Shown: piece by piece, positions 1 through 64,000 of the stretch
Layout of the letters: each line of letters begins with the position of its first letter
Numbering within the stretch: position 1 is the stretch's first letter
Assembly: GCA_001184205.1 (NCBI GenBank)
Contig: LBMP01000001.1
Location: forward strand, 772,001 to 836,000
From: Desulfocarbo indianensis
Lineage (GTDB): Bacteria; Desulfobacterota; Desulfarculia; Desulfarculales; Desulfarculaceae
Reading direction: 5' to 3'
Length of the DNA stretch: 64,000 nucleotides
Made by a program: the position numbers and the translations under genes
Notes under the pieces: generated by a model
Databases searched by the model: none
The model's input: only the letters and a program-made list of their open reading frames with translations
What the model was told of the DNA's origin: nothing

Positions 1-879
1 GACTGGGTGAAATATCTCCTGGAGCCGGTCATGGAGGAGGGCTTCGATTTCATCGCGCCGGTCTACCTGCGCCATAAGTACGACGGCACCATAACCAACA
101 ACATCGTCTACAACCTCACCCGCTCCCTGTACGGCCAGCGCATCCGCCAGCCCATCGGCGGCGATTTCGCCATCAGCCGGGGCATGGCCAAGTACTACAC
201 CGAGCAGGAGGTCTGGGATACCGAGGTGGCCCGCTACGGCATCGACATCTGGATGACCACCAACGCGGTGACCGGCGGCTTCAAGATCGGCCAGGCCAAC
301 CTGGGCGTGAAAATCCACGACGCCAAGGACCCCGGCACCCATCTGGCCCCCATGTTCCGCCAGGTCATCTACACGCTCTACAGCCTCATGGAGGATCACG
401 AATCCTATTGGAAGGCCGTCAAGGGCTCGGTCACCGTGCCCACCTTCGAGCACAAGATCAAGGCCGAGCCCGAGGAGGTGAAGGTCAACCTGGACAACAT
501 CCTGCAGCAGTTCAAGGTGGGCTACAAACAGTTCAGCTCCCTGTGGAAGGAAATATTCTGCGAAGACTGCTTCGACGAAATCCAGAAGATCGCCCGCCTG
601 GGCAAGAAAAAATTCCACATGCCCACCAACACCTGGGTGCAGATACTCTACGAGCTGGCCGGCACCTTCCACGCCTGGGAGCACAACCGCATGCGGCTGG
701 TGGAGCTGGTGACGCCGCTGTATTACGCCCGGGTGGCCTCTTTCGTCATCCAGACCATGAATATGAGCTCCGAGGAGGCGGAGGATTTGGTGGAAGAGCA
801 GGCCCAGGAATTCGAGGCCAACAAGGACTACCTGATTCATATCTGGGACCGCAAGGCGGCCGAGGCCGGCAAGGCCTGA
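1..879 (+). CDS. Glycosyltransferase, GT81/glucosylglycerate-synthase-like, 5' truncated by window edge
   Basis: The frame is open from base 1, so the N-terminal nucleotide-sugar-binding half lies outside the window; about 292 residues are visible. The fragment has an acceptor-side motif (IGGDFAISRGMAKYY) followed by YGIDIWMTTNAV and NLGVKIHDAKDP, an arrangement typical of GT81/GT78 glucosyl- and mannosyl-glycerate synthases, where a late His helps bind the metal. The C-terminal 150 residues are helical and charged. By family analogy it moves a sugar from an NDP-sugar to a small acceptor such as glycerate or 3-phosphoglycerate, giving a compatible solute or polysaccharide precursor. Substrate cannot be decided from this piece. 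The TerC gene follows after about 106 bases on the same strand. Confidence 0.7.
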   Translation, partial: DWVKYLLEPVMEEGFDFIAPVYLRHKYDGTITNNIVYNLTRSLYGQRIRQPIGGDFAISRGMAKYYTEQEVWDTEVARYGIDIWMTTNAVTGGFKIGQANLGVKIHDAKDPGTHLAPMFRQVIYTLYSLMEDHESYWKAVKGSVTVPTFEHKIKAEPEEVKVNLDNILQQFKVGYKQFSSLWKEIFCEDCFDEIQKIARLGKKKFHMPTNTWVQILYELAGTFHAWEHNRMRLVELVTPLYYARVASFVIQTMNMSSEEAEDLVEEQAQEFEANKDYLIHIWDRKAAEAGKA

Positions 880-985
880 CGGGCTTGATATCCGCTCCGG
901 TCCCGGCCTGAAACGGCCCCGCGAGCCATGCCATTGCGGCCCGCCGGCGTTAGGGGCCGGCCCCTTCATGTGGAGAGCATAGCCC

Positions 986-1702
986 ATGCCCGAGCTCATC
1001 AGCCTGGAAAGCCTCATAGCCCTGGTGGCGCTCACCGCCCTGGAGATCGTCCTGGGCATAGACAACGTGGTGTTCATCGCCATCCTCACCAGCCGGCTGC
1101 CCAAGGCCAGCCAGGCCAGCGCCCGCCGCCTGGGCCTGGGCCTGGCCATGCTCACCCGGATAGGCCTCTTGTTCGCCATATCCTGGACCATGAGCCTGGT
1201 GCGCCCGGTTTTCAGCCTGTGGGAGCATGCGGTGAGCGGCCGCGATCTCATCCTGCTGGCCGGCGGGGCGTTTCTGCTTTTCAAGGCCACCCACGAGCTG
1301 CACGGCCAGGTGGAGGGCGGCGGCTCGCCGGAAAAGCCCCAGAAGGCCCCCGGCGCCTATTGGGCGGTGGTGGCCCAGATCGGGCTTTTGGACATAATCT
1401 TCTCGCTGGATTCGGTCATAACCGCGGTGGGCATGGCCAGGCACATAGCCATCATGATCACGGCGGTGGTTATAGCCGTCATCATCATGATCGTGTTCGC
1501 CGGCTCGGTGAGCGCCTTTATCGAGCGCCATCCCACCATGCGGGTCCTGGCCCTTTCCTTCCTGATACTAATCGGCGTGATGCTGGTGGCCGAGGGCCTG
1601 GGCCAGCACATAAACCGGGGCTATATCTATTTCGCCATGGCTTTCAGTATGGGCGTGGAGCTGATCAACATGCGGGTGCGGAATAAGCCTAAGACGGCTT
1701 GA
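986..1702 (+). CDS. TerC-family integral membrane protein (YgdQ/YoaE-like)
   Basis: The 238-residue protein has about seven hydrophobic segments. It shows the TerC family signature: an early ALEIVLGIDNVVF stretch and a second half-site QIGLLDIIFSLDSVITAVGM, each with acidic residues inside membrane helices. The family is linked to tellurite resistance and to metal (manganese/calcium) homeostasis or metallation of exported proteins. The ATG at 986 is preceded by GGAGAG about eight bases upstream. It stands alone: the upstream glycosyltransferase ends 106 bases before and the next gene starts after an AT-rich gap. The length fits the short TerC subfamily without CBS domains. The transported ion is unknown. 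Confidence 0.85.
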   Translation: MPELISLESLIALVALTALEIVLGIDNVVFIAILTSRLPKASQASARRLGLGLAMLTRIGLLFAISWTMSLVRPVFSLWEHAVSGRDLILLAGGAFLLFKATHELHGQVEGGGSPEKPQKAPGAYWAVVAQIGLLDIIFSLDSVITAVGMARHIAIMITAVVIAVIIMIVFAGSVSAFIERHPTMRVLALSFLILIGVMLVAEGLGQHINRGYIYFAMAFSMGVELINMRVRNKPKTA

Positions 1703-1835
1703 AATGTAACCATTATTTTATTGAAACTTTTTGCCCCAAATGTTTAACTTTTAGTTGTATCGTTCCGCATAGCCTTTTGGACGCTGGCGGTGGGGCGGGT
1801 CCGAGACTGTTGCTGCGTCTCTAATGGAGTTTTTC

Positions 1836-2846
1836 ATGCGCAAGCTCTGGCTGATCCTGACGCTCTTGGCCGCGTCGCTGGTTTGCCTGACCCCGGCGTT
1901 GGCCGGGCAAAGCGATGGTTTCATCGCTTCCTCCGCCGTGAGCGAAAGCGGCGACCAGCCCCAGGTGTTCTGGACCCCGGAAAAGATAAGCCAGGCCCTG
2001 GCCAATCCCAAGATCACGGGTAAACCAGGCTCCGGCTCCTCCCTGGGGCTGAGCTCCGAATTATCCACCGGCGCCGGCACGCTCCTGACCGCGCCGGGCT
2101 ATTGCCCGGATTGCTCCGAGGAGAGCCCCGCGCCCGCCGCGCCGGCCTTCCGGTCGGGCGCCACCTGCCCGGCCTCGCCCTATGAGTGGCTCTTCGACAC
2201 CGACTACGGCGCCTATCCCCAGCGGGTGGTGGGCCGCTTGCTGTTCATGACGCCCAGCGGCGAGTTGAGTTGCTGCACGGCATCCCTGGTGGAAAAGCGG
2301 CTGCTCCTCACCGCCGGCCACTGCGTCAGCGAAAACGGCCAGTGGATGCAAAACATAATTTTCATCCCCGGCTATCTGGACGGCTTAGAGCCTTTTGGCG
2401 TGGGCCATGCCGAATGGGCCATCACCCCCAGCGATTGGCTCCACCTGGAGATGCCCACCCGCGACGTGGCTTTCGTGCGGATTCAGGAAAGCCTGGGCGA
2501 TCGGCTGGGCTGGGTGGGTTTCATGGCCAACGCCGAGCGCTCCGGCTTCAATTGGGAGCAATACGGCTATCCCTCCGAGGCTCCCTTTGACGGCTCCAAG
2601 CTGGCCAAGAACACCTCGGCCTGGGGCGCCGACGACTGCACCTCGGGCACGCCCTGCCCCATTGGGGTGGGCAGCATCTTCACCGGCGGCTCCAGCGGCG
2701 GGCCCTGGCTGAAAAACCGTGACGGCGAGCTCTTCGCCAACGGCTTGAACTCCTATTTCTATTACGAGTGCGAGACCACCATGTACTCGCCCTATTTCGA
2801 CCAGGACGTGTGGGAGCTCTTCGAAAAGGCCAGAGCCACCCAGTAG
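1836..2846 (+). CDS. Secreted trypsin-like serine protease (S1 family)
   Basis: This is a 336-residue exported protease. A Sec signal peptide (MRKLWLILTLLAASLVCL, ending near ALAG) is followed by a roughly 90-residue pro-region and a chymotrypsin-fold domain. The catalytic triad is visible as His in LLTAGHCVSENG, Asp in TRDVAFVRI and Ser in GGSSGGPW. The ATG at 1836 is preferred over the one at 1824 because GGAG at 1826-1829 sits six bases upstream and the signal peptide then begins properly. Several cysteines suggest disulfides, consistent with periplasmic or extracellular action. The gene is monocistronic and ends in a strong terminator. The natural substrate is unknown. Confidence 0.85.
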   Translation: MRKLWLILTLLAASLVCLTPALAGQSDGFIASSAVSESGDQPQVFWTPEKISQALANPKITGKPGSGSSLGLSSELSTGAGTLLTAPGYCPDCSEESPAPAAPAFRSGATCPASPYEWLFDTDYGAYPQRVVGRLLFMTPSGELSCCTASLVEKRLLLTAGHCVSENGQWMQNIIFIPGYLDGLEPFGVGHAEWAITPSDWLHLEMPTRDVAFVRIQESLGDRLGWVGFMANAERSGFNWEQYGYPSEAPFDGSKLAKNTSAWGADDCTSGTPCPIGVGSIFTGGSSGGPWLKNRDGELFANGLNSYFYYECETTMYSPYFDQDVWELFEKARATQ

Positions 2847-2861
2847 CCCATGGCGAAAAAT

Positions 2862-2895
2862 AAAAAAAGGCGGCCAGCAATGGCCGCCTTTTTTT
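2862..2895. terminator. Bidirectional intrinsic terminator
   Basis: A perfect 8-bp stem (GGCGGCCA / TGGCCGCC) with a GCAA tetraloop is flanked by seven A on the left and seven T on the right. It can therefore terminate the protease transcript on the plus strand and the Na/Pi cotransporter transcript coming from the minus strand. Confidence 0.85.
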
Positions 2896-3085
2896 GCGCC
2901 TGATACGGGGCCGCCTTTAACGGATGCCCGCCACCCCGGGCGGTCATGAAGGCCGCTTTTTCGTCTCAGCACAACGGGGCCCGCTTTTCGCGGGTGCCCG
3001 CCACTCCAGGGCGGTCCATAAAGGGCCGCCTTTTTTGTGCCTGATGCGGGGCCGCCGTTAGCGGATGCCCGCCACTCCCTGGGCC
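2896..3085. repeat. Three decayed tandem copies of the Na/Pi cotransporter gene 3' end
   Basis: Three related units run from about 2896-2961, 2966-3036 and 3037-3085. They share the order CTGATRCGGGGCCGCC, then GCCCGCCACYCC, then GGGCGGTC and a T-rich end. The third unit contains the true 3' end and stop codon (3058-3060) of the minus-strand cotransporter gene. The two outer copies are diverged and non-coding. This looks like local tandem duplication of the gene end followed by decay. Confidence 0.65.
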
Positions 3086-4746
3086 ACGTTGTAGAGGTAG
3101 TCGCCCATCTTTTCGAAGTTGGAAAGCATGTCCACGAACACCAGGCCGGGGTCCACGGTACAGGAGCCGGCGCGCAGGCGGGAGACGTGATTGTCCCTCA
3201 TGCGCGAGCGCATTTCGTCGATGGCGTCTTCCATCTTCTGGGCGGTTTCCATGATGTCGCGATCGCGTTCCTGCATGGAGCGCATGACCAGCTCGATGAA
3301 CCTGGCCACCTGGTCGCGTATCTCGCTGTAATCCCGCATGCCCTCGCTGGTGAGGTGCAGGTTGTCCTCGATCATCTCCTCGATGAGCTCGGCCACGTTT
3401 TCGACGGCGTCGCCCAGGCGCTCCACGTTGTTGGCCATGCGCATCAGCGAGGCCATCTCCCGGCTTTCCTTTTCGGTGATGGAGCCCTGGCTGATGCCCA
3501 CCAGAAACTCGGTGATCTCCCTTTGCAGGTTGTCCAGGGCGTCCTCGCTTTGCCGCCAACGGGTGAGGGGGTTCACCTTGCGGCTGAACATCACCTCGGT
3601 CACCTGGTGGAACATGGTCTGGGCGATGCTGGTCATGCGCACGGTCTCGTCCCGGGCCAGGGCCAGGGCCACGCTGGGGTTGTCCAGGTATTTGCGGTCC
3701 AGGAACTTGGGCTTGCCCAGGTCCTCCAGCCCGCGCTCATGCTCCTTGGCCGGGGTCAAGATAACCGCCGCCCTCACCAGGAGGGGCAGCACCGCCAGGA
3801 AGAATGAGGCGTTGACCACGTTGAACAGGGTGTGGGAGTTGGCTATGTAGCGGGCGATGTTGGGTTGTTCGCTGCCCTCCATGAGTTCGGCCGGGCCCAC
3901 GCCCATGGCCTGGGTCACCAGGGTGATCAGGCTGATGAAGGGCTGAAACAAGACCACCATGACGGCCACGCCTATGACATTGAACATGGTGTGCGCCCTG
4001 GCCGCCCTCTTGGCGGTGAGGCTGCCGCCGATGGCCGCCAGCTCCGCGGTGATGGTGGTGCCTATGTTGTCGCCCAGGATCAAAGCCACCGAGCCGGGCA
4101 GGTTCAAAAGGCCCTGGCTGGCCAGGGCGATGGTTATGCCCACCGTGGCCGAGCTGGATTGCAGGATTATGGTGAGCACCGTGCCCACCACCACGCACAG
4201 GATCACCCCCATGAAGTCGTTGGCCTCGAAGCGGGTGAAGAACGCGATGAAATCGGGATGAGTGCGCAGGGGCTTGAACCCGCTTTTCATCACCTCCATG
4301 CCGTAGAACAGCAGACCGAAGCCTAAAAAGACCTCGCCGATGTATTTCCACTTGCGGCGCTTGGCAAAGAGCTTGAGACACATGCCTACGAAAATGGCGA
4401 TGAGGGCCAGATGGCTGACCTTGAAGGCGATGATCTGGGCGGTGACCGTGGTGCCCACGTTGGCGCCCAGGATCACCCCCACGGCCTGGGTGAGGTTCAT
4501 GAGGCCGGCGTTCACGAAGCCCACCACCGTGACCGTGGTGAGGGACGACGATTGCACCAGGGCGGTGACCATGGTGCCCACCAAGGCGCCGATCACCCTG
4601 TTGGAGGAAACCAGTTCCAGAAAGTGGCGCAGCCGGTCGCCCGCCACTTTTTGCAGACCCTCGGACATGAGCTTCATTCCGAAAAGGAACATGCCCAGCC
4701 CGCCCAGGGCCAGAAAGACCACCATGTTCAAATCCATGTTTGCCAT
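3058..4746 (-). CDS. Na+/phosphate cotransporter with C-terminal PhoU-like domain (NptA/YjbB type)
   Basis: The 562-residue protein has an N-terminal half (about 1-340) with two inverted Na/Pi-cotransport repeats. Each carries the hallmark QSSS motif (VQSSSLTTVTVVGF and LQSSSATVGITIA) and a GANVGTT / GDNIGTT sequence. The C-terminal 200 residues form PhoU-like helical bundles, with acidic segments such as MANNVERLGDAVENVAEL. The family moves inorganic phosphate with sodium across the cytoplasmic membrane. It is divergent from a PstS-like gene, with a Pho-box-like array in the shared upstream region, which fits induction by phosphate limitation. The start used is the ATG at 4746; no clear Shine-Dalgarno is seen, so a start a few codons downstream is possible. 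Confidence 0.88.
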   Translation of the reverse strand: MANMDLNMVVFLALGGLGMFLFGMKLMSEGLQKVAGDRLRHFLELVSSNRVIGALVGTMVTALVQSSSLTTVTVVGFVNAGLMNLTQAVGVILGANVGTTVTAQIIAFKVSHLALIAIFVGMCLKLFAKRRKWKYIGEVFLGFGLLFYGMEVMKSGFKPLRTHPDFIAFFTRFEANDFMGVILCVVVGTVLTIILQSSSATVGITIALASQGLLNLPGSVALILGDNIGTTITAELAAIGGSLTAKRAARAHTMFNVIGVAVMVVLFQPFISLITLVTQAMGVGPAELMEGSEQPNIARYIANSHTLFNVVNASFFLAVLPLLVRAAVILTPAKEHERGLEDLGKPKFLDRKYLDNPSVALALARDETVRMTSIAQTMFHQVTEVMFSRKVNPLTRWRQSEDALDNLQREITEFLVGISQGSITEKESREMASLMRMANNVERLGDAVENVAELIEEMIEDNLHLTSEGMRDYSEIRDQVARFIELVMRSMQERDRDIMETAQKMEDAIDEMRSRMRDNHVSRLRAGSCTVDPGLVFVDMLSNFEKMGDYLYNVAQGVAGIR

Positions 4747-4760
4747 AGCCCGGCAAGAGT

Positions 4761-4804
4761 TGTAACTTTTTGGTCACCTTATGGTAACACTGATGTAACA
4801 TTCG
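4761..4804. promoter_or_regulatory. Pho-box-like PhoB operator, four 11-bp direct repeats
   Basis: Four hexamers TGTAAC, GGTCAC, GGTAAC and TGTAAC begin at 4761, 4772, 4783 and 4794, exactly 11 bp apart. PhoB-type response regulators bind head-to-tail 11-bp units made of a TGTMA-like core plus an AT-rich spacer, so this matches a two-dimer Pho box. It lies between divergent phosphate-uptake genes. Assignment is by pattern and context only. Confidence 0.7.
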
Positions 4805-4900
4805 CCGCATTGATAACCTCTGGCAAGCCAAAGGTCAACCCCTAAACCCCATTTGGTCCGGCCAAGGGCCGAGCCAATTAAGGGGAAGGCAGGCCCCCGC

Positions 4901-5719
4901 ATGATCAAACGCGTTTTCGCCTTGATTTTCCCGGCTTTGCTGGCTCTGTCCCTGGCCTGGCCCGCGGCGGGGCAGGAATCCATTTCCCTGGTGGGCTCCA
5001 CCAGCCTCCTGCCCCTCAGCCAGCATTTGGCCGAAGCCTACATGCTCCGCCATCCCCAGGTGCGGGTCTCGGTGGCCGGCCGGGGCAGCGGCGTGGGCGT
5101 GCGCGCCATCATCGACGGCACCGCCGACATCGCCGGCGTATCCAGGGAGCTCTCCGCCAGGGAGATCGACCTCTGCGAAAAGCGCGGAGTGAAGCCCGTG
5201 GCCCACCTGGCCGCCCTGGGCTGCGTGGTGCCGGTGGTGGACCGGGCCAACCCGGTGGCCGGTCTCAGCCGGGAGCAGCTTAAAGACGTTTACGCGGGCA
5301 AGATCAACTCATGGCGGGCCCTGGGCGGCCCGGCCCGGCCCATAGCGGTGATGAACCGCGACACCAATTCCGGCTCCATGGTCCTGTTCCGCCTACTGGT
5401 GATGGGCGGGGGCAGGGTGCGCCGGGACGCCCTCATGCTGGCCAGCAACGGGGCCATGGTCCAGGCGGTGGCGGGCAATCCCCTGGCCCTGGGTTACGTG
5501 GGCCTGGGCTATCTGGAGCCCCGGCTGAAGCCCCTGGCCATAAACGGGGTGGCCGCCAGCCTGGCCACGGTGCGTAGCGGGGCCTATCCCTTGTCGCGGC
5601 ATTTGTATCTGCTGACCGGGGGACGTCCCCAGGGCCGGGTGAAGGAGTTCCTGGATTTCATGGCCGGGCCCCAAGGCCAGGAGATAGTGAGGCGGCAGGG
5701 ACTGATTCCGGTCCGCTAG
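4901..5719 (+). CDS. pstS: PstS-like phosphate ABC-transporter substrate-binding protein
   Basis: A Sec signal peptide (MIKRVFALIFPALLALSLAW) leads into a 272-residue PBP-like domain. Phosphate-binding motifs of the PstS family are visible: GSTSLLPLSQHLAEAY near the N-terminus, GRGSGVGVRAIIDGTADIAG, and RDTNSGSMVLFR. It should deliver phosphate to a PstCAB transporter, which is not in this window. The ATG at 4901 is chosen because the signal peptide starts there and AGGGGAAGG lies about 11 bases upstream; an ATG at 4853 would add a charged leader. Its stop codon overlaps the stop of the convergent glycosyltransferase in a shared CTAG at 5716-5719. Confidence 0.82.
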   Translation: MIKRVFALIFPALLALSLAWPAAGQESISLVGSTSLLPLSQHLAEAYMLRHPQVRVSVAGRGSGVGVRAIIDGTADIAGVSRELSAREIDLCEKRGVKPVAHLAALGCVVPVVDRANPVAGLSREQLKDVYAGKINSWRALGGPARPIAVMNRDTNSGSMVLFRLLVMGGGRVRRDALMLASNGAMVQAVAGNPLALGYVGLGYLEPRLKPLAINGVAASLATVRSGAYPLSRHLYLLTGGRPQGRVKEFLDFMAGPQGQEIVRRQGLIPVR

Positions 5720-8436
5720 GGGCGGGGCGCCTCCGGGATGAGGCGCAGTTCGTGCACCGAGAAGTAATATTCCTTGCTCCCCGACGGCGAGGTCAGGCGC
5801 AGGCCCTTCACCTGTTGGGGCTCGAAGAAAAGCGCTCTCCAGCCGTTGCCCGCCGAAGCCAACACCCGGTCGCCGGCGAAAACCAGGGGGCCGCCGGTAA
5901 CCTCCCGGTAGCCGGCCGCCTGCCAGGCCCGCCCGTCGGCCGATAGCTCCAGGATGAGGCCGGAGGGCGCATCGTGGGGCGAGGCCTTGTAATCCAGGGC
6001 CAGGCCCGCCAGCCTGACCGGCTCTTTCAGCGCCAGCTCCAGGAAATCCCCCTCTGTTCGGGGCCGGGCCGTGGTCCAGCGGGTGGCCGGGTCCGCGTCA
6101 AAGGCCTTGGCCTCGTCCGCGCCGTTGGACCGGGCGCGCTCCACCAGGGGCGCGGCGCCCAGGGGCAAAGGGGCGCGGCGCAGGCCGTGCAAGAGGAAAT
6201 AGCCGCCCGCCCGGCTTTCCCGCCAGGCCAGGCCATGCAGGCTCAGCGTGCCGCGCAGGGCGGGCATCTGATAGGGCTCCATGACCAGGCCCACCTGGCT
6301 CAAGTCTTCCGGCAATAAAATCTGCGGGGCCAGTTTCTCGGGCCAGTCGGCCGGGCCGGGGCTGAGGGCGTTGCGCTGGGCCAGGTCGCCGGGCAGCGAG
6401 GCGGCCAGGTCCTGCTCGGCGTAAAGCGTGGCCAGCCCCAGGCGGCGGGCCTCCTGGATGAGAGGGTCCGGCCGCAAGGCTTGATAAGCGCCGCCCGCGC
6501 GGTAGAGGCTTATCTCCGCCAGGCGCCACCATTGCTCCAGGGGAAGTCCTTGCATGGAAAGCCGCAGATACCTGGCCGGCCGGGGCGTGAAGTAAAGGTC
6601 CTGGCGGGGGGCCAGGAAGTCGGTGATTATGCGGTCCGCCGCCCTGGTCAGCGGCCAGCGGTAGCCGGCCAGGGTGCTGGCCGGCGACCAGTTTTTCGCA
6701 TCCAGCGAGGTCTCCAGCCTGAGCTGGACCGGCGATTCCCCCGGGGTGCCCGGCAACAGCCTCAGCAGGCAGAGCCCTTGCTCCACCCGGCCCAGGTCCA
6801 ATTGCAGCCAGGCGGGGCCGGGATGGCCGGCGGGGATGACCCAGGTGGTGACCGCCCCGTCCACGGCCTGTCCAACCAGGGCCGGCAGGGGCCGCGCGCT
6901 CAGCCGCCAGGAGGTCTTGGCGATCTCCTCCAGGCCGTGCGCCGGCGGATCTATATCATAGAAGCAGGTGAACTCACCCGACTTGAAACGTTTGTACCTG
7001 GCCCCGGCCGCCTGCAGAGGCTCCTCATAGGGCCTGGCGTCGTAAGGCACCACAAAGCCGGTTTGAGCGTCCCTCAGCAGGGCCCGCATGTAGGGCGGAT
7101 AATGGGAGTGGGCCGGCGAATCCAGGATGACTTTTTCCGCCGCGTCAAAGGTGATGATATAGGCGTCCCAATAATTCCAGGTAAAGGCGTGGCGCACCCC
7201 GTGGTCCAGCATGCTTTGGGCCAGGGCCAGATTGGCCCGCTCGTGGGTCTGGTATTGGTGGTAACGCTCGGGGTGGAAAATATTGGCCGATTGATACAGC
7301 CCCGCCAGGTTGCCGGCCAGCATGAGGGCCAGGAGGCCGCCGGCCAGGGCCTTGAAGCCCTTTCGCCAGAGCCGGTCCAGCAGATAGCCGCCCAGGGGTA
7401 TCACCGCGGCGTACACCGGCACCAGATGCCTGAGGGTGTAGGAGGCGCTTTCGCCGCTCAGCACCGTCACCGCCAGGGCGGCCAAGAGGATGAGGAGCCA
7501 GACCTCGCTGCCGTCGGCGTATCTGGCTTGCAGGCGCGCCAGGCCGGCCAGGGCCCGCCGCCTTTGCCAGACCAGCCAGCCCAGGGAGGCCAGGCCCAGG
7601 CCGCCGGCGGCGTAGTAAAACGGTGCCAAGCGGGGATCGGCCCCCCGGCCGCCGGCCCAGGCGGCCAGCACCCCGCACACGCCGTCCAGCATCACCCGCC
7701 AGAAGGCCTCCCAGGAGCCCACGTGAAACTTGGGCCGGGTCAGGTAGAGGAAGGTGGCCAGGGGCTCTTCCAGGTTGTAGACCCACAGGGGCAGGCTGCC
7801 GAGGAAAAAGCCGGCCAGCATGAGGGGCAGGCTTTTGCGCAGCAGCACCCGCCAATCGGCCAGCAGGATATAAAGGGCGCTGCCCAGAAGCGCGTAGGCG
7901 ATGAGGAAATGGGTCCAGAAGCCCAGCCCCGCGGCCAGACCGTAGGCCAGGTATTCCCAGGCCGGGGCCCGGCCCCTCCCCAGACGCCAGGCCAGCCAGC
8001 CCAGGAGCAGCGACAGGGTGGGCACCTCGATGTAGGCCGCCCTGGGCAGAACGTTGTGGGCCAGGAAATAGGCGGGCGGCAGCGCGGCCAGGAGCATGGC
8101 GAAAAGCCCGGCTCGGCGGCCCCACATGTCCTTGGCCGCGGCATAGGCCAGGCCCACGAAAACCAGGGAGACCAGGGCCACGGTGGCGCAGAGGGTCAAG
8201 CGGGAGGAGCCCAGCAGGGCGAAGACCGGCGCGGCCAAATAGGCCTCGATGGCTCCGCAATAGGGCTGGCCCCAGAAAAAGATGGGAAACTCGCCCTCCA
8301 GGATGTGGCGGGCCATGAGCCCGGTCATGGCCATGTCCGCGTCCAGGTGGGGATAGGGCAGCATCAAGGCCCGCACCGCCACGGCCAGGGCCGCCAACAG
8401 GCCGAAAGAGAGCCAGGCGCGCCGGCCAGCGCTCAC
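5716..8436 (-). CDS. GT-C family membrane glycosyltransferase with two C-terminal discoidin-like domains
   Basis: This 906-residue protein has an N-terminal polytopic membrane domain (about 1-430) with the ArnT/PMT-type early loop acidic motif in PHLDADMAMTGLMAR, typical of GT-C enzymes that use polyprenyl-phosphate sugars. Downstream of the membrane part are two stretches resembling F5/8 type C (discoidin) beta-sandwiches, about 505-645 (WLQLDLGRVEQGLCLLRLLP, RYLRLSMQGL) and 765-900 (AFDADPATRWTT, LELALKEPVRLAGLALDY). These would sit outside the cytoplasm and bind glycan. The GTG start at 8436 overlaps the stop of the DPM1-like gene, so the two are coupled; that partner probably supplies the lipid-linked sugar. 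The acceptor is unknown. Confidence 0.75.
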   Translation of the reverse strand: MSAGRRAWLSFGLLAALAVAVRALMLPYPHLDADMAMTGLMARHILEGEFPIFFWGQPYCGAIEAYLAAPVFALLGSSRLTLCATVALVSLVFVGLAYAAAKDMWGRRAGLFAMLLAALPPAYFLAHNVLPRAAYIEVPTLSLLLGWLAWRLGRGRAPAWEYLAYGLAAGLGFWTHFLIAYALLGSALYILLADWRVLLRKSLPLMLAGFFLGSLPLWVYNLEEPLATFLYLTRPKFHVGSWEAFWRVMLDGVCGVLAAWAGGRGADPRLAPFYYAAGGLGLASLGWLVWQRRRALAGLARLQARYADGSEVWLLILLAALAVTVLSGESASYTLRHLVPVYAAVIPLGGYLLDRLWRKGFKALAGGLLALMLAGNLAGLYQSANIFHPERYHQYQTHERANLALAQSMLDHGVRHAFTWNYWDAYIITFDAAEKVILDSPAHSHYPPYMRALLRDAQTGFVVPYDARPYEEPLQAAGARYKRFKSGEFTCFYDIDPPAHGLEEIAKTSWRLSARPLPALVGQAVDGAVTTWVIPAGHPGPAWLQLDLGRVEQGLCLLRLLPGTPGESPVQLRLETSLDAKNWSPASTLAGYRWPLTRAADRIITDFLAPRQDLYFTPRPARYLRLSMQGLPLEQWWRLAEISLYRAGGAYQALRPDPLIQEARRLGLATLYAEQDLAASLPGDLAQRNALSPGPADWPEKLAPQILLPEDLSQVGLVMEPYQMPALRGTLSLHGLAWRESRAGGYFLLHGLRRAPLPLGAAPLVERARSNGADEAKAFDADPATRWTTARPRTEGDFLELALKEPVRLAGLALDYKASPHDAPSGLILELSADGRAWQAAGYREVTGGPLVFAGDRVLASAGNGWRALFFEPQQVKGLRLTSPSGSKEYYFSVHELRLIPEAPRP

Positions 8437-9161
8437 GGCTTGCCCCGGCGCAGGGCCCAGGTCTCCCGCAAATACAAGGCGAAGGTGCGCACGAACCGGG
8501 TCTTGCTTTCGCCGCCCAGGCGGTCCTCGTAAACCACCGGGGTTTCCCTGACCGTGAGCCCGGCCCGCTGGGCGTGATAGAGCAGGCGGATGGCGTAGTC
8601 GCCGTAGCCGTGGAAAAAGCGCTCCGGGTCCAGGGCCATGAGGTCGCCGCGGCGCAGGGCGATGAAGCCGCTCAGGTTGTCGCGGGTCTTGACCCCCAAG
8701 AGGAAGCGGACCAGGAGGTTGAAGATATAGCTGAGCAGATAGCGCAGGCGGCTGGTGTTCATGCCGCCGCCCCGCACGTAGCGCGAACCCACCGCTATGT
8801 GGCAGGAGGCCAGGAGGTCCAGAAGCGCGGGCAGGTGGCGGGGGTGGTGATTGAAATCGGTGTCCATGAACACCAGCGCCTCATGGCCGGCCTCGTTCAC
8901 CCCCCGCCACACGGCGCTGGCCAGGCCGCGCTCCCCTTGGCGCACCACCAGCTTCACCCGCGCGTCGCGAGCGAATTCCGCGGCCACCAGGCCGGCGGTG
9001 CCGTCCGGGGAGTCGTCGTCCACCACCACCACTTGCAGATCGCGGCCCATGGCTCCGGCCTGCTTCAGGATGGCCTTGATGAGGGGGATGATGTTGGCCG
9101 CCTCGTTATAGGTGGGCAACACCACCGAGGCGGCGCGCACTGGGCCCTGCTCGGCGCTCAT
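8433..9161 (-). CDS. Dolichyl-phosphate-mannose-synthase-like glycosyltransferase (GT2)
   Basis: This 242-residue GT-A enzyme resembles DPM1/polyprenol-phosphate mannosyl transferases. Visible motifs are the N-terminal VVLPTYNEAANI, the VVDDDSPDGT acidic patch, the catalytic MDTDFNHHP (DxD-type) and VGSRYVRGGG. It should transfer a sugar from a nucleotide sugar to undecaprenyl phosphate at the inner membrane face. The ATG at 9161 is used because it overlaps the upstream stop as ATGA, and the family alignment begins a few residues later. An open frame continues upstream but is the shadow of the aminotransferase. The gene lies between the aminotransferase and the GT-C gene, so the three probably act in one glycan-modification route. 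Confidence 0.85.
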   Translation of the reverse strand: MSAEQGPVRAASVVLPTYNEAANIIPLIKAILKQAGAMGRDLQVVVVDDDSPDGTAGLVAAEFARDARVKLVVRQGERGLASAVWRGVNEAGHEALVFMDTDFNHHPRHLPALLDLLASCHIAVGSRYVRGGGMNTSRLRYLLSYIFNLLVRFLLGVKTRDNLSGFIALRRGDLMALDPERFFHGYGDYAIRLLYHAQRAGLTVRETPVVYEDRLGGESKTRFVRTFALYLRETWALRRGKP

Positions 9162-10300
9162 GAGCGCTCCGCGACGCCTCTGATGACCTGACAGACCCTG
9201 GCGATTTCCTCCGGGCTGATGGCCGGGCCGGAAGGCAGGTTGAGGCCCCGTTGGGCCAGGTCCTCGCAGACCGGCAGCCGCTGGCCCTTTGCATAGGGGG
9301 GCAAGGTGTGCAGGGGATGGAAAAAGGGGCGGGTGTCGATGCCGGCCGCCAGAAGCTCCTGGCGCAGCTGGTCGCGGCTCAGGGGGAAATCCCGGTTCAC
9401 CAGCACGCTGTACATCCAATACACGCTCTTGGCCCAAGGCTCGGCCGGCGGCGCTTGCAGGCCCCGGACGCCGGCCAGGCCCTCGGCGTAAAGCCTAGCC
9501 ACCTGGAGCTTGCCCGCCAGAATCTCCTCCACCCGCTCCAATTGGCCCAAACCCAGGGCGGCCTGTAAATTGGTCATGCGGTAGTTGAAGCCGATCTCCG
9601 GGTGCCAATAGGGGCGCGATTTATCCATGGCGTGATCGCGCAGCCAAAAGGCGCGCTGGGCCAGTTCCGCGTCGTCGGTCACCAGCATGCCGCCTTCGCC
9701 GGTGGTGAGTATCTTGTTGCCGTAGAAAGAGAAGCAGCCCATGCGGCCCATGGAGCCCACCCGGCGCCAGGCGCCGTCCAGGAGCGCCTCCGCGCCGTGG
9801 GCCTCGGCCGCGTCTTCTATCACCGTCAGGTCATGGCGGCGGGCGATGGCCATGATGGCCGCCATGTCGGCCGGGTGGCCGTAGAGGTGCACCACGATGG
9901 CCGCTTTGCTGCGCGGGGTGATGGCCGCCTCCAGGCGGGCGGGGTCCAGGTTCCAGGTGGCGGCCTCGCTGTCCACGAAAACCGGCTTGGCCCCGGTGTA
10001 GGAGACCGCGTTGGCGGTGGCCACGAAGGTGAGGGAAGGCACCAGCACCTCGTCGCCGGGCCCCAGGCCCAGAACCGCCAGGGCCAGGTGCAGGGCGCAG
10101 GTGCCGTTCATGGCCGATACGCCGTGGGCCGATCCGCAGAAAGCGGCGAATTGCTCCTCGAAACGGGGGATGAACTCGCCGGCGGAAGACACCCAGCCGG
10201 TGTCCAGGGCCTGCTGCACCAACTCTTTTTCGCGCTGGCCGATGGAAGTGCTGGCCACCGGGATGCGCTTGAGTTCGCTTATAGGACGCTGCGCGGACAG
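9158..10300 (-). CDS. DegT/DnrJ/EryC1/StrS family PLP aminotransferase
   Basis: Family motifs are clear: the N-terminal IPVASTSIGQREKELVQQAL, the TNG-type region in MNGTCALHLALAVLGLGPGD, the aspartate segment VIEDAAEAHGAE, and the PLP-lysine motif GNKILTTGEGG. Such enzymes aminate keto-sugars on nucleotide carriers for O-antigen, pseudaminic or perosamine-type sugars. The start is uncertain. Codons upstream of 10300 translate the displaced BKACE fragment and are not part of the family. The start proposed is a CTG at 10300 with AAAGGGGG seven bases before, giving 380 residues, which is normal length; GTG codons only occur inside conserved sequence or in the unrelated upstream stretch. The original 5' end may have been damaged by the neighbouring rearrangement. 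Confidence 0.82.
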   Translation of the reverse strand: MSAQRPISELKRIPVASTSIGQREKELVQQALDTGWVSSAGEFIPRFEEQFAAFCGSAHGVSAMNGTCALHLALAVLGLGPGDEVLVPSLTFVATANAVSYTGAKPVFVDSEAATWNLDPARLEAAITPRSKAAIVVHLYGHPADMAAIMAIARRHDLTVIEDAAEAHGAEALLDGAWRRVGSMGRMGCFSFYGNKILTTGEGGMLVTDDAELAQRAFWLRDHAMDKSRPYWHPEIGFNYRMTNLQAALGLGQLERVEEILAGKLQVARLYAEGLAGVRGLQAPPAEPWAKSVYWMYSVLVNRDFPLSRDQLRQELLAAGIDTRPFFHPLHTLPPYAKGQRLPVCEDLAQRGLNLPSGPAISPEEIARVCQVIRGVAERS

Positions 10301-10376
10301 GATTTCGCCCCCTTTTATGAAATAATTACGGCAGGCAGAATATACTTCATACCACGAGCCAGGTCCAGGGCCTAGA

Positions 10377-10464
10377 CCCAGGATGGCCCTGGCCTCATCC
10401 GGGCTGGCCACCGGGCCGGCCCAGCTCATGGGCCAGGCGCACCATGCGCTCCACCAGGCGCTCG
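10377..10464. repeat. Displaced copy of BKACE 3' end (left repeat)
   Basis: These 88 bases match 12933-13019, the last 30 or so codons of the BKACE gene, with one substitution and one extra C that breaks the reading frame. The copy is in the same orientation as the intact gene. Together the two copies bracket the AT-rich segment, like a direct-repeat footprint of an insertion or a duplication. Confidence 0.9.
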
Positions 10465-10618
10465 CTGGCGGGTATTTTGGGCCTGGCTGTAAGACGCACG
10501 AATGACGAGAAACCATCCAGCCCCTGAGCAACGTTAGGTCGGGCACCCACCCCGGTTGGCGCACCCCTCAGGCCCCGGTTACCCAGAATACGCGGACCAG
10601 ATCGGCGCGGACGGCTGT

Positions 10619-10717
10619 CTACAACGCGCCCGGCGCGGCCAAACCCTCAACCGCGCTTTGCAAGGCGGCGATGCTTTTGCGTAGCGCGTGGATTTGCTCT
10701 AAAGCAACATCGCCCAT
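10619..10717 (-). CDS. Possible 32-residue small protein
   Basis: A short open frame encodes 32 residues starting MGDVALEQIHALRKSIAAL and ending GAL. An AGGAG ribosome-binding site sits nine bases upstream of the ATG. The peptide is amphipathic and leucine/alanine-rich, predicted as one helix. I do not recognise a family. It lies in the GC-rich gap between the displaced BKACE repeat and the AT-rich island, transcribed toward the aminotransferase operon. It could equally be a leftover of a longer gene or chance. Confidence 0.3.
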   Translation of the reverse strand: MGDVALEQIHALRKSIAALQSAVEGLAAPGAL

Positions 10718-10777
10718 GCTGGGAGTCTCCTGGCATGGGCCAAAGCCGGATTTGTATTGAGGTGGCTAAGCACATAG

Positions 10778-11050
10778 TTATTGCATCGCGGTGGCCACGT
10801 CAAGAGGACAACCAGCCCTTTTCTTGCGCCACCTTATCTTAGACAGCTCTTTGATTAACCAACTAAAGTTATTTTGTATTGGAGGCAGACCAAAATATTC
10901 GCGGGCAGGGCCAGCTTTTACTTCCTCCAGAGCCTGAACTAAATCGGTGAACTGCCCTTCCTTCGCCAGCTCAAGGCCTGTTTTGTCGATACCTTCACTC
11001 TTTAGATGAGGCTCTGCCCCTCTTTCCAGCATCCTTTGAGCCAAGTGCAC
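10778..11050 (-). CDS. Ankyrin-repeat protein fragment
   Basis: The 90 visible residues begin with about one and a half ankyrin repeats: LAQRMLERGAEPHLK, then TGLELAKEGQFTDLVQALEE. They end in a basic tail (WRKKRAGCPLDVATAMQ). GTG at 11050 has AAGGA five bases upstream. However, the same frame stays open upstream to about 11175 with protein-like sequence and no ATG/GTG/TTG, so this is probably the 3' remnant of a longer ankyrin protein whose 5' part was lost. Ankyrin repeats mediate protein-protein contacts; no catalytic domain is left. Confidence 0.45.
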   Translation of the reverse strand: MHLAQRMLERGAEPHLKSEGIDKTGLELAKEGQFTDLVQALEEVKAGPAREYFGLPPIQNNFSWLIKELSKIRWRKKRAGCPLDVATAMQ

Positions 11051-11460
11051 TCTTTCCTTTTTTTTCTTATCATACTCCCCACCGCGTTCATATTCACCTA
11101 TTTCAGGCAGATGCGATATCTCCTGCAGGACGAAACGGATACACCAGACGATACAGTAGCTGATTGACCGAGAGGATTAAATTGGGTTACTATGCACTGA
11201 AATTGGGGGAATCGAGATGTCTCACCAAAAATTCACAGCAATCAGCAGCAAGTAAGGCTAATTCGTGGCTTTGATGCATCATAGTGGTGCGCTGTTGGGG
11301 CAAACGAGTCTGCGAGCAGCTGATTAAAAGTGGAAACGCGGTTACTGCCGCATAATTTGGATTAGCAGGTGCTTCCTACGACAGCATTGTAGAAACAATG
11401 GGTGATATTATATTAGGATTATTTACCATATGTGGTGACACTATTAATCATAGGTAAAAC
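11051..11460. other. AT-rich intergenic stretch without a supported gene
   Basis: Apart from the start-less upstream extension of the ankyrin frame (to about 11175, minus strand), only very short frames are present, such as a 12-codon ATG frame at 11217. No terminator or repeat was found. Base composition belongs to the foreign islet from about 11400 on. Confidence 0.5.
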
Positions 11461-12096
11461 TTGCCCTCCAATATTGATCAAATAGGTTTTTGGTTAAATT
11501 GTCTGATACCACCTCTTACAATAGCTGCTCTAATTTTGTGGACAAATTTCCTTGCACCTAAAGATAAGCATGAATTAAATAAACCAAAATTTTTCTATAC
11601 TGGCCTTTTATTTACTGTTTTTATCTTTTCTTTATCTGTAATTTATGAAGTCCACCACGAAAAGAGATCAAATCAAGAGCGTGAAGATCAAAACGCTACT
11701 ATAATGGAACTAAAGGAGAAAATCACTGAGAACGCAAAAGTAACTAGCAAATCTGTAGAAACAATAATTAAAATGCTATTAAATATTCCGTACACTAAAG
11801 CACAAGAAGAGATAGTAGCCTCCATAGTAAATCCACTAGCTAAGGACAAAAATGTATTGACTGCGGCGAAGAACAATCAAAACATTAAAAATTTAGTTGC
11901 TAATATTGAGGAAGAAAACTGGATCCGTTCGGAGCCTTTGACTGAACCCCAAAGTTTAACTAAATGGAAAGCACTCAAGGCAACCAACAAGCCTATGAAT
12001 AAAGATCATACAAAAATATCAGAGCCACTGAAGGCACCAAAAAGCTTAAACGAGTGGAAAGCTTCAAAGCCAGCTAGCAATTCTAAGAATGATTGA
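11461..12096 (+). CDS. Unrecognised membrane-anchored protein with C-terminal tandem repeat
   Basis: A 211-residue lysine/asparagine-rich protein starting at TTG 11461, the first possible start after an in-frame stop; AGG lies seven bases upstream. Two hydrophobic helices (about residues 9-30 and 44-62) are followed by a coiled-coil-like charged region (about 65-100). The C-terminus has two related units, EPLTEPQSLTKWKALK and EPLKAPKSLNEWKASK, roughly 27 residues apart. The layout suggests a bitopic or hairpin membrane protein with a cytoplasmic tail. Base composition is unlike the flanking genome, indicating recent acquisition. No family recognised and no function proposed. Confidence 0.6.
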   Translation: MPSNIDQIGFWLNCLIPPLTIAALILWTNFLAPKDKHELNKPKFFYTGLLFTVFIFSLSVIYEVHHEKRSNQEREDQNATIMELKEKITENAKVTSKSVETIIKMLLNIPYTKAQEEIVASIVNPLAKDKNVLTAAKNNQNIKNLVANIEEENWIRSEPLTEPQSLTKWKALKATNKPMNKDHTKISEPLKAPKSLNEWKASKPASNSKND

Positions 12097-12245
12097 CGCT
12101 TATTGAAAACTATTAGCTCCCGTACCGCGATTAATGTGTTATTCAAAGCCAATAGTTTCCGCTTATATATACTTGATAATAACTTGGCAATAGTCTATAA
12201 CGTAATTATTCGTCAAGGCAACGTAACATAGAGGAGCTGGTGAGG

Positions 12246-12734
12246 ATGAAACAGGTTTTAATGGCTATATGCTTAGCCACTGTACTACTTGCTTCTTATG
12301 CCCATTCCGATGAAATGCCAGGCACGATAATTGTAAATGGAAAGACTAATTGTTGTGCAAGCCTGGATTGTAGTGTAGATGAATGTTTTTCAAATGCTTC
12401 CAAAATAGTCTTGACCAAAGGGAACTACAAGCTTTTTCCTACTGGAGGCGCAATTTCCAACTGGGCAAGCGACTGGAAAGCTTTTAAAAAAAGAAATGAT
12501 CCATGGTATTGGTTCGTACTTATCAGCGCTGGAGGTACGCCGTATTCCTTAGGGAGTGAGGATTTTTATAAATCGCCGGAAGCTGCTTTTGGAGCCCAAA
12601 GACACAAAAATCTTTTCATAGAAATAAAGTCAACCACCACAATACACTTCTGGGTTGAAGATATGTATAAAAACAAAAACTATTGTGACGATAATAGAGG
12701 AGAATTAACTATTGGTATAAAAAAGCTGAAGTAA
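12246..12734 (+). CDS. Secreted protein, possibly PA-IL/LecA-like jelly-roll domain
   Basis: The ATG at 12246 is preferred over GTG 12240 because GAGGAG ends nine bases upstream; the product has a Sec signal peptide (MKQVLMAICLATVLLASYAHS) and about 140 mature residues. The C-terminal half (FVLISAGG..., a middle strand, then FWVEDMY...DDNRGELTIGI) recalls the calcium-dependent LecA/PA-IL jelly roll, where a D-N-x-G-x-Y/L-T-I ending forms the last strands; this is a weak, inferred match. Six cysteines suggest periplasmic disulfides. The gene lies in the AT-rich islet, 149 bases after the membrane protein on the same strand, so they may be co-acquired. Function unknown. Confidence 0.6.
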   Translation: MKQVLMAICLATVLLASYAHSDEMPGTIIVNGKTNCCASLDCSVDECFSNASKIVLTKGNYKLFPTGGAISNWASDWKAFKKRNDPWYWFVLISAGGTPYSLGSEDFYKSPEAAFGAQRHKNLFIEIKSTTTIHFWVEDMYKNKNYCDDNRGELTIGIKKLK

Positions 12735-12913
12735 CTTATCCGGCATAATTTAATTACGGTTTTTGGCTTTTCGTTTGGATATATCTCCGTCGCCGCCAGC
12801 TCCAGGGTGGGGCCGGGTCAGGGTCTGCCCAGAGGCCGCGCTTGGCTTTGCGGGCCTGTCCTTGCGCTTTCTTGTGTGCGGTCTCGCAGGGTGAGTATCT
12901 TCCCTACCACTAG

Positions 12914-13732
12914 CTAGGGCCGGCCGGCGAGCCCCAGGATGGCCCTGGCCTCATCCGGGCCGGCCACCGGGCGGCCCAGCTCATGGGCCAGGCGCACCAT
13001 GCGCTCCACCAGGCGCTCGTTGCTGGCCAGTTCGCCCTTGCGGTAATAGATATTGTCTTCCAGGCCCACCCGCACGTGGCCGCCCATGAGGATGGCGTGC
13101 ACGCCCAGGGAGAGCTGATGGGGGCCCATGGCGGCCACGCTCCAGGTGGAGCCGGGGGGCAGGCAGGAGCGCATGTGCACCAGGTTCTCGATGGTGGCGG
13201 GTATGGCTCCTTTGAGCCCCATGACCAGGTTGAAGTGCAGGGGATCCCGGGCCAGGCCCTCTTGGGCCAGGAGCGCCGCGTTGTTAATCATGCTCAGGTC
13301 GAAGCACTCCATCTCCGGCTTGATGCCCAGCCGCAGCATCTCCCTGGCCAGGGCCGCCACCAGGGCGGGTTCGTTGACGTAGGCCGAGTCGGGAAAGTTC
13401 ACCGAGCCGGTGGTAAGGGAAGCCATTTCCCAGCCCATGGCCAGGCGTTTGATCTTACTCTCCAGGCCGGACCCGGCCCGGCCGCCGGTGGAGGCTTGCA
13501 GGATCATGCGGCAGCGGCCGGCCAAACGGTCGGCCACCTCCTGGAAAAAGCGGGGATCGTCCGAGGGGTTCTGCTGGGCGTCGCGGGCGTGGATGTGCAG
13601 GATGGAGGCGCCCGCGTCCTGGCAGCGCAGGGCGCATTGGGCTATTTCTTCCGGAGTCACCGGCACGTGGGGGGTGTGCCCCTTTTTGGGCATGGAGCCG
13701 GTGGGCGCGATGGTGATTATCAGCTTATCCAT
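12914..13732 (-). CDS. BKACE family 3-keto-5-aminohexanoate cleavage enzyme (DUF849)
   Basis: At 272 residues this matches the beta-keto acid cleavage enzyme family in length. Zinc-binding and substrate motifs are visible: ITIAPTGSMPKK, ASILHIHARD with paired His, ECFDLSMINNAALL, and GGHVRVGLEDNIYY near the C-terminus. These enzymes join a beta-keto acid with acetyl-CoA to give acetoacetate and a new CoA ester; the natural keto acid here is not known. The gene is ten bases downstream of an IclR regulator, with AAGGA seven bases before its ATG, so the two form an operon. Its last 87 bases are duplicated at 10377-10464. Confidence 0.88.
   Translation of the reverse strand: MDKLIITIAPTGSMPKKGHTPHVPVTPEEIAQCALRCQDAGASILHIHARDAQQNPSDDPRFFQEVADRLAGRCRMILQASTGGRAGSGLESKIKRLAMGWEMASLTTGSVNFPDSAYVNEPALVAALAREMLRLGIKPEMECFDLSMINNAALLAQEGLARDPLHFNLVMGLKGAIPATIENLVHMRSCLPPGSTWSVAAMGPHQLSLGVHAILMGGHVRVGLEDNIYYRKGELASNERLVERMVRLAHELGRPVAGPDEARAILGLAGRP
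12933..13019. repeat. BKACE 3' end, source copy of the direct repeat
   Basis: This in-frame coding segment is nearly identical (one substitution, one indel) to 10377-10464. It marks the right edge of the foreign segment, which starts about 150 bases beyond the gene's stop codon. Confidence 0.9.
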
Positions 13733-13742
13733 GCCGCCGTCC

Positions 13743-14537
13743 TTAGGCCGGAGCGCCGGACCCGCCCAGGGCCCGCATGATTTCCCGCGCCGTGCGCAGG
13801 GCGGCCGGGGCCAGCTCCTCCTCCAGGCGGGCCAGGGTGTAGCGGGTGGTGGGCACCGCTATGTTGATGGCGGCCCGGCTCCAGCCCTGGCCGTCCATGA
13901 TGGGGGCGGCCACCGAGCGCAGGCCCACCGAAAGCTCCTCGTCGTTGACCGCGTAACCCTTGGCGCGCACCTTTTCCAGCTCGTGCAGGTAATCCTCGCG
14001 GTTGGTGATGGTGCGGTGGGTCAGGGTAGCGAAACTCACTTCCTCCAGAATGGCGGACACCGTCTCCGGCGGGCTGAAGGCCATGAGGGCCTTTCCCATG
14101 GAGGTGCAGTAGACCGGCAGGCGGGAGCCCAATTGCAGGTCGAAGGGCAGGATGCGGTCGGTGTTCACCCGGGCGATGTAAACCAGCTCGGAGCCGTCCA
14201 GGACGGAAAGGTTCACGGTTTCGCCGATCTCGGCCGAAAGCCGCTCCAGATAGTGCTGGGCCACGTTGCGCCAGCCCAGGGAGCTGACCGCCGCGTGCCC
14301 CAGGGAGAGCACCTTGGGGGTCAGGAAAAAGCGACGCTGCTGGTCGCGGCCGATGAAGCCCAGCCGCCGCAGGGTGTAGCAGATGCGGGTGGCCGTGGCG
14401 TTGGAGGTGCCGGCGGCGCGGGCCACCTCCGACAGGCTCAAAGTCTGCTTGGCCTCGGCCAGGGCTTGCAGCACGGTCAATCCCTTGGCCAATGATTGCA
14501 GGTAGTAGCGGGATTTATCTTCCGGGTCCGGGGGCAT
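13743..14537 (-). CDS. IclR-family transcriptional regulator
   Basis: A 264-residue regulator with an N-terminal winged helix (KGLTVLQALAEAKQTLSLSE, then ATRICYTLRRLGFI) and a C-terminal IclR effector domain (VYCTSMGKALMAF, RGYAVNDEE-like AKGYAVNDEELSVGL, SVAAPIMDG). The ATG at 14537 has GGAG six bases upstream and follows an imperfect palindrome that may be its operator. It is the first gene of an operon with BKACE, so it probably controls degradation of the BKACE substrate, responding to a keto acid or related compound. The ligand is unknown. Confidence 0.9.
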   Translation of the reverse strand: MPPDPEDKSRYYLQSLAKGLTVLQALAEAKQTLSLSEVARAAGTSNATATRICYTLRRLGFIGRDQQRRFFLTPKVLSLGHAAVSSLGWRNVAQHYLERLSAEIGETVNLSVLDGSELVYIARVNTDRILPFDLQLGSRLPVYCTSMGKALMAFSPPETVSAILEEVSFATLTHRTITNREDYLHELEKVRAKGYAVNDEELSVGLRSVAAPIMDGQGWSRAAINIAVPTTRYTLARLEEELAPAALRTAREIMRALGGSGAPA

Positions 14538-14557
14538 GGCGTCTCCAATTATTACGC

Positions 14558-14580
14558 ATATCGAAAGCAAATTTCTGTAT
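14558..14580. promoter_or_regulatory. Candidate IclR operator palindrome
   Basis: Arms ATATCGAAA (14558-14566) and TTTCTGTAT (14572-14580) form an inverted repeat with 7 of 9 matches around GCAAA. It sits 21 bases upstream of the regulator's start codon, the usual place for IclR autoregulation. No experimental motif is known to me for this ortholog. Confidence 0.4.
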
Positions 14581-14696
14581 GAGAATAATATAAGCGGACG
14601 ATTCCTGATTTGTCAAGAATTGCCCAGCCGCCGGCTGGGGTCTCCGGCGTGGCCAAGGCGCGTAAAGGGGTCTCACGGCGGGTTTTATATCCGGAT

Positions 14697-17600
14697 TCAG
14701 GGCCGGGGGGCGTCCAGGGCCTGGCGGACTTCTTTCAAGAGGTCGGAGAGATCAAAGGGTTTCCTGATCATGCCCGCCGGCTGGGCTGCCAATTGCTCCA
14801 GGCCGGCGTTGGAGTGCACGTGGCCGGTGGTGATGATCATCTTGGCGGCGGGGTCCAGGGCCAGGATGCGGTTGAAGCAGGTGGCCCCGTCCATGACCGG
14901 CATGGCCATGTCCATGAGCACCAGGGCGAAGGCCGCATCAGTGTCCAGGCCGGCCTGGTAGCGCTCCAGGGCCTCGCTGCCGTTGGCCGCTTCGCTGACC
15001 TGGTAATTGTAGGTTTCCAGGGCTTGGCGCGTGATATCGCGCAGATAGGCCTCGTCGTCCACCACCAGGATGCGTTCGCCGCGGCCCAGGGCCGGGGTGG
15101 GCGGCTCCCGGGGCGGGGCCGGCGCCTCGGCCGTGACCGGCTCGGCCGGCAGATAGACCCGGAAGGCGGTGCCCGCTCCCGGCGCGCTGATCACTTCCAG
15201 GCCGCCGCCGTGGTTGGTGATGAGGGAATAGGCCACGAACAGGCCCAGGCCGGTGCCCTTGCCCGGCTCCTTGGTGGTGTAAAAGGGCTCGAAGACGCGG
15301 GCCTGCACCGAGCGGCCCATGCCCTGGCCGTTGTCCTCCACCACCAAAACGCCGTATTCATCCTCGCGGGCCCAGTTGTGGGTGGCCCGGAAGGCCTCGT
15401 CCGCCCGCCGCCAGGCGGTTCTGAGGGTGAGGGTGCCGCCCTGGGGCATGGCGTCGCGGGCGTTCACCGCCAGGTTCAAAAGCACCTGCTCCAGTTGATT
15501 GGGATTGGCCTTGAGCAGGGGCAGATGGGGAGTCAGTTCCAGGCGCTGCTCTATGTTGGGCGGCAGGGTGCGCAAAAGGAGCTTCTGTACGTTGCGCATG
15601 GTCTCGTTCAAATCCACCGGCTCCTTGCGGCCGGTTTCCGGGCGGGAGAAGCTGAGCATGGTTTGGGTGAGATCGGCCGCGCGCTCGGTGGTCTGGGCGA
15701 TCTTTTCCAGATGGCCGCGCATCTCCGGCTCCAGATCGGGCCGGCGGGTCAACAATTGGGAATATCCCCGGATGGCCATGAGCAGGTTGTTGAATTCATG
15801 GGCCACGCCGCCGGCCAGGGTGCCCACGGCCTCCATTTTCTGGGCCTGCTGCAATTGGCGCTCCATGAGCTCCTCGTTGGTCACGTCGCGCACCACGCCC
15901 TGCAGGGCCTGCTGGCCCCCGCTGGATACCGGGGAGGCGCTCACCAGGCAGCGGATCAGGGAGCCGTTTTTGCGCCGGCCGGTGAACACCTGGTCCGATT
16001 CAACGGATTCGCCCTTGCCGCGCGAGGTCAGGCGTTTTTGGACCAGCTCATGTTCGGAGGAATCTATGACCTCCCACAAGGTCAGGCTGTCCGTATCCTC
16101 CGGCTCGTAACCGAACATGTCGATGAGTTGGCGGTTGAGGAATATGAACCTCCCGCTGGCCAGATCGGCCAAAAACAGGCCGTAGGGAGTGTTTTCCACC
16201 AGGGAGCGGTAGCGTTCCTCGCTCTCGCGCAGTTGGGCCTGGGCCTGGTTCAGGGCGCTGACGTCGCGCAGGATCACTATGTTGCCGGCCTGGCGGCCGT
16301 GCGCGTCGTAGAACGGCGAATTGCTGAGAATCATGTCCAGGAGCCGGCCATCCTTGGTGAGCCGGCTGGTGCTGAAATTCAAAAGTTGCCGGCCCTTAAG
16401 CAACACCTGGATGGCTTTCTCGGTGGCCTCGCGGCATTGGGGCGGCACGAAGTCGATGCGCCTGTTCAAAAGCTCCTCGCTGGTCCAGCCGAAGGTCTCC
16501 TCAAAGGCCGGATTCAGGTATTGCACGCGGCCTTCCATGTCGTAGACCACCACCGGATCGGGCAGGCTTTTCATGAAGGTGCTGTAGCGCTGGTAGCTGA
16601 TCTCCAGGGCCTCCTGGGCCTGGCGGCGCCCCTGGTTCAGCAGGGCCTGGGCCAGTTGATCGGCCATCTCCGCCGCGAAGCCGATTTCGTCATCGGCCCA
16701 TTCCCGCTGCCGGCCCAGGTGATCGAAGCTGATGAGGCCGCGAACCTCTCCGGAAAGCCGGATCGCGGCGCTGAGGGTGGAAACGATGCCGTTGGGCTCC
16801 AAATAATCGCTGTAAAATTCGCTGGTGCGGGGGTCCCGCTGGGAATCGTGGACGGCGATGGACCTTTCGCTTTGCAGGGCCCGCATATAGCGCGGATGTT
16901 TTTCCGCCGCCACGTCCGCCAGCTCGCCGTGGGTTCCCCGGCTCAGGCCGTAGAGGTCCAGGCAATGCAGCAGGCGGCCGTCCGCATCCAAGAGCCATAC
17001 GCTGGCCCACTCCACCTCCAGGGCGCGGGCCGCGGCCTCGCTGGCCACGCGGGCCGCCCGGCGCAGATCGCCTTCGGCCAGGGCGGCATGGGTGGCCAGC
17101 GCCACCAGGGTGGCCCGCTGCTTTTGCAGGCGGCGCAGCCTGGCGCGCTCGCGCTCCTCGCCCAGCTTGCGGTCGTTCACGTCCAAGAGCGAGGCCACGG
17201 CCAGATCGCTGCCGGGAATCATCTCCACGGTGTTGACCAGCCAGCGCACCTTTCCCCGGCGGTCGCGGAAACGGAACTCATAGGCCCTGGGGGCGGCTTG
17301 GCCCTCGCGCCGGCATTGGTTGTAAAAACGCATGCGCTCCAGGTCTTCCGGGTGCACGAACTCGCTCCAGCACATCTTTCCTTGAATCTCGTCCTGGCCG
17401 TAGCCGGCAAGCTCCGCGAATTTCGTGTTCACCGTGGTGATGACTCCGTCGCCGCCGGTGATCAACATGGCGGTGCCGGTGTGCTCGAAGGTGGTGCGGT
17501 ATCTTTCCTCGTTGCGGCGCAGCTCCTCCTGGGCCAAACGGCGCTGGTTTATGTCCCGCAGGATCAAATAGCGCCCCGCCTCGTTGCCGCGCAGGTCCCT

Positions 17601-18566
17601 TAACAGCTCCACGCTGACCTCGCAGGCCCTGGGCGCGCCGCGCCAGCTCAGCTCCAGCTCGGCGTGCGCCTCCAGGGCCGAAGCCAGGAGCGCCGCGAAG
17701 GCGGGCTGCTCCGGAAACATCTCCGCGGCCGGGCGGCCGATGAGCCGATCCGCGGCCGGCCCCAACAGGGTCCTGGCCGCCGGGTTCATATCGACCAGGC
17801 GGTCCCGCCGGTCCAGCACCAGCACCGGGTCCCGCAGGTTTTCCATGAGCGCTTCGCGGGCCAGCGGGATCAGGTCCAGGAGCCGCGCCCGGAACAGGCT
17901 CAGGGTGAAGAACAGCCCCATCAGCCCCAGGGCCAGCGGCGTCAAATCCAGAGAGCGGAAGGGCTCCACCTCCAGGAGATTAAGCAGGTTGATGGTCCAG
18001 GCCGCCGCCAGGCCGATGACCGCCATGACGAGTTGCCGGACATGGGCGTGTCGGGAGCGCCACAAGGCCCGCAGGAGGAACAGAGCGCCCACCATGAAAA
18101 GCAGGTGGGAATAGGTGCAGTGGACCCAGAACCAGGGTCCCCGGCGATAGGCGGTGAACGGCGCCGGACCGCCCAGCTCCAGCCAGGCCTGTTCCCAAAA
18201 GAGATGGTGCCAGGAATTGGTCCAGGCGGCCGAAACCGTGAGCAGGGGAAGCAAGAACAGGGGCCAAAAGCGCCGCCAGGAGACCCAGCGCTCCAGGCCG
18301 GCCACGCACAGGCAAAAGGCAAGGAAGGTGGGCGCCATCAGGGCCGCGCCCACGTATTCCAACCTCACCCAGCAAAGACGGAGGCTGAGGTCTTGGCTCA
18401 CGCATTCCAGGGAATAGGCGGCCGCCCACACCGCCACTTCCATGAGCAGGGCCATGAGCAGGCGGGCCGAGGGCTTGGAGCGATGGCGCCAAAGGTAGGC
18501 CGAGGCGAAAAGCGCCATGGCGGCGGCCAAAACCGCTTGCAGCCAATATAAGTTTTGCGGGCCCAC
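14697..18566 (-). CDS. Hybrid sensor histidine kinase: 7TM, PAS, PAS, GAF, PAS, PAS, HisKA, HATPase, receiver
   Basis: About 1289 residues. Residues 1-215 hold seven hydrophobic segments like the 7TM histidine-kinase N-terminal domain. PAS domains follow near 235, 350, 655 and 780, with a GAF domain near 490-650. The phosphoacceptor is His in GGVAHEFNNLLMAIRGYSQL (about 922); the ATP-binding domain has VVEDNGQGMG and GKGTGLGL; the C-terminal receiver (about 1160-1285) has VLMDMAMPVMDG with its Asp, plus TTGH. The GTG at 18566, with GGGGAG seven bases upstream, is preferred over TTG at 18581. It is a membrane kinase with an attached receiver, monocistronic, with no output regulator beside it, so its target and signal are unknown. 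Confidence 0.88.
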   Translation of the reverse strand: MGPQNLYWLQAVLAAAMALFASAYLWRHRSKPSARLLMALLMEVAVWAAAYSLECVSQDLSLRLCWVRLEYVGAALMAPTFLAFCLCVAGLERWVSWRRFWPLFLLPLLTVSAAWTNSWHHLFWEQAWLELGGPAPFTAYRRGPWFWVHCTYSHLLFMVGALFLLRALWRSRHAHVRQLVMAVIGLAAAWTINLLNLLEVEPFRSLDLTPLALGLMGLFFTLSLFRARLLDLIPLAREALMENLRDPVLVLDRRDRLVDMNPAARTLLGPAADRLIGRPAAEMFPEQPAFAALLASALEAHAELELSWRGAPRACEVSVELLRDLRGNEAGRYLILRDINQRRLAQEELRRNEERYRTTFEHTGTAMLITGGDGVITTVNTKFAELAGYGQDEIQGKMCWSEFVHPEDLERMRFYNQCRREGQAAPRAYEFRFRDRRGKVRWLVNTVEMIPGSDLAVASLLDVNDRKLGEERERARLRRLQKQRATLVALATHAALAEGDLRRAARVASEAAARALEVEWASVWLLDADGRLLHCLDLYGLSRGTHGELADVAAEKHPRYMRALQSERSIAVHDSQRDPRTSEFYSDYLEPNGIVSTLSAAIRLSGEVRGLISFDHLGRQREWADDEIGFAAEMADQLAQALLNQGRRQAQEALEISYQRYSTFMKSLPDPVVVYDMEGRVQYLNPAFEETFGWTSEELLNRRIDFVPPQCREATEKAIQVLLKGRQLLNFSTSRLTKDGRLLDMILSNSPFYDAHGRQAGNIVILRDVSALNQAQAQLRESEERYRSLVENTPYGLFLADLASGRFIFLNRQLIDMFGYEPEDTDSLTLWEVIDSSEHELVQKRLTSRGKGESVESDQVFTGRRKNGSLIRCLVSASPVSSGGQQALQGVVRDVTNEELMERQLQQAQKMEAVGTLAGGVAHEFNNLLMAIRGYSQLLTRRPDLEPEMRGHLEKIAQTTERAADLTQTMLSFSRPETGRKEPVDLNETMRNVQKLLLRTLPPNIEQRLELTPHLPLLKANPNQLEQVLLNLAVNARDAMPQGGTLTLRTAWRRADEAFRATHNWAREDEYGVLVVEDNGQGMGRSVQARVFEPFYTTKEPGKGTGLGLFVAYSLITNHGGGLEVISAPGAGTAFRVYLPAEPVTAEAPAPPREPPTPALGRGERILVVDDEAYLRDITRQALETYNYQVSEAANGSEALERYQAGLDTDAAFALVLMDMAMPVMDGATCFNRILALDPAAKMIITTGHVHSNAGLEQLAAQPAGMIRKPFDLSDLLKEVRQALDAPRP

Positions 18567-18868
18567 TTGCAGTCTCCCCAAGCCAAAACAGCGCGCCCGG
18601 CCGAACCGCGATCGCTCAAGGTGGTTATAGTAATAACCCGCTTTGTCCCTTGACCGCCAGCCCCATCATCCAACCAGCCGGGCTCGGCAGCCGGCGAAGC
18701 GCGCCGCGCGGGTCGCGCGTTTCGCAAACGCCAGCCCTTTCGATTTCGGCGTACAGGGCGGGCAAGGGAAATTTCCGGCGGCGGGGCGGTGGGGCCGGAA
18801 AACAAATAAGCTAGTAACGAATACTAACTCATGACCCGCAACTATAGTGCCTATATTTGAAAATGCCA
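18567..18868. other. Intergenic region between kinase and cobalamin operon
   Basis: GC-rich near the kinase start and AT-rich around 18800-18865. It should contain the kinase promoter, but no convincing paired hexamers were picked out. No gene seen. Confidence 0.4.
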
Positions 18869-18916
18869 AGGCTTCCGCGCCTGGGCGGCAAAGTGCGAGA
18901 TGGGGCGCGGAAGCCT
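18869..18916 (-). terminator. Hairpin after the cobalamin operon
   Basis: A 13-bp perfect stem (AGGCTTCCGCGCC / GGCGCGGAAGCCT) with a 22-base loop lies ten bases beyond the cobJ stop. The loop is long and there is only a short T-run after it, so it may act as a transcript-stabilising 3' hairpin as much as an intrinsic terminator. Confidence 0.5.
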
Positions 18917-18925
18917 GGCTGGCGG

Positions 18926-19786
18926 TTATTTTTCGCCGTATTTATCTATATATCCCCTGGGGGTGACCAGCCTGCCCTGATAGGTGAAGCTCTGGCTGTT
19001 GCCCACGATCAAGAGAGTCTGCATGTCGATGTCGGCCCGCGGCGCGCCGGCCAGGTCCGTGATCTCCAGGCTCTGGCCCTGGCGCAGGGCTTTGCGCACC
19101 ACCCCCACCGGGGTTTGCGGGCTCCGTTTGCCGGCGATGATCTCGCAGGCGCGGCCCAATTGCCAGGCGCGGCCCTTGCTCTTGGGGTTGTAGAGGACGA
19201 TGACGAAATCGGCTTCAGCCGCCAGGGAGAGGCGCTTTTCGATCAGCTCCCAGGGGGTGAGCCGGTCGCTCAGGCTCACGCAGGCGAAATCATGGGAAAG
19301 CGGCGCGCCCAAGAGAGACGCCGCCGCCGCCAGGGCGGGCACCCCCGGCACCACCTCCAGGGCCAGCCCGCCGGGCCCCAAATCCAGCCCCCGGGAGCGG
19401 GCCAGCTCGAAGACCACCGCGGCCATGGCGTAGATGCCGGGATCGCCGCTGGAGACCAGGGCCACCTTTTGGCCCCGCAAGGCCAGGTCCAGGGCCAGGC
19501 CGGCCCGGTCCAGCTCGCGGGTCATGGCGCTGGCCACCACCTGCTTGCCCTCCAGCAAGGGAGCGGCCAATTCCAGGTAGGTGCGGTATCCCACCACCGC
19601 CTGGGCCTCCTCCAGGGCTTGCCGGGCCTGGCCGGTGAGGCAGTCCAGACGCCCCGGCCCCAGGCCCACTATGACGAGACGCCCGGCCCGGAAAGCTTGG
19701 CCACCGCCAGGGTGGCGTTCCTGGTTTTTTGCTTGGTCACCAGCAGCCGGTCCGCGCCGGCCGCCAAGAGGGCTGCTGCTTCGCAT
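18926..19786 (-). CDS. cbiH: Precorrin-3B C17-methyltransferase (CobJ/CbiH)
   Basis: This SAM-dependent methyltransferase carries out C17 methylation and ring contraction in the anaerobic cobalamin pathway. The tetrapyrrole methylase fold is clear: LVIVGLGPGRLDCLT at the start, GDPGIYAMA, VPGVPALAAAASLLGAPLSHDF, and LYNPKSKGR. The start is a problem. The first strand (RLVIVGLGPG) is encoded before and across the cbiG stop codon, and the only in-frame ATG is at 19786, which overlaps cbiG by 118 bases; a GTG at 19669 overlapping that stop would delete the strand. Frameshift fusion with CbiG is possible. It is the last gene of the operon. Confidence 0.88.
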   Translation of the reverse strand: MRSSSPLGGRRGPAAGDQAKNQERHPGGGQAFRAGRLVIVGLGPGRLDCLTGQARQALEEAQAVVGYRTYLELAAPLLEGKQVVASAMTRELDRAGLALDLALRGQKVALVSSGDPGIYAMAAVVFELARSRGLDLGPGGLALEVVPGVPALAAAASLLGAPLSHDFACVSLSDRLTPWELIEKRLSLAAEADFVIVLYNPKSKGRAWQLGRACEIIAGKRSPQTPVGVVRKALRQGQSLEITDLAGAPRADIDMQTLLIVGNSQSFTYQGRLVTPRGYIDKYGEK

Positions 19787-20733
19787 ACGCTTTCGGTCCC
19801 TATGTGCCGGCGCGCCATGGGCGAGGGATTGGGCACCGCAACCTCCCGCAGTTGGTGGGCCGGATAATAACGCACGTTGATTGCCAATTCTTCAGCCAGC
19901 CGGGTGATGCCGGATTCGTCCCGCTTGGCCTCCACCGTGGCCAGACAGAAGACGGAGCCGCCGGCCAGGCCGTGCCGCTGGAAAACAAGCTCCAGGAGCT
20001 CCCGCATCTCCTGGACGCTGGTGCCCCGGTTGCAGCCCAGGCCCACGGCCAGGCAGGGCGGCCGCATGACGAGCCAGGCCGGCGAGGCGTCCAGCCCGCG
20101 CCAATCCACCAATACCGCGGGAGCCAGGAAATCCGGCGGCGGAGGAGGGGCCTCCAGGCGGCGGAAGCAGCCGGCGCTTTCCGCCAGGGCCGGCCACAGC
20201 CAGCCCTCGGGATCGTACAGCGGCACCCGGCCGCCCTCCACCAGCTCCCGGGAGACCCGGGCCAGGGCTTTCAGGTTTTCCACCCGCAGGCCCAGTTCGC
20301 GGGCGGTCATTTCCAGGCTGGGCAGGCCGGCGTTGTCCGTGGCCGTGGTTATCACCGCCTGGCCGCCCAGGGCCCGGGCCACCCGATGCGCCAGCTCGTT
20401 GGCCCCGCCCAGATGGCCGGAAAGGAGACTCACCGCGTAACGCCCCTCCGGGTCGGCCACCACCACCGCCGGGTCCTGGTCCTTGCCCTGCAATAGCCCC
20501 GCCAGGCAGCGCACCACCATGCCCGCCGCCGCGAAAAGCACGTGGCCTTCATAGCGCCTGAAATTATCGGCCAGCACGCGGCCCAGGCCGTCGAAGGCCA
20601 GCTCCCCCGCGGCTGGCTCGGCCAGACGCCGGGGCAGGAAAAGCCGGGCCTGGGGCCAGGCGCTGGCCAGCCGCCGGGCCTGCGCCGCCGCCGGAGCGGT
20701 GAGGGCGTAGATGGCCACGGCCTCCTGGCTCAA
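19669..20733 (-). CDS. cbiG: Cobalt-precorrin 5A hydrolase (CbiG)
   Basis: CbiG opens the delta-lactone of cobalt-precorrin-5A, releasing acetaldehyde. The 354 residues include the N-terminal CbiG domain (GHVLFAAAGMVVRCLAGLLQ, VVVADPEGRYAVSLLSGHLGGANELA), the central region (TTATDNAGLPSLEMTARELG) and the C-terminal domain (AVGLGCNRGTSVQEM, ESVCEAAALLAAG). The TTG start at 20733 overlaps the upstream cobM stop (TTGA). The 3' end overlaps the cobJ frame. Confidence 0.92.
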   Translation of the reverse strand: MSQEAVAIYALTAPAAAQARRLASAWPQARLFLPRRLAEPAAGELAFDGLGRVLADNFRRYEGHVLFAAAGMVVRCLAGLLQGKDQDPAVVVADPEGRYAVSLLSGHLGGANELAHRVARALGGQAVITTATDNAGLPSLEMTARELGLRVENLKALARVSRELVEGGRVPLYDPEGWLWPALAESAGCFRRLEAPPPPPDFLAPAVLVDWRGLDASPAWLVMRPPCLAVGLGCNRGTSVQEMRELLELVFQRHGLAGGSVFCLATVEAKRDESGITRLAEELAINVRYYPAHQLREVAVPNPSPMARRHIGTESVCEAAALLAAGADRLLVTKQKTRNATLAVAKLSGPGVSS

Positions 20734-21533
20734 GCCTCGTCCTCCCTGGCCGGGCGAAAGCCGTGGCTGAAGGCGGGGTCGTAAAGCCGCGACTTGGCCG
20801 CCGCGCCAGCGGCCCCCGGCGCCCGGGCGGCCACCCCCGGCCCGGCCAGGATCAGGGCGTGGCGCGTCACCCCGGAGCGCTCCAAATCCTGGGGCAGGTC
20901 TTCAGCCGTGGTCCAGAAGAAGCTCTGCTCCGGCCAGGAGACCCGATAGGCCACGCACACCGGGGCCTCGGCCCCGTGGGCACGGCTCAGGGCGGCGGAG
21001 ACCTTTGGCGCCTGGCCCGCTGAAAGATATATGGCCAGGCTGGAGCCGTGGGCCGCCAGGGAGGCCAGGTCCTCGCTGGCCGGCACCGGGGTGCGGCCGG
21101 CCGCCCTGGTGATGATGAAGCTCTGGCAGGTCTCGGGCAGGGTGTATTCCACCCCCAGGCAGGCCGCGGCGGCGAACGCCGCGCTCACCCCCGGAATGAT
21201 GAGCCAGGGCACGCCCTTTTCATCCAGGGCGTCCAGTTGCTCGCGCATGGCCCCGTATAGGCTGGGGTCGCCGGTGTGCAGGCGCGCCACGCGCAGGCCC
21301 CGGCCATGGCCGGCCGTCATCTCGGCCACGATTTCATCCAGGGCCAGACCGGCCGAATCCACCAGCCGGCAATCCGGCCGGGCCCAGTCCAGGATGGCCG
21401 GATTCACCAGGGACCCGGCGTACACCACCAGGTCCGCCCCGGCCACCGCCTTTTGACCGGCCACGGTTATCAGCTCCGGGTCGCCGGGGCCGGCTCCCAC
21501 GAAAAGCACGGGATTATCATGCCGCTCGCTCAT
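20730..21533 (-). CDS. cbiF: Precorrin-4 C11-methyltransferase (CobM/CbiF)
   Basis: A 267-residue tetrapyrrole methylase. The typical CbiF pattern is present: VLFVGAGPGDPELITVAGQK, DLVVYAGSLVNPAIL, RLHTGDPSLYGAMREQLDAL, IIPGVSAAFAAAACLG, and the ITRAAGRTPVP segment. It methylates C11 of cobalt-precorrin-4. The ATG at 21533 overlaps the upstream stop as ATGA; the frame open upstream belongs to cobL's shadow. It works between CobJ and CbiG in the pathway, both encoded next to it. Confidence 0.93.
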   Translation of the reverse strand: MSERHDNPVLFVGAGPGDPELITVAGQKAVAGADLVVYAGSLVNPAILDWARPDCRLVDSAGLALDEIVAEMTAGHGRGLRVARLHTGDPSLYGAMREQLDALDEKGVPWLIIPGVSAAFAAAACLGVEYTLPETCQSFIITRAAGRTPVPASEDLASLAAHGSSLAIYLSAGQAPKVSAALSRAHGAEAPVCVAYRVSWPEQSFFWTTAEDLPQDLERSGVTRHALILAGPGVAARAPGAAGAAAKSRLYDPAFSHGFRPAREDEA

Positions 21534-22738
21534 GCTTCGTCCTTGATGCCCCTCACCAGCCACACGGGGTTCAGGGCCTTGAAATGAATATCGTCCGCCA
21601 GGGGCCGGCCCCGGCTGGCCTGCACCTGGGTCACGTCCACGGCCAGGCCTTCATTGTCCAGGGTCTGGCGGGCCTCTTGCAGCGCCGCCAGGCGCGCCGC
21701 CGCCGCCACCAGCACCCCGCCGGGGGGCAGCGTGCGGGAGGCCAGGCGCAGGGTTTCCGCCAGGGCCGGGCCGCCCCCGCCCACGAAGACCCGCTGGGGC
21801 GCGGCCAGTCCCTCAAGCGCGCCGGGCAACTCGCCCTGGATCACCTCCAGGTTGGCCGCGCCGAAGCGCGCGCGGTTGGCCTTGATCTGTTCCACCCGCG
21901 CCGGCTCTCGCTCCACCGCCACCACCCCTCCCCGGTACAGCAGGCGGCTGGCCTCCAGGCCCAGGGAGCCGCAGCCCGCGCCCAGGTCCCACAGCCTATG
22001 CCAAGGCATCAGGCGCAGCTTGGCCAGGGCCACGGCCCGCACCTCGGTCTTGGTGATGAGCCCCCGCTGGTGCAGAAAGGCCTCCTCCGGCATGCCCAAG
22101 AACAAGGGCTCTGGCTCCGCCGTCCGTTGCAGGATCGCCAGGTTCAGCGGGGCGAAGCCGGCCGCGGCGGCCTCGCGCAGGCCGTAGGAGCCCAGGCGCT
22201 GGTCGTCCGCGCCCAGGTTTTCCGCCACCAGCATGCGCCAGCCCTCCTGGCCCCGCTCCAGGAGGAGCCCGGCGATGTGGCCGGGGTGATGGACCGGGTC
22301 GGTGTATATTGCCACCAGGTCGCCCCTGACCAGCGCGCTGAACAGGGGCGCGGCGTCGCGGCCGTGCAGGCTCACGGTCTGGGCCTCCTGCCAGGGCAGC
22401 TTGAATTGGGCAAAGGCCGCCTGCAGGGCGGTGACGTTGGGCACCAGGCGCAGGCGCTCCGCGCCCAGGCGCTTTAAGAGACTGGCCGCCACGCCGAAGA
22501 AACCGGGATCGCCCGAGGCCAGCACCGCCACCTGGCTGGTCTCGGCGGCCTGGGCCACCTCCTCCAGCCAGGCGCTCAGGCCGCCGCGCCAGGGAAGGCG
22601 GCCGCCGGCGTGCTCCGGGAAAAGGGCCAGCAGCCGCTGGTGACCGGCCAAGACCCGGGCCTCCTCCACCGCCCGCCGCACGGCCGGCGAGATGTCCGCC
22701 GGCCCCATGCCCATGCCCACCACGCTCACCGTTTTCAT
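21530..22738 (-). CDS. cobL: Precorrin-6Y C5,15-methyltransferase (CobL, CbiE-CbiT fusion)
   Basis: About 402 residues with both halves fused. The N-terminal CbiE methylase (VSVVGMGMGPADISPAVRRA, LASGDPGFFGVAASLL) occupies about 1-195. The C-terminal CbiT Rossmann methyltransferase, from about 210, has WDLGAGCGSLGLEASRL and FVGGGGPALAETL. It methylates C5 and C15 and decarboxylates the C12 acetate. The ATG at 22738 overlaps the cbiD stop as ATGA. Confidence 0.93.
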   Translation of the reverse strand: MKTVSVVGMGMGPADISPAVRRAVEEARVLAGHQRLLALFPEHAGGRLPWRGGLSAWLEEVAQAAETSQVAVLASGDPGFFGVAASLLKRLGAERLRLVPNVTALQAAFAQFKLPWQEAQTVSLHGRDAAPLFSALVRGDLVAIYTDPVHHPGHIAGLLLERGQEGWRMLVAENLGADDQRLGSYGLREAAAAGFAPLNLAILQRTAEPEPLFLGMPEEAFLHQRGLITKTEVRAVALAKLRLMPWHRLWDLGAGCGSLGLEASRLLYRGGVVAVEREPARVEQIKANRARFGAANLEVIQGELPGALEGLAAPQRVFVGGGGPALAETLRLASRTLPPGGVLVAAAARLAALQEARQTLDNEGLAVDVTQVQASRGRPLADDIHFKALNPVWLVRGIKDEA

Positions 22739-23850
22739 GAGGGGGCTCCTTCCGCCAGGCGGCCCTGGAACAGCGCCGAGCCGTCGTAATCCATCACCAC
22801 CGCCCACAGGCCGGGGCCCGGCCCGGCAAAGCCGCGCATGGCCGCCAGCAGCCTGCGGCCCACCTGGGGCACCAGATCCAGGCGGCCCGCCGCGCGCATT
22901 TCCTCCAGGGCGTGGCGCGCGGTGTTGGCTCCGGCCACGGCTTGGGTCAGTTCCCCGCCCGCCCCGGCCTGGTCCAGCCACTCGGCCAGGCGGCTGAGGT
23001 CCATGGGCACGCGGTGGGCGTGGGTGCAGGAATGGGCCTGGGCCTGTTTCACCGCCTTGCCGAAAAAGGAGACCAGGCCTATCTGGGCAAAGCCCATGCC
23101 CGCGGCCTTTTCCATGGCGTGCAGGAAAAAATCGGCCATTTGAATGAAGGCAAGCTCGGGCAGGTCCGGCCGCAGGGCCATGGCTTTTTTTTCGCTACGG
23201 CGGCCGGTGGTCAACACCACCTCGCGCGCCCCCGAGGCCGCCGCCACCTTGAGGCCGCTGTCGATGGTGGCGATGTAGGCCTCGTGGCTGAAGGGCTTGA
23301 CCAGGCCGGTGGTGCCCAAAATGGAGATGCCGCCCTCGATGCCCAGGCGGGGGTTCAGGGTCTTTTGGGCCAGGCGCCTGCCCTGGGGCACGCTGATGGT
23401 CACCCGCGCCTGGGGCTGGCTGCCGGGCGGGCCGGCCTGTTGCCAGGCCTCCGCAATCGCGGCGCGGATCATGTCGCGGGGGGTGGGGTTGATGGCCGGC
23501 TGGCCCACGGGCAGATCCAGGCCGGGGCGGGTGACCACGCCCACGCCCTCGCCGCCCAGGATGACGATGTTTGCGCGGTTGCCGGTTTCCATCAATTCCA
23601 CTTCGGCCAATATCAGGGCCCGGTGGGTGGCGTCGGGGTCGTCGCCGGCGTCCTTGATCACGGCGGCCCTGGCCCGGCCCGGCGCCAGGTTCTCGGTCCG
23701 CTCCACCTCCACCCCCAGGGTGCCGCCGCCCGGCAGGGTGACCATGACCCGCGCCGGGGCCTGGCCCCACAGGGTGAGCAGGGCGGCCTTGGCCGCGGCG
23801 GCGGCGGCGGTGCCGGTGGTGAAGCCGGTGCGGAGCTTCCTGGCCGCCAT
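22735..23850 (-). CDS. cbiD: Cobalt-precorrin-5B C1-methyltransferase (CbiD)
   Basis: CbiD methylates C1 of cobalt-precorrin-5B with SAM, a step specific to the anaerobic pathway. The 371-residue product begins with RTGFTTGTAAAAAAKAALL, the family hallmark, and contains GDDPDATHRALILAEVEL, LGTTGLVKPFSHEAYIATID and GARVVLTTGR-like AREVVLTTGRRSEK. ATG at 23850 is used; a GTG two codons upstream overlaps the permease stop (GTGA) and is equally possible. A long frame open further upstream is a shadow of the permease gene. Confidence 0.93.
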   Translation of the reverse strand: MAARKLRTGFTTGTAAAAAAKAALLTLWGQAPARVMVTLPGGGTLGVEVERTENLAPGRARAAVIKDAGDDPDATHRALILAEVELMETGNRANIVILGGEGVGVVTRPGLDLPVGQPAINPTPRDMIRAAIAEAWQQAGPPGSQPQARVTISVPQGRRLAQKTLNPRLGIEGGISILGTTGLVKPFSHEAYIATIDSGLKVAAASGAREVVLTTGRRSEKKAMALRPDLPELAFIQMADFFLHAMEKAAGMGFAQIGLVSFFGKAVKQAQAHSCTHAHRVPMDLSRLAEWLDQAGAGGELTQAVAGANTARHALEEMRAAGRLDLVPQVGRRLLAAMRGFAGPGPGLWAVVMDYDGSALFQGRLAEGAPS

Positions 23851-23852
23851 GC

Positions 23853-24947
23853 TCACATCCACCACACGAAGACGATCGCCACCCCCAGCACGCTGGCCAC
23901 CCGCAGCCCCTGGCCCAGGGCCACCAGCTTGAGGCCCAGGGCGGGCTCGAAGATGCCCATGTAGTGGGGGAGCTGGTGCCGGAGGGCGCGCACCGGCGTG
24001 GCCGCCACGTTGCCCAAGAGAAGGGCCAGCACCACCTCGCTCCAGCCCAGGCCGCCCGATTGCAGAAGCGCCCCGGCGGCGGCGAAGCCGCTGGTGAATT
24101 CGGCCACCACCGCGAAAACCACCACGCTCATGGCCTCCACCGGCAGCATCTTCCAGGCCACCAGCCCGGCCAGGGCCTGGCCCAGCCACTTGAAGAAGCC
24201 GGCTTCGGCCAAGAGAAAGATCACCACGTAGACCGGCAGGATGATGATGAGAAGCCGGCGCAGCCGCTGCAGGAACTTGCGCCAGGTGTCCCGCCAGACC
24301 AAACCCAGGCCGCGCGGGGCGGGCGAAGGCATGGCCGTTGCGGCCGCCTGGGCCGGAAACAGAAAGCGGGCGATGAGCGTGACCGCCAGGCAGCGCGCCA
24401 CGGCCGCGATAAGGGTCAGGCCGAAATAGACCAGGGCGATCCAGCCCAACAGGGCGTACACCACGAAAAACACGCTGGGCAGATGCAGGAAAAACGCGGG
24501 CAGGCTGGCGTTTAAAAGATTGGCCAGGGTCAATTGGCGGTCGTCCAGGCGGCCTTCCCGCCAGGCCGTGGCCAGAAAAGTATTGGCCGCCACCCCCGAG
24601 GCGAAGGCGGCGGTGAAGGAGGCCCCGGCCTCGGCCGGGAGATGGCCGGCCCGCATGAGGGGGCGGGCCAAGACGCCCAAGCGCCGGGTCCAGCCCAGGC
24701 TTTCGATGAGCTGGCCCGCCAGGAGGCCCAGGGCCACGAAGGCCACGGTGCGCAAAAGGGGGCTGGCCAGCCTGCGCCAGAGCAGGCCGGGCTCCAGGAT
24801 GGCCGCCAGCCCGCCGGGGGTGAGCCAGGCGAAGAGGCCGCCCGCTAAGGCCAGCGCCGCGAGCGCCAGGCAATAGCCCCAGCCGGGGGAGAGCTTCCCC
24901 TTGGCTCCGTGCTTCACGGATTCCGCGCTGGAAGCGGCCGAGGTCAT
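23853..24947 (-). CDS. Gate (nucleoside-recognition) domain permease in the cobalamin operon
   Basis: A 364-residue protein with about nine to ten hydrophobic helices. Two similar halves carry GQLIESLGWTRRLGVLARPLM...ASFTAAFASGVAANT and GQALAGLVAWKMLPVEAMSVVVF...AEFTSGFAAAGALL, the Gate-domain pattern of nucleoside-transporter-like and spore-maturation-like permeases. It sits between cobI and cbiD with only a 7-base and 2-base gap, so it is co-transcribed with B12 synthesis. That context suggests transport of cobalt, a corrin intermediate or a lower-ligand precursor, but the substrate is not known. Confidence 0.75.
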   Translation of the reverse strand: MTSAASSAESVKHGAKGKLSPGWGYCLALAALALAGGLFAWLTPGGLAAILEPGLLWRRLASPLLRTVAFVALGLLAGQLIESLGWTRRLGVLARPLMRAGHLPAEAGASFTAAFASGVAANTFLATAWREGRLDDRQLTLANLLNASLPAFFLHLPSVFFVVYALLGWIALVYFGLTLIAAVARCLAVTLIARFLFPAQAAATAMPSPAPRGLGLVWRDTWRKFLQRLRRLLIIILPVYVVIFLLAEAGFFKWLGQALAGLVAWKMLPVEAMSVVVFAVVAEFTSGFAAAGALLQSGGLGWSEVVLALLLGNVAATPVRALRHQLPHYMGIFEPALGLKLVALGQGLRVASVLGVAIVFVWWM

Positions 24948-24954
24948 GAATTGG

Positions 24955-25683
24955 CTACTCTCCTTCGGCGGGCTGCTTCACTATCATGAGCGACAGATAG
25001 GGCATGTCCCGCCCCCGCAGGGATTCCGGGTCCCTGGCCACCAGTTCGCCCTCCAGGCCGCAGGCGCACACCGTGTAGGCCTGGCGGCCGTGGTTCAGGG
25101 GGCCCAGGGCGTCCAGGATGGCGTCGTAGTTTCTATAGGTCTTGAGTATTACCACCGTTCCCCCGGCTCGCGCCAGGCGGGAAATCTCCGCGGCGTCGCT
25201 GACCCCGGAGACCACGGTCAGCGATTGGCGGTCTTCCACCAGGGGCAGGTTCAGCCGGGCGGCGGCGGCGTGATAGGCGGTGATGCCGGGCACGGTCTCC
25301 ACCGGGGTCTGGGGCGCCATCTGCAGGATGGTCTGGGCCAGATAGCCGAAGGTGCTGTAGGTGAGGGGGTCGCCCAGGGTCAGAAAGGCGGCGTGGCGGC
25401 CCTGGCGCAATTCGGCCAACACCTCCTCGGCGTTGCGCCGCCAGGCCTTTCGCCTGGCCGCCGGGTCCTTGGTCATGGGGAAGTCCAGCTTGCGCACCGG
25501 GGTCTGGGGCGGCAGGTGATCGCGCACGATGTTGAGGGCCAGGCTGTAATCATTCTTGTTGGAGCCGGCCGCGAAAACCAGGTCCACGGTTTTAAGCACT
25601 TCCAGGGCCCGCAGGGTGATCAGCTTGGGATCGCCCGGCCCCACGCCCAGGCCGTAAAGGGTGCCGCAGGTTGTCTCAGGCAT
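24955..25683 (-). CDS. cobI: Precorrin-2 C20-methyltransferase (CobI/CbiL)
   Basis: A 242-residue SAM methyltransferase acting on (cobalt-)precorrin-2 at C20. Motifs: LYGLGVGPGDPKLITLRALE, ITAYHAAAARLNLPLVEDRQ, LTLGDPLTYSTFGYLAQTIL, and VVILKTYRNYDAIL. The ATG at 25683 lies inside the end of cbiC (8-base overlap), with tight coupling. It is the first methylation after metallation by CbiK, which heads the operon. Confidence 0.92.
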   Translation of the reverse strand: MPETTCGTLYGLGVGPGDPKLITLRALEVLKTVDLVFAAGSNKNDYSLALNIVRDHLPPQTPVRKLDFPMTKDPAARRKAWRRNAEEVLAELRQGRHAAFLTLGDPLTYSTFGYLAQTILQMAPQTPVETVPGITAYHAAAARLNLPLVEDRQSLTVVSGVSDAAEISRLARAGGTVVILKTYRNYDAILDALGPLNHGRQAYTVCACGLEGELVARDPESLRGRDMPYLSLMIVKQPAEGE

Positions 25684-26317
25684 GGTTCTCTCCTTGGGCG
25701 CAAAGATCGGCCAGGGCGTTTATGACGCTGGCCGCCACCGCCGAGCCGCCCTTGCGCCCCAGGGCGGTGATATGGGGATGATCGCTGGCCGCCAGCGCCG
25801 CCTTGGATTCGGCCGCGTTGACGAACCCCACCGGCAGACCCACCACCAGAGCGGGCCGCGCCCGGCCGGCATCCATCAGCTCCAAAAGCCGCCAGAGGGC
25901 GGTGGGCGCGTTGCCCACCACGTATATGGCGCCCTCCAGGCGGTCCAGCGCCGCCTCCACCGCCGCGTAGGCCCTGGTGGTGTGGCCCTCTCTGGCCGCC
26001 GCGGCCACGCCGGCATCGGCCATGAGGCATTCCACCCGGCAGCCGAAAGGGGCCAGCCGCCGGGCCGAGACGCCGGCCTTGGCCATGGCGGTGTCGGTGA
26101 AGATATGCGCGCCCGAGGCGATTGCGCGGCGGCCCCGCTCCAGGGCCTGGGGATGCATGCGCACCGATTGCACGTAGTCGAAATCGGCCGTGGTGTGGAT
26201 CATGCGCCGCACGATGCTCCAGGCCTCGGGCGGCCAGGAGTGGGCCGGGGCCTCGCCGTCGATGATGGCGAAGCTCCTGTCCTCGATCTCTTGAGGGGGG
26301 AGGTTCCATGAGGTCAT
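25676..26317 (-). CDS. cbiC: Precorrin-8X methylmutase (CbiC/CobH)
   Basis: CbiC moves the methyl group from C11 to C12, producing hydrogenobyrinate or cobyrinate. The 213-residue protein has the active-site histidine in VRRMIHTTADFDYVQSVR, the IFTDTAMAKAG segment, and VVGNAPTALWRLLEL with GLPVGFVNAAESK. The ATG at 26317 overlaps the upstream gene's stop (ATGA). An upstream in-frame extension is a shadow. Confidence 0.93.
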   Translation of the reverse strand: MTSWNLPPQEIEDRSFAIIDGEAPAHSWPPEAWSIVRRMIHTTADFDYVQSVRMHPQALERGRRAIASGAHIFTDTAMAKAGVSARRLAPFGCRVECLMADAGVAAAAREGHTTRAYAAVEAALDRLEGAIYVVGNAPTALWRLLELMDAGRARPALVVGLPVGFVNAAESKAALAASDHPHITALGRKGGSAVAASVINALADLCAQGENHA

Positions 26318-27684
26318 GCTGGGGCTCCTTTGCGTTCCCGGCAGAAAGCCACCAGGTTCGGGGCCAGGCCGGGGTTGCTGCCGAAGTGCAGATGCACATA
26401 GCTGGCCAGTATGTTGTTGAAGCAATAGGCGCGCGCGCCGGGCGTCTCGCCGGCCCGGCCCCAGGCCTGGTAAGCGTCCTCGGCCGAGGCCGAGCCGCAA
26501 ACCTCGGAATAATGAAACTCGTGCCCCCTGGCCTCGGTGCCCGCCGGCCCCAGGAGGCTGGCCCGGCGGGTCCTTATGCGACGGTAGCCCAGGGAGCGCA
26601 GGCGGGGCAAGAGGCGGGTCTCCAGGGGCAGCGCCCCGGCCATGGGCCAGGCTTGGCCCTGGCCGTCAATGAGGCTGGCGCCCAGGTACATCATGCCGCC
26701 GCATTCGGCGTAGATGGGCAACCCCCCGCGGGCCAGCTCGGCCAGGCCCTCCCGCATGGCGCGGTTGGCGCTGAGGCGCTGGGCGAAAAGCTCGGGATAG
26801 CCGCCGCCCAGATATAGGCCGTCCAAACCCGGCGGCGGGGCGGGGTCGTTCAGCGGCGAGAAAAACACCAGCTCGGCTCCGGCCCGGCGCAGGCGGCGGA
26901 AGTTCTCCTCGTAATAGAAGCAAAAGGCCTGATCGCGGGCCACGCCCAGGCGGAGGCCGGTGCCCGGCGGCGCGGGCTGCGGGGCCTGCGGCGGGATATC
27001 GATCTCGGGCAGGCGCTGCCACAGGGCGTCCAGGTCCAGGCCCTGTTCCACCCAGTCGGCCAGGCGCTCCAGGGCTTCCGGGTCCATGCCGCCTTCCTCG
27101 GCGGTGACCAGGCCCAGATGCCTTTCCGGCAGGGCCAGCTCCGGGGCGCGCGGCAGGCCGCCCAGAAAGGGCATCTCCGGAGCCAGGCTCATGGCCTCGG
27201 CCAGCAGCTCGGCGTGGTGGGGGCTGCCCACCCGGTTGGCCGCCAGGCCCAGCCAGGCCAGGCCGGGGTCGAACTGGGCGAACCCCCTGGCCAAGGCCGC
27301 CAGGCTGCGGGCCATGGCCTTGGCGTCCACGGTTAAGAGCGCCGGCAGACTTAAGAGTTTGGCCATCTCCGCGGTGGAGCCGGTCTCCAGCACGGGGTCG
27401 AAGCCGTCGTAGACGCCCATCACGCCCTCCACCACTGCCAAATCCGCGCCGGCCGCGTGGCGGGCGAAGATGGCCCGGTTCTCCTCGGGGCTGAGCATCC
27501 AGCCGTCCAGATTGTGGGAGGGGCGTCCCGTGGCCAGGGCGTGGTGGCCGGGGTCGATGAAATCCGGGCCCACCTTGAAGGCCTGCACCGATAGCCCCCG
27601 CCGGGCAAAGGCGGCCATGAGCGCCAGGCTTAAGGTGGTCTTGCCCGCGCCGCTTTGGGCCCCCGCCACCACCAGGCCCTTCAT
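26314..27684 (-). CDS. cbiA: Cobyrinate a,c-diamide synthase (CbiA/CobB)
   Basis: This 456-residue amidotransferase makes the a,c-diamide from cobyrinate with glutamine and ATP. An N-terminal dethiobiotin-synthetase-like ATP domain starts with GAQSGAGKTTLSLALMAAF; the C-terminal GATase1 domain has the catalytic Cys in PIYAECGGMMYLG and GGGYPELFAQRLSAN. The ATG at 27684 overlaps the stop of the btuF-like gene. Confidence 0.93.
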   Translation of the reverse strand: MKGLVVAGAQSGAGKTTLSLALMAAFARRGLSVQAFKVGPDFIDPGHHALATGRPSHNLDGWMLSPEENRAIFARHAAGADLAVVEGVMGVYDGFDPVLETGSTAEMAKLLSLPALLTVDAKAMARSLAALARGFAQFDPGLAWLGLAANRVGSPHHAELLAEAMSLAPEMPFLGGLPRAPELALPERHLGLVTAEEGGMDPEALERLADWVEQGLDLDALWQRLPEIDIPPQAPQPAPPGTGLRLGVARDQAFCFYYEENFRRLRRAGAELVFFSPLNDPAPPPGLDGLYLGGGYPELFAQRLSANRAMREGLAELARGGLPIYAECGGMMYLGASLIDGQGQAWPMAGALPLETRLLPRLRSLGYRRIRTRRASLLGPAGTEARGHEFHYSEVCGSASAEDAYQAWGRAGETPGARAYCFNNILASYVHLHFGSNPGLAPNLVAFCRERKGAPA

Positions 27685-28625
27685 GGCCGCGCTCCGGCGG
27701 CGTCGCCCCCGGCGGTCAGCCGGGGATACAGAATGCCCTGCAGCAGCTCCACGCCCTGCAAAAGGCGCAGGGTGGGCCGGGAGACCAGCTGCTCGTCCAC
27801 CAGGTAGACCCGGTTCTCGCGCACCGCCTTGAGCACGGCGAAGCCGGGCTCGCTTTTGATCTCGGCCGCGCTCACCCGGTTCATGGGGCCGGTCTGGGCC
27901 AGGTAGATATCCAGGCGCGCGGCCAGGGAGAGAATGCGCTCCTTGCCGAATTCGGCGATGTTGCTGCCCCGCACCGAATCCGCCCCGGCGGCCAGGTTCA
28001 CCCCGCCGGCCGCCTCCAGGGCGAAGATGCTCATGGCAAAGGGCGCGAAGGTTTTAAAGCGGCGGTGCACCGATTCGAAATAGACCCGGGGCCGCTCCTC
28101 CGTCCTGACGGCGGCCACCCGGCTTTTCAGGCGGGCCAGTTCGCCCTGAAAGCGCCGGGTCATGGCCCGGGCCTGGGCTTCCCTGCCGGTGAGCAGGCCC
28201 AGCTTGTGCCAGTAGGCGAAGAGGTCGTCGGCGCCGGTGGGTTGCAGGGAAACCACGGCCACCCCGGCCCGGCGCAGGCTTTCCACCAGGCCCCGATAGC
28301 CCCGCATGATCATGGGGCGGATCAGCACCAGATCGGGCCGCGCCGCCAGTAAGCGCTCCGGGTCATCGCGGTAGCTGAACACAGGCTTGGCCAGCGCGGC
28401 CGGGGGATGGCTCTCGTTCGGGGATACCCCGATGATCTCCTGGTCCAGGCCCAGGGAGAAGAGGTTTTCGGTGTGCGCGCCGTAGAGCGAGATGATGCGC
28501 TTATAGGGAGAGGCGACGCGCACCTCCTGGCCGGAGTCGTCAATGAAGCCGCGCTCGCCGGCCAGGGCCGCGGCGGCGGCCAGCAGGCAGAAGATGGCCG
28601 CCAGGCTTAAGACGATCCGTTTCAT
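27681..28625 (-). CDS. btuF: FecB/BtuF-family periplasmic binding protein
   Basis: A 314-residue exported protein with a signal peptide ending near ALAG. The class III (helical backbone) binding-protein pattern is visible: RVASPYKRIISLYGAHTENLFSLG, LDQEIIGVSPNE, and LLAARPDLVLIRPM. It would bind a chelate such as cobalamin, a cobinamide or a haem-like tetrapyrrole. It is followed by btuD- and preceded by cbiA-type neighbours in a riboswitch-led operon, so a corrinoid or cobalt-tetrapyrrole ligand is more likely than a siderophore. Confidence 0.82.
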   Translation of the reverse strand: MKRIVLSLAAIFCLLAAAAALAGERGFIDDSGQEVRVASPYKRIISLYGAHTENLFSLGLDQEIIGVSPNESHPPAALAKPVFSYRDDPERLLAARPDLVLIRPMIMRGYRGLVESLRRAGVAVVSLQPTGADDLFAYWHKLGLLTGREAQARAMTRRFQGELARLKSRVAAVRTEERPRVYFESVHRRFKTFAPFAMSIFALEAAGGVNLAAGADSVRGSNIAEFGKERILSLAARLDIYLAQTGPMNRVSAAEIKSEPGFAVLKAVRENRVYLVDEQLVSRPTLRLLQGVELLQGILYPRLTAGGDAAGARP

Positions 28626-29419
28626 GCCTCGCCTCCCGGTTTGCGCAGGGTGACCACCCGCGCCCCGGCGTATTCATCCCAGCTCACCCGCGCCCGCACG
28701 CCGAACACCTCCCAGAGATTCTCCGGGGTGAGGGCCTGGGCGGCGGGGCCGGCGAAATGGGCCTTGCCGTTTTTCAGGAGCAGCAGGTCGTCGCAATAGG
28801 CCGCGGCCAGGTTGATGTCGTGCATCACCGCCACCACGGTGGCCCCGGCCCGGCGCACCCGCCGCTCCAGGTTGCTGAGCACCGCCAGGGAATGGTTCAC
28901 GTCCAGGCTGGAGGTGGGCTCGTCCAGAAGCAGCACCGGCGCGTCCTGGGCCAGGGCCCTGGCCAGGGCCACCCGCTGCTTTTCGCCGCCCGATATCTCG
29001 GTGACCAGCTTGCCGGCCAGGTGGGTCACCTCCAGCTCGGCCATGGCCCGCTCCACCGCCGCCTGGTCCCGGGCCGAGGGGGAGGCGAAGCGGGGGATGT
29101 GGGGATGGCGGCCCATGAGCACCACCTCCCGCACGGTGAAGGGAAAGTGCAGGGAGAAATCCTGGGGCACCAGGGCCAGGCTGGCGGCCAGGCGGGGCCG
29201 CGGGAGGCGCTCCAGCTCGTTGCCCATGAACAAAAGGCTGCCCGCCCTGGGCCGGCGGCAGGCGCTCATGAGGTCCAAGAGGGTGGACTTGCCGCAGCCG
29301 TTGGGGCCCAGCACCCCGAGGAAGCGGCCCGCCTCCACCCGGAAATCCAGGCCGTCCAGCACGGCCAGCTCGCCGTAGGCGAACTCCAGCCCGCTTATCT
29401 GGAAAACCGCCTCAGCCAT
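28622..29419 (-). CDS. btuD: ABC transporter ATPase, BtuD/FecE type
   Basis: A 265-residue ATPase with Walker A GPNGCGKSTLLDLM, signature SGGEKQRVALARALAQ, Walker B VLLLDEPTSSLD and switch His in VVAVMHDINLAAAY. It powers the BtuC-like permease encoded immediately upstream in transcription, with an 8-base overlap. Context and family place it in corrinoid or cobalt-chelate uptake. Confidence 0.88.
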   Translation of the reverse strand: MAEAVFQISGLEFAYGELAVLDGLDFRVEAGRFLGVLGPNGCGKSTLLDLMSACRRPRAGSLLFMGNELERLPRPRLAASLALVPQDFSLHFPFTVREVVLMGRHPHIPRFASPSARDQAAVERAMAELEVTHLAGKLVTEISGGEKQRVALARALAQDAPVLLLDEPTSSLDVNHSLAVLSNLERRVRRAGATVVAVMHDINLAAAYCDDLLLLKNGKAHFAGPAAQALTPENLWEVFGVRARVSWDEYAGARVVTLRKPGGEA

Positions 29420-30464
29420 GGCGCATGCCCAGTTGCTTGCGGCGGAACACGTAGCAGAAAAACGGTCCGCCGATGAGCGCCGTGAGCACCCCGATGGGCA
29501 CCTCGTGGGGCAGGGCGGCCCTGGTTATGGTATCGGCCGAAAGAAGTAGCCCCGCCCCGGCCAGGGCCGAGGCCGGCAGCAGGAGCCGGTGGTCCGGCCC
29601 CACCAGAAAGCGCATGAGATGGGGCACCAAAAGCCCCACGAAGCCGATGATGCCCGATACCGACACGCAGGCCGCGGTCACCAGGGAGGCGGCGGTGAGC
29701 AGGGTCAGCCGCACCCGGCGGGTGTCCACCCCCAGGGAGCCGGCGGCGCGGTCGCCCAGGCACATGATGTTCAGGTCGCGGGCGTGATAGATGAACACCG
29801 CCAGGCCGCCGGCGCTGAGAAGCGCGGTGAAGCCCGCGTCCAGCCAGGAGCGGCCCACGAAGCTGCCCATGAGCCAGAACACGATGACCGACACCTGCTC
29901 CTCGGCCAGGTATTTAAGGAAGCTGATGCCCGCCGAGAGGATGGCGGCCACGATCACCCCGGAGAGTATGAGGCTGGTGGGGGAGTGCTGGCCGTCCAGG
30001 GAGGAAAGCCACAAGACGGCGAACAGGGTGGCCACCGCCCCCAGAAAGGCCAGGAGGCAGATGGTGTAGGCCCCCAGGAAATCCAGGCCCAGGAAAAGCG
30101 ACAGGGAAGCGCCGAAGGCCGCGCCCGAGGAGACCCCCAGGGTGAAGGGATCGGCCAGGGGGTTGAGCAGAAGGCCCTGGAACACCACCCCGGCCAGGGC
30201 CAGGCCGGCCCCCACCACCGCCGAGGTGAGGATGCGGGGCAGGCGCACCTCCCACACCACGTGGCTCAGCACCTCCTCCATGCCCTTGATTAAATCCTCC
30301 CAGCCCAGGAGCTTGGCCCCCAGGATGCCCAGCACCTGGGAGGGGGAGATGGGGATATAGCCCATGCCCGTGGCCAGCACCGCCAGGCAGGCCACCGCCA
30401 AGGCCAGGCCCCAAAGCAGGGCCCGGCGGGAAATTTGGCGGCGGCGCTGGCTGGCGGGCGGCAT
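29412..30464 (-). CDS. btuC: FecCD-family permease, BtuC type
   Basis: About 350 residues with ten hydrophobic helices. Family motifs are LPRILTSAVVGAGLALAGVV, GVSSGAAFGASLSLFLG, and the ATPase-contacting GIIGFVGLLVPHLMRFLVG. The ATG at 30464 lies two bases after the cbiK stop; no Shine-Dalgarno is evident, so translation is probably coupled. Longer in-frame extension upstream is the shadow of cbiK. Confidence 0.88.
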   Translation of the reverse strand: MPPASQRRRQISRRALLWGLALAVACLAVLATGMGYIPISPSQVLGILGAKLLGWEDLIKGMEEVLSHVVWEVRLPRILTSAVVGAGLALAGVVFQGLLLNPLADPFTLGVSSGAAFGASLSLFLGLDFLGAYTICLLAFLGAVATLFAVLWLSSLDGQHSPTSLILSGVIVAAILSAGISFLKYLAEEQVSVIVFWLMGSFVGRSWLDAGFTALLSAGGLAVFIYHARDLNIMCLGDRAAGSLGVDTRRVRLTLLTAASLVTAACVSVSGIIGFVGLLVPHLMRFLVGPDHRLLLPASALAGAGLLLSADTITRAALPHEVPIGVLTALIGGPFFCYVFRRKQLGMRHG

Positions 30465-30466
30465 GG

Positions 30467-31384
30467 TTACTTGTGGTGCGGGTCTTGCGGCGGCTGCATG
30501 GCGTTCTTGGTGTGCTCCAGCCACAGGCGCGAGACGCCGGGGTTTTGGGTTATGGGCTCCAACACGGGCTCGCATTCATAGCCGGCCTTCTTCAACTGCG
30601 AAAGCCAGGAATCCGGCTCCGGACCCACCATGTCGTTCACCACGTGATCGCCCACCACGGTCATAAACGGCGCCAGGAACACCTTCTTCACCTTGCGCGC
30701 CTTGAGCCCGGCCATGACCTCCTCCAGGCTGGGCAGGCCCTCCACCGTGCCCAGGAAAACCAGCGGGTCCCGCCGGCTGAGTTCATAGGCCAGGGCCTGG
30801 TAGGCCATGCCGCCGGCGTGCTCGCTGCCGTGGCCCATGAAGACCACCGCCTGGCCGGCTTTGCGCCCGGCGGGCAGGCGGCCAAGGAGCGCCTCGGCCG
30901 TGGCGGCCACGTCATGGGCCGAAGCCATGAGCGGCGGGCCCAGGACCGGGCGCAGGCAGCCGCCCATGCCGGCGAAGCCCTCCGCCACCTTGACCAGGCC
31001 CTGCCATTCCGAGCCGGGTATCACGTGCAGCGATTGCACCGCCACCCGGCCGTAGCCCTGGGCCATGAGGCCGGCCAGGGCTTCTTCTGGCGATTGCAGG
31101 CTCTTGCCCTGCTTGGCCAGTTTATCCCGGATGAACTTGGCCGTATAGGCCCAGCGGATTTCATAGCCGGGGAAGGCTTTGCGGTAGGCAGCGTCCATGA
31201 GGTCGAAGGATTTTTGCGCCTCGGGCAGGCTGGTGCCGAAAGTGACCAGCAATATGGCCTTTTTGGCCGGCTTGGCGGCATGGCCGTGATCGCCGTGGGC
31301 CCAGGCCAGGGCCGGCGTCAGCATCAAGAGGCCGAGGCAGAGAAACAGGCACATCAAACTTGGTCTTAGCAAATTCCGCTTCAT
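30467..31384 (-). CDS. cbiK: Periplasmic sirohydrochlorin cobaltochelatase (CbiK)
   Basis: A 305-residue chelatase inserting Co2+ into sirohydrochlorin. It has a signal peptide (MKRNLLRPSLMCLFLCLGL, cleavage near AWA) followed by a His-rich HGDHGHA stretch. Catalytic regions include ILLVTFGTSLPEAQ, the metal-site His in VQSLHVIPGSEW and VVFMGHGSEHAGG. Export is known for the CbiK-P type of sulfate reducers. The ATG at 31384 has AAGGGGGTG just upstream. It is the first gene after the riboswitch and terminator, so it is the first to be shut off by B12. Confidence 0.92.
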   Translation of the reverse strand: MKRNLLRPSLMCLFLCLGLLMLTPALAWAHGDHGHAAKPAKKAILLVTFGTSLPEAQKSFDLMDAAYRKAFPGYEIRWAYTAKFIRDKLAKQGKSLQSPEEALAGLMAQGYGRVAVQSLHVIPGSEWQGLVKVAEGFAGMGGCLRPVLGPPLMASAHDVAATAEALLGRLPAGRKAGQAVVFMGHGSEHAGGMAYQALAYELSRRDPLVFLGTVEGLPSLEEVMAGLKARKVKKVFLAPFMTVVGDHVVNDMVGPEPDSWLSQLKKAGYECEPVLEPITQNPGVSRLWLEHTKNAMQPPQDPHHK

Positions 31385-31404
31385 GATATTCACCCCCTTG
31401 CGAG

Positions 31405-31441
31405 AAAAAAGGCCTCGAAAACCGATTTGGTTTTCGAGGCC
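31405..31441 (-). terminator. Riboswitch expression-platform terminator
   Basis: A perfect 13-bp stem (GGCCTCGAAAACC / GGTTTTCGAGGCC) with a five-base loop, followed on the minus strand by six T. It lies between the cobalamin aptamer and cbiK, so it is the switchable terminator. Confidence 0.9.
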
Positions 31442-31510
31442 AGCACCCAGTTTCTTTGACCTCAACCGGCGCTCAGGTCTTTGCCCGGACCCCAAAGCGC
31501 TCAAGCTTTC

Positions 31511-31676
31511 TCATCGGCAGGTCTTCTGACTCCCGGGTCGTCCTACTCCCCGCGCCTTCCCACCCCATTTGATCATGAGGCAGTGGCCCTTTGAGCGGGT
31601 TTCGTTTCCGGTTACAGCGGCGGGACCGCGACGGATTCGCACCGTCTTCCCTTTTAAGCCTGCAAGCACCGATAAG
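31511..31676 (-). ncRNA. Cobalamin riboswitch (AdoCbl aptamer)
   Basis: On the minus strand the conserved elements appear in order: P1 left arm, AAAAGGGAAGACGGTG, GCGAATCCGT, the GCCACTG core, GGGAAGG, and the closing GAGTCAGAAGACCTGCC whose CCTGCCGA pairs with the P1 start. It precedes a thirteen-gene cobalamin operon. A GGTTGAGG stretch between aptamer and terminator can pair with CCTC...AACC of the terminator's left arm, a plausible antiterminator. Confidence 0.95.
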
Positions 31677-31770
31677 ATCAAATATTTATGTAAAAGAATA
31701 TACCCCAAGCCGTAAGCCAAGACCAGATTTATTAGGAGCGGTTGGCGGGCCGGAGGGGGCGGGAGGGGAT

Positions 31771-31800
31771 TTGACCGTTGGGCGCTTGGCGGGATACAAT
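31771..31800 (+). promoter_or_regulatory. Sigma-70-type promoter for the LVIVD gene
   Basis: TTGACC (31771-31776) and TACAAT (31795-31800) are separated by 18 bases, close to consensus. The predicted start would be about 30 bases before the ATG at 31839. Confidence 0.65.
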
Positions 31801-31838
31801 GGCGGCTAAGGCAAGTTCTTGAATTCAAGGAGATAGGC

Positions 31839-32903
31839 ATGCCTCTGCGCGCGGCGGCGAAACTGGCGGGCTGGCTCTGGGCCCTGTGCCTGCTGACGGC
31901 GGGCGCGGCCCTGGCCGCCTGCCCCGGCGAACAGGCGGCGTTTTTGCCCTCCGCCGATTTCACCGGCTCCCTGGCCATTGAAAACGGGGTGGCCTACGTG
32001 GCCGACGGCGGCTATGGCCTGCGCATCCTGGACGTGGGCAATCCGGCCGCGCCCAGGGAACTGGCCGTGTTCCCCTCGGGCCACCGGGCGCGGGACGTGG
32101 CCGTGGTGGGGGCCTACGCCTATCTGGCCGACGGCCGCGCGGGCCTGCGCGTCCTGGACATCTCCAACCCCGGCCAGCCTCGGGAGGTGGGGCGTCTGGC
32201 CTCCTGGGGCGACGCCCAGGGGGTGGCCTCGGACGGTATTTACGTATATCTGGCCGACGGGCCCGGCGGGCTCAGGATCATTGACGTGACCGCGCCCGAA
32301 CAACCCCGCCAACTGGGCAGCCTGCCCAGCCGGCAGGCCTCGCGCGGGCTTTATGTGGACGAAAAAACGGTTTACCTGGCCGATGGCTTCGGCGGCCTGC
32401 GGGCGGTGGACGTATCCGTGCCCGAGGAGCCCAGGGAAAGGGCCTGGCTCGGCAGCCTGGACGAATGCCTGGCGGTGACGGTGCAGGGCGCGCTGGCCTA
32501 TGTGGCCGACGGCGTGGCGGGCCTGCGCATCCTGGATATCAGCGACGTGGACGCCCTGCGCGAGACCGGCCGCCTGGCCAGCCATGATTCCACCCGCCAC
32601 GTTTTCGTGGCGGGCAAGAGGGCCTATGTCAGCGACCGGGCCGGCGGCTACCGGGTGATCGACGTGGAGGATGAATACGATCCCCGCCAGATCGGCGCGC
32701 TCAGCGACGGCTACCTGGGCTACCGCAGCCTGGTGCGGGGCGATTGGGCCTACCTGGCCGCGGGCTACAACGGCCTGGCCGTGCTCAACGTGGCCGGCTG
32801 CACGCCCCCCAAGGAGCAGCAGGAGGCCGGCTATTATTCCGGCGGCTATTTCTGGGCCAGGTGGTCGCCGGCCAGCGGTCTGGTGATGACTCTCTCCTGG
32901 TAG
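31839..32903 (+). CDS. Secreted LVIVD-repeat beta-propeller protein
   Basis: The 354-residue product has a signal peptide (LCLLTAGAALAAC, possibly a lipobox ending in C) and about seven repeats of roughly 42 residues, each like AYVADGxxGLRILDISNPxxPRE. These LVIVD repeats form a beta-propeller, probably extracytoplasmic, used for binding. AAGGAGA sits five bases before the ATG, an excellent ribosome-binding site. The C-terminal 35 residues (YYSGGYFWARW...) leave the repeat. It has its own promoter and is divergent from the riboswitch operon. The binding partner is unknown. Confidence 0.85.
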   Translation: MPLRAAAKLAGWLWALCLLTAGAALAACPGEQAAFLPSADFTGSLAIENGVAYVADGGYGLRILDVGNPAAPRELAVFPSGHRARDVAVVGAYAYLADGRAGLRVLDISNPGQPREVGRLASWGDAQGVASDGIYVYLADGPGGLRIIDVTAPEQPRQLGSLPSRQASRGLYVDEKTVYLADGFGGLRAVDVSVPEEPRERAWLGSLDECLAVTVQGALAYVADGVAGLRILDISDVDALRETGRLASHDSTRHVFVAGKRAYVSDRAGGYRVIDVEDEYDPRQIGALSDGYLGYRSLVRGDWAYLAAGYNGLAVLNVAGCTPPKEQQEAGYYSGGYFWARWSPASGLVMTLSW

Positions 32904-33188
32904 GCCGGGTCCCGCCCAAGAGGCGGAGCGCCCGCCGGCCCGCTGACGGAGGAAGCTCCGGTTCAACCTCCCAGCCAAAAGGGGCGGAGCGCGTGGCATG
33001 CTCAGCAGGTGAGCGTCCCGCCGGCTTTCTTTATTTTGCCATAGAGGAATTTCAGGTTGGAAAGGGCGGCCGGGCGTCTTCAGCCACGCCGGGGATGGCC
33101 AGGCGCTTGCCTCTGGCCGCCGGCGCCCCCCCTCGCCCAGGGTGAAGACCTTGGCTTTCTCGTCATGAAGGGGCAAGCCAGCGCAAAG
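32904..33188. other. Intergenic, no supported gene
   Basis: GC-rich with small hairpins such as GGCGG-AGCGC-CCGCC just after the LVIVD gene. A minus-strand frame here encodes only low-complexity residues and lacks a ribosome-binding site, so I do not call it. Confidence 0.4.
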
Positions 33189-33222
33189 AAGCGGCCGCGG
33201 GTGATCTCACCCGCGGCCGCTT
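33189..33222. terminator. Perfect 16-bp palindromic hairpin, likely bidirectional terminator
   Basis: AAGCGGCCGCGGGTGA and its exact complement are separated by TC. It lies 28 bases after the stop of the C-GCAxxG-C-C gene on the minus strand and could also stop transcripts from the LVIVD gene. T-runs on either side are short. Confidence 0.65.
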
Positions 33223-33250
33223 GATTATCTATTTTGATTGTTTGATTAAA

Positions 33251-33793
33251 TCAGGATGCGCCCACCAGCTTTTTGACCCCGGCGGCCAGGCGGCTGGTGC
33301 GTTTGCGCAGGAAATCCCAATCCGCCTTTTTAGCCAGTTCCGGTTTGGCCTCCAGGATTATCTGGGCCGCCTGGGCCGCGGCCTCGCCGGTGATGCCGGT
33401 GCATTGGGCGAAGTGGGCCTTGGGGTCGTGCTTAACCTTCTTGCTGAGCACCCGGCAACAGGTGGACCCGAAATGCCCCTTGAACTGGTCGTGCATCTCA
33501 CGGGCGGGCGGCGCCATCTTGCGCCAGGGCAGCTTGCCCCCCAGAAACAGGCCCACCGCCACCTGGGCGCCGGAAAGCGCCCCGCAGGAACAGCCCGCGC
33601 CGCCCATGCCCTCGGGCAGGGCCGCGGCCACCGCCTTGGCCTGCTGGTGGCTGAGCCCGCCGCCCAGGGCGTGGTTCAGGGTCACCAGCACCGCCGGGGC
33701 GCAGAGCAGGGCGCCGCTCTCAAAGAGGTTGGCCGCCTTGTCCCGGATGGCCTCCAGGAGTTCGGCGTGCTTTGGCGCGGGGCTGGGCAGCAA
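33251..33793 (-). CDS. C-GCAxxG-C-C family redox protein
   Basis: The 180-residue protein shows the family's cysteine pattern: ALLCAPAVLVTLNHALGGG, then GMGGAGCSCGALSGAQVAVGL, and later FGSTCCRVLSKK and HFAQCTGITGE. Such proteins are found with molybdenum/tungsten, selenium or sulfur metabolism and carry redox cysteines. The TTG at 33793 lies two bases after the rhodanese stop with GGAGG ten bases upstream, within the rhodanese end; no ATG is available nearby. Third gene of an operon with MauE-like and rhodanese genes. Confidence 0.78.
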   Translation of the reverse strand: MLPSPAPKHAELLEAIRDKAANLFESGALLCAPAVLVTLNHALGGGLSHQQAKAVAAALPEGMGGAGCSCGALSGAQVAVGLFLGGKLPWRKMAPPAREMHDQFKGHFGSTCCRVLSKKVKHDPKAHFAQCTGITGEAAAQAAQIILEAKPELAKKADWDFLRKRTSRLAAGVKKLVGAS

Positions 33794-33795
33794 GG

Positions 33796-34332
33796 CTACT
33801 TGACCTCCGCGGCCTCGTAGCCGGCGCCCTTCCAGGCGAAGATGCCGCCGGGGTAGCGGTAGACGTTCTTGTAGCCCAGCTTCTTGGCCCACCAGGCGCC
33901 GTTGTGGCTGCGGGTGCATTTCACGAAACCGCAGTACACCACGATGGTCTTGTCCTTGTCCGGGCCCAGGAGCTTTTCGAAGTCGGCCTGGGTCTTGCCG
34001 GCGGTCTCCTTGGTGTTCCATTCCGGCATGTCGGGAATGGGGAAGAGGAACTGCACCGCGCCGGGCACGTGGGCCTTCTTGTAGCTGTCCTCATAGGGCA
34101 TGGTGTCCACGATCACCATGGGTTTTTTCTCGTCGATCCATTTTTTCAGCTCGGTGACGCCCACCAGCTTGTAATCGCCGCGCTCGGCTTCGCCGAAGAG
34201 CTTGAGGCAGGTCTTTTCCTTTTCCACCTCTTCTTCGAACTTGCTGCCGAACAAGGCCCAGGAAGGGGCCGCCAGGGCCAGCACCATTGCCGCCGCCAGG
34301 GCCAATACCATGATCTTGTTGACTCTCTTCAT
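33796..34332 (-). CDS. Exported rhodanese-like sulfurtransferase
   Basis: A 178-residue protein with a signal peptide (MVLALAAAMVLALAAPSWA) and a rhodanese fold (PMVIVDTMPYEDSYKKAHVPGA, active loop VVYCGFVKCTRSHNGAWWAK, PGGIFAWKGAGY). The catalytic Cys is in VYCG. AAGGAGG precedes the ATG. Exported location and neighbours suggest sulfane-sulfur handling in the periplasm: the MauE-like protein upstream probably supplies electrons or disulfides. Confidence 0.85.
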   Translation of the reverse strand: MKRVNKIMVLALAAAMVLALAAPSWALFGSKFEEEVEKEKTCLKLFGEAERGDYKLVGVTELKKWIDEKKPMVIVDTMPYEDSYKKAHVPGAVQFLFPIPDMPEWNTKETAGKTQADFEKLLGPDKDKTIVVYCGFVKCTRSHNGAWWAKKLGYKNVYRYPGGIFAWKGAGYEAAEVK

Positions 34333-34334
34333 TC

Positions 34335-34841
34335 CTAACCCCTCCTTAGCTGCAGAATGCGTTTCGCTTGGCCGAACTTGGGAGGGTCTTGCTTCTCCCA
34401 ACCCCCGCGCCGGCGCCACCAATACATGTAAACAACTCCGGCTAGCATGATAAGGTCCCGGTTCAGGGAGCTTTTCAAGCTGGAAAAGGCTTCGGCCTCG
34501 GGATCGCCCGGGCCGTAACAACCGCAATCGATATCCAGGCCCAGCCACAGGCCATAAGCCAGGATAAAGCTGAACATGACCAGGAGCCCGGTGATCACCG
34601 CCAGGCAGCCCCGCGTGTCCAGAATGAGGCCCACCGCCGCGGCCAGCTCCAAGATCGGCAGGCCCAAGGCCGCCAGACCCACCAGAGGCTTGGGCAGCAG
34701 GCCGAAGCCGTCGATGGTCACGGCGAAAACCTCGGGGTCCATGAGCTTCACGACGGCGGCCCAGATGAACAGCGCGCCCAGGGTGACCCGCACCAGACGG
34801 TAGCTCCAGATCGAAACCAACGCTTGCGAAATCACCCGCAT
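34335..34841 (-). CDS. MauE/DoxX-family redox membrane protein
   Basis: A 168-residue protein with four hydrophobic helices (VRVTLGALFIWAAVVKLMDP, ALGLPILELAAAVGLIL, ITGLLVMFSFILAYGLWLGL, and a C-terminal MLAGVVYMYWW). The GLDIDCGCYGPGD loop holds a CxC pair typical of MauE-like thiol-redox membrane proteins. It is the first gene of the operon with the rhodanese and C-GCAxxG-C-C genes. Confidence 0.75.
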   Translation of the reverse strand: MRVISQALVSIWSYRLVRVTLGALFIWAAVVKLMDPEVFAVTIDGFGLLPKPLVGLAALGLPILELAAAVGLILDTRGCLAVITGLLVMFSFILAYGLWLGLDIDCGCYGPGDPEAEAFSSLKSSLNRDLIMLAGVVYMYWWRRRGGWEKQDPPKFGQAKRILQLRRG

Positions 34842-34891
34842 GGCATCCCCAGAAAAAGCATAAGACTTGCTTGGAGTTAACTATCCTAAGC

Positions 34892-34921
34892 TATCTACAG
34901 GCTTGAGACTGGCGAGTCCAA
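34892..34921 (-). promoter_or_regulatory. Possible promoter of the MauE-rhodanese operon
   Basis: On the minus strand TTGGAC and TAGATA are separated by 18 bases, about 50 bases before the MauE start. The -35 is 4 of 6 to consensus, so this is tentative. Confidence 0.35.
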
Positions 34922-34973
34922 TATTTAATATCGATAGCGGAGAGGCTTAAGAATAGAAAAAGCCGATGGTTGG

Positions 34974-37556
34974 CTAGGCCTGGGCGTGGGTTTTCATGAA
35001 TTCGTCCACGTACCAATCCATCACCGTGTCGGAGAACATGAGCATGTCCATCTGCCGGGTGGTGACCATGAGCTTGCCCAGGAGGGCCAGCTTTTCCTCG
35101 AAAAGGCGGCAAGGCCCCTTGTCCAGGCGGGCGAAGAGGTGGTCTTCCTTGATCTCCACCCGGAAGCCCAGCTTTTGCAGCACCTTGCCGATGTAGCGCG
35201 CCCGGCGGTTGCGGCGCGGGGAATCCGCGCCGCCGCCCTTGAACATGAAACGGATGTAGTTGTCGTTGTCGTGGCGGGAGCAAAAGGTATCCAGGGTGGA
35301 GAAGTGGAAGCCGAGCCGTGAGGAAAAATTCAAGTAATCCTTGGATATTATGGCGTAGTTGTGCCGCATGACCTTGCTGGAGTCCGGCCCTCCCAGGCTG
35401 GCGGCCACGTGCTGGGCCTCGGCCGGGCCGGGGCCGCGCCATTGGGTGGAGATCATGCCGTGCAAAAGCGCGTTCATGGGCGTCGACGTCACGTCCTTGG
35501 GCAGCACCTCGCCGTTGCGGGGCCTGCGCTTGACGCCGCCGCCCAGGTCTATGAGAAACATCTCCAGGGGCAGGCCGGCCGAAAGGCGCAGGGCCTCGCC
35601 GTCCCCGGTCTTAAGCTCGTGCTGATCGCCGCGCTGCTCGGCGTAGCGGAACATCTCCCGGATGACCATCTCGTGGGCGTAGCGGGTCACGTCGTGCAGG
35701 GTCCGGCAGCCTGCGGGCGCGAAATCCGGCTGGCGGGGGTCGGTGAGGTTCAGGGGGGCCAGGAGCTTGAGGCAGCTTTCCAGAAGCTCCACCGCCGAGG
35801 TCTCCGAAAGCGCCACCAGGCGCTTGCGGTAGCGCCGCACCAGGGGCTCCACCACTCCCTGGTAGACCGTGCAGCTTTCGGCGTCCAGGGTGACCTCCTG
35901 TCCCTCCTTTAATATGCGGCAGGCGTTTTTCAGGTTGAACACCGCCGGCACCCCCCGCTCCCGGCTCACGGCGGCCAGATGGCTGGCCCGGCCGCCCACC
36001 TCGGTTATCACCGCGGTCACCTTGTCCAGGTAGAGGGCGTATTCCGGCAGGCTGGAGGGAGCCACCAGAACGCTTCCCTCCTTGAGCCGCTCCAGATCGG
36101 CCTCCCCGGCCACGATAACCACCTTTCCGGCCGCCACCCCGGCCGAAACCGTGACTCCGTCCCGGGCCAGCACCCGGGCGCCTTCCACCAGGTGCTCCTT
36201 CTGCTCGGGGGAGAGCCGCTTGGCCACGATGCGCAGGGGCCGCACCTGCAGGAGCTGGATATCGCCCTCCGGCCCCACCGCCCATTCCACGTCCACCGGC
36301 TTGCCGTAGTGCTTTTCCAGGCGCAGGCCATGGGCGCAAAGCCCCTGGATCTGCTCATGGCTGAGATAGGCCCGCTCGATTTCCGGCTCGGGCAGGGGCT
36401 TCTGGGCGATGCCGCCCTGGGGGCTGCAGACGATCATGGTGGCCTGGGGCGAAAGCTCCTCCTTGAGCACGGTGAGTTCGAAATCCTTGCGCACCAGGTA
36501 GAGGCTGGAGCGCACCTGGCCGCCCACCGCCCAGGCGCCCAGGCCCCGCACCGCGGCCACCATCATCACGCCCGCGTCGGGGTCGTTGGGATTGGTGGTG
36601 TACATCACCCCGGAAACCTGGGCCTGCACCATGCGCATGACGCCCACGCCCATGGCCATCTCGGTGAGCTTCTGGCCCCGGCCGTGGGCCTGCTGCAGGA
36701 TGGCGGCGTTGAACTGGCTGGCGATGATGCGCTTGTAGTGGCGCTCCAGATCCGGGGCCATGACGTTAAGCGAGGTGTCGTATTGGCCGGCCAGGCCCAG
36801 GTGGCCGTCCTCCAAGAGGGCCGAGGAGCGCAGGGCCACCCCGCAGGGCCGCCCGGAGCCTTTTTGCAGCTTTTCATAGGCCTCTTGCAGGCTGCGGCTG
36901 AGTTCGGCGGGAAGGGGGCTTCTCAGCACGAACTCCTTGATCTCCTCGCTGGCCCAATAAAGATCGGCGGTCTCCCCCATGTCGGCGCTGATCATGATGC
37001 GCCCCACCATTTCCCACAGCTGGTTGGCGCGCATGAATTCCTGGAAGGCGTAGGTGGTGACCGCGAATCCCTCGGGCACCGGCAGGCCCAGCCGGTTCTG
37101 CATCTCGCCCAGGTGGGCCGCCTTGCTGCCCACCAGGGTGTCGTCGGCCGCGCTCAATTGGGAAAAGGGGACCACCCAGCGGCCCTGGGGAATGGTGCGC
37201 CGCCGGGCCAAAATGGCGCGGACCTGATCCGAAATGGCGTCCTGGGCCTGCAAGAGCTTGGCGTAGCTGCCCGGGCTCATGGCGTCCAGATGCACCACCA
37301 TGGCCTCCACCGAGTCCATGATGTCTTCCACGCTCTGGTACACGTAGTCCATGTCAAAGGACGATTCGCCCCGCAGCTTGCTCTGCAGGTCGCTCATGAT
37401 CTCCAGGGACTTCTCGTTGTGCTCCAGGACCTTGGTGAAAAGGGTGTAACGCTGGCTGAAGGCGCAGGAAGCCCCCTCGCCCGCGGGTTCCGCGCCCGCG
37501 GGGAGGGGGCTGGCTTGGGTTTCGCCTTTGGCGGCCGGCTTTCCGGGCTTGGTCAT
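34974..37556 (-). CDS. PEP/pyruvate-binding protein (PEP-synthase-like, no TIM barrel)
   Basis: An 860-residue protein. After a helical N-terminus, residues about 130-460 form the ATP-grasp PPDK_N domain (GSKAAHLGEMQNRLGLPVPEGFAVTTYAF, VALRSSALLEDG, YTTNPNDPDAGVMMVAAVRGLG, VDVEWAVGPEGDIQLLQVRP). Residues about 480-570 are the swivelling phosphohistidine domain with His in GGRASHLAAVSRERGVP. The catalytic TIM barrel of true PEP synthase is missing; instead 290 residues of a different C-terminal domain follow. It may phosphorylate a different acceptor or act as a phosphotransfer regulator. It follows SLC13 and CBS genes in one operon. Confidence 0.8.
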   Translation of the reverse strand: MTKPGKPAAKGETQASPLPAGAEPAGEGASCAFSQRYTLFTKVLEHNEKSLEIMSDLQSKLRGESSFDMDYVYQSVEDIMDSVEAMVVHLDAMSPGSYAKLLQAQDAISDQVRAILARRRTIPQGRWVVPFSQLSAADDTLVGSKAAHLGEMQNRLGLPVPEGFAVTTYAFQEFMRANQLWEMVGRIMISADMGETADLYWASEEIKEFVLRSPLPAELSRSLQEAYEKLQKGSGRPCGVALRSSALLEDGHLGLAGQYDTSLNVMAPDLERHYKRIIASQFNAAILQQAHGRGQKLTEMAMGVGVMRMVQAQVSGVMYTTNPNDPDAGVMMVAAVRGLGAWAVGGQVRSSLYLVRKDFELTVLKEELSPQATMIVCSPQGGIAQKPLPEPEIERAYLSHEQIQGLCAHGLRLEKHYGKPVDVEWAVGPEGDIQLLQVRPLRIVAKRLSPEQKEHLVEGARVLARDGVTVSAGVAAGKVVIVAGEADLERLKEGSVLVAPSSLPEYALYLDKVTAVITEVGGRASHLAAVSRERGVPAVFNLKNACRILKEGQEVTLDAESCTVYQGVVEPLVRRYRKRLVALSETSAVELLESCLKLLAPLNLTDPRQPDFAPAGCRTLHDVTRYAHEMVIREMFRYAEQRGDQHELKTGDGEALRLSAGLPLEMFLIDLGGGVKRRPRNGEVLPKDVTSTPMNALLHGMISTQWRGPGPAEAQHVAASLGGPDSSKVMRHNYAIISKDYLNFSSRLGFHFSTLDTFCSRHDNDNYIRFMFKGGGADSPRRNRRARYIGKVLQKLGFRVEIKEDHLFARLDKGPCRLFEEKLALLGKLMVTTRQMDMLMFSDTVMDWYVDEFMKTHAQA

Positions 37557-37592
37557 GGCTAAAGCATACCAGTAAGCTCGGCCGGGGTCCGC

Positions 37593-38087
37593 TCAGGCCC
37601 CCAGCAGGGATAGGCCCAGCTCGAAAAACACGTCTTGCAGGCGCACCACGCCCGCCACTTTTTCGCCGTCCATCACCGGCAAAAGACCCAGCCTCTCGCT
37701 GATCATCACGTGGGAGGCGGCCAGCAGGCCGTCGCCGCTTTTCACCGTGGCGCGCACCGGGCTCATGAATTCGCTGATGGGCTTGGCCAGCTGCTCCTGG
37801 CTGGGCTGGTTGAACAGGTCCTTCCAATCCACCTTGTAGCCCTCGGCCAGGCTTTCCGAAAAGCGGGGCTCGATGCCCTTCAGGATGTTGCGCTGGGTGA
37901 GGATGCCCTTCAGGCGGTAGGCCTCGTCGAACACCAGCACCGTGCGGCGGCGTTCGCCGGGGGCCATGTCCTTCTGGGCCAGGGTGAGCTGCACCACCGC
38001 CTCCTTGAGGCTGGCCCAATAGGGCATATGGGGGTACTGGGACAAGGGGATCACGAGATCTTTCAGCTTTTTTTCGCTCATTGCCAT
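37593..38087 (-). CDS. CBS-domain pair protein
   Basis: The 164-residue protein consists of two CBS motifs: about 10-75 (LVFDEAYRLKGILTQRNILKGI) and 100-160 (VKSGDGLLAASHVMISERLGLLPVMDGEKVAGVVRLQDVFF). CBS pairs bind adenine nucleotides and regulate partners. It lies between an SLC13-type transporter and a PEP-synthase-like protein, so it could tune one of them to energy state. GGGAGAGG is close upstream of the ATG. Confidence 0.85.
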   Translation of the reverse strand: MAMSEKKLKDLVIPLSQYPHMPYWASLKEAVVQLTLAQKDMAPGERRRTVLVFDEAYRLKGILTQRNILKGIEPRFSESLAEGYKVDWKDLFNQPSQEQLAKPISEFMSPVRATVKSGDGLLAASHVMISERLGLLPVMDGEKVAGVVRLQDVFFELGLSLLGA

Positions 38088-38184
38088 GCGGCCTCTCCCA
38101 AGGTGGCGGCCGGGGTCCGGCCGTTTGCCTTAAATTATAACCAAGCGTTCCCTTCGATCCCAAGGGGGCAGTCGCGTTTAAATC

Positions 38185-39702
38185 CTACTTGGTCAGGATC
38201 GGCATGCCCAAAAGCGGCCAGACCACCAGGATGGTTATGGTCAACACCGCCATCAGGATGATGTTGGCCAGCCAGCCGTAGGTGAAGAACTGCCCGGTGG
38301 TGAACTGCCTGGATTCATAGGCGATGGCGTTGGGCGCCGCGCCGATGAGCAGGTTGAAGGGCATGCCCGCGGTGACCAGCGAGGAGAACAGGATCACCTG
38401 GGGGCTGACGCCCAGGTAATTGCCCATGATGAGCGCCACGGGCAGACAAATGGCGATGGCCGCCACGTTCATTATGAAGTTGGTCAACATGAGCACCAGG
38501 AAGGCGATGGACAACAGGAAGACCAGCCAGGGCGCGGCCTTGAACATGCTGAGCCAATGCACGGCTATCCACTGGGCCGCCCCGGTCTGGATCAGGCAGT
38601 AGCCGATGCTCATGGCGCCGCCGAAGAGCAGGACGATGTTCCAGGGAATCTCCTCCAGGTCGTTGACGTTCAACACGCCGCCCAGGAAGAAGAGCATGGT
38701 GGAGACCAGGATGATGCCCGGCCGGCTCACCGTGGCCAGGGCCGGGACGAAGCTCTTGGCCATGAACAGGCCCACCACCATCAGGGTGACGGCCAGCACG
38801 TACCACTCTTTTTTGCTCATGGAGCCCTGCTGGGACGAAAGCCGCCCCACCCGCTCGCGCAGGTTTTCGATGCGGCTCTTTTCGGGCTTGAAGATCAGCA
38901 TGATCAGCCCCCAGAGCAGAAACACCATCACCCAGCCCACGGGCAGCATGTATTTGGACAGCTCGAAAAAGGCCACGTCCAGGCCGGTGGCTTCCTTGTA
39001 GAAGCCCACCGCGGCCACGCCGCGGGCCGCGCCCAGGAAGGTGCAGATGGAGCCCGCCCCGGCCACCCAGGCCATGCCGATGAACAGGGCCTTGCCGAAC
39101 TTGGTGGGCTCGTCCCTGTCGGTATAGAGCTGATGGATGGCCACCAGAAGCGGGAACATGGCCGCCGCCACCGCGGTGTGGGCCATGAAATGGGTCATGA
39201 AGGCGATGCACACGAAAACGCCCAGGAGAATCATGCTGGTGCGCTCGCCCACGATCTGCAGGATTCTATAGGCCAGCCTTTGGGTGAGCCCGCTCTTGGT
39301 GAAGGCCATGCCCAAAACCACCGAGCCGAAGATGAACCACACCGCCGGCGACAGGAAGTCCTTCAGGGCGTCGTCCGGGTTGCGGATGGAGAACAGCGCC
39401 TGCATCACGCCGATCATGATGGAGACCACGCCGATGGGCACCACCTCGAAAACCCACCAAAGCCCGGCCAGGAGGAACAGGCCCATGGCCATCTGGCCCT
39501 GCTTGCTCAGGGTGAAATGCTTGCCCGCCGTGTCCACCGCATCGGGAAACTGGTCGATGTTGTAGAACAGGGCGAAGATGCCCAGGCCCACGGCCACGAA
39601 GATCCACTTCCGCCAATTGAAGGGCTTTTTTTCCGGAGCAAGAGAGATGTCGTCGGGCATGGGGGGAAGGCCCCCGGCGCTTTGGCTTTTGTTTGCGGTC
39701 AT
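38185..39702 (-). CDS. SLC13/DASS-family anion:Na+ symporter
   Basis: A 505-residue transporter with about 12 hydrophobic segments. Features include the N-terminal scaffold (WWVFEVVPIGVVSIMIGVMQ), FMAHTAVAAAMFPLLVAIH with a SNT-like TxAxA region, and the C-terminal VLMLTNFIMNVAAIAICLPVALIMG substrate/Na+ motif followed by GMPFNLLIGAAPNAIAY. Substrates in this family are sulfate or C4-dicarboxylates; which applies here is unknown. First gene of an operon with the CBS and PEP-synthase-like genes, possibly a carboxylate uptake/activation unit. Confidence 0.85.
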   Translation of the reverse strand: MTANKSQSAGGLPPMPDDISLAPEKKPFNWRKWIFVAVGLGIFALFYNIDQFPDAVDTAGKHFTLSKQGQMAMGLFLLAGLWWVFEVVPIGVVSIMIGVMQALFSIRNPDDALKDFLSPAVWFIFGSVVLGMAFTKSGLTQRLAYRILQIVGERTSMILLGVFVCIAFMTHFMAHTAVAAAMFPLLVAIHQLYTDRDEPTKFGKALFIGMAWVAGAGSICTFLGAARGVAAVGFYKEATGLDVAFFELSKYMLPVGWVMVFLLWGLIMLIFKPEKSRIENLRERVGRLSSQQGSMSKKEWYVLAVTLMVVGLFMAKSFVPALATVSRPGIILVSTMLFFLGGVLNVNDLEEIPWNIVLLFGGAMSIGYCLIQTGAAQWIAVHWLSMFKAAPWLVFLLSIAFLVLMLTNFIMNVAAIAICLPVALIMGNYLGVSPQVILFSSLVTAGMPFNLLIGAAPNAIAYESRQFTTGQFFTYGWLANIILMAVLTITILVVWPLLGMPILTK

Positions 39703-40235
39703 GCTAAGCGTCCTCCCTCGGCGCTGGGTGCTGACTGGTCAGCCTCATAGGGCCCGCGGCCGGCGGGTCTCCAGGGGAGATTCATTCACATCGGGCGGAA
39801 AATCACCCGCCGGCCCCGGCCGCCCAGCGGCCAGAAGCCCTATTTGAATCAACTTGTTCGGCGCGCTCGGCGCTAAGGATTACCGGCCGGGACCATTCGC
39901 TCCGCCCCGCCGGCCAATCGCTCAATGGGTTATCCGCCCATTTAAGGATTAGGGCAGCCTACGATAAAAAGCGATATTGTGCAAGAGCGCACTTGCCGGT
40001 TGCGCCGTAGCGCCGCCGGCCCGCCTCCCCCGCCGCGCTCCCCGACACCGATTTTTCGCGATTCAGTAACCTAATCGCCACGTAAGGCGTGAAGATGTCT
40101 GTTAATCTACTGGCGGAGCGGGAAGTGGCTAGGACTTAAGCTAGAGGCCGTTTTCGTGGTGGGGCCCAAACGACGGGCGGCTGAAACAAATGGAGGCTAG
40201 TTGGCCGTTTTTCGGCTGCCCAGATGAGGACCGCC
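39703..40235. other. Divergent intergenic region, no gene
   Basis: A 533-base stretch between the SLC13 gene (minus) and the unknown operon (plus). It is AT-richer near 39940-40130 and holds a small inverted repeat GCAAG-N6-CTTGC (about 39979-39995). Promoters for both sides should be here but no consensus pair stands out. No coding sequence supported. Confidence 0.45.
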
Positions 40236-42671
40236 ATGAAATCATCGATATCGGGTGCGCCGGTTTTCAGCCGGGTCCGCTTTTGGCGCGGCCCTGGGGA
40301 GCAAACCGGCCTGGCGTGCCTGGGCGCGGGCGATCTCTTCCAGGGCACGGACCTCACCGCCGGCACCGAAACCGAGCTGCAAGCGGCGGTGACCGGGCCC
40401 AAGGAGGAGGTGGATCTGCCTAAAACCATTCAGGATTCCAATTTCTTCCGCAATCTGATCCGCCGGCACCGCAGGGGCGAGGCGCCGCGCAGCCTGCTCA
40501 GCGACCTGGAGCGCTTCATCAACGACAACCCGGAAAACCTGTGGGAGAATTCCTGGGTCCGCCTGCCCCGCGGCCTGGTGAACCGGTTCGCCGGCCGGGT
40601 GCTGGCCCGCGATCTCCTGGCCGACAAGTCGCGCCCGGAATTGGGCCAGCGGGCGGACGCCGGCCGCTTCCTTTATAACGAGGCCGGCCGGGAGTGGCTG
40701 CGCCTGCCGGTGAGCTATCTCCTGAAGCTCAGCCTGGCCCAGGCCCTGGGCGACCGGCCGGAGGCGCCGCGGCTCCTCCTGGAAACCGGCGCCGCCTGCC
40801 TGGAGAGTTTTTCCAGCGACAACACCTCGCCGGAGACCTGCTCCTTCTACGTGGTGGCCGGCCATGAAAGGGGCCTGGGCAAGGCAACGGCCAAGGAAAC
40901 CGCCATACGCTATCTGCTCTGCCAGTTGCTCACCCAATACGCCGAAAAAGGCCTGGGCCTGGGCGAGACCGGCCAGCGGCCCCTGGTCTATTTCGCGCCG
41001 TCCCCGCCCATCCGCCAGCGGCGGCTCAACGACTGCGTGTCGGACAGTTTCTACCGCGAGCTTTTCATGAGCCCCTGCCTTTCCGGCTGGGACCGGGGCG
41101 AGGAAAAGCACCGCTACATGCACCTGTGCCACCAGGTGCTCTCCCGCAGCCAGCTCAACGCGGTGGCCAAGCTCAAGGAGGCGGGCATCATAACCCGCAA
41201 CCTGGTGGTGCTGCCCAACACCTCCAACACCTGCCTGGCCAACAACGGCATCCACCTGAGCCTGGGCTCCCGGCGGCTGAGCGCCGCCCTGGCCGATCCG
41301 GAGTCGGGCTTCGGCGCGGCCCAGGAAAAGCACCTGGCCGACCTGGTCATCAAGGGGGTGGAGCATTTCCTGCCCCTGTTCGTGGGGGCCTATTCGGCCG
41401 CGCCCCTGCGCCTGGCCTTCAGCGATTTCCACCCCGAGCGCGCCCTGGGCTTCCTGCCCCACGAGTTGGACTTCACCCATCTGCGCATGATCTGGCGGCG
41501 CTGGAAGAAAAAGGCCAAGCTCAAGGTGCTGGGCCGGCCCATCACCCCCTTCGGCCCCCTGTGGCTGGATCGCAACCTGGCCCGGCTGCTGCGCCTGCGC
41601 GGCGACCTGGTGCCGGACTTCCGCCTGCTGGACTACCTGGCCTGCCTGCTCTCCACCGATTCGGCGCCGGGCCTGGACGGCTCCCCGGGCAACCAGGAGC
41701 GCCTGTTGGCCGATCTGGCCGAGGCCGGGGTCTTCGACTGCAAGATGGCCATGTATCTGCTTTACCGCCAGCGGGAATACGCCAAGATGGGCTTCAGCGG
41801 CTTCGAGGGCCGGCATTACAGCCTGTTCCCCAGCCTGGTCCGCGACTTGGCCCCGGCCGCCGATTTGCAGGCCCTGATCACCGCCATGTGCTATCGGCAG
41901 GCCTTAAGCGGCCGCCTGAGCCACGCCCTGATACCCGACGGGCCCGAGCTGGAAAGCGAGAGGCGGCAGATTTTCTTCGGCGCGGCGGTGGGGGTGCCCA
42001 CCTTTTTCGTGCGGGCCGACACGCCCAACCTCTATCTCAAGATGATCGTGGAGCGCTGCCGCCGGGTGCGGCCCAGCCGGCGCTATCCCGGCTATCTGCG
42101 GGTGTACAACCTGGAATACCGCCGCGCCCTCTTGGGCATGCTGCGGGAAGAAGCCGCCGATCTGAGCGAGGCGCTGGACGCCGGAGAAACCCTGCGCGAT
42201 CTGGCCGACCGCCTGGAGGACTGGCCCCGGCGCTCGGCGGCGGGGCGTCTCACCCAGGGGGTGCTGGAGGAGCTGGGCGCCCGCGATCCCCTGGCGGTGC
42301 CGGCCGAGGAATTCAACCTGGCGGCCGAGCGCTATTACCGCACCACCTTGCTTAAAGAGCACATGGGCGAGGCCCTGGACCTGGCCGCCGCCGACGTCCG
42401 CGCCCTGGAGGCCGCGCCGGAATTGGCCTTCAGCCAGCGCCGCCGCTCCCTGGAGCACGCCGCCGGCGGCAGGGGCGCGGCCGAGCTGGTGGCCGCGCTG
42501 CGGCCGCGGGTGCTGGAGCGCTCCGCCGATCAGGAAGAGCTGGGGAGCTTGATAAATCTCTTGTTGATAACCATTCAGGCCGAGACCGAGGCTTCCAACC
42601 AGGCCCTGGCCCGGCCCGTGAAGGTGAAGCGGGATCATGCAGCATTACTACATAGACAGATGCTCGGGTGA
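40236..42671 (+). CDS. Unrecognised 811-residue soluble protein, first gene of a PSD/Lgt-like operon
   Basis: I do not recognise this family. The protein is 811 residues, without signal peptide or membrane helices, mostly helical, rich in Arg/Leu. Segments that look conserved because they combine rare residues are FSSDNTSPETCSFYVVAGHE (about 193-213), LVVLPNTSNTCLANNGIHLS (about 325-345), FSDFHPERALGFLPHELDF (about 395-414) and GFEGRHYSLFPSLVRDL (about 520-536). These His/Asn/Asp/Glu-rich motifs suggest an enzyme. The ATG at 40236 has GAGGA five bases upstream; the ATG at 40224 does not. Its 3' end overlaps the PSD homologue by 35 bases, so the two are translated together, and an Lgt-like gene follows. 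Confidence 0.8.
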   Translation: MKSSISGAPVFSRVRFWRGPGEQTGLACLGAGDLFQGTDLTAGTETELQAAVTGPKEEVDLPKTIQDSNFFRNLIRRHRRGEAPRSLLSDLERFINDNPENLWENSWVRLPRGLVNRFAGRVLARDLLADKSRPELGQRADAGRFLYNEAGREWLRLPVSYLLKLSLAQALGDRPEAPRLLLETGAACLESFSSDNTSPETCSFYVVAGHERGLGKATAKETAIRYLLCQLLTQYAEKGLGLGETGQRPLVYFAPSPPIRQRRLNDCVSDSFYRELFMSPCLSGWDRGEEKHRYMHLCHQVLSRSQLNAVAKLKEAGIITRNLVVLPNTSNTCLANNGIHLSLGSRRLSAALADPESGFGAAQEKHLADLVIKGVEHFLPLFVGAYSAAPLRLAFSDFHPERALGFLPHELDFTHLRMIWRRWKKKAKLKVLGRPITPFGPLWLDRNLARLLRLRGDLVPDFRLLDYLACLLSTDSAPGLDGSPGNQERLLADLAEAGVFDCKMAMYLLYRQREYAKMGFSGFEGRHYSLFPSLVRDLAPAADLQALITAMCYRQALSGRLSHALIPDGPELESERRQIFFGAAVGVPTFFVRADTPNLYLKMIVERCRRVRPSRRYPGYLRVYNLEYRRALLGMLREEAADLSEALDAGETLRDLADRLEDWPRRSAAGRLTQGVLEELGARDPLAVPAEEFNLAAERYYRTTLLKEHMGEALDLAAADVRALEAAPELAFSQRRRSLEHAAGGRGAAELVAALRPRVLERSADQEELGSLINLLLITIQAETEASNQALARPVKVKRDHAALLHRQMLG

Positions 42672-43635
42672 GGTCAGGCGGGAGCGCCTTTTGGGCGACG
42701 GCCTGGTGGGGATCCTCTACTCGCGGGTGCGCGAACAGAGCCCCAAGCTGTTCCGGGCGCTCACCAGCCCCCGGGCCTCGGCCTGGCTGGCCCACCTGAA
42801 CTATGATTCCCTGTTGGGGGCCCGCCTGGCCGGCGCGTCCCGTTTCCTGCGCAGCCTGGGCGTGGACCCGGAGGAGCTGCGGGAGCCCCTGGAAGCGCTG
42901 GACACGCCCCGCAAGGTGTTCGAGCGCCGCATAAGGTACGAGGATTGCCGCCCCCTGGCCGGCGAGCGGGAAGTGGCCTCGCCGGCCGACGCCCGGGTGC
43001 TGGTGGGCTCCCTGCGCAAGGCCTCGGCCCTGTTCCTCAAGGAAAAATTTTTTTCCTTCGAGGAGCTTTTGGGCGAAACCAAGACCCGCTGGCTCACCGC
43101 CTTCCGCGGCGGCGATTACGCGGTCTTCCGCCTGACCCCGGAGAAATACCATTACAACCACGTGCCGGCCGCCGGCAGGGTGGTGGATCATTACGAGATC
43201 GAGGGGGCGCATCATTCCTGCAACCCCAGCGCGGTGGTGAGCCTGGTGACGCCCTTTTCCAAGAACCGGCGGGTGATCACGGTGCTGGACACCGACACCC
43301 AGGGCGGCGAGCGGGTGGGGCTGGTGGCCATGATAGAGGTGGCCGCCCTCATGATCGGCGAGATCGTGCAGTGCTACAGCCCTCAGGATTACGACCACCC
43401 CCAGCCCATAATGCCGGGCATGCTTTTGGCCAAGGGGCAGCCCAAGAGCCTGTTCCGCCCCGGCTCCAGCACGGTGGTGCTGCTTTTTCAGCCCGGCCGG
43501 GTGGGATTCAGCGAGGACCTGTTGGCCAACCAGTTGCGTCCCGGCGTGACCAGCCGCTTTTCCGCCGGCTTCGGCCGGCCCCTGGTGGAGACCGAGGTGC
43601 TGGTGCGTTCCGCCGTGGCCAGATCCTTGGCATAG
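42637..43635 (+). CDS. psd: Phosphatidylserine-decarboxylase homologue
   Basis: The 332-residue protein matches PSD family motifs: PEKYHYNHVPAAGRVVDHYEI (the substrate His region), CNPSAVVSL, NRRVITVLDT, and LFRPGSSTVVLLF, where the GSS serine undergoes self-cleavage to make the pyruvoyl group. True PSD converts phosphatidylserine to phosphatidylethanolamine. No phosphatidylserine synthase is nearby, and the operon partner is unknown, so another amino-acid-bearing substrate is possible. It starts inside the preceding gene (35-base overlap). No obvious membrane helix. Confidence 0.8.
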   Translation: MQHYYIDRCSGEVRRERLLGDGLVGILYSRVREQSPKLFRALTSPRASAWLAHLNYDSLLGARLAGASRFLRSLGVDPEELREPLEALDTPRKVFERRIRYEDCRPLAGEREVASPADARVLVGSLRKASALFLKEKFFSFEELLGETKTRWLTAFRGGDYAVFRLTPEKYHYNHVPAAGRVVDHYEIEGAHHSCNPSAVVSLVTPFSKNRRVITVLDTDTQGGERVGLVAMIEVAALMIGEIVQCYSPQDYDHPQPIMPGMLLAKGQPKSLFRPGSSTVVLLFQPGRVGFSEDLLANQLRPGVTSRFSAGFGRPLVETEVLVRSAVARSLA

Positions 43636-43654
43636 CATGCAAGAGGTATATGCG

Positions 43655-44698
43655 ATGGCAAACGAGTTGTTCCTGTTGGGGCTGGGCCTGGCGATGGCGG
43701 CTCTTTTGGCTTGGGGCTTCCGCGCGCTTCCCCAGGAGCGCTGGCAAATCTTGGCCGCCATTCCGGTCTACAAGCACGCCGACGGCGCCTGGCGCGGGGC
43801 CAATATAACCTTCTACGGCGTTTTCACGGCCAGCGCCCTTTTCGTGGCCGCCGCCCTGTTGGTGGTGATGCTGGGTTCCCTGGGCCTTTCCCTGCGGGTG
43901 GTGGGGGTGGTGCTCCTGCCGCTGGTGTCCTTGTGCACGCCGGCGGCCCGCCTGGTGGCCCGGGTGGTGGAAAAGAAAAACTACACTTTCACCGTAGCCG
44001 GGGCGTTTTTCGTGGGGCTGGTGGCCGCGCCCTGGTTGGTGATGGCGGCGGATCTGGCCCTGGGCGGCCAGGCGCAACTGCCGGTTTTGGCGGTGTGCTC
44101 CGCTCTCGGCGTGGCCTACGCATTTGGCGAGGGCCTGGGTCGCCTGGCCTGCATCAGCTTCGGCTGCTGCTATGGCAAGCCCCTGAGCCAATGCCCGCCC
44201 CGCCTGCAACGGCTTTTCGCCCGCCACAGCTTCGCCTTCAAGGGGGCCACCAAAAAGGCCGCCTATGAAAGCGGCCTGGAAGGCGCTCCCCTTTTGCCGG
44301 TGCAGGCCATCACCGCGGTCATCTATCTGGCCTGCGGCCTGGCCTGCCTGTATCTTTTCCTCTTGGGCCATTTCAGCGCCGCGCTCATGGTCTCCCTGGC
44401 CGTCACCCAGGGCTGGCGGGTTTGGAGCGAATTTTTCCGGGCGGATCACCGCGGCGGCGGCCGCCTGACGGCTTATCAATGGATGTCCTTGATCTCGGTG
44501 GCCTACGCGGGCCTGATGGCGCTGTGGCTGCCCGACCGGGCGGCGACTCCCTCCCTGGTGTCCGGCTTGTCGCTCCTGTGGGACCCCTGGGTTCTCATCA
44601 TGCTGCAGGCCCTGTGGGTGACGGTGCTCATCTACACCGGCCGCAGCAAGGTCACCGCCTCCACCATTTCCTTCAAGGTCCTGCAGGACCGCATCTGA
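43655..44698 (+). CDS. Lgt-like integral membrane protein (prolipoprotein diacylglyceryl transferase family)
   Basis: A 347-residue protein with about eight hydrophobic helices. It has the Lgt-like signature GEGLGRLACISFGCCYGKPLS and a later EFFRADHRGGGRLTAYQWMSL, resembling the R-x-G / E-x-R-x-D regions of Lgt homologues that carry GCCYG. The canonical Lgt moves diacylglycerol from phosphatidylglycerol to a lipoprotein cysteine. Whether it is catalytic on proteins here is unclear. The ATG at 43655 is used because AAGAGG lies eight bases upstream; the ATG at 43637 would give a short hydrophilic extension. It follows the PSD homologue by 19 bases. Confidence 0.75.
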   Translation: MANELFLLGLGLAMAALLAWGFRALPQERWQILAAIPVYKHADGAWRGANITFYGVFTASALFVAAALLVVMLGSLGLSLRVVGVVLLPLVSLCTPAARLVARVVEKKNYTFTVAGAFFVGLVAAPWLVMAADLALGGQAQLPVLAVCSALGVAYAFGEGLGRLACISFGCCYGKPLSQCPPRLQRLFARHSFAFKGATKKAAYESGLEGAPLLPVQAITAVIYLACGLACLYLFLLGHFSAALMVSLAVTQGWRVWSEFFRADHRGGGRLTAYQWMSLISVAYAGLMALWLPDRAATPSLVSGLSLLWDPWVLIMLQALWVTVLIYTGRSKVTASTISFKVLQDRI

Positions 44699-44764
44699 CC
44701 GCCGCCCACGCCGAGCCCGCGCCCCGGCTGGTAGTAACTAGTTCCGGGGTATGGGATTTTAAGG

Positions 44765-44804
44765 CCGGTTCGGTTACACTATCTGATAGTATTGGGTGAA
44801 CCGG
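44765..44804. promoter_or_regulatory. Nested inverted repeat upstream of the CheW-CZB gene
   Basis: Outer arms CCGGTTC (44765-44771) and GAACCGG (44798-44804) enclose an inner ACTAT-CTG-ATAGT palindrome (44778-44790). It lies 27 bases before the ATG at 44832. It may be an operator or a structured 5' leader. Confidence 0.4.
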
Positions 44805-44831
44805 TAACCCCAGCCATGAGGCCGACGGTTT

Positions 44832-45677
44832 ATGACCAGCGATATAGCGACGGATTTTCCCTGGGTAATCTTTCGCCTTAAAGAACAGCGCCTGGCACTT
44901 TCTTCCGTTGACGTGCAGGAGATGCTGGCCCTGCCCAAGGTGACAGCCGTGCCCAACGCCCCTGACCATGTCAGGGGCATGATTAATTTGCGCGGGTCGG
45001 TGATGCCCCTCTTGGACTTGCGCCGCCGCCTCGGCTTTCCTTCCTCCCTGGAGGAGATGGAGGAGTTGGTCGAGCTGTTGGTGCAGCGCGAGGAGGATCA
45101 TAAGAACTACCTGTCCGAGCTGGAATCATCGGTGCGCGACCGCCGCAAATTCACCCTGACCACGGACCACGCCAAATGCGCTTTCGGCCAGTGGTACCAG
45201 TCCTTCAATTCCGACAACCTGGAACTTATGGGCATCCTCCTGCAGTTCGACCGGCCTCACCAGCGCATCCACCAGATCGCCAACGAGGTTGATCTTCTCA
45301 GCAGTCAGGGCCAATTCGACCAGGCCTACGCCCTGATCCAGCAAACCAGGGACGGGGCCTTGGACCGCATGGTGCAGCTTTTCTCCGAGGTGCGTTCGGC
45401 CATCCGCCGCACCCACCGCGAAATCGCCATGGTGGTGGAAAGAAACGGCGAGAACGTGGCCCTGGCCGTGGACCAGGTGGAAGCGGTGGAGATGCTTTCG
45501 CCGGGCACGGTGGAGCAGGTGCCTTCCGGCTTCGGCGCCATCGACGATCGGCTCATAGCCATGGTGGGCCGCCGGGAGGAAGACGACGAGATGGTGCTGA
45601 TCCTGGACATAGCCGCCCTCTTGGAAGAAGGGGCCAATCTGGCCCAAGGCGGGCTTCTGGACAGCCAGACCGGCTGA
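44832..45677 (+). CDS. CheW adaptor with inserted CZB zinc-sensor domain
   Basis: About 281 residues. The CheW fold is split: residues 1-70 (FPWVIFRLKEQRLALSSVDV, VRGMINLRGSVMPLLDLRRR) and 195-275 (AIDDRLIAMVGRREEDDEMV, ILDIAALL). Between them is a CZB-like helical bundle: His in REEDHKNYLSELE, DHAKCAFGQWYQSF with Cys and the G-x-W-Y pair, and RPHQRIHQIA with two His, the zinc-binding set (H...C...H...H) of chemoreceptor zinc-binding domains. It would link zinc or oxidant sensing by the Cys to CheA array signalling. The gene is alone; a soluble MCP is encoded about 2 kb downstream. Confidence 0.8.
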   Translation: MTSDIATDFPWVIFRLKEQRLALSSVDVQEMLALPKVTAVPNAPDHVRGMINLRGSVMPLLDLRRRLGFPSSLEEMEELVELLVQREEDHKNYLSELESSVRDRRKFTLTTDHAKCAFGQWYQSFNSDNLELMGILLQFDRPHQRIHQIANEVDLLSSQGQFDQAYALIQQTRDGALDRMVQLFSEVRSAIRRTHREIAMVVERNGENVALAVDQVEAVEMLSPGTVEQVPSGFGAIDDRLIAMVGRREEDDEMVLILDIAALLEEGANLAQGGLLDSQTG

Positions 45678-45693
45678 GCCTGACCGGATCGCT

Positions 45694-45711
45694 GCGCGCC
45701 TAAAGGCGCGC
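45694..45711 (+). terminator. Hairpin after the CheW-CZB gene
   Basis: GCGCGCC-TAAA-GGCGCGC forms a 7-bp GC stem 17 bases after the stop. The T-run is absent, so termination efficiency is uncertain. Confidence 0.5.
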
Positions 45712-45757
45712 GCAGATTGGGGCGGCCATGGGGCCGGCCAAAGCGCTGCAAACAAAA

Positions 45758-45781
45758 GGCGCTCCCGAAGCGGGGAGCGCC
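45758..45781 (-). terminator. Intrinsic terminator of the PEP-CTERM gene
   Basis: GGCGCTCCC / GGGAGCGCC stem with a six-base loop, followed on the minus strand by TTTTGTTT. It lies 25 bases past the stop codon. Confidence 0.8.
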
Positions 45782-45806
45782 TTCAACGTTGTAAGGCTGG
45801 GCTGGT

Positions 45807-46610
45807 TCAGGCCGCGCGCCGCCTGCGCCAGCCGGCAAAGGCCCCGCCCGCGCCCAGGGCCGAAGCCAGGAGCAGCATGCTGGCCGGCTCCGGCGTGGCC
45901 TGCGCCCCGGAGAGGCTGCCTTCGCCGCGCAGATGCATTTGGGGCGGGTGGTTCTTGTCGCTGTTGAGCCCGGACAAAAGGGTGTGATTGGGCGAGCTGT
46001 CGTGATCCTGGAGGGTCCAGGAAAAGGCCAGCGCATCAGAGCCCAGGGCGCCTGCCATGTCGCCGGTTATCTGACCGATCAAGGTGATCTTGCCCACGCC
46101 GTCGCTGTCGTCCCCGAAAAGGATGTCGGTGAGGGTGAGGGCGCCGCCGTAGGAGGCGTCGTACTCGTCCTGGCTGATCCGCCCCCAGCTTTGCGGCATG
46201 CTGGTGTAGAGGTTCACGCCCAGTTGATAGCCGCCGTCCAGGTGGTAATTGCCCACCTGCAGGGGCTGGTAGTTGTTGGGATCGCCGAAGATGGCGTCGT
46301 ACAGGTTGAAATTATCCACCCACAGGTAGGAGCCGTCGTAGGTTCCCCCCTCCAGGCGCTGCCAGCCGCTGGCGAACCAGCCGCGGCCCTGGTACTGGCC
46401 CCATTGGTTGCCGTGGCCGCCGGTGGAGCCGCCCTGGGGATCGCCGCTGAAAAAGGCGCCGCCGTTGAAGGCGCCGCCGTCCACCACCGCGTCCCAGTTG
46501 CCGCCGCTGTTCCAGTGGCCGAAGCTTATGACGCTGGCCGCGGCCGGCCCCGTAAAAGCCAAAGCCAAGGCGGCGCCCAAAGCGCATAATATTAAAATCC
46601 TCCTGGCCAT
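45807..46610 (-). CDS. PEP-CTERM sorting-domain secreted protein
   Basis: A 267-residue exported protein: signal peptide (LILCALGAALALAFTGPAAA), a Gly/Asn-rich beta-like body (FGHWNSGGNWDAVVDGGAF...), and a C-terminal PEP-CTERM module: TPEPASM, a hydrophobic helix (LLLASALGAGGAFAGW), then RRRRAA. Such proteins are sorted by an exosortase (EpsH) and tied to exopolysaccharide; none of that machinery is in this window. AAGGAAA is six bases before the ATG. Own promoter and terminator indicate a monocistronic unit. Confidence 0.85.
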   Translation of the reverse strand: MARRILILCALGAALALAFTGPAAASVISFGHWNSGGNWDAVVDGGAFNGGAFFSGDPQGGSTGGHGNQWGQYQGRGWFASGWQRLEGGTYDGSYLWVDNFNLYDAIFGDPNNYQPLQVGNYHLDGGYQLGVNLYTSMPQSWGRISQDEYDASYGGALTLTDILFGDDSDGVGKITLIGQITGDMAGALGSDALAFSWTLQDHDSSPNHTLLSGLNSDKNHPPQMHLRGEGSLSGAQATPEPASMLLLASALGAGGAFAGWRRRRAA

Positions 46611-46661
46611 ATCGCTTTCCTTTCCCCAAGAAGGCGCCCGGCAGGAGGGCTGTTACACTAT

Positions 46662-46690
46662 AATATAAGACACGAAACAGGAGCGGGCAA
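46662..46690 (-). promoter_or_regulatory. Sigma-70-type promoter for the PEP-CTERM gene
   Basis: On the minus strand TTGCCC and TATATT with exactly 17 bases between. It lies about 50 bases before the start codon. Confidence 0.5.
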
Positions 46691-46814
46691 GTCAGGAATA
46701 ATTGTAAAAATTGGAAAATCTCTGCGCAACGGGTTTGCCAAGGCGGCCGCAAAAGAGCACCATAAATAGAGAATTAAACCAAAGCCGCCGTAAACCTCGC
46801 TTGGAGAGCATGAC

Positions 46815-47351
46815 ATGGAACAGCAAGAGATTCTGGACTATATCCGCGCCGAGGTGAAAAAGGAACTGGCCGCGCAAGGGCCGCCCGACGCCCGGGCCAT
46901 GACCATCATCGCCTCCAAGGGCACCCTGGACATGGCCTATCCGGTCTTGATCCTGGCCACCACCGGCGCGGCCATGGATTTGGAAACCAGCGTGTTCTTC
47001 ACTTTCTACGGCCTGGAGATTCTCCGCAAGGACCGCTACGCCAACCTCAAGGTGGCGCCCATCGCCAACCCGGCCATGCCGGTGCCGGTGCCCAACATCA
47101 TAGGCATGCTGCCCGGCATGACCGCCATGGCCACCGGCATGATGAATTCCTGGATGAAAAAGGTGAACGTGCCCACCATACCCGAGCTGATCGAGGCGGC
47201 GCTTGAATCAGATGTAAAATTGATAGCTTGTCAAATGACCATGGACGTCATGGGCATCGAGAAGAATCAGCTCATAGACGGCGTCGAGTTCGGCGGGGCG
47301 GCCACCTACCTGGGCCGGGCGGCCAAGGCTCAAATAAATCTGTTCGTATGA
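46815..47351 (+). CDS. DsrE/DsrF-family protein (DsrE2 type)
   Basis: The 178-residue protein begins with a short helix and then the DsrE-like fold: AMTIIASKGTLDMAYPVLILATTGAAMD, VFFTFYGLEIL, and LIACQMTMDVMGI with the conserved reactive Cys. DsrE2 proteins pass sulfane sulfur or act as membrane-associated sulfur carriers beside rhodanese/TusA. GGAGAG lies six bases upstream. It is monocistronic, ending in a 17-bp hairpin. Confidence 0.85.
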   Translation: MEQQEILDYIRAEVKKELAAQGPPDARAMTIIASKGTLDMAYPVLILATTGAAMDLETSVFFTFYGLEILRKDRYANLKVAPIANPAMPVPVPNIIGMLPGMTAMATGMMNSWMKKVNVPTIPELIEAALESDVKLIACQMTMDVMGIEKNQLIDGVEFGGAATYLGRAAKAQINLFV

Positions 47352-47352
47352 C

Positions 47353-47396
47353 GGCCAAGGGCAAGGGGCCTTGATTTTAGCCCCTTGCCCTTGGCC
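47353..47396 (+). terminator. Long hairpin after DsrE2
   Basis: A perfect 17-bp stem with a ten-base loop begins two bases after the DsrE2 stop. No T-run follows; it may terminate or stabilise the mRNA. Confidence 0.65.
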
Positions 47397-47680
47397 AAGC
47401 GCGCAGAGGCCGGCGGCCCATACCGCGCCGGATGCCAGCCAAGCGGCCTTCCCAAACGCCACAAAACCGACAAAAATACAATTTTGTAGGATAGATCGCG
47501 GATAATCCCACCTTCCGGTAGGGCCCTCGGCCGGGTTTTGCGTAAAATTAATAACCATAACAACAAGTTGCGCAATAGCACACCTGGCACCCTCTTTGCT
47601 CAGTAAAAAGGCGCGGACCACAACCAGCCACATTCTCCCTGGGATCGCCTTTACAGCAACTTCAGCCGGAAGCGTGCCCC
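47397..47680. other. Intergenic upstream of the soluble MCP gene
   Basis: About 280 bases, partly AT-rich (47465-47570), with a small TTGCGCAA palindrome near 47570. No promoter pair or gene is convincing. Confidence 0.4.
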
Positions 47681-48976
47681 ATGCTGTCCAAATTTCTGGC
47701 TCCCGAAAAAGTCCTCGTCCCCTTGCGGGCCATGACCTCCTCCCGCTGGGACCTCACCACCCAATTGCCCCAGCCCCGCCTGGGGCCCTTGAAGCTGTTC
47801 GTGGGCCTGGTCAACCAGCTTTTGGGCCGCTGCAAGGAAACCGTGGGCAGCATCGCCCGCGCGGCGGTGGACCTCTCCAAGGTGGCGCCCGAGTTGACCG
47901 GCACCTCCCAGACCCTGGCCGCGAGCGCCAAGGACCAGGAGGGTAGCGCGGCCAGCATCGCCCAGGCCAGCCGCGAGCTGGAGGAGCTGGTGCGGGAGGT
48001 AAGCGACGGCACCCAGGAGGCCCGCGACCGCAGCCAGGAGGTGGCCCGGCTCACCCAGGACCTGCACGCCGGTTCGCGGGATATCGGCTCGGTCATGAAG
48101 CTCATCGCCGGGGTGGCCACCCAGACCAGGCTCTTGAGCTTAAACGCCGCGGTGGAGGCGGCCAGGGCCGGGGAGCACGGCGCGGGTTTCGCCGTGGTGG
48201 CCAGCGAGGTGCAGCGCCTGGCCGACGAAACCATGGAAGCCACCGGGCGGGTGGCGGAAATCCTGGAGGGCATCAGCCAATGCGTGGCGGGCCTGGTGGA
48301 GGCCGTGGGCGACGGCCGGAATCAGAGCGGCCTGGGCGGGATCATGGAGAGCATCGCCAGCCAGGGCCTGCGGCAGAGGGAGATGGTCCGCCAGGTGGCC
48401 GAGGGCATCGACGGGGTGGCCGCCGGCGCCACCCAGCAGGCGGCCAGCGCGGCCGATCTCTCCCGCCTGGCCGGCAGCCTGCGCCAGGGCTGCGATGACT
48501 TGCTGCTGGCGGTGGGGGTGTTTCGCCTGGACGCCCACCGGCGGGCGGCCCAGGTGGTGCGCCAGTGCCTGCGGAGTCCGGAGGTGCGCGGCATGCAGCG
48601 CCCGCGCCTGGAAGGCTTCCTGCGCGACCTGGTGCGGCGGCACGGCTTTTTCGAACTGGCCTACGTGACCGACGCCCGCGGCAGGCAGGTCACGGCCAAT
48701 ATCGGCCGCGCCGGGGTTCCCGGCGTGGGCGGGCACGCCCTGGGCCGCGACTGGTCGGCCAGGCCCTGGTTCCGCGGGGCCATGCAGGGGGGAGACATCT
48801 ACGCCTCCGACATCTATCGGTCGGTGGCCACGGACAATTTTTGCTTCACCATTTCGGGGCGCATCATGAGCGGCCAGGGCCGGCCGCTGGGAGTGCTGGC
48901 GGCGGACGTGCAGTTCGGCGATTTGATGAACCGGGGCAACGGGGATGGAACCCCCCTGCTGCCGGAGAAAAGCTAG
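47681..48976 (+). CDS. Soluble methyl-accepting chemotaxis-type protein with C-terminal Cache-like sensor
   Basis: A 431-residue protein without membrane helices. The MCP signalling hairpin is N-terminal to central: coiled coil from about 45, tip LSLNAAVEAARAGEHGAGFAVVASEV (about 148-173). The C-terminal part (about 305-425) resembles a PDC/Cache half-sensor: GFFELAYVTDARGRQVTANI, SARPWFRGAMQGGDIYASDIY, and LGVLAADVQFGDLM. Sensor after signalling domain is the reverse of normal. It may sense an intracellular ligand and signal to CheA arrays, perhaps with the CheW-CZB protein. GGAAG lies ten bases before the ATG. Confidence 0.8.
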   Translation: MLSKFLAPEKVLVPLRAMTSSRWDLTTQLPQPRLGPLKLFVGLVNQLLGRCKETVGSIARAAVDLSKVAPELTGTSQTLAASAKDQEGSAASIAQASRELEELVREVSDGTQEARDRSQEVARLTQDLHAGSRDIGSVMKLIAGVATQTRLLSLNAAVEAARAGEHGAGFAVVASEVQRLADETMEATGRVAEILEGISQCVAGLVEAVGDGRNQSGLGGIMESIASQGLRQREMVRQVAEGIDGVAAGATQQAASAADLSRLAGSLRQGCDDLLLAVGVFRLDAHRRAAQVVRQCLRSPEVRGMQRPRLEGFLRDLVRRHGFFELAYVTDARGRQVTANIGRAGVPGVGGHALGRDWSARPWFRGAMQGGDIYASDIYRSVATDNFCFTISGRIMSGQGRPLGVLAADVQFGDLMNRGNGDGTPLLPEKS

Positions 48977-48991
48977 GTCGACGGAAATTAA

Positions 48992-49018
48992 GCGGACCGG
49001 TCTGTCCGCGCTTTTCTT
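48992..49018 (+). terminator. Intrinsic terminator of the MCP gene
   Basis: GCGGAC / GTCCGC stem with a six-base loop followed by GCTTTTCTT, 15 bases past the stop. Confidence 0.65.
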
Positions 49019-49081
49019 AATGCCCGCAGCCGGTTATCTCTAGGTAGCGCCAGGCGGCCCCAGCGGCCCCCCTGGCGGGGG

Positions 49082-49447
49082 CTAGCCAAAATAAGTGGCC
49101 CGGCTGTCCTCGGATTCCCAGGCCGATACCCGGGCCATGCTCACCCCGGCGGGCAGCAACTGGCTGATTTCCTCATAAAGGTATTTGGCAATGAGCTCCG
49201 AGGAGGGGTTCAGTTCGTCGAAAGGCTTGATTTCATTGAGGTAACAATGGTCGAGCCGGTCCATCACCTGGTTCATGGCCGCCTTCAGCTCGCCGAAATC
49301 CATGATCAGGCCGGCCTGGTCCAGGGTATCGCCCCGCACCACCACCTCCACCCGCCAATTGTGCCCGTGCAAGGCCTCGCAACGGCCCTTGAAGTTGCGC
49401 AGGGAATGAGCCGCGGCAAAGCGGCCGGTAACCATCAGTTCGTACAC
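49082..49447 (-). CDS. queD: 6-carboxytetrahydropterin synthase (QueD/PTPS family)
   Basis: A 121-residue enzyme of the preQ0/queuosine route, converting 7,8-dihydroneopterin triphosphate. Zinc His ligands and the catalytic Cys are visible in FAAAHSLRNF and GRCEALHGHNW; MDFGELK and LDHCYLNE are typical. The GTG at 49447 starts four bases after the zinc-ribbon gene's stop, so the two are an operon. Other queuosine genes are not here. Confidence 0.9.
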   Translation of the reverse strand: MYELMVTGRFAAAHSLRNFKGRCEALHGHNWRVEVVVRGDTLDQAGLIMDFGELKAAMNQVMDRLDHCYLNEIKPFDELNPSSELIAKYLYEEISQLLPAGVSMARVSAWESEDSRATYFG

Positions 49448-49451
49448 GTCG

Positions 49452-49910
49452 CTATTCCTCCGTGGCCTCGGCGGGCCCCGCGAAAGGCTTGCCGCATTCG
49501 GTGCATTTGCCGTCCGGTCCGATGATGCCGATGCACATGCCGTCCGAGCAGGCGATGCGCTGGTCGGGGTCGAAGCCGCCGGCGGTCTCTGGCTCGGCGC
49601 CGATGCCCTGGCTGGCGCCGCAATAGCGGCAATAGGCGTCGCCCTCTTCCAGGCCCTGGCCGCACTCGCCGCAGGACACGCCGTGGACGTGGGCGTCCTC
49701 CGGGGCCAGGGCCGCGCCGCAGTCGGGGCAGTATTTATGCCTGGGCAGGGCCTCGGCCCCGCAGGAGGAACAGGTCAGGAGCTTGGGCTCCTCGCTGCCG
49801 GTGAGTTGATGGCCGCAGTGGTGGCAGAAATCGGCGCCGGCCAGCGCCTTGCGGCCGCAACTCTCGCAGGTGAGCGCGGGCAGTTCCTTTTGGCAATGCG
49901 GGCAGTCCAT
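49452..49910 (-). CDS. Multi-zinc-ribbon protein
   Basis: A 152-residue protein packed with CxxC knuckles: CPHC, CESC, CHHC, CSSC, CPDC, CGEC, CRYC and CTEC, arranged as about four zinc ribbons. No catalytic domain, signal peptide or membrane helix. Double zinc ribbon proteins often act as structural or nucleic-acid/protein adaptors; the role here is unknown. Co-transcribed with queD, with a consensus-like promoter upstream. Confidence 0.8.
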   Translation of the reverse strand: MDCPHCQKELPALTCESCGRKALAGADFCHHCGHQLTGSEEPKLLTCSSCGAEALPRHKYCPDCGAALAPEDAHVHGVSCGECGQGLEEGDAYCRYCGASQGIGAEPETAGGFDPDQRIACSDGMCIGIIGPDGKCTECGKPFAGPAEATEE

Positions 49911-49966
49911 GATTTGCTCCCTGGCAATGGTTGGACAAATATCTCTGGTCCTGGCTTATGATAGCG

Positions 49967-49995
49967 ATTGTCACGTCAGCGGGCGAGCTTGTCAA
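49967..49995 (-). promoter_or_regulatory. Sigma-70-type promoter of the zinc-ribbon/queD operon
   Basis: On the minus strand a perfect TTGACA and GACAAT with 17 bases between, about 57 bases before the start codon. Confidence 0.6.
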
Positions 49996-50021
49996 GACTT
50001 TGCGGTGGGGGCCGGGTCCGG

Positions 50022-50050
50022 TTGACAAGCCCCCATCGCCGTGATAGTCT
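50022..50050 (+). promoter_or_regulatory. Sigma-70-type promoter of the VCBS-like gene
   Basis: Perfect TTGACA and TAGTCT separated by 17 bases, about 70 bases before the start. It is back to back with the divergent zinc-ribbon promoter. Confidence 0.6.
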
Positions 50051-50123
50051 ACAAATTCAGCGTGGTTAGCTTACATGACCCAGCCAAGGCACCAGCCCCT
50101 AAGGGGGCGGGAGGAATATGCAT

Positions 50124-51857
50124 ATGGCGCGTTGCCTTGTCCGCCGGACGGCCGTGTTGCCCCTGGCGCTCGTTCTGCTGTTTGCCCTGGCCGTCCCGGC
50201 CTTCGCCGCCGCCCCCCAAAGGGTGGTGATTCTGCCCTTCACCGCCAACGCCAAGGATGATATTTCGTTTCTGGTCAAAGGCGTGCGCGACATGCTGGCC
50301 ACCCGCCTGGCCTGGCAGGACAAGGTCACCGTGATCGAGCCCGATCTGGTGGCCCCGGTCATGAAACAGATACCGCCGCCCTACAACGACGCCAAGGCGG
50401 TGGAGGTGGGCAAGAAGCTCACCGCCGACGTGGTGGTTTTCGGCTCCATAACCGCCATGGGCCAGGCGGTGAGCGTGGACGCCAAGGTGGTGCAGGTGGA
50501 CAAGCCCGACGCCACGCCGCTGACCGCCTTTGTGCAGGCCTCGGATTTGGATCAGGTGATTCCGCGCATCAATGATTTTGCCATGCGCATCAACGCCGAT
50601 CTCTTCGAGCGGCCCGAGGCCAAGGCCGCCATGAAGAAGGCCGAGGAAAAGGCCAAGGAGATGGCCCAGCTCGAACAGGGCGAGGCCCAGCCGCAGCAGC
50701 GGCCGCTCTCCGGCGAGGAGGACGACCTGCCCTCCACCGTGAGCCCCCTGAACCCGCTCTTTCTGCGGAGCCTCTCGGGCGTGGAGTCCGACCGCTATTG
50801 GCGCAGCCCGCGCATAGACGGCCAGCTCACTTCCATCGCGGTGGCCGATATCGATCTGGACGGCAAGAACGAAGTGGTGGCCCTGCTGGAAGACAGCCTG
50901 AGGATCTACCGCCTGTCGGGCAGGCACTTCGGCCTGGTCTCCGAATTCAAGGACGGCCCCACCGGCAAATACATGTTCGTGGACGCCGCCGACATAGACG
51001 GCGACGGCCGGCCCGAGATATTCGTTTCCAACCTGAACAACTACACCATCCAAAGCTTCGTGCTCAAATGGGACCCCAAGGGCGGCCTGCAATACATCGC
51101 CAAGGACCTGCCCTATTTCTTCCGCGTGCAGCCCAACCCCACCGGCAAGGGCCATATTCTCTTGGGCCAGAAAAAGGACGTGGTGGAGCCCATGGTGGGG
51201 CCCATCTACTACATGAAGGCCGAGGGCGGCACCTACGTGCCCACCGACAAGACGGTGACCAAGCCCCTCAAGGCGGCCAACCTCTTTAACGTGCTCCTGG
51301 CCGATCTGAACAAATCGGGCCGGGCCATGACGTTAATGATCGGGCTCAGCTACGATCTCATGGTGTTCTCCCCCGGCGGCGAGCGCCTGTATCAGGGCGG
51401 CGAGGTCTACAACGCCTCGGACAAGATCATCAAGGTTCCGCCGGCCAGCCAGTTGGACAATCCCGGCTGGGACGAGGGCTGGTACTTCCTGCCCACCCGC
51501 ATGGTGCTCTCCGATCTGGACAAGGACGGGCGCAGCGAGGTGGTGGTGGTGCGCAACCTGGACCGCATGGGCGGGCTCCTGGGCAGGATGCGCATGTATT
51601 ACCAGGGCACCATCTATTCGCTGTATTGGAACGGCATGTCCATGGTGGAGAACTGGCGCACCCCGCGCATCGGCGGCTACATCACCGATTACACCATCGC
51701 CGACGTGGGCAACGTGGGCCGGCCCGCCCTGGTCATGGCGGTGGCCACCACCGCCCTGGAGGGCATGTCCACCAAGGACAAGGGGCACATCGTGGCCTTT
51801 ACCCTCAAGCCCACGGCCACCAAGACCCCGGGCAAGCCCACGGGCCGCGGCCTATAG
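50124..51857 (+). CDS. Secreted protein: TolB-like N-terminal domain plus VCBS/FG-GAP-type propeller
   Basis: About 577 residues. After the signal peptide (AVLPLALVLLFALAVPAFA) a domain at about 30-165 (RVVILPFTANAKDDISFLVKG, GKKLTADVVVFGSITAMGQ) resembles the TolB/FlgT-like nucleotide-free alpha/beta fold. A coiled linker follows (190-215), then repeats with calcium-binding-like DIDLDGKNEVV, DIDGDGRPEIF, DLDKDGRSEVV, typical of FG-GAP/VCBS beta-propellers. GGAGG lies nine bases before the ATG at 50124 and only three before the ATG at 50118, so 50124 is used. Periplasmic or surface role likely; ligand unknown. Confidence 0.8.
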   Translation: MARCLVRRTAVLPLALVLLFALAVPAFAAAPQRVVILPFTANAKDDISFLVKGVRDMLATRLAWQDKVTVIEPDLVAPVMKQIPPPYNDAKAVEVGKKLTADVVVFGSITAMGQAVSVDAKVVQVDKPDATPLTAFVQASDLDQVIPRINDFAMRINADLFERPEAKAAMKKAEEKAKEMAQLEQGEAQPQQRPLSGEEDDLPSTVSPLNPLFLRSLSGVESDRYWRSPRIDGQLTSIAVADIDLDGKNEVVALLEDSLRIYRLSGRHFGLVSEFKDGPTGKYMFVDAADIDGDGRPEIFVSNLNNYTIQSFVLKWDPKGGLQYIAKDLPYFFRVQPNPTGKGHILLGQKKDVVEPMVGPIYYMKAEGGTYVPTDKTVTKPLKAANLFNVLLADLNKSGRAMTLMIGLSYDLMVFSPGGERLYQGGEVYNASDKIIKVPPASQLDNPGWDEGWYFLPTRMVLSDLDKDGRSEVVVVRNLDRMGGLLGRMRMYYQGTIYSLYWNGMSMVENWRTPRIGGYITDYTIADVGNVGRPALVMAVATTALEGMSTKDKGHIVAFTLKPTATKTPGKPTGRGL

Positions 51858-51881
51858 AACTCATTATCTTCCCGAACGCCG

Positions 51882-51911
51882 AGAGCCCCCGCCTAAGGGG
51901 GCTCTTTTTTT
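51882..51911 (+). terminator. Intrinsic terminator of the VCBS-like gene
   Basis: AGAGCCCCC / GGGGGCTCT stem, six-base loop, followed by a run of T, 25 bases past the stop. Confidence 0.9.
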
Positions 51912-52067
51912 GGGCGAGCATTTGCCGCCGCTTTGGCCGTACCGCCCTGGGGGCCCTCTTGTCGTCCAGGCATTAGCCGGGAAACCAGCGGCCGGTGGCG
52001 GTTGTTGCGGTTAGTCGGTCTTGAGGCTGGCGGTATTTTCTTCCGCGGAAAGAGGCATGGAAAGGGG

Positions 52068-52276
52068 AAAACGATTGCCGGTCCGCTCATGCCCAGGCGA
52101 CGCATGGCCGATGTGGCGGCCACCCGCTCCGGCGGAGTGCGGCGTGGGCTCCTGTGGGGACGGGCGCATCGGCTACGCGGAGCTGCTCGGCCCATTTGCC
52201 GATAACGGGCCAACCACTCGCACGCCTTGCGCCGGCTGATGCCAAGGCCCTGGGCCGCCTCCTGCGCGCGCTTTCC
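52068..52276 (-). pseudogene. Remnant of IS481-family transposase N-terminus
   Basis: Translating the minus strand gives AAQGLGISRRKACEWLARYR, then CARPHRSPRRTPPERVAA and RLGMSGPAIV, the helix-turn-helix and following segment of IS481-type transposases. It starts after a stop codon, lacks a start codon and the DDE catalytic domain, and ends at about 52068. No inverted repeats were found. The rest of 51912-52279 shows no gene. Confidence 0.65.
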
Positions 52277-52279
52277 TGG

Positions 52280-52897
52280 CTAAGGGCCCTCGATGCGGAT
52301 GGGGGTCACGATGGTGTGGGATTTCTTGCCCAGCATATCGCGCAGCACCGTCTCCAGCCGGTATTCCCCCGGCGGCAGGCCGGATAGCGAATAGGTGAAG
52401 CTGAGCGGCAGGCGGGAGGGGAAGTGGCGCGATTCGCCCTCGAAGCGGCCGAACTGGCGGCGGCCGCTCACCACGTGGCCCCAGGAATCCACCAGGTTGA
52501 AATCGGCGCTCATGAGGTAAGAGTAGGCGTCCTTTTCCTTGTCGTGGTTGACGCCGAAGCCCACCGGCTCCAGATAGAGGATCAGGGGCTCCGAGGGCCT
52601 ATACACGTTATCCACCCTGGGCAGATATTCGCCGAAACCGGTGGGCGGCGCGGCCACCAGATGCACTTCTATGGCCGTAAAGGGCAGGCGCTTCCAGGCG
52701 GCGGCCACGGCCCGGCGCAGGCCGTTCAGGGTGCGGGCGGGGTCTTTGTCCTTCAGCCCCAGCCGGGCCTGGTTCACCGCCTCCTCGAAATCCCTGGGCC
52801 CGGCCGGCGCGGCCTGGCCGGGGGATGGAGCCGCGCCGGCCGGCGCGGACAGGGCCAGGGCCGAGGCCAGCAGCCAGGCGGAAAGCCGAACCTTCAT
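52280..52897 (-). CDS. Unrecognised secreted protein
   Basis: A 205-residue exported protein (signal peptide MKVRLSAWLLASALALSAPA). The mature part begins with a low-complexity Ala/Pro linker, then a helical stretch (NQARLGLKDKDPARTLNGL) and a beta-rich domain of about 120 residues including PLILYLEPVGFG and SFTYSLSGLPPGEYRLETVL, like a small immunoglobulin-like fold. I do not recognise a family. It overlaps the stop/start of the glycosyltransferase operon upstream by four bases, suggesting a role near the envelope. Confidence 0.7.
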   Translation of the reverse strand: MKVRLSAWLLASALALSAPAGAAPSPGQAAPAGPRDFEEAVNQARLGLKDKDPARTLNGLRRAVAAAWKRLPFTAIEVHLVAAPPTGFGEYLPRVDNVYRPSEPLILYLEPVGFGVNHDKEKDAYSYLMSADFNLVDSWGHVVSGRRQFGRFEGESRHFPSRLPLSFTYSLSGLPPGEYRLETVLRDMLGKKSHTIVTPIRIEGP

Positions 52898-53661
52898 GAG
52901 ACGTCCCTTGGCGCGCGGTTCAGTTCCATGAGCCGGGCGTATTTGGTGAAGGTGTAGAGCGCCTCCAGGCGCGCGGCCAGGTAGCCGGCCCAGCCGTCCA
53001 GAAAACCCAGGCGCAGGACGTAGCGCCCCAAAAAGGCCCAGGCGCCGTGGCCCACCGCGGTGAGGGGGCCGGCCCGGCGGCCGGCGGCGGCCATCTGGCG
53101 GGCGGCCTCGGCGCTGTAGCGCTCCATGCGGCGCAAATATTGGCCCACCGTGGCGTAGGAGTGATGATGCACGTAGCCGGGCAGGCGGCCCAGGGGGCCC
53201 TCGGCGCTTAGCCTCTCGTGCACCTCGCGCCGTTCCCAGCGCGCCGCGCCGGCTCTAAAAAGCCGCAGATGCCGTTCCGGGAAAAACCCGCCGTGGCGCA
53301 GGAAGCGCCCGAAGAAAAACACCTTGTAATTCAATTCAAAGGCCCGCTCTTTGGGAGGAGGGCCGGTTTTCAGGGCGTTGAGGGCGGCGGCCAGCTCGGC
53401 GTCCGGCCTTTCGTCGGCGTCCAGGAACAATAGCCAATCGCCCCGGCACAGGGAGGCCGCGTGATTGCGCTGGTCGGCGTAGCCGGTCCAGGCCCTGGCC
53501 CGCACCAGCGCCCCGGCTTGTTCCAGGATGCGCAGGGTGGCGTCCTGGGAGCCCGAGTCCACGGCCACGATCTCGTCGGCAAAGGGCTTGACCGCCTCCA
53601 GCCAGGCGGGCAGGTTGGCCGCCTCGTCCTGGCAGATCAGGGCCACGCTGAGAAGGGCCAT
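52894..53661 (-). CDS. GT2 glycosyltransferase, WaaE/KdtX-like (LPS core type)
   Basis: A 255-residue GT-A enzyme: VALICQDEAANLPAWLEAVKP, VDSGSQDATLRI, and DWLLFLDADERPD with the DxD-like acidic motif, then FPERHLRLFR. The size and motifs match WaaE/KdtX beta-1,4-glucosyltransferases that decorate LPS inner core. The C-terminal helices (YVLRLGFLDGWAGYLAARL) may contact the membrane. Operon with a polysaccharide deacetylase and a GT4 enzyme. Confidence 0.83.
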   Translation of the reverse strand: MALLSVALICQDEAANLPAWLEAVKPFADEIVAVDSGSQDATLRILEQAGALVRARAWTGYADQRNHAASLCRGDWLLFLDADERPDAELAAALNALKTGPPPKERAFELNYKVFFFGRFLRHGGFFPERHLRLFRAGAARWERREVHERLSAEGPLGRLPGYVHHHSYATVGQYLRRMERYSAEAARQMAAAGRRAGPLTAVGHGAWAFLGRYVLRLGFLDGWAGYLAARLEALYTFTKYARLMELNRAPRDVS

Positions 53662-53663
53662 GG

Positions 53664-54449
53664 CTAAAGCCGGCTCCGGGCCCGCGACATCTTCAGCCTG
53701 AAATCCAGCATGTCGTCCGAACGCTTGACTATGATGCGCGGCAGGCTGAGCCGGTCGGTGGCATGCACGATCATGCCGGGCCGGGTGGTGCAGGCCATGG
53801 TGAAGCCCGCCCTGGAGGTGGCCTGGCGCACCTGGTCGTTGAACAGGCCGTAGGGATAGGAAAAGACCCTGGCCGGCTTGCCCAGAAGATCGGTGAGCGC
53901 CTTTTGGCAGCCGGTGATCTCCCGCATCAGCCCCCGGTCGTCCAGGGCGGTGAGGTCGTGATGATTGTGCGAGTGGCCGCCGAACTCCACGCCCCGGGCG
54001 GCCAGCTCCAAGATCTGGGCCCGGCTGAGCAGGGGCTCCTCGGGTTCGCCCTTGTCCCGGTCCCAGGCGTTGGCCCCGTCCACCTCGGCGGTGACCAGAA
54101 ACACGGTGGCCGCCATGCCGCGCTCCCGGAGCAGGGGCCAGGCCTCGTCGTAGAAATTGGCGAAGCCGTCGTCAAAGGTGATCGCCACCGGCCTGGCCGG
54201 GGCGTCGGCGCTTAGGGCCCGGCTCAGGGTGACCGCCTGGTAGCCGTGGCCCAGGAGCCAGTCCAGCTGGCGGGCGAAACGCCGCGGCGCCACCCTGAGC
54301 TTGGCCAGGCCGCTGCCGTTCAAATTGTCGGTGATGTGGTGGTACATGAGCAGGGGCACCCCCCGGCGGGGAGCCCGCCACCAGTTGTAGCGCAGGGACA
54401 GGCCCAGGGCCGCCAGTCCCGCCGCCGCGCCGCCCAGCCAATCCAGCAT
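53664..54449 (-). CDS. Polysaccharide deacetylase (NodB/CE4 family)
   Basis: A 261-residue protein. An N-terminal hydrophobic helix (WLGGAAAGLAALGLSL) anchors or exports it. The CE4 catalytic motifs are visible: MYHHITD, ITFDDGFANFYDEA (metal/base Asp) and EFGGHSHNHHDL (two His metal ligands). It removes N-acetyl groups from a glycan, probably LPS or exopolysaccharide. The ATG overlaps the GT4 stop codon by one base (TGATG). Confidence 0.88.
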   Translation of the reverse strand: MLDWLGGAAAGLAALGLSLRYNWWRAPRRGVPLLMYHHITDNLNGSGLAKLRVAPRRFARQLDWLLGHGYQAVTLSRALSADAPARPVAITFDDGFANFYDEAWPLLRERGMAATVFLVTAEVDGANAWDRDKGEPEEPLLSRAQILELAARGVEFGGHSHNHHDLTALDDRGLMREITGCQKALTDLLGKPARVFSYPYGLFNDQVRQATSRAGFTMACTTRPGMIVHATDRLSLPRIIVKRSDDMLDFRLKMSRARSRL

Positions 54450-55570
54450 CAGCCCCCCCCCTTGGCGGCCCGGGCCCGGGCATACACCTCCTCGGTGGCT
54501 TCCAGCATGTGGCCCAGGGAATATTCAGCCTCCACCATGCTCCGGCCTTCCCGCCCCAGCCTGGTCCGCAAATCCGCATCGTCCAAGAGAGCCAGCACCG
54601 CCTGGGTCAAGGGCTCCGCCTGGCCGGGGGGCACCAGGAGCCCGGTTTGGCCGTGGCGCACCACCTCCGGGATGTCTCCCGCCTGGGAGGCGGCCACGGC
54701 CCGGCCGCAGGCCAGCTCTTGCAGCACGGCCTGGGGAACTCCTTCGTTGCGGTCGCTGGTCAATACGCACACGGTGCACAAGGGCAGTATACGCTGAACA
54801 TCCTCGCGATGTCCGGTCATAATCACGGCCGGGCGCAGATTCATCTCGTCCAGATAGCGGTTTACCCGTTCCCAGCCGGGACCGTGGCCCACGATGAGGA
54901 AGCGGGTCTCCGGCCGCCGGGCCAGCACCTCTTTGGCCATGGCGCAGAAGATATCGTGGCGCTTCCAGCTTCTGAGCACCGCCACCATGGCCACCACCGG
55001 CGCGCCGGGGGCTATGCCCAGTTCGCCGTAAAGCTCCGTCTCCGGCGGGGAAGGCTTGAAGAATTCGGTGTCCACCCCGGTGGGCAGCGAGACCACCCTC
55101 TGGGCCGGCAGGCCGTAGTCTTCTACCAGGTGCCGCCGGATGCCGCTGCCGGTGGTCACCACCATCTGGGGCAGCCGGTAGACCACGTTGAGGGGGTTTC
55201 TGCTCACCGGCGCGCTCAGGTGGCGGGTGCGCACGCAGGCCGCGCCGCTTAGGCGAGCCGCCATGCCGCCCAGCCAGGAATCCACCGAGGAGTGGGTGTG
55301 GATGATCTGGAAACCGCCGCGCTTAAGGAGGCCCCTGAGCCTGAAAAGCGCGGGCAAATCCCAGGGGCCGGCCATGGCCAGGGGGTGGAAAACCAGGCCC
55401 GCGGCCTCGGCCCTTTGGCGCAGCTTGCCCTGGGGGCAGCCGGCCAACTCCACCTTGTGTCCCCTTTGGGCCAGTCCCCGGCATTCGGCCAGGATGCGAA
55501 TCTCCTGGCCTCCCCAGCCGTTGGACCATTCGGTATGCAAGACGCTGAGGGCTTTCATCCCTGACTTCAT
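54449..55570 (-). CDS. GT4-family glycosyltransferase
   Basis: The 373-residue enzyme begins with an N-terminal donor-binding type region (VLHTEWSNGWGGQEIRI) and has a GT-B C-terminal domain: VVAMVAVLRSWKRHDIF, FLIVGHGPGWERV and the Glu-x7-Glu motif in NEGVPQAVLQELACGRAVAA. It resembles WaaG-like LPS core or exopolysaccharide enzymes. Start at ATG 55570 (MKSGMKALSV); an alternate ATG at 55558 lies too close to its purine stretch. First gene of the operon with deacetylase and WaaE-like genes. Confidence 0.87.
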   Translation of the reverse strand: MKSGMKALSVLHTEWSNGWGGQEIRILAECRGLAQRGHKVELAGCPQGKLRQRAEAAGLVFHPLAMAGPWDLPALFRLRGLLKRGGFQIIHTHSSVDSWLGGMAARLSGAACVRTRHLSAPVSRNPLNVVYRLPQMVVTTGSGIRRHLVEDYGLPAQRVVSLPTGVDTEFFKPSPPETELYGELGIAPGAPVVAMVAVLRSWKRHDIFCAMAKEVLARRPETRFLIVGHGPGWERVNRYLDEMNLRPAVIMTGHREDVQRILPLCTVCVLTSDRNEGVPQAVLQELACGRAVAASQAGDIPEVVRHGQTGLLVPPGQAEPLTQAVLALLDDADLRTRLGREGRSMVEAEYSLGHMLEATEEVYARARAAKGGG

Positions 55571-55614
55571 ACGGCAGCCGGCCCTCCCCGTCAAGCTCCA
55601 GCGGCCCGGTGTGA

Positions 55615-55643
55615 TTGACAATTATGCCGTTTGGGTACTAATT
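55615..55643 (+). promoter_or_regulatory. Sigma-70-type promoter of rnc
   Basis: Perfect TTGACA and CTAATT with a 17-base spacer, about 20 bases before the GGAGG/ATG of rnc. Confidence 0.6.
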
Positions 55644-55661
55644 AGGGGGCAGGAGGTGGCG

Positions 55662-56384
55662 ATGGATGATTCCCGAAAATTGGCCCTGCAGGGGCTGGCC
55701 AGCGATATAGGCCATGATTTCCAGGATTTGAGCCTTCTGGACTGGGCCTTGAGCCACTCTTCCTGGGTGCATGAGCATCCTGACGAGGCCAACGGCAGCA
55801 ACGAGCGCCTGGAGTTTTTGGGCGACGCGGTTTTGGAACTGGTCATAACCGAGCATCTGTTCCGGCGCTTTCCCGAAGCCAACGAGGGCCAGCTCTCCAA
55901 GGCCCGTTCCGGCGTGGTCAACGAGAACCGCCTGGCGGCCACCGCCCGGGCCCTGAGCCTGGGCGAACACCTGCTATTGGGCAAGGGCGAGGAAGGCCAG
56001 GGCGGCCGCGACAAGCCTTCCATCCTGGCCGACGCCCTGGAAGCCATCGTGGCGGCGGTGTATCTGGACGGCGGGCTGGAGGCGGCCCGCGGCGTGCTGC
56101 AGGGGCTTTTGGCTGAGGTGGCCGAGCGCTCCCTGGCCCGCGCGCCCAAGCGCGATTTCAAGACCCGCTTGCAGGAGCGGGTGCAGGAGGCCCTGCACAT
56201 CACCCCGCGCTACAAGCTTTTGGCGGCCTCCGGGCCGGATCATGACAAGACCTTTCTGGTGGTCTGCCTGGTGGAGGAGCGCGAGGTGGCCCAGGGATCG
56301 GGCAAGTCCAAAAAGGAGGCCGAGCAGGAGGCCGCCCGCGCCGGCCTGGAGGTTCTGCAGCAGGAGGGCATGCTGCCCGCCTGA
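55662..56384 (+). CDS. rnc: Ribonuclease III
   Basis: A 240-residue double-stranded-RNA endonuclease. The catalytic signature ERLEFLGDAVLEL and the second acidic site DALEAIVAAVYLDGG are present, followed by a dsRNA-binding domain (DFKTRLQERVQEAL...GKSKKEAEQEAARAGL). ATG 55662 has GGAGG six bases upstream. It processes rRNA and mRNAs. Confidence 0.95.
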   Translation: MDDSRKLALQGLASDIGHDFQDLSLLDWALSHSSWVHEHPDEANGSNERLEFLGDAVLELVITEHLFRRFPEANEGQLSKARSGVVNENRLAATARALSLGEHLLLGKGEEGQGGRDKPSILADALEAIVAAVYLDGGLEAARGVLQGLLAEVAERSLARAPKRDFKTRLQERVQEALHITPRYKLLAASGPDHDKTFLVVCLVEEREVAQGSGKSKKEAEQEAARAGLEVLQQEGMLPA

Positions 56385-56476
56385 GCCCCCCGCATGCCGA
56401 TAAGGCGCGCCTATCCACTTCCCGCGCCGGGGCCCCCCTCATAAGGGCCGCGGCCCGCTTCAGCCCGGCCCCGGTC

Positions 56477-57841
56477 TCAGACCTCGGCGGCGATCTTGTA
56501 TTCGTTCAGCTTGTTGCGCAGGGTGCGCACCGAGATGCCCAGCATCTTGGCGGCGTGGGTGCGGTTGCCCGAGGTCTCCTCCAGGGCCAGATCGATGGCC
56601 TTGCGCTCCAGTTCGCGCAGGGTGGGCACCGGCCCGGCCAGCACCTCGGCCGCGGCGGCGTCGGCCTGGCCCCCGCCGGACATATGGTCGTCGAACATGA
56701 GGGCCTCCGGCGTGATTTCCGGGCTGGTGGCCAGGAGCACGGCGCGCTCCATGGTGTTCTGCAGCTCGCGCACGTTGCCGGGCCATTTCTGGGAGCCTAT
56801 GAGGCGGCGGGCCTCGGCGCCGAGGTTCAGGCCGGCTTTACGGTTTTCCTTGGCGAACACCTCCAGGAAGTGCTCGGCCAGAAGCATGAGGTCGCCGCCG
56901 CGTTCGCGGAGCGGCGGCACCTTCAGGGGGATCACGTTCAGCCGGTAGAAAAGGTCCTCGCGGAATTCGCCTTTGTCGATGTGCTCCTTCAGGTCGCGGT
57001 TGGTGGTGGCCACCACCCGCACGTCCACCGCCACCGGGTTCTTGCCGCCCACCCGGTCTATCTCGCCCTCTTGCAGCACCCGCAAAAGCTTGGCCTGCAA
57101 TGATATGGCCATCTCGGATATTTCGTCCAGAAGGATGGTGCCGCCGTGGGCCAGCTCGAACTTGCCCTGCTTGCGGGCGATGGCCCCGGTGAAGGCTCCC
57201 TTCTCATGGCCGAAAAGCTCGCTTTCCAAAAGCCCCTCGGGCAACGAGGCGCAATTGACCGCCACGAAGGGGCCGCCGGCCCGCGAGGATTTTTCGTGCA
57301 GGAAGCGGGCGAACAGCTCCTTGCCGGTGCCGCTTTCGCCGGAGATCAGCACCGTGGCGCGGCTGTCGGCCACGGCTTGGGCCATCTCCAGAAGCTTTTT
57401 CATGCGGGAGTCGTTGGTGACGATGGCCCTTTGCCGGGAGCCGGAGGAAACCGCCGCGCGGCGGGGGGCCAGAAGGGCGGCCACCGCCTCCTGGATCACC
57501 TCCAGGGTCAGGGTGGTCTTGGGATAGACGTCCTGGGCGCCCTCCTTCATGGCCGCCACCGCGCTCTCCACGCTGCCCTCGGAGGTGAGGATCACCACCG
57601 GGGTGCCGGGGGCCCGGCGCTTCACCTGGCGCAGGATTTCCATGCCGCCGGAATCGGGCAGGTTCATGGCGGTTATCACCAGGTCGAAATCGCCGTCCGC
57701 CGATAGGGCGGCCAAGGCCTCGGCCCCGGTGTCGCTGACCTTGACCTCGAAGCCCTGGCGGGAAAGATAGCCGCCCAGGCTCTTTAGAAGCTCCTGGTCG
57801 GCGTCGGCCACCAATATGCGTTTCACCGTGCCTTGACTCAT
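56477..57841 (-). CDS. NtrC-family sigma-54 activator with degenerate receiver (Asp to Ala)
   Basis: The 454 residues hold a receiver (about 8-125), AAA+ sigma-54 domain (145-380) with [16 protein letters not shown], the GAFTGA loop and GGTILLDEISEM, and a C-terminal Fis-type helix-turn-helix (NRTHAAKMLGISVRTLRNKL). In the receiver the phosphoacceptor position reads LVITAMNLPDSGG: Ala replaces the usual Asp. The Lys in DVYPKT and the Ser/Thr in ILTSEG remain. The protein is therefore probably not switched by phosphorylation, or is always active. It is just downstream (in transcription) of the AMIN/TPR gene. Confidence 0.9.
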   Translation of the reverse strand: MSQGTVKRILVADADQELLKSLGGYLSRQGFEVKVSDTGAEALAALSADGDFDLVITAMNLPDSGGMEILRQVKRRAPGTPVVILTSEGSVESAVAAMKEGAQDVYPKTTLTLEVIQEAVAALLAPRRAAVSSGSRQRAIVTNDSRMKKLLEMAQAVADSRATVLISGESGTGKELFARFLHEKSSRAGGPFVAVNCASLPEGLLESELFGHEKGAFTGAIARKQGKFELAHGGTILLDEISEMAISLQAKLLRVLQEGEIDRVGGKNPVAVDVRVVATTNRDLKEHIDKGEFREDLFYRLNVIPLKVPPLRERGGDLMLLAEHFLEVFAKENRKAGLNLGAEARRLIGSQKWPGNVRELQNTMERAVLLATSPEITPEALMFDDHMSGGGQADAAAAEVLAGPVPTLRELERKAIDLALEETSGNRTHAAKMLGISVRTLRNKLNEYKIAAEV

Positions 57842-57946
57842 GGCTGCTCGCGTTTCGCCTGCTTTGGCTGATCCGTGTCCTTAGCCCGCTCGAGTTCCTA
57901 TTTTAGGGAGCGGGCGCGATTAAGCAAGCCCGTCCCGCCATCGCCT

Positions 57947-60900
57947 TTAAGGCTCTTCGTTCAGGGGCCCGGTGCCCACCGTGGCCAGGCGCGGGGCCAG
58001 TTTCATGTCTTCCAGATGGCGCTTGGCCATGCCGGTCCAGGGCTCCGCCTTGAGCTTCACCAGGCGCTGATAGGCCGCCGCCACCTCGGCGTTTTTTTTC
58101 AGGACGCGCAGGCTGGCCGCCTGTTCGTAGATGGCCTGGGCCCGGGCGCGGTCGTCGCCGGCCAGGCCCTCGGCTTCCTTGAAATAGGCCAGGGAACGCT
58201 CCGCCTGGCCCACGCGCCGGGCCGCCGACCCGGCCTCCATGGAAACCAGGTATTTTTCCAGCCGGTCGCCGGGATCGAAGCGCTTGCCCGCCTGGTCCAG
58301 GGCTTCCAGGCCCTCGGCCACCTTGTCCAGTTTCACCAGGCAGCGGCCCAGGGCGGCGTAGTCCCGGGCCACCCAGGGGTATTCGAACTTCTGCTCCAGG
58401 ACGAAGCGCAACAGCGGCTCGGCCTCCTTGCACAGGCCCAGGGCCGCCAGGGAGCGCCCCCGCAGGGAGCGGCCCTGCACCGCGGCTTCCTTGTCCAGCC
58501 TGGCCACCACCTCGGCCGGCAGGGCCGCCAGCACGCCTTCGTAATCCCGGCCGGTCATGAGGTTGCGGGCCAGGGCCACGTGGTAGTCCAGGCGGTCCAG
58601 GCCGCGGCTGATGAGCACCTGATAGAGCTTGGCCGCGCGCAGGTTGAGCCCGGTGTTCTCGTAGGCCCAGGCCAGTATCTCCAGCATCTGGTTGCTGTTG
58701 GGCCGGCGCAGCGAGGCGCGGTTGCGCAGATAGGCGTCCATGAGGGCGATGGGCTTGTTGTCCTTTTTCAGCTTTTGCAGGAAAGCCACCGTGGCCATGT
58801 CCAGGGTGTATTCCACCTCGGGCCGGAAGGGGCTGCGGGGGTTCTTTTGCAGGAGCTGCTCCAGGATGGCCAGCGCCTTGGGATAGTCTTCCTTCTTGTA
58901 GTAATAGACCCCCAGCTTGAGCTGGGCCAGCTCGGCCACCGGCCGGGTGGGGTATTTCTTGAGTATCTCGGTGTAGGTCTTTAAAGCGTCGGTGGTGGGC
59001 GCCACCTGGAAGATATCCCAGGGGTGCTCTTTGTCCTTGGCCGGCGATTCGGCCAGGCGGATGCGGGCCACCAGGGCGCCGTCGGTGTCGGGGAACAGCT
59101 TGACCACCTGGTTGTAAATGACCTTGGCCGCCTTGAAGGCCCCCTCGAACTGATAGGAGTCGCCCACCCTGGTGAGGATGATGTCGTTGTCGCGGATATC
59201 GGGCATGATGTTGAGCGCCCAGAGGAAATAGCGCCTGGCCTCGGGATAGCGCTTCAATTGGAACTCGGCCTCGCCGATGTAGTAGAGAAGCTCGGGCTCC
59301 TCCAGGCGCAGCCTGGGGAAGCGGCGGTCCATGTCCTGCAAGAGGTAGGAGGCCCGCTCGAACTGGGCCATGCCGAAAAGCGCCTGGGCCTGGCCCCAGT
59401 CGGCGTCCTTGCGGAAGCGGCTGTCCGGGTACTTGGCGGCGACATCGCGGAACTGGTCCAGGGCCTGGGACCATTTGCCGCCGGCCACGTAGGCCCGCCC
59501 CTGGTTGACCATGGCCAGGGGCACGTATTCGCTCTTGGGGTAGTCCTCCATCACGATCTGGAAGTAACCCTGGGCCTTGAAGGCCTCGCCCACCAGCATG
59601 GCGGTGCGGCCCATCTGCAACAGCGCCCAGGGCACCTGGTCGGACTGGGGATAGAGGTCGATGCCCTTTTGATAGTTCTCCATGGCCTGCATGTAGCGCG
59701 GCAGCATCTCGCGCTCATACAAATAGAAATAGGAGTCGGCCAGGCGGAAGGTGGCTTCCCCGGCCAGGGGGTGTTTGGGGTAATTGAGCAGGAATTGCTG
59801 GAAGCCGTTGAGGGCCTCGGCGTAGTGGCGCGAATCCAGCTCCGTCTTGGCCCGGTTGAACAGCGCCTGGGCCTCGCGGTCCCACTGCCCCTTTTCGCCC
59901 AGGCGGGCCGCCTGGGGCGGGCGCGTTTCGGGCGGCCCCGGCATGGGGGCCAGGGCCGGGGCCGGCGGCTGGGCAGGGGGCTGGCCGGAGGCCGGGGCCG
60001 GCTCGGCGGGCTGTTGGGGGGCCGGGGACGGCGGCGCGGCGGGCTCCTCATCCGTCTGGGGCATGGCCTGGGGCATGGTCCCCCTGGCCGCCCGCTGGGC
60101 CTGGGCCTGGGCTTGAGCTTGGGCTTGAGCCACCTTGCCGATCACCGCATGAGCGCTTTCGGGCGGGGCCGCCTCCGGCCCCTGTTTCATTTCGCCGCGG
60201 GGCCTGGCCAAGACCGGGGGCGGCGGCACCGGCGGTATCTTGCCCCTGGCCAGGGTTTCCCTGGGGCCGGGCTCGGCCAGGGAGGCCATGGGGATTTCCG
60301 GGAACCTCTCGGCGATATCGTTTTGCGGCGCGGCCTCGGGCTGGGCCGGGGCGCTGGGCGCGTCCGGCCCCAGGGAGGCCTTGGCGGGCTCCCCGGCGGC
60401 GGGCGGCGCGGCCTCGGCCAGGGCCTGGCCGTCGCTGGCCGGCTCCGGCGGCGCGGGCGGCGCCTGGTTGGGCTCCATCACCGGCAGCTCCGGCGAAACC
60501 TTCAGTTCTTGGGGGCTCTCCACCCTGGCCTGGTCGATGCGGTCCAGGGCCTCGGCCTCGGCCTGGGCTTGGGCCTCGCTCTGGGCGGGGGCAGGGGGGG
60601 CCGCGGGAGCGACGGGGGGGGCGGGGGCGGCCGTCTGCTGGGCGGCCTTTTGCCTGGCCCAGGCCTGGGGCGTGATGAGCCGCAGGTCCAGGACCAGCTT
60701 GTCGCCCTGGCCGGCGGGGTAAAGCTGATGGCGGGCCAGGGGGCGGGCCAGCTTGAGGCGCAACTTCAGGGGCTGGCCCTGTTCCACCTGCAAGCCCTCG
60801 ATCCGCTCGTCGCCCCGGGGCAGGGCCAGGCCCGGCGTGATCTTGGCCCTCTCCAGGCTTAAGACCGCCTCGGGGCCCTGGCTGAAAAGCACTCCCTTGA

Positions 60901-61585
60901 GGCCGGCGTCGGCGTCCAGGACCAGCCGGGTGAATTCGGCGTGGCTGCCCAGGCGCACCCGCAGCACCACGGCCGGCGGCCCCTGGGGCGCGGCCGCCTG
61001 GGCGGTCTCGGCCGGGGCGGGGGCCTGGCTCTGGGCCGGGGCCGGCGGCGCGGGAGCGGCTTGCCCGGCCAGGGCGCTGGGCGCGGCCTGGGGCGCGGGC
61101 GCTGGGCGGGGGGCCGGCGCGGGCCGGGCTGCCGGCGGGGGGGGCGGCGGGCCGGCCGGCGGGGAAGCCTTGGGCGGCGCTACTTTTTCTTCCAGGGTGG
61201 GCGGCCCGCCCAGTTCCAGGGTAAGGCGGCGGGCCTGGGCTTCGTACAGGGGCAGCACCGTGACCCCGGGGAAACGGGTGCGCACGGTGATGGCCAGGCC
61301 GCCGGGCTCGGGCCGGGCGCTGAGGCCGGCCACCAGGCGGTCGCCGCTGGCGTCGGGCAGGGGCGTTTGCAGGCTGGTGTTCAGGAAATGCAGCACCACG
61401 GTCTGGGGGTCGGCCAGCTCCACCTGATATTCCAGGGGCGCGTTGGCCGCCAGCACCAGGCGGCTGGCCTGGTGATTGGGCGTGAGGCTGGCGCTGGTTA
61501 TCACCGCCGCCGCCGCTTCTCCGGCCCCCAAGACGCCGAGCAGCAATAGGCCCAGGACAATCGAGTATTTGCGGTATGCCGCTAT
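57947..61585 (-). CDS. Large AMIN-domain/TPR cell-envelope protein
   Basis: About 1212 residues. An N-terminal signal-like segment (RKYSIVLGLLLLGVLGAGEA) leads to AMIN-like repeats (about 20-130 and 200-310, e.g. RLVLAANAPLEYQVELADPQ), then a long Pro/Ala/Gln linker (about 315-565, including a run of AQ dipeptides) and about fifteen TPRs (LFNRAKTELDSRHYAEALNGF, and onward). AMIN domains bind peptidoglycan; the TPRs bind protein partners, as in pilus or secretion assemblies. The start is unusual: in-frame ATA at 61585 has GGGGAG six bases upstream and gives a full signal peptide; the first ordinary start, TTG 61546, truncates it. Flanked by two NtrC-type genes. Confidence 0.78.
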   Translation of the reverse strand: MAAYRKYSIVLGLLLLGVLGAGEAAAAVITSASLTPNHQASRLVLAANAPLEYQVELADPQTVVLHFLNTSLQTPLPDASGDRLVAGLSARPEPGGLAITVRTRFPGVTVLPLYEAQARRLTLELGGPPTLEEKVAPPKASPPAGPPPPPPAARPAPAPRPAPAPQAAPSALAGQAAPAPPAPAQSQAPAPAETAQAAAPQGPPAVVLRVRLGSHAEFTRLVLDADAGLKGVLFSQGPEAVLSLERAKITPGLALPRGDERIEGLQVEQGQPLKLRLKLARPLARHQLYPAGQGDKLVLDLRLITPQAWARQKAAQQTAAPAPPVAPAAPPAPAQSEAQAQAEAEALDRIDQARVESPQELKVSPELPVMEPNQAPPAPPEPASDGQALAEAAPPAAGEPAKASLGPDAPSAPAQPEAAPQNDIAERFPEIPMASLAEPGPRETLARGKIPPVPPPPVLARPRGEMKQGPEAAPPESAHAVIGKVAQAQAQAQAQAQRAARGTMPQAMPQTDEEPAAPPSPAPQQPAEPAPASGQPPAQPPAPALAPMPGPPETRPPQAARLGEKGQWDREAQALFNRAKTELDSRHYAEALNGFQQFLLNYPKHPLAGEATFRLADSYFYLYEREMLPRYMQAMENYQKGIDLYPQSDQVPWALLQMGRTAMLVGEAFKAQGYFQIVMEDYPKSEYVPLAMVNQGRAYVAGGKWSQALDQFRDVAAKYPDSRFRKDADWGQAQALFGMAQFERASYLLQDMDRRFPRLRLEEPELLYYIGEAEFQLKRYPEARRYFLWALNIMPDIRDNDIILTRVGDSYQFEGAFKAAKVIYNQVVKLFPDTDGALVARIRLAESPAKDKEHPWDIFQVAPTTDALKTYTEILKKYPTRPVAELAQLKLGVYYYKKEDYPKALAILEQLLQKNPRSPFRPEVEYTLDMATVAFLQKLKKDNKPIALMDAYLRNRASLRRPNSNQMLEILAWAYENTGLNLRAAKLYQVLISRGLDRLDYHVALARNLMTGRDYEGVLAALPAEVVARLDKEAAVQGRSLRGRSLAALGLCKEAEPLLRFVLEQKFEYPWVARDYAALGRCLVKLDKVAEGLEALDQAGKRFDPGDRLEKYLVSMEAGSAARRVGQAERSLAYFKEAEGLAGDDRARAQAIYEQAASLRVLKKNAEVAAAYQRLVKLKAEPWTGMAKRHLEDMKLAPRLATVGTGPLNEEP

Positions 61586-61816
61586 GGCGCGCTCCCCTTG
61601 CTAAGAGACTGCGGACGCAACTATGGCCCGCTTAGGGTTAGGCAAGATGGGTGCCAAGACCGTCCTGGTTAACTATCAGGCATAACCTGTGGAAAATCAA
61701 TGATTAAAAGCATCGGTCCCCGGTTGGGGCCGTAGTCAATATATTGACGTGTAGGCCGCGCCTTGAAGCGAGGCCGGCCGGGGGATAAGGTGTAGGTCTG
61801 CCTCTTAGGAGAGCCC

Positions 61817-62110
61817 ATGGCGCGCTGGTCTGAAAAAATTCCCCTCTTGCCCACCTATGGCGGCGCTTTAGGTGCGGCGGCGGGCATCCTGGCCGGGCTC
61901 TTGGCCGGCTTCCTGCGCCAAAATCCGGGAGCCGCCCTTTTCCTGGCCGTGGTGGGGTTTTTCGCGGGCTCCTTCGGCGGCTACCTGCTGGGCTACGCCG
62001 CTTTCATGGCCTATCACCTGCACCTCCAGGGCAAGACCGCCAGCGCCGCGGCTTTCCTGGCCCTGGTGCTGGCCCTGGCGGCTCTCATCATCTGGTGCCT
62101 GTTCTGGTAA
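61817..62110 (+). CDS. Small three-helix membrane protein
   Basis: A 97-residue protein with three hydrophobic segments (LGAAAGILAGLLAGFL, ALFLAVVGFFAGSFGGYLLG, AFLALVLALAALIIWCLF). GGAG lies seven bases before the ATG. Divergent from the AMIN/TPR gene. I do not recognise a family; Gly zippers suggest a small helical bundle. Function unknown. Confidence 0.7.
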   Translation: MARWSEKIPLLPTYGGALGAAAGILAGLLAGFLRQNPGAALFLAVVGFFAGSFGGYLLGYAAFMAYHLHLQGKTASAAAFLALVLALAALIIWCLFW

Positions 62111-62255
62111 GCCGGCTCGGCTGAAAAGGGCGAGTCTATGTGGGGAAGCGGGGCGAGCGCCGCGCCCCTGGTCGCCCGCTGATATATGAGGGGGATTGCC
62201 GCAGGCGGCGGGCATCTGGCGCGGCCGGACACCCGCCCCTCGTGAGATATGCGGG

Positions 62256-63677
<1,422 letters not shown>

Positions 63678-63973
63678 TGATTCCCCGCGTAATGGGCTTG
63701 CATGGGTCCCTTCCCTGGGCAACTGATCGCGGTAGGTGTGCCGCCCCCTCTGGGAACCGCCATCCTTGGCGGCTCCGGCATGCGTCAGAATTCCGACGCC
63801 TTTTTCTTTTTTAGGCGAATCTAGCGGGATTTGCAATACATTTTCGTTTTGGCCGGAGCTAAAAGGGCGGCGGAGCGCGAAAGCCGGCCAAGGGGTCGGG
63901 AACCTCGCCGACGGTAAGCGCGCCCGGCCTTAGCCCGGACGGCGCGGGCTTAAATAATTATGCCGGCCGGCGG
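63678..63973. other. Intergenic before the last minus-strand gene
   Basis: About 296 bases; AT-rich around 63795-63850, then GC-rich inverted repeats near 63915-63950 that could be the terminator of the following partial gene. No gene seen. Confidence 0.4.
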
Positions 63974-64000
63974 TCAGTCGTCCTGGCGGGGCGCGATGCC
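63974..64000 (-). CDS. Possible 3' end of a minus-strand gene cut by the window edge
   Basis: On the minus strand the last nine codons read GIAPRQDD followed by TGA, in frame to the window edge. Too short to identify; it may be chance. Confidence 0.25.
   Translation of the reverse strand, partial: GIAPRQDD

Follow-up and report, generated by a model that had tools for sequence, protein, structure and literature searches.

A conserved three-gene operon joining a predicted GCS-fold ligase with homologues of phosphatidylserine decarboxylase and Lgt: a candidate lipid head-group pathway with a possible link to phosphate

Within the 64,000-nucleotide stretch of Desulfocarbo indianensis DNA analysed here (the window) lies a compact operon encoding a large protein of a new family (ORF1), a homologue of phosphatidylserine decarboxylase (PSD) and an Lgt-like integral membrane protein. 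Our preferred explanation, to which we give a probability of about 0.5, is that the three genes form one lipid head-group pathway producing an amine- and amide-bearing diacylglycerol lipid, and that this pathway is linked to phosphate. All features described below are on the plus strand. ORF1 (811 aa) spans positions 40236..42671, with a second in-frame ATG at 40224. The gene for the PSD homologue (332 aa, 42637..43635) overlaps the end of ORF1 by 35 bases and is followed, after a gap of 19 bases, by the Lgt-like gene (347 aa, 43655..44698). An in-frame ATG for the latter is also present at 43637, and the start used in relatives corresponds to position 43655. The tight operon proposed in a first-pass annotation is thus borne out by the coordinates, as is its remark that no phosphatidylserine synthase accompanies the genes; the pssA of this genome is on another contig. 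An Rfam scan of positions 39600-45000 gave no match, and promoter and terminator scans at the operon were at chance level only.

The arrangement is not due to chance: it recurs in relatives and in most of 80 further loci from an independent collection. Order is identical in all loci of first-search relatives with a complete or near-complete ORF1. In the further loci the PSD gene adjoins ORF1 in 76 of 80, overlapping it in 57, and the Lgt-like gene is within the examined flank in 72. ORF1 is present in 26 of 247 Desulfobacterota genomes, and all 26 also carry a strong Lgt-like match; the sole additional genome with an Lgt-like protein (G009) has a contig that breaks off at the place expected for the other genes. 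Co-occurrence, on which the first-pass annotation had staked its operon, is therefore anything but rare. Three members of one clade (L089, L093 and L109) have ORF1 alone, with the PSD-Lgt pair elsewhere in each genome, and pairwise distances are correlated between the three proteins (r 0.66-0.80). On this evidence the three genes behave as the one functional unit that had been suggested, and we regard it as almost certain that they serve a single pathway.

The ORF1 family extends to about 219 species genomes, among them Desulfobacterota, anammox Planctomycetota and Nitrospinota, and was absent from the phage and plasmid records searched. The set is present in the cultured bacteria Trichlorobacter thiogenes, Geomonas silvestris, Dethiosulfatarculus sandiegensis and Desulfosarcina widdelii, which makes the pathway testable.

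ORF1 gave no match in Pfam or NCBIfam up to E=1 and does not belong to a known housekeeping family, in keeping with the earlier reading of a protein without a recognised domain. Searches of PDB sequences with ORF1 and its profile found no relative. Its predicted structure (pLDDT 88, pTM 0.91) matches the gamma-glutamylcysteine synthetase (GCS) GshA (Z 16.6), YbdK (15.9), the Pup ligase PafA (14.7) and Dop (14.2), with the next rows at Z 6.0 and 4.0, and aligns over about 410 residues with GshA and about 338 with YbdK. Foldseek alone gave E 0.027, and a search of a viral structure library yielded no significant match. At the sequence level ORF1 falls outside the GCS2 (PF04107), Glu_cys_ligase and Pup_ligase families, and shows no significant similarity to GshA and YbdK/GCS2; profile-profile comparison with GCS2 proteins of the same phylum by hhalign was likewise not significant (P about 0.04-0.06). 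The best hhalign pieces coincide with the predicted motifs. Structure prediction, proposed along with profile comparison as a check on the 811-residue protein, thus places ORF1 in a new family with a predicted GCS/YbdK/Pup-ligase fold (glutamine synthetase superfamily).

The GxExE, D..E, GxH and ExR motifs of ORF1, matched by motif alignment, are invariant in 76 of 76 sequences and occur in the same order as in GshA and YbdK/GCS2. The GxExE motif of strand 1 (G43, E45 and E47; 40362..40376) aligns with G25, E27 and E29 of Escherichia coli GshA. The sequence D195-N-T-S-P-E200 (40818..40835), in which D195, N196, S198, P199 and E200 are each invariant (76/76), is the proposed counterpart of GshA D60..E67 and resembles the HPE motif of PafA. 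Between the two, from strand 1 to DNTSPE, the model and alignment place a family-specific insertion of about 134 residues (about residues 56-189; 40401..40802), whereas in GshA E29 and D60 are separated by only 30 residues. Further on, G338-x-H340-x-S-x-G-S345 (41247..41270) aligns with the GxHxH or GVHYNFS strand of the GCS enzymes (GshA H150), and E524-x-R526 (41805..41813) with the VEVR strand (GshA E328 and R330). Judged from the model and these residues, ORF1 is very probably an ATP-dependent carboxylate-amine (amide) ligase. It is larger than GshA and YbdK/GCS2 and, unlike them, is tied to PSD and Lgt-like genes.

With GshA the best structural match, and with no GCS2 protein in the Desulfocarbo genome, ORF1 could be imagined to make a soluble low-molecular-weight thiol or dipeptide, analogous to a glutathione precursor, while the lipid genes serve a separate need. 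This we consider very improbable, given that ORF1 and the other two genes occur together almost without exception, unlinked loci included, and given the GCS2 protein that is also found in the carriers G135, G207, G248 and G278.

The second protein matches PF02666 with E 6.9e-38 (130.8 bits against a cut-off of 22), and its profile matches E. coli PSD structures with E 3e-17. D118 (E. coli D90; 42988..42990) and H172 and H175 (E. coli H144 and H147; 43150..43161) are each present in 53 of 53 homologues. In the self-cleavage site G276-S277-S278-T279 (43462..43473), S278 is invariant (53/53) and S277 is Gly in some members. The E. coli histidine H144 recognises the carboxyl group (PMC7952604). 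The PSD homologue therefore shares with E. coli Psd (the NCBIfam PRK00723 group) the PF02666 domain, the self-cleavage site and invariant counterparts of D90, H144, H147 and S254, as expected of the pyruvoyl enzyme with a self-cleaving GSS described earlier; its sequence marks it as a pyruvoyl decarboxylase of the PSD family that has kept its catalytic residues. It differs in that all homologues have Arg at the position of the phosphate-binding Tyr137, and it scores below the NCBIfam equivalog cut-off (124 bits against 371). Unlike the housekeeping psd, its gene is not beside pssA. A separate housekeeping psd is found next to pssA on another contig of the same genome, ruling out the possibility that this homologue is the only PSD present.

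The third protein scores 34 bits against LGT (PF01790; cut-off 24.9). For its model (pLDDT 92) the top match is E. coli Lgt (5azb) at Z 13.4, the following row being at Z 4.5, so that its assignment as an Lgt-fold membrane protein stands. The counterparts of the donor-lipid residues Y26, R143, R239, E243 and R246 are kept in at least 44 of 45 Lgt-like proteins, and those in R255-x3-E259-x2-R262 (E. coli R239, E243 and R246; 44417..44440) in 45 of 45 each. The stretch GEGLGRLACISFGCCYG (44126..44176) corresponds to the Lgt signature GRLGNFINGELWG; it keeps R143 and has Cys in place of both N146 and E151, the latter substitution being found in all 45 proteins. The H103 counterpart (HGGL in Lgt) is also replaced in 45 of 45, mostly by Val and otherwise by Ile, Thr or Leu. 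Both H103 and E151 are essential in E. coli Lgt (PMC4728403). The Lgt-like proteins differ further from Lgt in an extra first helix and a C-terminal strand. A separate canonical lgt in the same genome rules this protein out as the housekeeping Lgt.

Loss of the lipobox-acceptance residue H103, which the first-pass annotation had not noticed, speaks against ordinary lipoprotein lipidation, and without both H103 and E151 the transfer chemistry may differ from that of E. coli Lgt. These substitutions also bear on the idea that the operon lipidates or tags proteins, with a PafA-like ORF1 joining a protein carboxylate to a lipid amine made by the PSD homologue and the Lgt-like protein adding diacylglycerol. 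In its favour, the structural matches include PafA and Dop (Z 14-15), ORF1 is a large protein with an additional insertion, and Lgt itself modifies proteins. Against this, the peptide-acceptance residue is gone from every Lgt-like protein, the small-molecule enzymes GshA and YbdK match ORF1 at least as well, and ORF1 differs from PafA and Dop in having no Pup_ligase Pfam match and other gene neighbours. A small conserved, Pup-like partner was sought beside the operon across the loci and none was recognised; the hits that did recur appear to be antisense frames or regulators that are already known. We consider protein tagging improbable.

In the favoured lipid pathway, ORF1 would activate a carboxylate at the expense of ATP and couple it to an amine, and the PSD homologue would remove a carboxyl group next to a free amine by means of its pyruvoyl group. 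The Lgt-like protein would take a diacylglyceryl group from phosphatidylglycerol or another phospholipid, pass it to the resulting small polar acceptor and release glycerol phosphate. The product envisaged is a diacylglycerol lipid bearing an amine and an amide, plausibly free of phosphorus and formed under phosphate scarcity. We put the odds that the product is a diacylglyceryl amine or amide lipid at about even. The first-pass annotation had proposed a related scheme, which survives in part: the single unit and the amide-forming fold fit its step of making or loading an amino-acyl precursor, and its membrane-transfer step agrees with the retained donor residues. In E. coli, Lgt works from the periplasmic face of the membrane and PSD from the cytoplasmic face. 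An acceptor would consequently have to cross the membrane, which is a point against the scheme.

A connection with phosphate supply, absent from the earlier reading, is suggested by the gene neighbourhood of about 40% of genomes. We lean slightly towards accepting it. A PhoU or PHP-glycosyltransferase (PHP-GT4) gene lies within 20 kb of the operon in 12 of 29 genomes, against 0.9 expected, an excess that suggests phosphate-responsive lipid remodelling. Pst components, PhoB-type regulators, PhoH and phosphoesterases also recur as neighbours. These data count against the view that the product is an envelope amine or amide lipid unrelated to phosphate, whose phosphate-related neighbours are a by-product of the clustering of lipid and envelope genes. 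That view draws on the 17 of 29 genomes that lack both a PhoU domain and a PHP-GT4 in this 20-kb range, including that of the window, where the nearest PhoU domain is 37 kb from the operon, and on the weak Pho-box signal: judged by the E. coli consensus only, upstream Pho-box-like sites are in slight excess, near background (p 0.018). We rate it as possible but rather unlikely.

Lipid remodelling under phosphate starvation is known from Agt/OlsF in Desulfovibrio alaskensis (PMC5193443). The Agt/OlsF and PlcP-Agt systems resemble the present one in having lipid genes near Pst/Pho genes, and glycosyltransferase and phosphoesterase neighbours; in the literature searched, none of the described remodelling systems contains a GCS-fold ligase with a PSD homologue and an Lgt-like protein. 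Searches for the three-gene combination itself, within the same literature, found nothing relevant and no description of the unit, as the earlier label of an undescribed operon implied. It is tempting, if still speculative, to propose a new class of diacylglycerol lipid, with a head group built by a GCS-fold ligase and a pyruvoyl decarboxylase, Lgt-type transfer from phosphatidylglycerol and a role as a phosphorus-free replacement in anaerobes, anammox bacteria and other groups. Such a lipid, if made, could provide a new phosphate-saving route and explain some of the unassigned polar lipids of anoxic environments. Meanwhile, a fold and a predicted chemistry can be assigned to a family of ~800 residues with no Pfam or NCBIfam name, along with two partners that are nearly constant. 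In Trichlorobacter, the PHP-GT4 gene is located between the PSD and Lgt-like genes and overlaps the latter.

The operon lies on the plus strand of the window and consists of ORF1 (40236-42671), a gene for a phosphatidylserine decarboxylase (PSD) homologue (42637-43635) and a gene resembling prolipoprotein diacylglyceryl transferase (Lgt; 43655-44698). The 35-base overlap and subsequent 19-base gap described in the first-pass annotation are both confirmed on these coordinates. Upstream of ORF1, ~500 bases without an evident gene extend to a divergent transporter gene. Directly downstream is a gene for a CheW protein with a CZB zinc-binding domain (44832-45677), which showed no conservation with the operon at the loci of our first search of relatives.

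The 811-residue ORF1 protein has no family or structure match by sequence in Pfam, NCBIfam or the PDB. In an alignment its motifs DxTxGxExELQ, DNTSPE and NNGTHxSLGS resemble those of glutamate-cysteine ligases and the Pup ligase, a likeness spotted ahead of any fold search; none of the motif residues varies across the alignment (76/76 rows), apart from S342 and G344, which are nearly invariant. An AlphaFold2 model built from 76 sequences (mean pLDDT 88, pTM 0.91) gave GshA (E 0.027, probability 0.98) and the Pup ligase PafA as the best Foldseek rows against the PDB, with no row below E 0.001. Superposition with VIA-align gave Z 16.6 for E. coli GshA (rmsd 4.1, 410 residues), 15.9 for YbdK (rmsd 3.6, 338 residues), 14.7 for PafA (rmsd 3.8, 369 residues) and 14.2 for Dop, as against 6.0 for type III glutamine synthetase and at most 4.0 for all others. 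The motifs follow the same order as E. coli GshA E27/E29, D60/E67, H150 and E328/R330, and in weak profile alignments GTHVSLG and FEGRHYSLF of ORF1 pair with GLHVHVG and VEVRICDIP of YbdK-like proteins. Two further features of ORF1 are an insertion of ~134 residues specific to the family and a long C-terminal region made of helices. Because the model matches these structures and the motif order agrees, in a protein without any sequence match, ORF1 is predicted to adopt the carboxylate-amine ligase fold as a family of its own, hitherto unnamed, and would probably have carboxylate-amine ligase activity.

The three genes are inherited as a set. The first search, of 60 relatives, found ORF1 matches in 16 genomes, and the PSD and Lgt-like genes follow in unchanged order wherever the contig reaches; no gene outside this unit recurred among those loci. 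A scan of GTDB species genomes gave 219 stretches encoding ORF1 relatives. In the best 80, PSD adjoins ORF1 at 76 loci, overlapping it in 57 of the 76 pairs (with start codons chosen mechanically), and the Lgt-like gene lies in the examined flank of 72. Among 247 Desulfobacterota genomes ORF1 occurs in 26, all of which are included in the 27 with a strong Lgt-like match (E<1e-100); in the 27th, G009, the contig stops beside the gene. Most telling are three loci of one clade (L089, L093 and L109) where ORF1 has lost its adjoining partners and a PSD-Lgt pair lies elsewhere in each genome. Neither partner was found in the genome of L101, where ORF1 lies at a contig end. Protein distances of the three correlate pairwise (r 0.66-0.80). 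The tree intermixes Desulfobacterota, Planctomycetota (Brocadia, Anammoxibacter), Nitrospinota, Acidobacteriota and SAR324, and this mixing, with the patchy presence, suggests that the operon spread by horizontal transfer.

The PSD homologue, which scores below every NCBIfam equivalog cut-off, has invariant D118, H172, H175 and S278, equivalent to D90, H144, H147 and S254 of the E. coli enzyme, where H144 recognises the leaving carboxyl group and also acts in self-cleavage (PMC7952604). The phosphate-contacting Tyr137 of E. coli PSD is replaced by Arg in 53/53 homologues from the operon. The PSD homologue of G011 (L026:9759-10496) is missing a stretch of ~87 residues in which the GSS self-cleavage site would lie; this may be a true deletion or an assembly fault. 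Two more PSDs, both named by eye from sequence, are encoded in the window's genome: one on contig C323 adjoins pssA, which fits housekeeping phosphatidylethanolamine synthesis, and the other, on C222 (L040:7755-9137), is PsiD-like with an apparent signal peptide.

For the model of the Lgt-like protein (pLDDT 92) the top match is E. coli Lgt (5azb; Z 13.4), every other structure scoring 4.5 or lower; a canonical lgt is separately present in the genome. Of 45 Lgt-like proteins, 44-45 retain the counterparts of Y26, R143, R239, E243 and R246. At the position of H103, however, most have Val (the others Ile, Thr or Leu), and Cys takes the place of both N146 and E151 in 45/45. For E. coli Lgt, the proposed role of R143 and R239 is to hold and activate the donor phosphatidylglycerol and that of H103 is binding of the lipobox peptide; neither H103 nor E151 is dispensable (PMC4728403). 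This pattern of retained and replaced residues suggests that the lipid donor has been kept and the acceptor changed.

From what is observed of the set, namely predicted fold, motifs, catalytic residues and co-inheritance, we infer a pathway in which ORF1 would join a carboxylate to an amine, the PSD homologue would carry out a decarboxylation and the Lgt-like protein would transfer a diacylglyceryl group, giving an amine or amide lipid. Coupling by ORF1 might, as a suggestion, use a side-chain carboxylate in the gamma-glutamyl manner, leaving free the alpha-amine and alpha-carboxyl that a pyruvoyl decarboxylase needs. In E. coli, Lgt works on the periplasmic side of the membrane and PSD on the cytoplasmic side, which would pose a difficulty for the proposed pathway. 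Each of the three proteins falls in a known superfamily; taken together they appear to form an undescribed system. A search of part of the literature turned up no paper on this set of genes, and there is a fair chance that it makes a lipid of a so far unknown class.

Recurrent neighbours of the operon elsewhere, some named by eye, are PhoU, Pst components, PhoB-type regulators, PhoH, phosphoesterases and PHP-GT4, a fusion of a PHP domain with a GT4 glycosyltransferase. In 12/29 carrier genomes ORF1 has a PhoU domain or PHP-GT4, both picked after inspection of other loci, no more than 20 kb away, against 0.9 expected (Poisson, from the count of such genes and genome sizes, ignoring kinship among genomes). 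The nearest PhoU domain in the window's own genome is 37 kb from the operon; this protein (window 3079-3642, upstream; open frame 571 residues) is perhaps a Na/Pi cotransporter. Sites resembling the E. coli Pho-box consensus are in slight excess upstream of the operon (p 0.018), close to background. When phosphate is limiting, Desulfovibrio alaskensis exchanges phospholipids for glycolipids (Agt, Dde_3613) and ornithine lipids (OlsF, Dde_3661) (PMC5193443). The PHP phosphoesterase-like GT4 fusion (~817 residues), found near the operon at L032, L043, L044, L048, L049, L052, L054, L055, L058, L063 and L086, may be a single-chain converter of phospholipid to glycolipid.

Extra genes also occur inside the operon. 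In Trichlorobacter PHP-GT4 lies between the PSD and Lgt-like genes, overlapping the latter, and in Trichlorobacter-type genomes (L054:11268-13475; also L055) a further gene stands between PSD and PHP-GT4. It shares a few bases with the PSD gene and encodes a 735-residue protein that has no match in Pfam or NCBIfam. In Syntrophaceae-type genomes (L077, L079, L083, L088, L096, L104, L108 and L110) a DksA/TraR-like zinc-finger protein of ~139 residues, assigned by eye, is inserted between the PSD and Lgt-like genes.
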